From Anaerolineae bacterium (GTDB lineage: Bacteria; Chloroflexota; Anaerolineae; Anaerolineales; Villigracilaceae): a stretch of 7,276 nucleotides of DNA. Below are positions 1-7,276 of this stretch, piece by piece; positions within the stretch are counted from its first letter, which is position 1; each line of letters begins with the position of its first letter. The stretch spans positions 1 to 7,276 of the forward strand of contig JAFLCF010000207.1 of NCBI GenBank assembly GCA_017303735.1, read 5' to 3'. Under the pieces are notes generated by a model. That model saw only the letters and a program-made list of their open reading frames with translations, made no database searches and was not told the origin of the DNA. Both the position numbers and the translations under genes were made by a program.

Positions 1-866
1 CCGGCGTTATTGAAGTGCAGCGCATTTCCAAACCGTACAAACTTGCCTCGCGCCAATTCCATGAACAAGATTCTGTTTTTGAATTTAACGGCTTCACCAT
101 TGGCGGCACCGAAGTGCCCATCATCGCGGGTCCCTGCTCCGTGGAAGGTCGTACGCAAATTCTCGAAGTAGCGCAAGCTGTGAAAGAAGCAGGCGCGAAT
201 GCTTTGCGCGGCGGCGTCTTCAAGCCGCGTACATCGCCATATGCTTTTCAAGGCTTAGGCGAAGAAGGTCTCGAATACATGGCAGAAGCCCGCGAAAAAA
301 CTGGTCTGCCGCTCGTGGTTGAGGTGATGGCGGTCTCGCAAATTGAGATGATGGAAAAATATGTAGACATCTTCCAACTTGGTGCGCGCAACATGCAGAA
401 CTTCAATCTGCTGCGTGCCCTGGGTGAAACCCGCACGCCCGTGCTTTTCAAACGCGGCATGTCTGCCACCATTGAAGAAATGCTCATGGCAAGCGAATAC
501 ATTCTCAACGGCGGCAATCACAAGGTCATCTTGTGCGAGCGTGGTATCCGCACATTCGAAACCGCCACTCGCAACACCACCGACATCAACGCAGTGCCCG
601 TTCTCAAGAAACTGACTCACCTGCCCGTCGTCATCGACCCATCGCATTCAACAGGTGATGCTGAGTACGTCCAATCGATTGCCCGTGCAGGTGTCGCCGC
701 TGGAGCCGATGGTCTCATCGTCGAAGTTCATCAAGATCCGCCGCACGCCGTCTCCGATGGCAAGCAATCGCTCACACCTGAAGCCTTTGCCAAGATGGTG
801 AAACAGGTCAAAGCGGTGGCTGAAGCGGTGGACCGCAAACTCGTCAACTCCCATGTCACAGCCTGA
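1..866 (+). CDS. aroF: 3-deoxy-7-phosphoheptulonate (DAHP) synthase, 5'-truncated by the window edge
   Basis: Condenses phosphoenolpyruvate with erythrose 4-phosphate to DAHP, the entry step of the shikimate pathway, in the cytoplasm. The frame is open to the window edge: codons from base 3 read [19 protein letters not shown], family sequence upstream of the GTG at 15, so that GTG is an internal valine. Motifs in order are [51 protein letters not shown] and VSDGKQSL. Expected metal ligands are Cys (135-137), His (645-647), Glu (723-725) and Asp (756-758). Their spacing of 170, 26 and 11 residues equals that of T. maritima DAHP synthase as I recall it. By that comparison about 57 N-terminal residues, most of the regulatory ferredoxin-like domain, are missing, so tyrosine or phenylalanine feedback cannot be judged. 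The last 14 bases overlap tyrA. The type I-beta (KDO8P synthase-like) assignment is firm; the paralogue letter is convention. Confidence 0.95.
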
Positions 867-1710
867 CTTTAATCTCGCAGAGTCCAAGATCGCCATCATC
901 GGATTGGGCTTGATGGGCGGATCGCTGGCATTGGGATTGCGTGGAAAATGCGCCGCGCTCTATGGAGTCGACCCGCATCTTCCCACGCTCGAGCTTGCTC
1001 TGTCTCAACACATCGTGGACTACGCTGACAGCGACCCTGCCAAACTGCTCCCCGAAGCGGATCTGGTTATCCTATCTGCGCCCGTCCCTGCGATTTTGAC
1101 TCTGCTGGAAAAGTTGCCTTCGTTCACATCCAACTCTTGCATTGTGATGGACTTGGGTTCTGCAAAAAAACAAATTGTCGATGCAATGAAGAATCTGCCC
1201 GAGCACTTCGACCCCATCGGCGGACATCCTATTTGCGGCAAGGAAAAACTCTCGCTTGCAAATGCAGAAAGAACTTTGTACTACGCCGCGCCATTCTTGC
1301 TTACGCCGCTCGAAAGAACTTCACAACGTGCCGTCGCTGCCGCCAATCAAATCATCGAAGCACTGGGAGCCAAAGGTAAAATTCTTGAGGCTTCAGAACA
1401 TGACCGCATCCTTGCCGCGACGAGTCATTTGCCTTTCTTGATCTCATCTGCGCTGGCATTGGCAACCCCTGAAGAAGTCGCTCCCTTTGTTGGACCAGGC
1501 TTCAAGTCCACGAGCCGACTCGCGGGCACATCCTCCTCCATGATGCTGGGCGTTTTACAGTCAAACCGCGAGAATGTGTTGGAAGCATTGCATCGAATAC
1601 AAAATGAATTTGCTCAACTCGAAGCTGCACTAACCGCTGACGATTTTGTAAAAGTCGAATCCCTGCTAAACAAAGCGCAGTCCAAACACCAATCCTTCAC
1701 TGGTAACTAA
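853..1710 (+). CDS. tyrA: Prephenate dehydrogenase (TyrA family)
   Basis: Oxidatively decarboxylates prephenate to 4-hydroxyphenylpyruvate for tyrosine synthesis; arogenate as substrate cannot be excluded. The 285-residue protein opens with a Rossmann fold, GLGLMGGS at residues 17-24. Asp40 ends the second strand and suggests NAD rather than NADP. Family motifs follow: HPICGKE with the likely catalytic His125, TSHLP with His192, and [10 protein letters not shown] with the substrate-binding Arg. No fused chorismate mutase or ACT domain is seen, so the mutase must lie elsewhere. The ATG at 853 lies inside the end of aroF in another frame with no clear Shine-Dalgarno, so translation is probably coupled to aroF. 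The last three sense codons (Thr-Gly-Asn) and the TAA stop lie in a 7-base repeat tract starting at 1699, so the C-terminus has been set by the repeat. Confidence 0.93.
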
Positions 1711-1741
1711 TTACTGGATAATTCTTTCCTCTTTCTTCTTT
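1699..1741. repeat. 7-base-period tract filling the tyrA/aroA spacer
   Basis: Two adjoining blocks. Bases 1699-1719 are three heptamers (ACTGGTA, ACTAATT, ACTGGAT). After one extra base, 1721-1741 are three heptamers of form NNTCTTT (ATTCTTT, CCTCTTT, CTTCTTT). The first block codes the last residues of tyrA and its TAA stop (1708-1710). The second leaves aroA with a pyrimidine-only leader and no Shine-Dalgarno. Both unit types recur in the aroE/aroC spacer. Confidence 0.85.
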
Positions 1742-1742
1742 A

Positions 1743-3044
1743 ATGCCCACTCTTCCACCTTCCCTCCGCATCACTCCTATCGATCACCCGCTGAACGCCA
1801 CCGTCCGCGTCCCCGGCTCCAAGTCATTGACCAATCGCGCCTTGCTGATTGCATCCTTGGCAAACGGCACAACCCACCTCACCAACACTCTCTTCTCAGA
1901 TGACTCGCGTTATTTCGCTAAAGCTCTGCAAATCCTCGGCTTTGATGTTCAACTCGATGAAGAAAATTTTTCAATGTCAGTCGCGGGCATGGGTGGAAAA
2001 ATTCCTGCAAAGAAAGCGGAACTCTTCATTGGTAACGCTGGTACTGCTGCGAGATTTTTATCTGCATTCCTTACACTCGGACACGGCGAATACATTTTGG
2101 ATGGCGAACCGCGCATGCGCGAACGTCCGATAAGGGATTTGGTTGATTCGTTGACACAACTTGGCGCAAAACTCGAACCGACAAATGACTGTCCACCCGT
2201 GAAGATTTCGGCAAATGGCTTACCTGGCGGAAAGACAACTATTGCTGGTGATATTTCTTCTCAATTCTTATCTGCACTGCTAATGGTCGCTCCATACGCT
2301 AAAAGCCCCATTGAAGTGACTCTCTCCACTGACCTCAACTCCAAACCCTACGTGGACATGACCATTTCCATCATGAAAGACTTCGGCGTGGAAGTTGAAC
2401 GGGATGGGTATGAATATTTCAAAGTGCCAGTTACCAGTTATCAGTTACCAGTTACCAGTTACCCAATTGAAAGTGACGCCTCCGCCGCCTCCTACTTCTT
2501 CGCCGCCCCTGCTATCTGCGGCGGGACTGTCAAGGTGGAGAACATCTCGCGCAAATCGGTGCAAGGCGATGTTGCCTTTGTGGATGTCTTGAAACAAATG
2601 GGCTGTATCGTTGAGGAGAACGATAATTCGATACTCGTGACTCGTAACTCGTCGCTTGTCGGCGTAGATATTGATATGCGCGACATCCCCGACACCGCCC
2701 AAACCCTCGCTGCAGTTGCGCCCTTTGCTAATTCTCCCACCACCATTCGTGGAATTGCCTCGGCGCGAGTTAAAGAAACAGATCGAGTATCCGCCACCTG
2801 CACAGAATTGAAGCGACTGGGTGTTGACGTGGAAGAACACGAAGATGGCATGACCATCTATCCATGCAAAACGTTCAAACCTGCTAACATTCAAACCTAT
2901 AACGACCACCGCATGGCAATGGCATTTTCCCTCATCGGCTTGCGTTTCGATGGCGTCACCATTGAAAATCCATCCTGTGTATCCAAGACCTTTCCCAATT
3001 TCTTTGAAGTGCTTGAACAATTGCGTACCCAAGGAAACAAGTAA
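1743..3044 (+). CDS. aroA: 3-phosphoshikimate 1-carboxyvinyltransferase (EPSP synthase)
   Basis: Transfers the enolpyruvyl group of PEP to shikimate 3-phosphate, pathway step six. At 433 residues it is close to the E. coli length. Conserved sites are PGSKSLTNR (Lys27, Ser28, Arg32), GNAGTAARF (97-105, keeping the glycine equivalent to E. coli Gly96), RERP with Arg128, SSQFLSALL with Gln174, ESDASAASYF, DIPDTA with catalytic Asp317, KETDR with Glu345 and Arg348, YNDHRMA with Arg390, and a C-terminal SKTFPNFF. In GNAGTAARF, Phe stands where E. coli-like enzymes have Pro. Two 7-base repeat tracts lie in frame, coding residues 229-240 and 297-304, both in loops between conserved blocks, so the enzyme looks intact. 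The ATG follows a wholly pyrimidine-rich repeat tract and has no Shine-Dalgarno. It is the only start that retains the N-terminal strand before PGSKS. Confidence 0.96.
   Translation: MPTLPPSLRITPIDHPLNATVRVPGSKSLTNRALLIASLANGTTHLTNTLFSDDSRYFAKALQILGFDVQLDEENFSMSVAGMGGKIPAKKAELFIGNAGTAARFLSAFLTLGHGEYILDGEPRMRERPIRDLVDSLTQLGAKLEPTNDCPPVKISANGLPGGKTTIAGDISSQFLSALLMVAPYAKSPIEVTLSTDLNSKPYVDMTISIMKDFGVEVERDGYEYFKVPVTSYQLPVTSYPIESDASAASYFFAAPAICGGTVKVENISRKSVQGDVAFVDVLKQMGCIVEENDNSILVTRNSSLVGVDIDMRDIPDTAQTLAAVAPFANSPTTIRGIASARVKETDRVSATCTELKRLGVDVEEHEDGMTIYPCKTFKPANIQTYNDHRMAMAFSLIGLRFDGVTIENPSCVSKTFPNFFEVLEQLRTQGNK
2427..2461. repeat. Five-copy CCAGTTA heptamer tract inside aroA
   Basis: Five head-to-tail copies of CCAGTTA; the third copy reads TCAGTTA. 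Seven is not a multiple of three, so the frame rotates and the peptide repeats every seven residues, PVTSYQL then PVTSY (residues 229-240). The unit is the reverse complement of TAACTGG, the type seen in the spacers at 1699 and 3904. The tract ends just before the conserved ESDAS block. Confidence 0.93.
2633..2653. repeat. Three-copy ACTCGTN heptamer tract inside aroA
   Basis: Three tandem units: ACTCGTG, ACTCGTA, ACTCGTC. They code roughly residues 297-304 (ILVTRNSS), in the loop before the catalytic DIPDTA motif. Unit boundaries create TGA at 2638 and TAA at 2645, both out of the aroA frame. The third unit ends in C, so the next boundary (2652-2654, in frame) reads TCG. Confidence 0.75.
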
Positions 3045-3051
3045 ACAGGTG

Positions 3052-3879
3052 ATGATGAATTATCAACTTGGTTTAATCGGTTACCCCTTGGGACACTCAC
3101 TATCGCCAAAGATTCATACAGCGGCTTTAGTCGTTTGCGGCTTACAAGGAACCTATTCCCTATTTCCAATTCACCCTGACGACAAACAAGGCTTGCACAA
3201 CCTGCTCGCCCAAGTCCGCAACGGCGAGATTCACGGACTCAACATCACCATTCCGCACAAACAGAATGTCATCGAATTTATGGATGAACTGATGCCCACT
3301 GCAAAAGCCATTGGCGCGGTCAATACGATTTATATGCGAGAAGATAAGTTAATTGGGGATAATACAGATGCGCCAGGGTTTCTCTCAGACCTCAAACGGG
3401 TTTCAAATTCATCATTCAGCACTCCGCATTCTGCACTGGTCCTCGGTGCGGGAGGTTCTGCGCGAGCTGTAGTATATGCTTTAGCCAATGATGGTTGGAA
3501 TGTAACCATAGCTGCTCGAAGACTCGAACAAGCCAAACAACTTGCTCAATCCTTCCTTAATTACCAATTACTAATTACAAATCTCGATGACCTTCAACCT
3601 TTGACTTTCGACTTGATTGTAAATACCACGCCTTTAGGAACGACGCCCAACATCGAAACCTCACCTCTGCCTGAAAACATCATCCTTTCAAAAAACACTT
3701 TTGTTTATGATTTAGTGTATAACCCACGCGAGACGAAACTTGTCCGCGACGCACGCGCACAGGGACTGAACGCTTCTACAGGATTAGGTATGCTGATCGA
3801 ACAAGCCGCCCTCGCCTTCGAGAAATGGACAGGTCACAACCCGCCGCGCGAAATTCTTTATCAAGCTATTGAACCCTAA
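3052..3879 (+). CDS. aroE: Shikimate dehydrogenase (NADP+)
   Basis: Reduces 3-dehydroshikimate to shikimate, step four. I start it at the ATG at 3052, seven bases after the aroA stop, giving 275 residues. The next codon (3055) is also ATG and would do as well. An upstream in-frame ATG at 2950 would overlap aroA by 95 bases and add non-family sequence, so it is rejected. Motifs are PLGHSLSPKIH (12-22, shikimate hydroxyl-binding serines), NITIPHKQ with catalytic Lys70, GAVNTI with Asn91, GDNTDAPGF with catalytic Asp106, the nucleotide loop GAGGSARAV (132-140), AARR (154-157, fits NADP 2'-phosphate binding), NTTPLG and GLGMLIEQAALAF. Two 7-base repeat tracts lie in frame at residues 119-128 and 170-176, in loops flanking the nucleotide-binding core. 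Weak AGGTGA just before the starts is the only ribosome-binding candidate; coupling to aroA is likely. Confidence 0.95.
   Translation: MMNYQLGLIGYPLGHSLSPKIHTAALVVCGLQGTYSLFPIHPDDKQGLHNLLAQVRNGEIHGLNITIPHKQNVIEFMDELMPTAKAIGAVNTIYMREDKLIGDNTDAPGFLSDLKRVSNSSFSTPHSALVLGAGGSARAVVYALANDGWNVTIAARRLEQAKQLAQSFLNYQLLITNLDDLQPLTFDLIVNTTPLGTTPNIETSPLPENIILSKNTFVYDLVYNPRETKLVRDARAQGLNASTGLGMLIEQAALAFEKWTGHNPPREILYQAIEP
3407..3434. repeat. Four-copy AYTCNGC heptamer tract inside aroE
   Basis: Four diverged units (ATTCATC, ATTCAGC, ACTCCGC, ATTCTGC) code residues 119-128, rich in Ser, directly before the strand leading into the GAGGSARAV nucleotide loop. A seven-base register is kept although no two units are identical. 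Weaker than the other tracts, since chance similarity is harder to exclude. Confidence 0.65.
3559..3579. repeat. Three-copy AATTACN heptamer tract inside aroE
   Basis: Three tandem units, AATTACC, AATTACT and AATTACA, code exactly residues 170-176 (NYQLLIT), in the loop before the conserved FDLIVNTTPLG strand. The core AATTAC is the one used in the aroC tract. Read as TAATTAC, the unit has T where the resulting TAA is out of frame and C at 3565 where it would be in frame. Confidence 0.8.
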
Positions 3880-3938
3880 TTCTTTCTTCTTTCATCTTTT
3901 ATTACTGGTTACTACTCACGGGTAACTGGATACTGGAG
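3879..3938. repeat. 7-base-period tract filling most of the aroE/aroC spacer
   Basis: Bases 3879-3899 are three NNTCTTT units (ATTCTTT, CTTCTTT, CATCTTT), starting in the last base of the aroE stop codon. After four bases, 3904-3938 are five units around ACTGGWN (ACTGGTT, ACTACTC, ACGGGTA, ACTGGAT, ACTGGAG). The same two blocks occur in the tyrA/aroA spacer in the opposite order. The last unit contains the aroC ribosome binding site. Confidence 0.85.
3935..3938 (+). promoter_or_regulatory. aroC ribosome binding site inside a repeat unit
   Basis: GGAG six bases before the ATG at 3945. It exists because the last heptamer ends in GAG (ACTGGAG) where its neighbour ends in GAT. No other Shine-Dalgarno is visible for aroC. 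Confidence 0.7.
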
Positions 3939-3944
3939 ACAATT

Positions 3945-5138
3945 ATGCCCTTACGTTTTCTCACTGCAGGTGAATCGCACGGACCCTCACTCACCACCAT
4001 TCTGGATGGTCTCCCCGCTGGGCTGCCCCTCTTGCCAGACATCATCAACAAAGAACTCGCCCGCCGTCAGCAAGGCTACGGCTCAGGCGGACGCATGAAA
4101 ATCGAAAAAGACACCGTGCAAATTCTCGGCGGCGTGATGGGCGGCGAAACCACAGGCGCGCCGATTGCATTGCTTGTTCAAAACGATGACCATGTCAAAT
4201 GGAAGGGCAAAGCCATCGAGCCGATGACCGCCCCACGCCCAGGTCACGCGGATTTAACAGGCGCGGTCAAATACGGTTACAAAGATTTGCGCCCTGCACT
4301 GGAACGTGCCTCCGCTCGAGAGACCACCATGCGCGTCGCGGCTGGTGCAGTCTGTAAGCATTTCCTCGCGCAGTTTGGGATCATCGTCGGCGGATATGTC
4401 GCCTCCATCGGCGAAGTCTCCGCCGACTTTGGCGACATGCCCTACGAAGAACGCTTCATCCGCGCCGAAGAGTCGGATGTGCGTTGCCCAGTCGAATCCT
4501 CCGCTGACAAAATGCGCGCTGAAATTGAAAAGACCATCCACGGCAAGAACACCCTCGGCGGCGTGCTGGAAATCATTGCGCTCAACCTACCTGTTGGCTT
4601 GGGTAGCTTCGTTCAATGGGATCGTCGCCTGGAAGCCAAACTTGCTCATGCCATCATGTCTGTCCAAGCCATCAAAGGCGTCGAAGTTGGTGATGCCTTC
4701 GAAAACGCAAAACGGATCGGAACAGAAGCACACGACCCAATTCAATTACGAATTACGGATCACGAATTACGTAATACGCAATCCGTAATTCGTAATTCGA
4801 ACCGCGCAGGCGGCACCGAAGGTGGAGTGAGCAACGGTCAGCCCATCGTCATCCGCGCCGCGATGAAACCGATTGCCACAACCCTCGTCCCGCAGCAAAC
4901 CGTGGACCTCGCCAAGGGTGAAAACGCTCCCACCAAATACGAACGCTCCGATTTTTGTCCCGTTCCACGGGCTGTACCAATTTTAGAATCCATGGTTGCC
5001 TTCGTCCTCGCTGATGCCCTGCTCGAAAAACTCGGCGGCGACTCCATCAACGAAATGAAACCGCGCTTTGAAACTTTGAGAAAAGCCACCCTCGAAGATT
5101 TACCAATGGATAATATTCCACATATTTTTTGGGAATAA
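3945..5138 (+). CDS. aroC: Chorismate synthase
   Basis: Eliminates phosphate from EPSP to give chorismate, the last common step, using reduced FMN. The 397-residue protein has GESHGPSL with catalytic His12, RRQQGYGSGGRMKIEKD (40-56), PRPGHADLTG with second catalytic His101, RASARETTMRVAAGA, SVQAIKGVEVGDAF, NRAGGTEGG (286-294), AAMKPI and RSDFCPVP. Two things are odd. First, Ser47 replaces the arginine usual in GYGRGGRM, a cofactor-site residue in related enzymes. Second, residues 267-285 between the HD motif and NRAGG are encoded by a palindromic 7-base repeat tract, and the segment seems about seven residues longer than is usual. All other motifs are intact, so I read it as functional. The start has GGAG at 3935-3938, six bases upstream, which lies inside the last unit of a repeat tract. 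Confidence 0.96.
   Translation: MPLRFLTAGESHGPSLTTILDGLPAGLPLLPDIINKELARRQQGYGSGGRMKIEKDTVQILGGVMGGETTGAPIALLVQNDDHVKWKGKAIEPMTAPRPGHADLTGAVKYGYKDLRPALERASARETTMRVAAGAVCKHFLAQFGIIVGGYVASIGEVSADFGDMPYEERFIRAEESDVRCPVESSADKMRAEIEKTIHGKNTLGGVLEIIALNLPVGLGSFVQWDRRLEAKLAHAIMSVQAIKGVEVGDAFENAKRIGTEAHDPIQLRITDHELRNTQSVIRNSNRAGGTEGGVSNGQPIVIRAAMKPIATTLVPQQTVDLAKGENAPTKYERSDFCPVPRAVPILESMVAFVLADALLEKLGGDSINEMKPRFETLRKATLEDLPMDNIPHIFWE
4744..4799. repeat. Eight-copy palindromic heptamer tract inside aroC
   Basis: Eight units in strict 7-base register: AATTACG at 4744, 4751 and 4765, with GATCACG between at 4758, then TAATACG (4772), CAATCCG (4779) and TAATTCG at 4786 and 4793. The arm AATTACGAATTACGGAT (4744-4760) is the exact reverse complement of 4781-4797, and the centre ATTACGTAAT (4766-4775) shares the same axis. 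Of 27 opposing pairs, 24 match. It codes residues 267-285 of chorismate synthase without breaking the frame. Confidence 0.93.
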
Positions 5139-5144
5139 ATACCT

Positions 5145-5263
5145 CGTCATTGCGAGGGCGGTGCTCTTCCGCCCGAAGCAATCTCATTATTAAATCTGGG
5201 ATTGCTTCGTCGCAACCCCGATTTACATCGGGGCAAGCGAACAAAACGCTCCTCGCAATGACG
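5145..5263. repeat. Inverted-repeat element in the aroC/aroKB spacer
   Basis: The ends are a perfect 13-base inverted repeat, CGTCATTGCGAGG (5145-5157) and its complement (5251-5263). Inside are three more hairpins: GGGCGG/CCGCCC (5156-5161/5169-5174), CGAAGCAATC/GATTGCTTCG (5174-5183/5200-5209) and CCCCGAT/ATCGGGG (5216-5222/5227-5233). CGTCATTGCGAGG with CGAAGCAATC is a wording I recognise from dispersed non-coding repeats in many bacterial genomes, so this is probably a MITE- or REP-like element. It has no transposase and no visible target duplication. No T-run follows, so it is not an obvious terminator. Confidence 0.85.
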
Positions 5264-5266
5264 AAT

Positions 5267-5270
5267 GGAG
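5267..5270 (+). promoter_or_regulatory. aroKB ribosome binding site
   Basis: GGAG four bases before the ATG at 5275 and only three bases beyond the right end of the inverted-repeat element. Folding of that element could therefore affect access to it; this is inference. Confidence 0.65.
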
Positions 5271-5274
5271 AATT

Positions 5275-6783
5275 ATGACTCACCTCTTCCTATACGGTCC
5301 TCCCGGCACGGGCAAATCGACAGTCGGTAAAAAAATCGCCCACAACCTCAAACTGCCCTTCATTGACCTTGACCGCGTCATTGAAACGAATGCAGGCATG
5401 TCCATTCCGCAGATCATGGAACAGCACGGCGAGACCGCGTTTCGCGATATGGAAACCGCCGCGTTGAAATCGCTAACAGCCGAAAAAGAACATGTTGTAG
5501 CTCTTGGTGGTGGCGCACTTCTCCGTGATGAAAACCGCGCCTTTGCAGAATCGAATGGCAGAGTCCTTTTGCTCATGGCGGAACTCCCCACTTTGCTTGA
5601 CCGCATTCAACATGAGCCAGGTAAACGTCCGCTGTTGGCGGGGGATTTAAAGAACAAGCTCACGACGCTGCTTGAAAAACGCAAAGAGCATTACGCTTCC
5701 TTCCCACTTCAACATCATGTTGATAACAAACCCGCCGAACAAAATGCGCGTGAAGTACAGATCAAACTTGGCAGGCATCACCTCTCTGCCATGGGTGAGT
5801 ACGATGTTGTTGTGGGTTCTGTATTCAATGTGCCTGATCTGCAAAACTCTATCATCGTCACCGATGAGAACGTGGCAAAGCATCACCTCGAAAAAATTCA
5901 AAGTCTCTTCAATGCCAAAGCCGTGATTGTGCCTGCGGGTGAAGAACATAAAAATCTCGAAACTGTCTCACACTTGTGGAAAGCCTTTCTCGAAAATGGA
6001 CTCGACCGCAAGAGCACCGTCATTGCACTCGGCGGCGGCGTGATCGGTGACATGACGGGCTTCGCTGCTGCGACCTACATGCGCGGCATTGATTGGATCG
6101 GCATTCCCACAACTCTGCTTTCGATGGTGGATGCTTCGTTGGGTGGCAAGACTGGATTTGATTTACCCGAAGGAAAAAACCTCATCGGCTCATTTCATCC
6201 GCCGAAGCTGGTCATTGCAGACCCAAGCCTTTTGCTTACGCTGACAGAGCGTGAACTACGCTCCGGCATGGCAGAAGTGGTGAAGCATGGAATCATCTCA
6301 GCGCCCGATCTGTTCGCCATGTGCCAGCGCGGCATGGACTGGGTGAAGGCAAATCTCGAAGAAGTGGTCAAACATGCGATGGCGGTGAAGATCAAAGTCA
6401 TCGAAGAGGACCCGTACGAAAAAGGATTCCGTGCGGCGTTGAATTTGGGTCACACGGTTGGGCACGCGGTGGAACTGGTCAGCAAGTTTGAGCTGCGGCA
6501 TGGCGAGGCGATTGCCGTTGGCACTGCGGCTGAGGCGAGGTATGCGGCTCGGGTTGGGCTGACAAGCCAAAGCACGGTCGAAGCGATTGAGTCCACGCTT
6601 GAGGCGTTGGGTTTGCCAATCCAAATCCCTGTAGATATGCCGCGCGAGAAAATCATCCAAGCCATGCGGGTGGATAAAAAGAAGAATGCGAAGTCGATTC
6701 GCTTTGCGTTGCCGGTGGAAATTGGTAAAGTTGAGTTGGTGAATGTAGATGATTTGGAAACAGTATTGGACGATGGACGATAG
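5275..6783 (+). CDS. aroKB: Bifunctional shikimate kinase / 3-dehydroquinate synthase fusion
   Basis: One 502-residue protein joins pathway step five to step two. Residues 1 to about 165 are shikimate kinase: P-loop GPPGTGKST (8-16), FIDLD with Asp33, FRDME with Arg57, GGG 78-80 for shikimate, lid Arg118 in KRPLL, and Arg136. Residues from about 174 are dehydroquinate synthase, which cyclises DAHP to 3-dehydroquinate with NAD and a metal: GGGVIGD (253-259), PTTLLSMVDASLGGK (278-292, Asp286 and Lys292), AEVVKHG with Glu334, NLGHTVGH with His393, and RHGEA with His409. Glu334, His393 and His409 are the expected metal ligands. The P-loop is unusual, since kinases of this family more often read GxMGxGKS. 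The frame is open throughout, so this is a true fusion, as known in Thermotoga. GGAG at 5267-5270 precedes the ATG by four bases. Residues 499-502 and the TAG stop come from a 7-base repeat tract. Confidence 0.95.
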   Translation: MTHLFLYGPPGTGKSTVGKKIAHNLKLPFIDLDRVIETNAGMSIPQIMEQHGETAFRDMETAALKSLTAEKEHVVALGGGALLRDENRAFAESNGRVLLLMAELPTLLDRIQHEPGKRPLLAGDLKNKLTTLLEKRKEHYASFPLQHHVDNKPAEQNAREVQIKLGRHHLSAMGEYDVVVGSVFNVPDLQNSIIVTDENVAKHHLEKIQSLFNAKAVIVPAGEEHKNLETVSHLWKAFLENGLDRKSTVIALGGGVIGDMTGFAAATYMRGIDWIGIPTTLLSMVDASLGGKTGFDLPEGKNLIGSFHPPKLVIADPSLLLTLTERELRSGMAEVVKHGIISAPDLFAMCQRGMDWVKANLEEVVKHAMAVKIKVIEEDPYEKGFRAALNLGHTVGHAVELVSKFELRHGEAIAVGTAAEARYAARVGLTSQSTVEAIESTLEALGLPIQIPVDMPREKIIQAMRVDKKKNAKSIRFALPVEIGKVELVNVDDLETVLDDGR

Positions 6784-6830
6784 ACCGCAGACGATGGACA
6801 CCATGGTCAATGGTCCATCGTCTATGGTCG
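6768..6830. repeat. Nine-unit heptamer tract with inverted halves at the aroKB/aroQ junction
   Basis: Nine consecutive 7-base units. The left half is built on GGACGAT/AGACGAT (6768-6795) and the right half on its near complement ATGGTCC/ATCGTCT (6803-6830). AGACGATGGAC (6789-6799) pairs perfectly with GTCCATCGTCT (6813-6823), and after a two-base bulge GACC (6783-6786) pairs with GGTC (6826-6829). The first units code the last four residues of AroKB and its TAG stop. No T-run follows, so it is a hairpin but not a classical terminator. Confidence 0.85.
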
Positions 6831-6841
6831 AATATCAAAGC

Positions 6842-6845
6842 GAGG
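6842..6845 (+). promoter_or_regulatory. aroQ ribosome binding site
   Basis: GAGG with a four-base spacer to the ATG at 6850, lying outside the repeat hairpin that ends near 6830. Confidence 0.65.
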
Positions 6846-6849
6846 AAGC

Positions 6850-7276
6850 ATGAAAATCTTAATTCTGCACGGACCGAATTTGAATTTGTTGGGTACGCGC
6901 GAGCCTGAAGTCTATGGCTCGATGACATTGGATAACATCAATGAAAAGATGATTGCGTTGGGCAAAGAGTTTGGCGCGGAAGTGATTTGCAAACAGTCGA
7001 ATCACGAAGGCGCGTTGATCGATGCCCTGCACGATGCGCGGACTTGGGCAGCGGGCGTGGTCTTCAACCCCGGCGGGTACACGCATACGTCGGTGGCGCT
7101 GCGTGATGCAATTTCGGCGATCGTGATTCCGGCGATCGAAGTGCATTTGTCGAACGTGTATGCGCGGGAAGAGTTTCGGCATGTGTCGTTCGTTTCGGCG
7201 GTTTGCAAAGGCAAAGTGACCGGCTTTGGCTGGCGCTCATATGAATTGGGTTTGCGCGGGCTCGTTGATATAATTA
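6850..7276 (+). CDS. aroQ: 3-dehydroquinate dehydratase, type II, 3'-truncated by the window edge
   Basis: Dehydrates 3-dehydroquinate to 3-dehydroshikimate, step three, as a dodecamer of flavodoxin-like subunits. The 142 visible residues lack a stop; the family runs to about 145-150, so only the tail is missing. Motifs are ILHGPNLNLLGTREP with Arg17, Tyr22 as catalytic base in VYG, KQSNHEG (48-54), FNPGGYTHTS with Asn73 and His79, EVHLSN with Glu97 and His99, and REEFRH with Arg106 and Arg110. These match the M. tuberculosis active-site residues at a constant offset of two. GAGG at 6842-6845, four bases before the ATG, sets the start. It follows aroKB by 66 bases that begin with a hairpin-forming repeat. 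Codons here end mostly in G (ttg, gcg, gtg), unlike the C-ending codons common further upstream. Confidence 0.95.
   Translation, partial: MKILILHGPNLNLLGTREPEVYGSMTLDNINEKMIALGKEFGAEVICKQSNHEGALIDALHDARTWAAGVVFNPGGYTHTSVALRDAISAIVIPAIEVHLSNVYAREEFRHVSFVSAVCKGKVTGFGWRSYELGLRGLVDII

Follow-up and report, generated by a model that had tools for sequence, protein, structure and literature searches.

The repeats and the question

Short repeat tracts with a period of 7 bases lie at several sites of one aro operon in an Anaerolineae bacterium (GTDB family Villigracilaceae; assembly GCA_017303735.1, contig JAFLCF010000207.1), and their units vary from tract to tract within that operon. The locus raises the question of how a repeat register can be kept while the repeated sequence changes. 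The window is the whole stretch of DNA analysed, 7,276 nucleotides of the forward strand, and its relevant features are listed below.

1743..3044, + strand: aroA (EPSP synthase), TIGR01356 match above cut-off
3055..3879, + strand: aroE (shikimate dehydrogenase), TIGR00507 match above cut-off
3945..5138, + strand: aroC (chorismate synthase), TIGR00033 match above cut-off
1699..1722, + strand: weak heptamer tract of the ACTGGTA class over the end of tyrA; lag-7 identity 0.59, the weakest site
1723..1741, + strand: TCTTTCC-type heptamer tract in the tyrA-aroA spacer; strict lag-7 test, Tandem Repeats Finder (TRF) period 7
2427..2464, + strand: CCAGTTA (GTTACCA) array, in frame in aroA; TRF, strict test
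2633..2652, + strand: in-frame aroA tract of ACTCGTA units (GTTACGA class), near residue 300; TRF, strict test, loop comparison
3407..3436, + strand: in-frame aroE tract at residues 115-126, degenerate and of GCATTCN type; lag-7 identity 0.74
3559..3582, + strand: in-frame aroE tract of AATTACN units, at about residues 168-176; TRF, strict test
3880..3899, + strand: TTCTTTC tract in the aroE-aroC spacer; TRF, strict test
3901..3936, + strand: imperfect inverted ACTGGTTACT / GGTAACTGG block in the aroE-aroC spacer; fold z -2.4
4744..4799, + strand: in-frame aroC palindrome of heptamer arrays at residues 267-285, AATTACG followed by CGTAATT
6767..6829, + strand: palindrome built of GGACGAT / GACCATG-type heptamers, across the aroKB end and the aroKB-aroQ spacer; TRF

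The period of 7 in the window

The observation of 7-base tracts in the window is confirmed as real. Under a strict test, which demands that at least 11 of 12 positions match at a given lag, the window contains seven tracts at lag 7 (1723-1741, 2427-2464, 2633-2652, 3559-3578, 3880-3899, 4780-4799 and 6767-6785) and none at lags 2-6 and 8-13, with two tracts at lag 14, a multiple of 7, and one at lag 15 (7111-7138). Dinucleotide shuffles of the window (n = 200, lags 4-11) yielded no tract at lag 7 and at most one at any lag. TRF reported 11 rows (nine of period 7, one of period 14 and one of period 15), in which the arrays consist of about three to five imperfect units each.

The sequence-only reading had placed tracts with a period of exactly 7 at eight sites, six of which pass the strict test. 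The other two, 3407-3436 and 1699-1722, are weaker and are absent from both the TRF rows and the strict tracts; at each of them identity at lag 7 is higher than at lags 5, 6, 8 and 9 (0.11, 0.06, 0.31 and 0.07 for 1699-1722). The tyrA stop codon (1708-1710) falls within the 1699-1722 tract, directly beside which lies the strict tract 1723-1741. For the wider group the word "exactly" is slightly too strong, because related loci hold arrays of period 8 and single 8-base steps. The relations proposed between units are borne out once units are rotated and reverse-complemented: ACTGGTA and CCAGTTA form one class, AATTAC occurs in both aroE and aroC, and TCTTTC in two spacers.

The aroA array at 2427-2464 encodes VTSYQLPVTSY and occupies the loop at residues 220-240, which is similar in length to the loop in 7tm4 and carries other units in relatives. 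The aroE region at residues 115-126 likewise has different heptamer units in relatives, and the region at residues 168-176 bears tracts in many of them. Residues 267-285 of AroC are an insertion relative to 1q1l; the underlying palindrome has arms of 27 nt that are 89% complementary (fold z -6.1). The palindrome at 6767-6829 comprises the inverted repeats I3 and I5, contains the aroKB stop codon and folds with z -5.4, while the 3901-3936 block is matched in folding by 5 of 200 shuffles. The composite aroE-aroC spacer has similar counterparts in five related loci (L001, L004, L009, L014 and L034). Rfam models gave no match to the window at gathering thresholds.

Tracts in related loci and genomes

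Among 71 related loci (1.14 Mb) lag 7 accounts for 315 tracts, against 4, 9, 41 and 13 at lags 5, 6, 8 and 9, and in 600 kb of other genome stretches (10 of the 40 stretches having been dropped) for 53, against 1, 9, 23 and 8; the density at lag 7 in this background is 0.88 per 10 kb. Period 8 is thus a genuine minority beside 7 (41 against 315 tracts in the 71 loci), and single 8-base steps occur inside some arrays of relatives. In the same loci lags 12, 15 and 16 give 22, 30 and 39 tracts. Eleven of the 71 loci have no strict tract at lag 7.

At the aro loci the tracts lie mostly inside open reading frames (242, with 28 across their ends and 52 between them). In the genome sample 43 lie inside, 20 across ends and 38 between; since 91% of the sampled DNA is open reading frame, spacers are enriched for tracts there. 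The aro genes are the most affected. One of the six peptide patterns used for the locus search falls in the window's own aroC array, a possible source of ascertainment bias, but density is maximal in and beside aroA and aroE. The hotspots are a few loops of AroA, AroE and AroC together with operon spacers, in a positional count in which twelve tracts of aroF have no residue placement. The whole aro operon was rejected as a hotspot, aroKB having three tracts and aroQ none. Elsewhere, density is 3.4 per 10 kb in trpB regions and 0.32 at hisD.

A constant register with changing units

Orthologous loops and spacers carry different units in different genomes, while the 7-base register remains constant. 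The loop comparison covers the genomes in which the loop was found by a search motif, 69 of 72 for aroC and 49 for aroA. In the 69 aroC loops lag-7 identity is 0.593, against 0.282 (sd 0.009) after codon shuffling, and the arrayed loops of the compared genomes are in frame and often unchanged in length. Because lag 7 is enriched over lags 5-9 and the tracts are not conserved coding sequence, the same loop having different units between genomes, the sequence-only reading holds on the two points on which it had staked itself. Its further claim, that one process copies in 7-base steps, is unsupported as worded and can be held only by inference, since dispersal, homogenisation in place and tolerance or selection would all contribute and no enzyme was found.

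The sense strand of the tracts is G-poor. Tracts in reading frames open on both strands have more C than G in 33 of 46 cases and the reverse in 12, and spacers between + strand genes at the aro loci have more C in 38 of 44; the spacers of the genome sample show a smaller excess, of 12 to 7 and of 5 to 4 (one equal). Stop-codon avoidance as the sole cause is partly rejected by the both-strand-open tracts and the aro spacers.

One spacer, grpE-dnaK, was tested for constancy of the hairpin, after two of 30 loci that had no spacer were dropped. It contains heptamer-built sequence in 17 of 28 genomes, and it folds better than its shuffles (z < -2) in 25 of 27, one long spacer being left out of this count; the hairpin is nearly always present whatever the units. 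By eye there seemed to be about six unit families at this slot, a number reduced to three groups when the 20 heptamer-built slots were joined by shared 10-mers.

Dispersed unit families

The repeats take the form of plain direct arrays or of palindromes, in which an array is followed by its own reverse complement. In the genomes of relatives many copies are found at unlinked places, with different units dominating in different genomes. Three consecutive RTTACSA units give 63 overlapping matches in G036 and 2 in G013, and three of TTCRACC give 33 in G013 and 3 in G036. Among the matches listed, all those in G191 are ATTACGA and all those in G299 GTTACCA. Across the Chloroflexota few genomes, 12 of 301, have the RTTACSA triple. 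As regards a possible viral origin, the exact ATTACCA triple occurs in five stretches of a viral collection. The G036 hairpin, used as a DNA query against plasmids, gave no match.

The window's aroC palindrome has relatives in 23 of 29 genomes, and a G036 hairpin region has a match in 16 of 18 members of the genus. Copy numbers from these searches are rough, because a match with 2-fold symmetry counts once for each strand and because in rich genomes the scoring covered part of the candidates. The same ATACGCAA palindrome centre is present in aroC of the window and of L001 and in aroA of L034 and L047. With L106 as query, the matches listed were to the hairpin and to another repeat in the query. 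Within a locus, 96 of 1682 distant pairs have their unit in common, against 49.9 (sd 7.9) when permuted, and the units common to at least two loci form one cluster of 43 out of 50 (null mean 14.0, maximum 35).

Possible origins of the tracts

The reading that we favour, and consider rather likely, is that the tracts are several dispersed families of STRR-type heptanucleotide repeats, which spread, were homogenised in a 7-base register and survive where they are tolerated. New sites would be seeded from arrays elsewhere in the genome, the common register allowing template switching or ectopic conversion, and the arrays may afterwards be homogenised in place via 7-base slips or conversion. They would persist at places that tolerate change, namely surface loops, gene ends and spacers; palindromes in the spacers may act as mRNA hairpins. 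Several points argue against this reading. Unit sharing could partly reflect descent, as neighbouring sequences are related and the composite spacers look inherited. Some arrays plainly grew in place, such as that of L214, very long and near-pure, in which over a dozen units are almost identical. Strict linkage leaves fewer unit families, as at grpE-dnaK with its three groups, and the RTTACSA triple is scarce in the phylum as a whole. An insertion paired with an intact empty site was not seen, and no mover gene for the arrays was found, Y1_Tnp having been tested.

Independent slippage at each site is unlikely. Here a 7-base bias of the polymerase would make arrays from local sequence with no movement between sites, and tolerant loops and spacers would keep them; that bacterial DNA polymerases are biased to 7-base slips is the hypothesis of a 2007 study, as cited in PMC4692102 and PMC4679880. 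Period 7 is favoured regardless of unit in both the 71 loci and the 600 kb, loop arrays often leave the loop unchanged in length or within frame, and the L214 array is very long and near-pure. Against slippage, dominant units differ by genome at unlinked places, palindromes with irregular centres recur in different genes and across genomes, and the heptamers used are no random draw (43 of 50 cluster).

An improbable, more speculative reading is a copying activity with a 7-base register in Anaerolineales and some cyanobacteria, such as a polymerase or reverse transcriptase, which would re-copy or change template in 7-base steps and rewrite tolerant sites from any heptamer template. The register would then be inherited and the sequence replaceable, and spacer hairpins would stay intact as both arms share one template.

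That the arrays are selected regulatory sites for RNA binding or translation control of aromatic biosynthesis and dnaK, with the period set by the protein that reads them, is very unlikely. The same spacers are hit repeatedly, the hairpin potential before dnaK is conserved, and translational control has been proposed by MacGregor for TAACTGA repeats (PMC4679880); yet there is no common motif, units differing between genomes and even within one operon, many tracts lie in coding loops, and some genomes lack tracts at the locus.

Highly improbable, too, is mobilisation by RAYTs (Y1 tyrosine transposases), as of REP-like elements. Such elements would fit short palindromes dispersed in spacers and genes, but Y1_Tnp matches occur in 44 of 45 genomes whatever their arrays, with four in G007, whose aro locus is tract-free, five in the array-rich G036 and three in G013. 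Around 20 Y1_Tnp genes there is no enrichment (7 tracts in 46 kb, or 1.5 per 10 kb, near the background), and on these two counts Y1 transposases were rejected as the mover. A constant GTAG or CGTC tag was not seen on the palindromes, by eye only. Phase variation, in which 7-base slips (7 not being a multiple of 3) would change the reading frame and so turn aro genes off or on, as in the heptanucleotide case of neuO in E. coli K1 (PMC13001214), is scarcely credible, as the window has no long near-perfect array and the loops remain in frame across the compared genomes with units that diverge and are not pure.

Significance

Anaerolineales are a natural test bed, since one loop or spacer shows a constant register but varying units across dozens of genomes, and the dominant units are genome-specific; register can here be separated from sequence, which single-unit systems do not permit. 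For annotation there is a warning, in that among the core enzymes of Anaerolineales some loops, gene ends and stop codons are repeat-derived. Intergenic hairpins, such as that before dnaK, are suggested to be interchangeable parts.

Comparison with known systems

Heptamers dominate the long simple repeats of many bacteria, according to a 2007 study cited in both PMC4692102 and PMC4679880. Borg tandem repeats are likewise fast-changing and found in genes and spacers, but their units are perfect and, within genes, divisible in length by three, unlike the 7 of Anaerolineales (PMC9879509). Rickettsia palindromic elements and REPs are also dispersed palindromes, in frame in genes or in spacers, but PMC10969869 and PMC3733652 do not describe them as heptamer-built. 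Geobacter metallireducens has dispersed four-unit heptamer elements in and between genes, with a fold-back class, and in this resembles Anaerolineales; its elements keep a GC-rich fixed consensus, whereas in Anaerolineales units change at the same site (PMC2700814).

The sequence-only reading knew of no Chloroflexota equivalent, but Chloroflexus aurantiacus, of the same phylum, is reported to have 22 satellites of the heptamer GATAGRA (PMC6749651). These have a single unit and belong to a different class of the phylum. In Xanthomonas and Nostoc the G-quadruplex-forming repeats GGGAATC and GGGGA(C/T)T are heptamers at many sites, partly inverted, that vary in length and sequence at the same spacers among relatives (PMC4692102); the sense strand is G-poor in Anaerolineales, where that class has two tracts. 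TAACTGA, which differs by one base from the GTTACCA of the window, forms dispersed heptamer arrays as well in Beggiatoaceae, cyanobacteria and Bacteroidetes, with one dominant unit and rare related heptamers, as opposed to the many coexisting units of Anaerolineales (PMC4679880), in which the TAACTGA class itself has two tracts.

The closest kind is STRR and other dispersed heptanucleotide repeats. STRR are heptanucleotide repeats of filamentous cyanobacteria, among them Calothrix PCC 7601, which is the same strain as Tolypothrix PCC 7601. Three tandem heptanucleotides are described from Calothrix PCC 7601, as cited in PMC4692102. The cyanobacterial parallel drawn earlier is a good one: AATTACG, the unit of the window's aroC tract, forms arrays on plasmids of two cyanobacteria, one of Tolypothrix PCC 7601 and pAfl69 of Dolichospermum, and with AAATCGT is common to cyanobacterial plasmids and Anaerolineales, in a comparison made with plasmid sequences. 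STRR and the Anaerolineales arrays share the period of 7, the many sites and the several units. STRR lie mostly in spacers, where the Anaerolineales tracts of the genome sample are enriched, those at the aro loci being mostly inside reading frames. Unlike STRR, the Anaerolineales arrays return to particular loops of AroA, AroE and AroC, each time with units that vary between relatives, and are frequently palindromic.

The aromatic-amino-acid operon and its period-7 tracts

A curated profile search identifies the content of the window as the aromatic-amino-acid operon of an Anaerolineales relative. The genes run in the following order:
DAHP synthase
TyrA-like prephenate dehydrogenase (profile matches below curated cut-offs)
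AroA
AroE
AroC
fused AroK-AroB (AroB part above its own cut-off, AroK part below)
AroQ

Its AroC is 93% identical to those of two MAGs (loci L001 and L002) and 91% identical to that of L003, labelled Villigracilaceae. Strict tracts, in which at least 11 of 12 positions match at a given lag, number seven at lag 7 in the window and zero at lags 4-6 and 8-11, and 200 dinucleotide shuffles yielded no lag-7 tract. Tandem Repeats Finder, which reported period 7 in 9 of 11 rows, agrees with this strict test. The eight period-7 sites claimed by the sequence-only reading are largely upheld, those at 1699 and 3407 being weaker. Two of the arrays form palindromes, and the aroA array of the window showed no folding (z +0.9):
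4744-4799, heptamer-array palindrome within aroC; 27-nt arms with 89% complementarity; fold z -6.1
6767-6829, heptamer-array palindrome at the end of aroKB; fold z -5.4

The aroC-aroKB spacer is occupied by a hairpin element that is not heptamer-built, TCGTCATTGCGAGG...CCTCGCAATGACGA (5144-5264; 14-nt arms with 100% complementarity). Among 268 fetched loci, 19 contain its 13-base core; they include L001, where it lies in the same spacer, and three genomes (G026, G012 and G356) where it lies in the grpE-dnaK spacer.

Period bias among relatives

The lag-7 tracts are not due to chance, and they extend beyond the window. The 71 aroC loci taken from relatives (L001-L071, 1.14 Mb in total; nearly all titled as Anaerolineales or Chloroflexi) gave 4, 9, 315, 41, 13 and 2 tracts at lags 5, 6, 7, 8, 9 and 10, and 22, 30 and 39 at lags 12, 15 and 16. 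Lag 7 is enriched over its neighbours, with a minority at lag 8, so that the exact period of 7 read from the window is slightly too strong for the wider group. A set of nine loci from outside these groups, 0.17 Mb in all, held one lag-7 tract. The load varies by locus, from 20 tracts in 11 kb (L053) to zero in 11 of the 71. The 41 tracts at lag 8 belong to a rarer second class, period-8 arrays, among whose recurrent units are AAACAGGT, ACACAGGT and AAGTAGAC.

Elsewhere in the genomes, 30 stretches not picked for a pattern hit (600 kb) gave 1, 9, 53, 23 and 8 tracts at lags 5 to 9; the corresponding 0.88 lag-7 tracts per 10 kb describes mostly array-rich genomes and contigs from the unit-pattern match list and should not be read as a mean for the order. 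The full set of 40 stretches, of which 91% is ORF, contains 101 tracts: 43 fall within crude ORFs, 20 straddle an ORF end and 38 are situated between ORFs.

Location of the tracts

Tract density in the five 500-base bins upstream of the aroC start is 5.7, 15.3, 10.3, 14.6 and 17.8 per 10 kb. Within aroC it is 0 over the initial 500 bases and 8.8 and 4.1 in the two bins that follow, and the outer bins hold 0 to 2.7, with one at 4.5 (-10 to -4.5 kb), and 0 to 1.5 (from +1.5 kb). Comparison regions gave 0.32 tracts per 10 kb around hisD (15 loci, 63 kb), 3.4 around trpB (23 loci, 94 kb) and 1.6 around grpE (30 loci, 99 kb). Matches over the cut-off were found in 15 of 30 genomes for hisD and 23 of 30 for trpB, and the lower figure for hisD may reflect MAG incompleteness or loss.

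Tracts mapped onto proteins and spacers (72 sequences; a broken array may count more than once)
AroA: 103, mainly residues 140-159 (26), 220-239 (42), 290-309 (16) and 370-379 (9)
AroE: 87, at residues 30-39 (13), 110-129 (22), 160-189 (49) and the start (3)
AroC: 39, all at residues 260-289
AroKB: 3
AroQ: 0
TyrA: 9
Four spacers, tyrA to aroKB: 19, 20, 21 and 17
Elsewhere: 42

This concentration indicates that specific loops and spacers are hot, and not the whole operon. In comparison with the solved structure 1q1l, the AroC tract is an insertion, and the AroA tract occupies a loop nearly equal in length to that in 7tm4. In L002 and L017, the aroE-aroC spacer contains some 700 bases that look like a gene remnant or the gene of a small membrane protein, as against 15 to 120 bases in 16 other spacers.

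Units are replaced while the register is kept

The AroC loop, extracted from 69 of 72 sequences, has a mean lag-7 identity of 0.593, compared with 0.282 (sd 0.009) in codon shuffles. At lags 5, 6, 8 and 9 the values are 0.150, 0.269, 0.371 and 0.170, lag 8 also lying above its own shuffles (0.282). In 56 of the 69 loops, lag-7 identity lies above the 99.9th percentile for blocks of equal length from other parts of aroC, and 47 are 11 or 13 residues long. Their units vary (AACCTTC, CTAATTC, AACTCGT, CAATTAC, AATTCAG and others). That orthologous loops hold differing units in an unchanged 7-base register argues against ordinary conserved coding sequence. The AroA loop behaves similarly (49 sequences: 0.471 at lag 7, and between 0.22 and 0.31 at every other lag in the range 3 to 12). 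The window and L002 have a CAATTACnAATTACn frame in common, with C in one and G in the other at matching phases of consecutive units, a pattern that resembles concerted change.

In some genomes, such as that of L018, the same aroC, aroA and aroE loops carry other repeat-like peptides (SPLPEGEGVR-, PALSAVEG- and FDQAQG-types), which we take to be dispersed repeats. The loops therefore look like general acceptors of repeats.

Dispersed families and a hairpin site between grpE and dnaK

Of 29 genomes, 23 contain relatives of the aroC palindrome (39 matches in G005, 22 in G001); these counts are rough, as both strands are counted for palindromes and only some candidates were scored. Palindromes in aroA of L034 and L047 have the same ATACGCAA centre as the aroC palindrome. 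A hairpin region of G036 was matched in 16 of 18 members of its genus (24 candidates scored per genome), with 43 matches in G036 itself and 35 in G034, most on a hairpin of about 60 bp and some on another repeat within the query.

The dominant unit differs from genome to genome. Overlapping RTTACSA triples number 63 in G036, 42 in G006 and 21 in G034, and are present in 30 of 45 genomes; TTCRACC triples number 33 in G013 and 3 in G036, and are present in 26 of 45. RTTACSA triples were found in 12 of 301 genomes drawn from the phylum; among the matches listed (first places per genome), those of G191 are all ATTACGA and those of G299 all GTTACCA. Of the 50 units common to at least two loci, 43 form a single cluster (null mean 14.0, maximum 35). 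Units also recur within loci, in 96 of 1682 distant pairs versus 49.9 (sd 7.9) when permuted.

The grpE-dnaK spacer, extracted from 28 of 30 genomes, reaches a lag-7 identity of at least 0.44 in 17 of 28 (shuffles: mean 0.09, maximum 1); three reach 0.44 at lag 8 and none at lags 4-6, 9 or 10. Folding of 27 spacers gave z below -2 in 25 and below -4 in 17. By eye, the arms consist of GGTAAWT, TTGAAGG, TGTCAGG or TTGCGTA-type units, depending on the genome. G026, G012 and G356 have a TCATTGCGAGG hairpin instead of heptamers, G033 and G052 have GC-rich hairpins instead, and the long spacer of G358 is without a hairpin. Shared 10-mers divide the 20 heptamer-like slots into three groups (of 14, 4 and 2). 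The genus of G036, with membership as in its hairpin-region search, spans all three, and two further members have the TCATTGCGAGG element. The differing units and TCATTGCGAGG elements at this slot therefore indicate that the hairpin is kept while its material changes, and we infer that it is maintained by selection.

Mechanism

The arrays are biased in period, lie at many sites, differ in unit between genomes, turn over without losing the register and include palindromes. They may have arisen by copying from site to site, with slips or conversion homogenising them in place and the tolerance of the protein acting as a filter. The one process of 7-base steps that the sequence-only reading suggests stays a hypothesis. 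Among 242 ORF tracts at the aro loci, 189 are without a stop in any frame on the sense strand and 65 on the antisense strand. In-place growth is also seen, one array in locus L214 having more than 12 near-identical units. A mover was not found, and Y1 transposases (Y1_Tnp matches) do not track the arrays in 45 genomes or in the neighbourhoods of 20 Y1_Tnp genes.

Comparison with known repeats

An excess of heptamers in bacteria and a polymerase-footprint hypothesis go back to a 2007 study, as cited in PMC4692102 and PMC4679880. A survey describes enrichment of a 6-9 bp repeat subset in prokaryotic phyla (PMC12699852), and dispersed heptamer elements in and between genes are described for Geobacter metallireducens (PMC2700814). 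The sequence-only reading knew of no described Chloroflexota equivalent; this does not hold, as 22 satellites of the heptamer GATAGRA are reported in Chloroflexus aurantiacus (PMC6749651). Literature on heptanucleotide or heptamer repeats and Chloroflexi or Anaerolineae, a coverage mostly outside subscription journals, yielded no account of Anaerolineales heptamer arrays, and as far as these searches show the system is new for the order.

The suggested parallel to STRR, the heptanucleotide repeats of filamentous cyanobacteria, gains support from AATTACG, the window's aroC unit, which also forms arrays in Dolichospermum and Tolypothrix plasmids. Used as a peptide query, a pure AATTACG array hit 12 plasmid records, of which 7 are cyanobacterial and the rest matched at 46 to 71% identity. 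Five lag-7 arrays, most of them AATTACG, lie in 3 kb of Dolichospermum pAfl69; in 50 kb of a Tolypothrix PCC 7601 plasmid there are 8 tracts at lag 7 versus 0 to 3 at other lags, and a 50-kb E. coli plasmid stretch has 1. In Planktothrix agardhii p1 (L236, from 1433), a small annotated protein gene is nearly all near-pure ATTTACG array and adjoins the DISARM gene drmA.

The Anaerolineales arrays are genuine, and together they make up an STRR-like system in which heptamer repeats are dispersed. They differ from the Borg repeats in genes, whose unit length is divisible by three (PMC9879509). What distinguishes them from known STRR-like repeats is that they recur in loops belonging to core enzymes and, as hairpins, are interchangeable.
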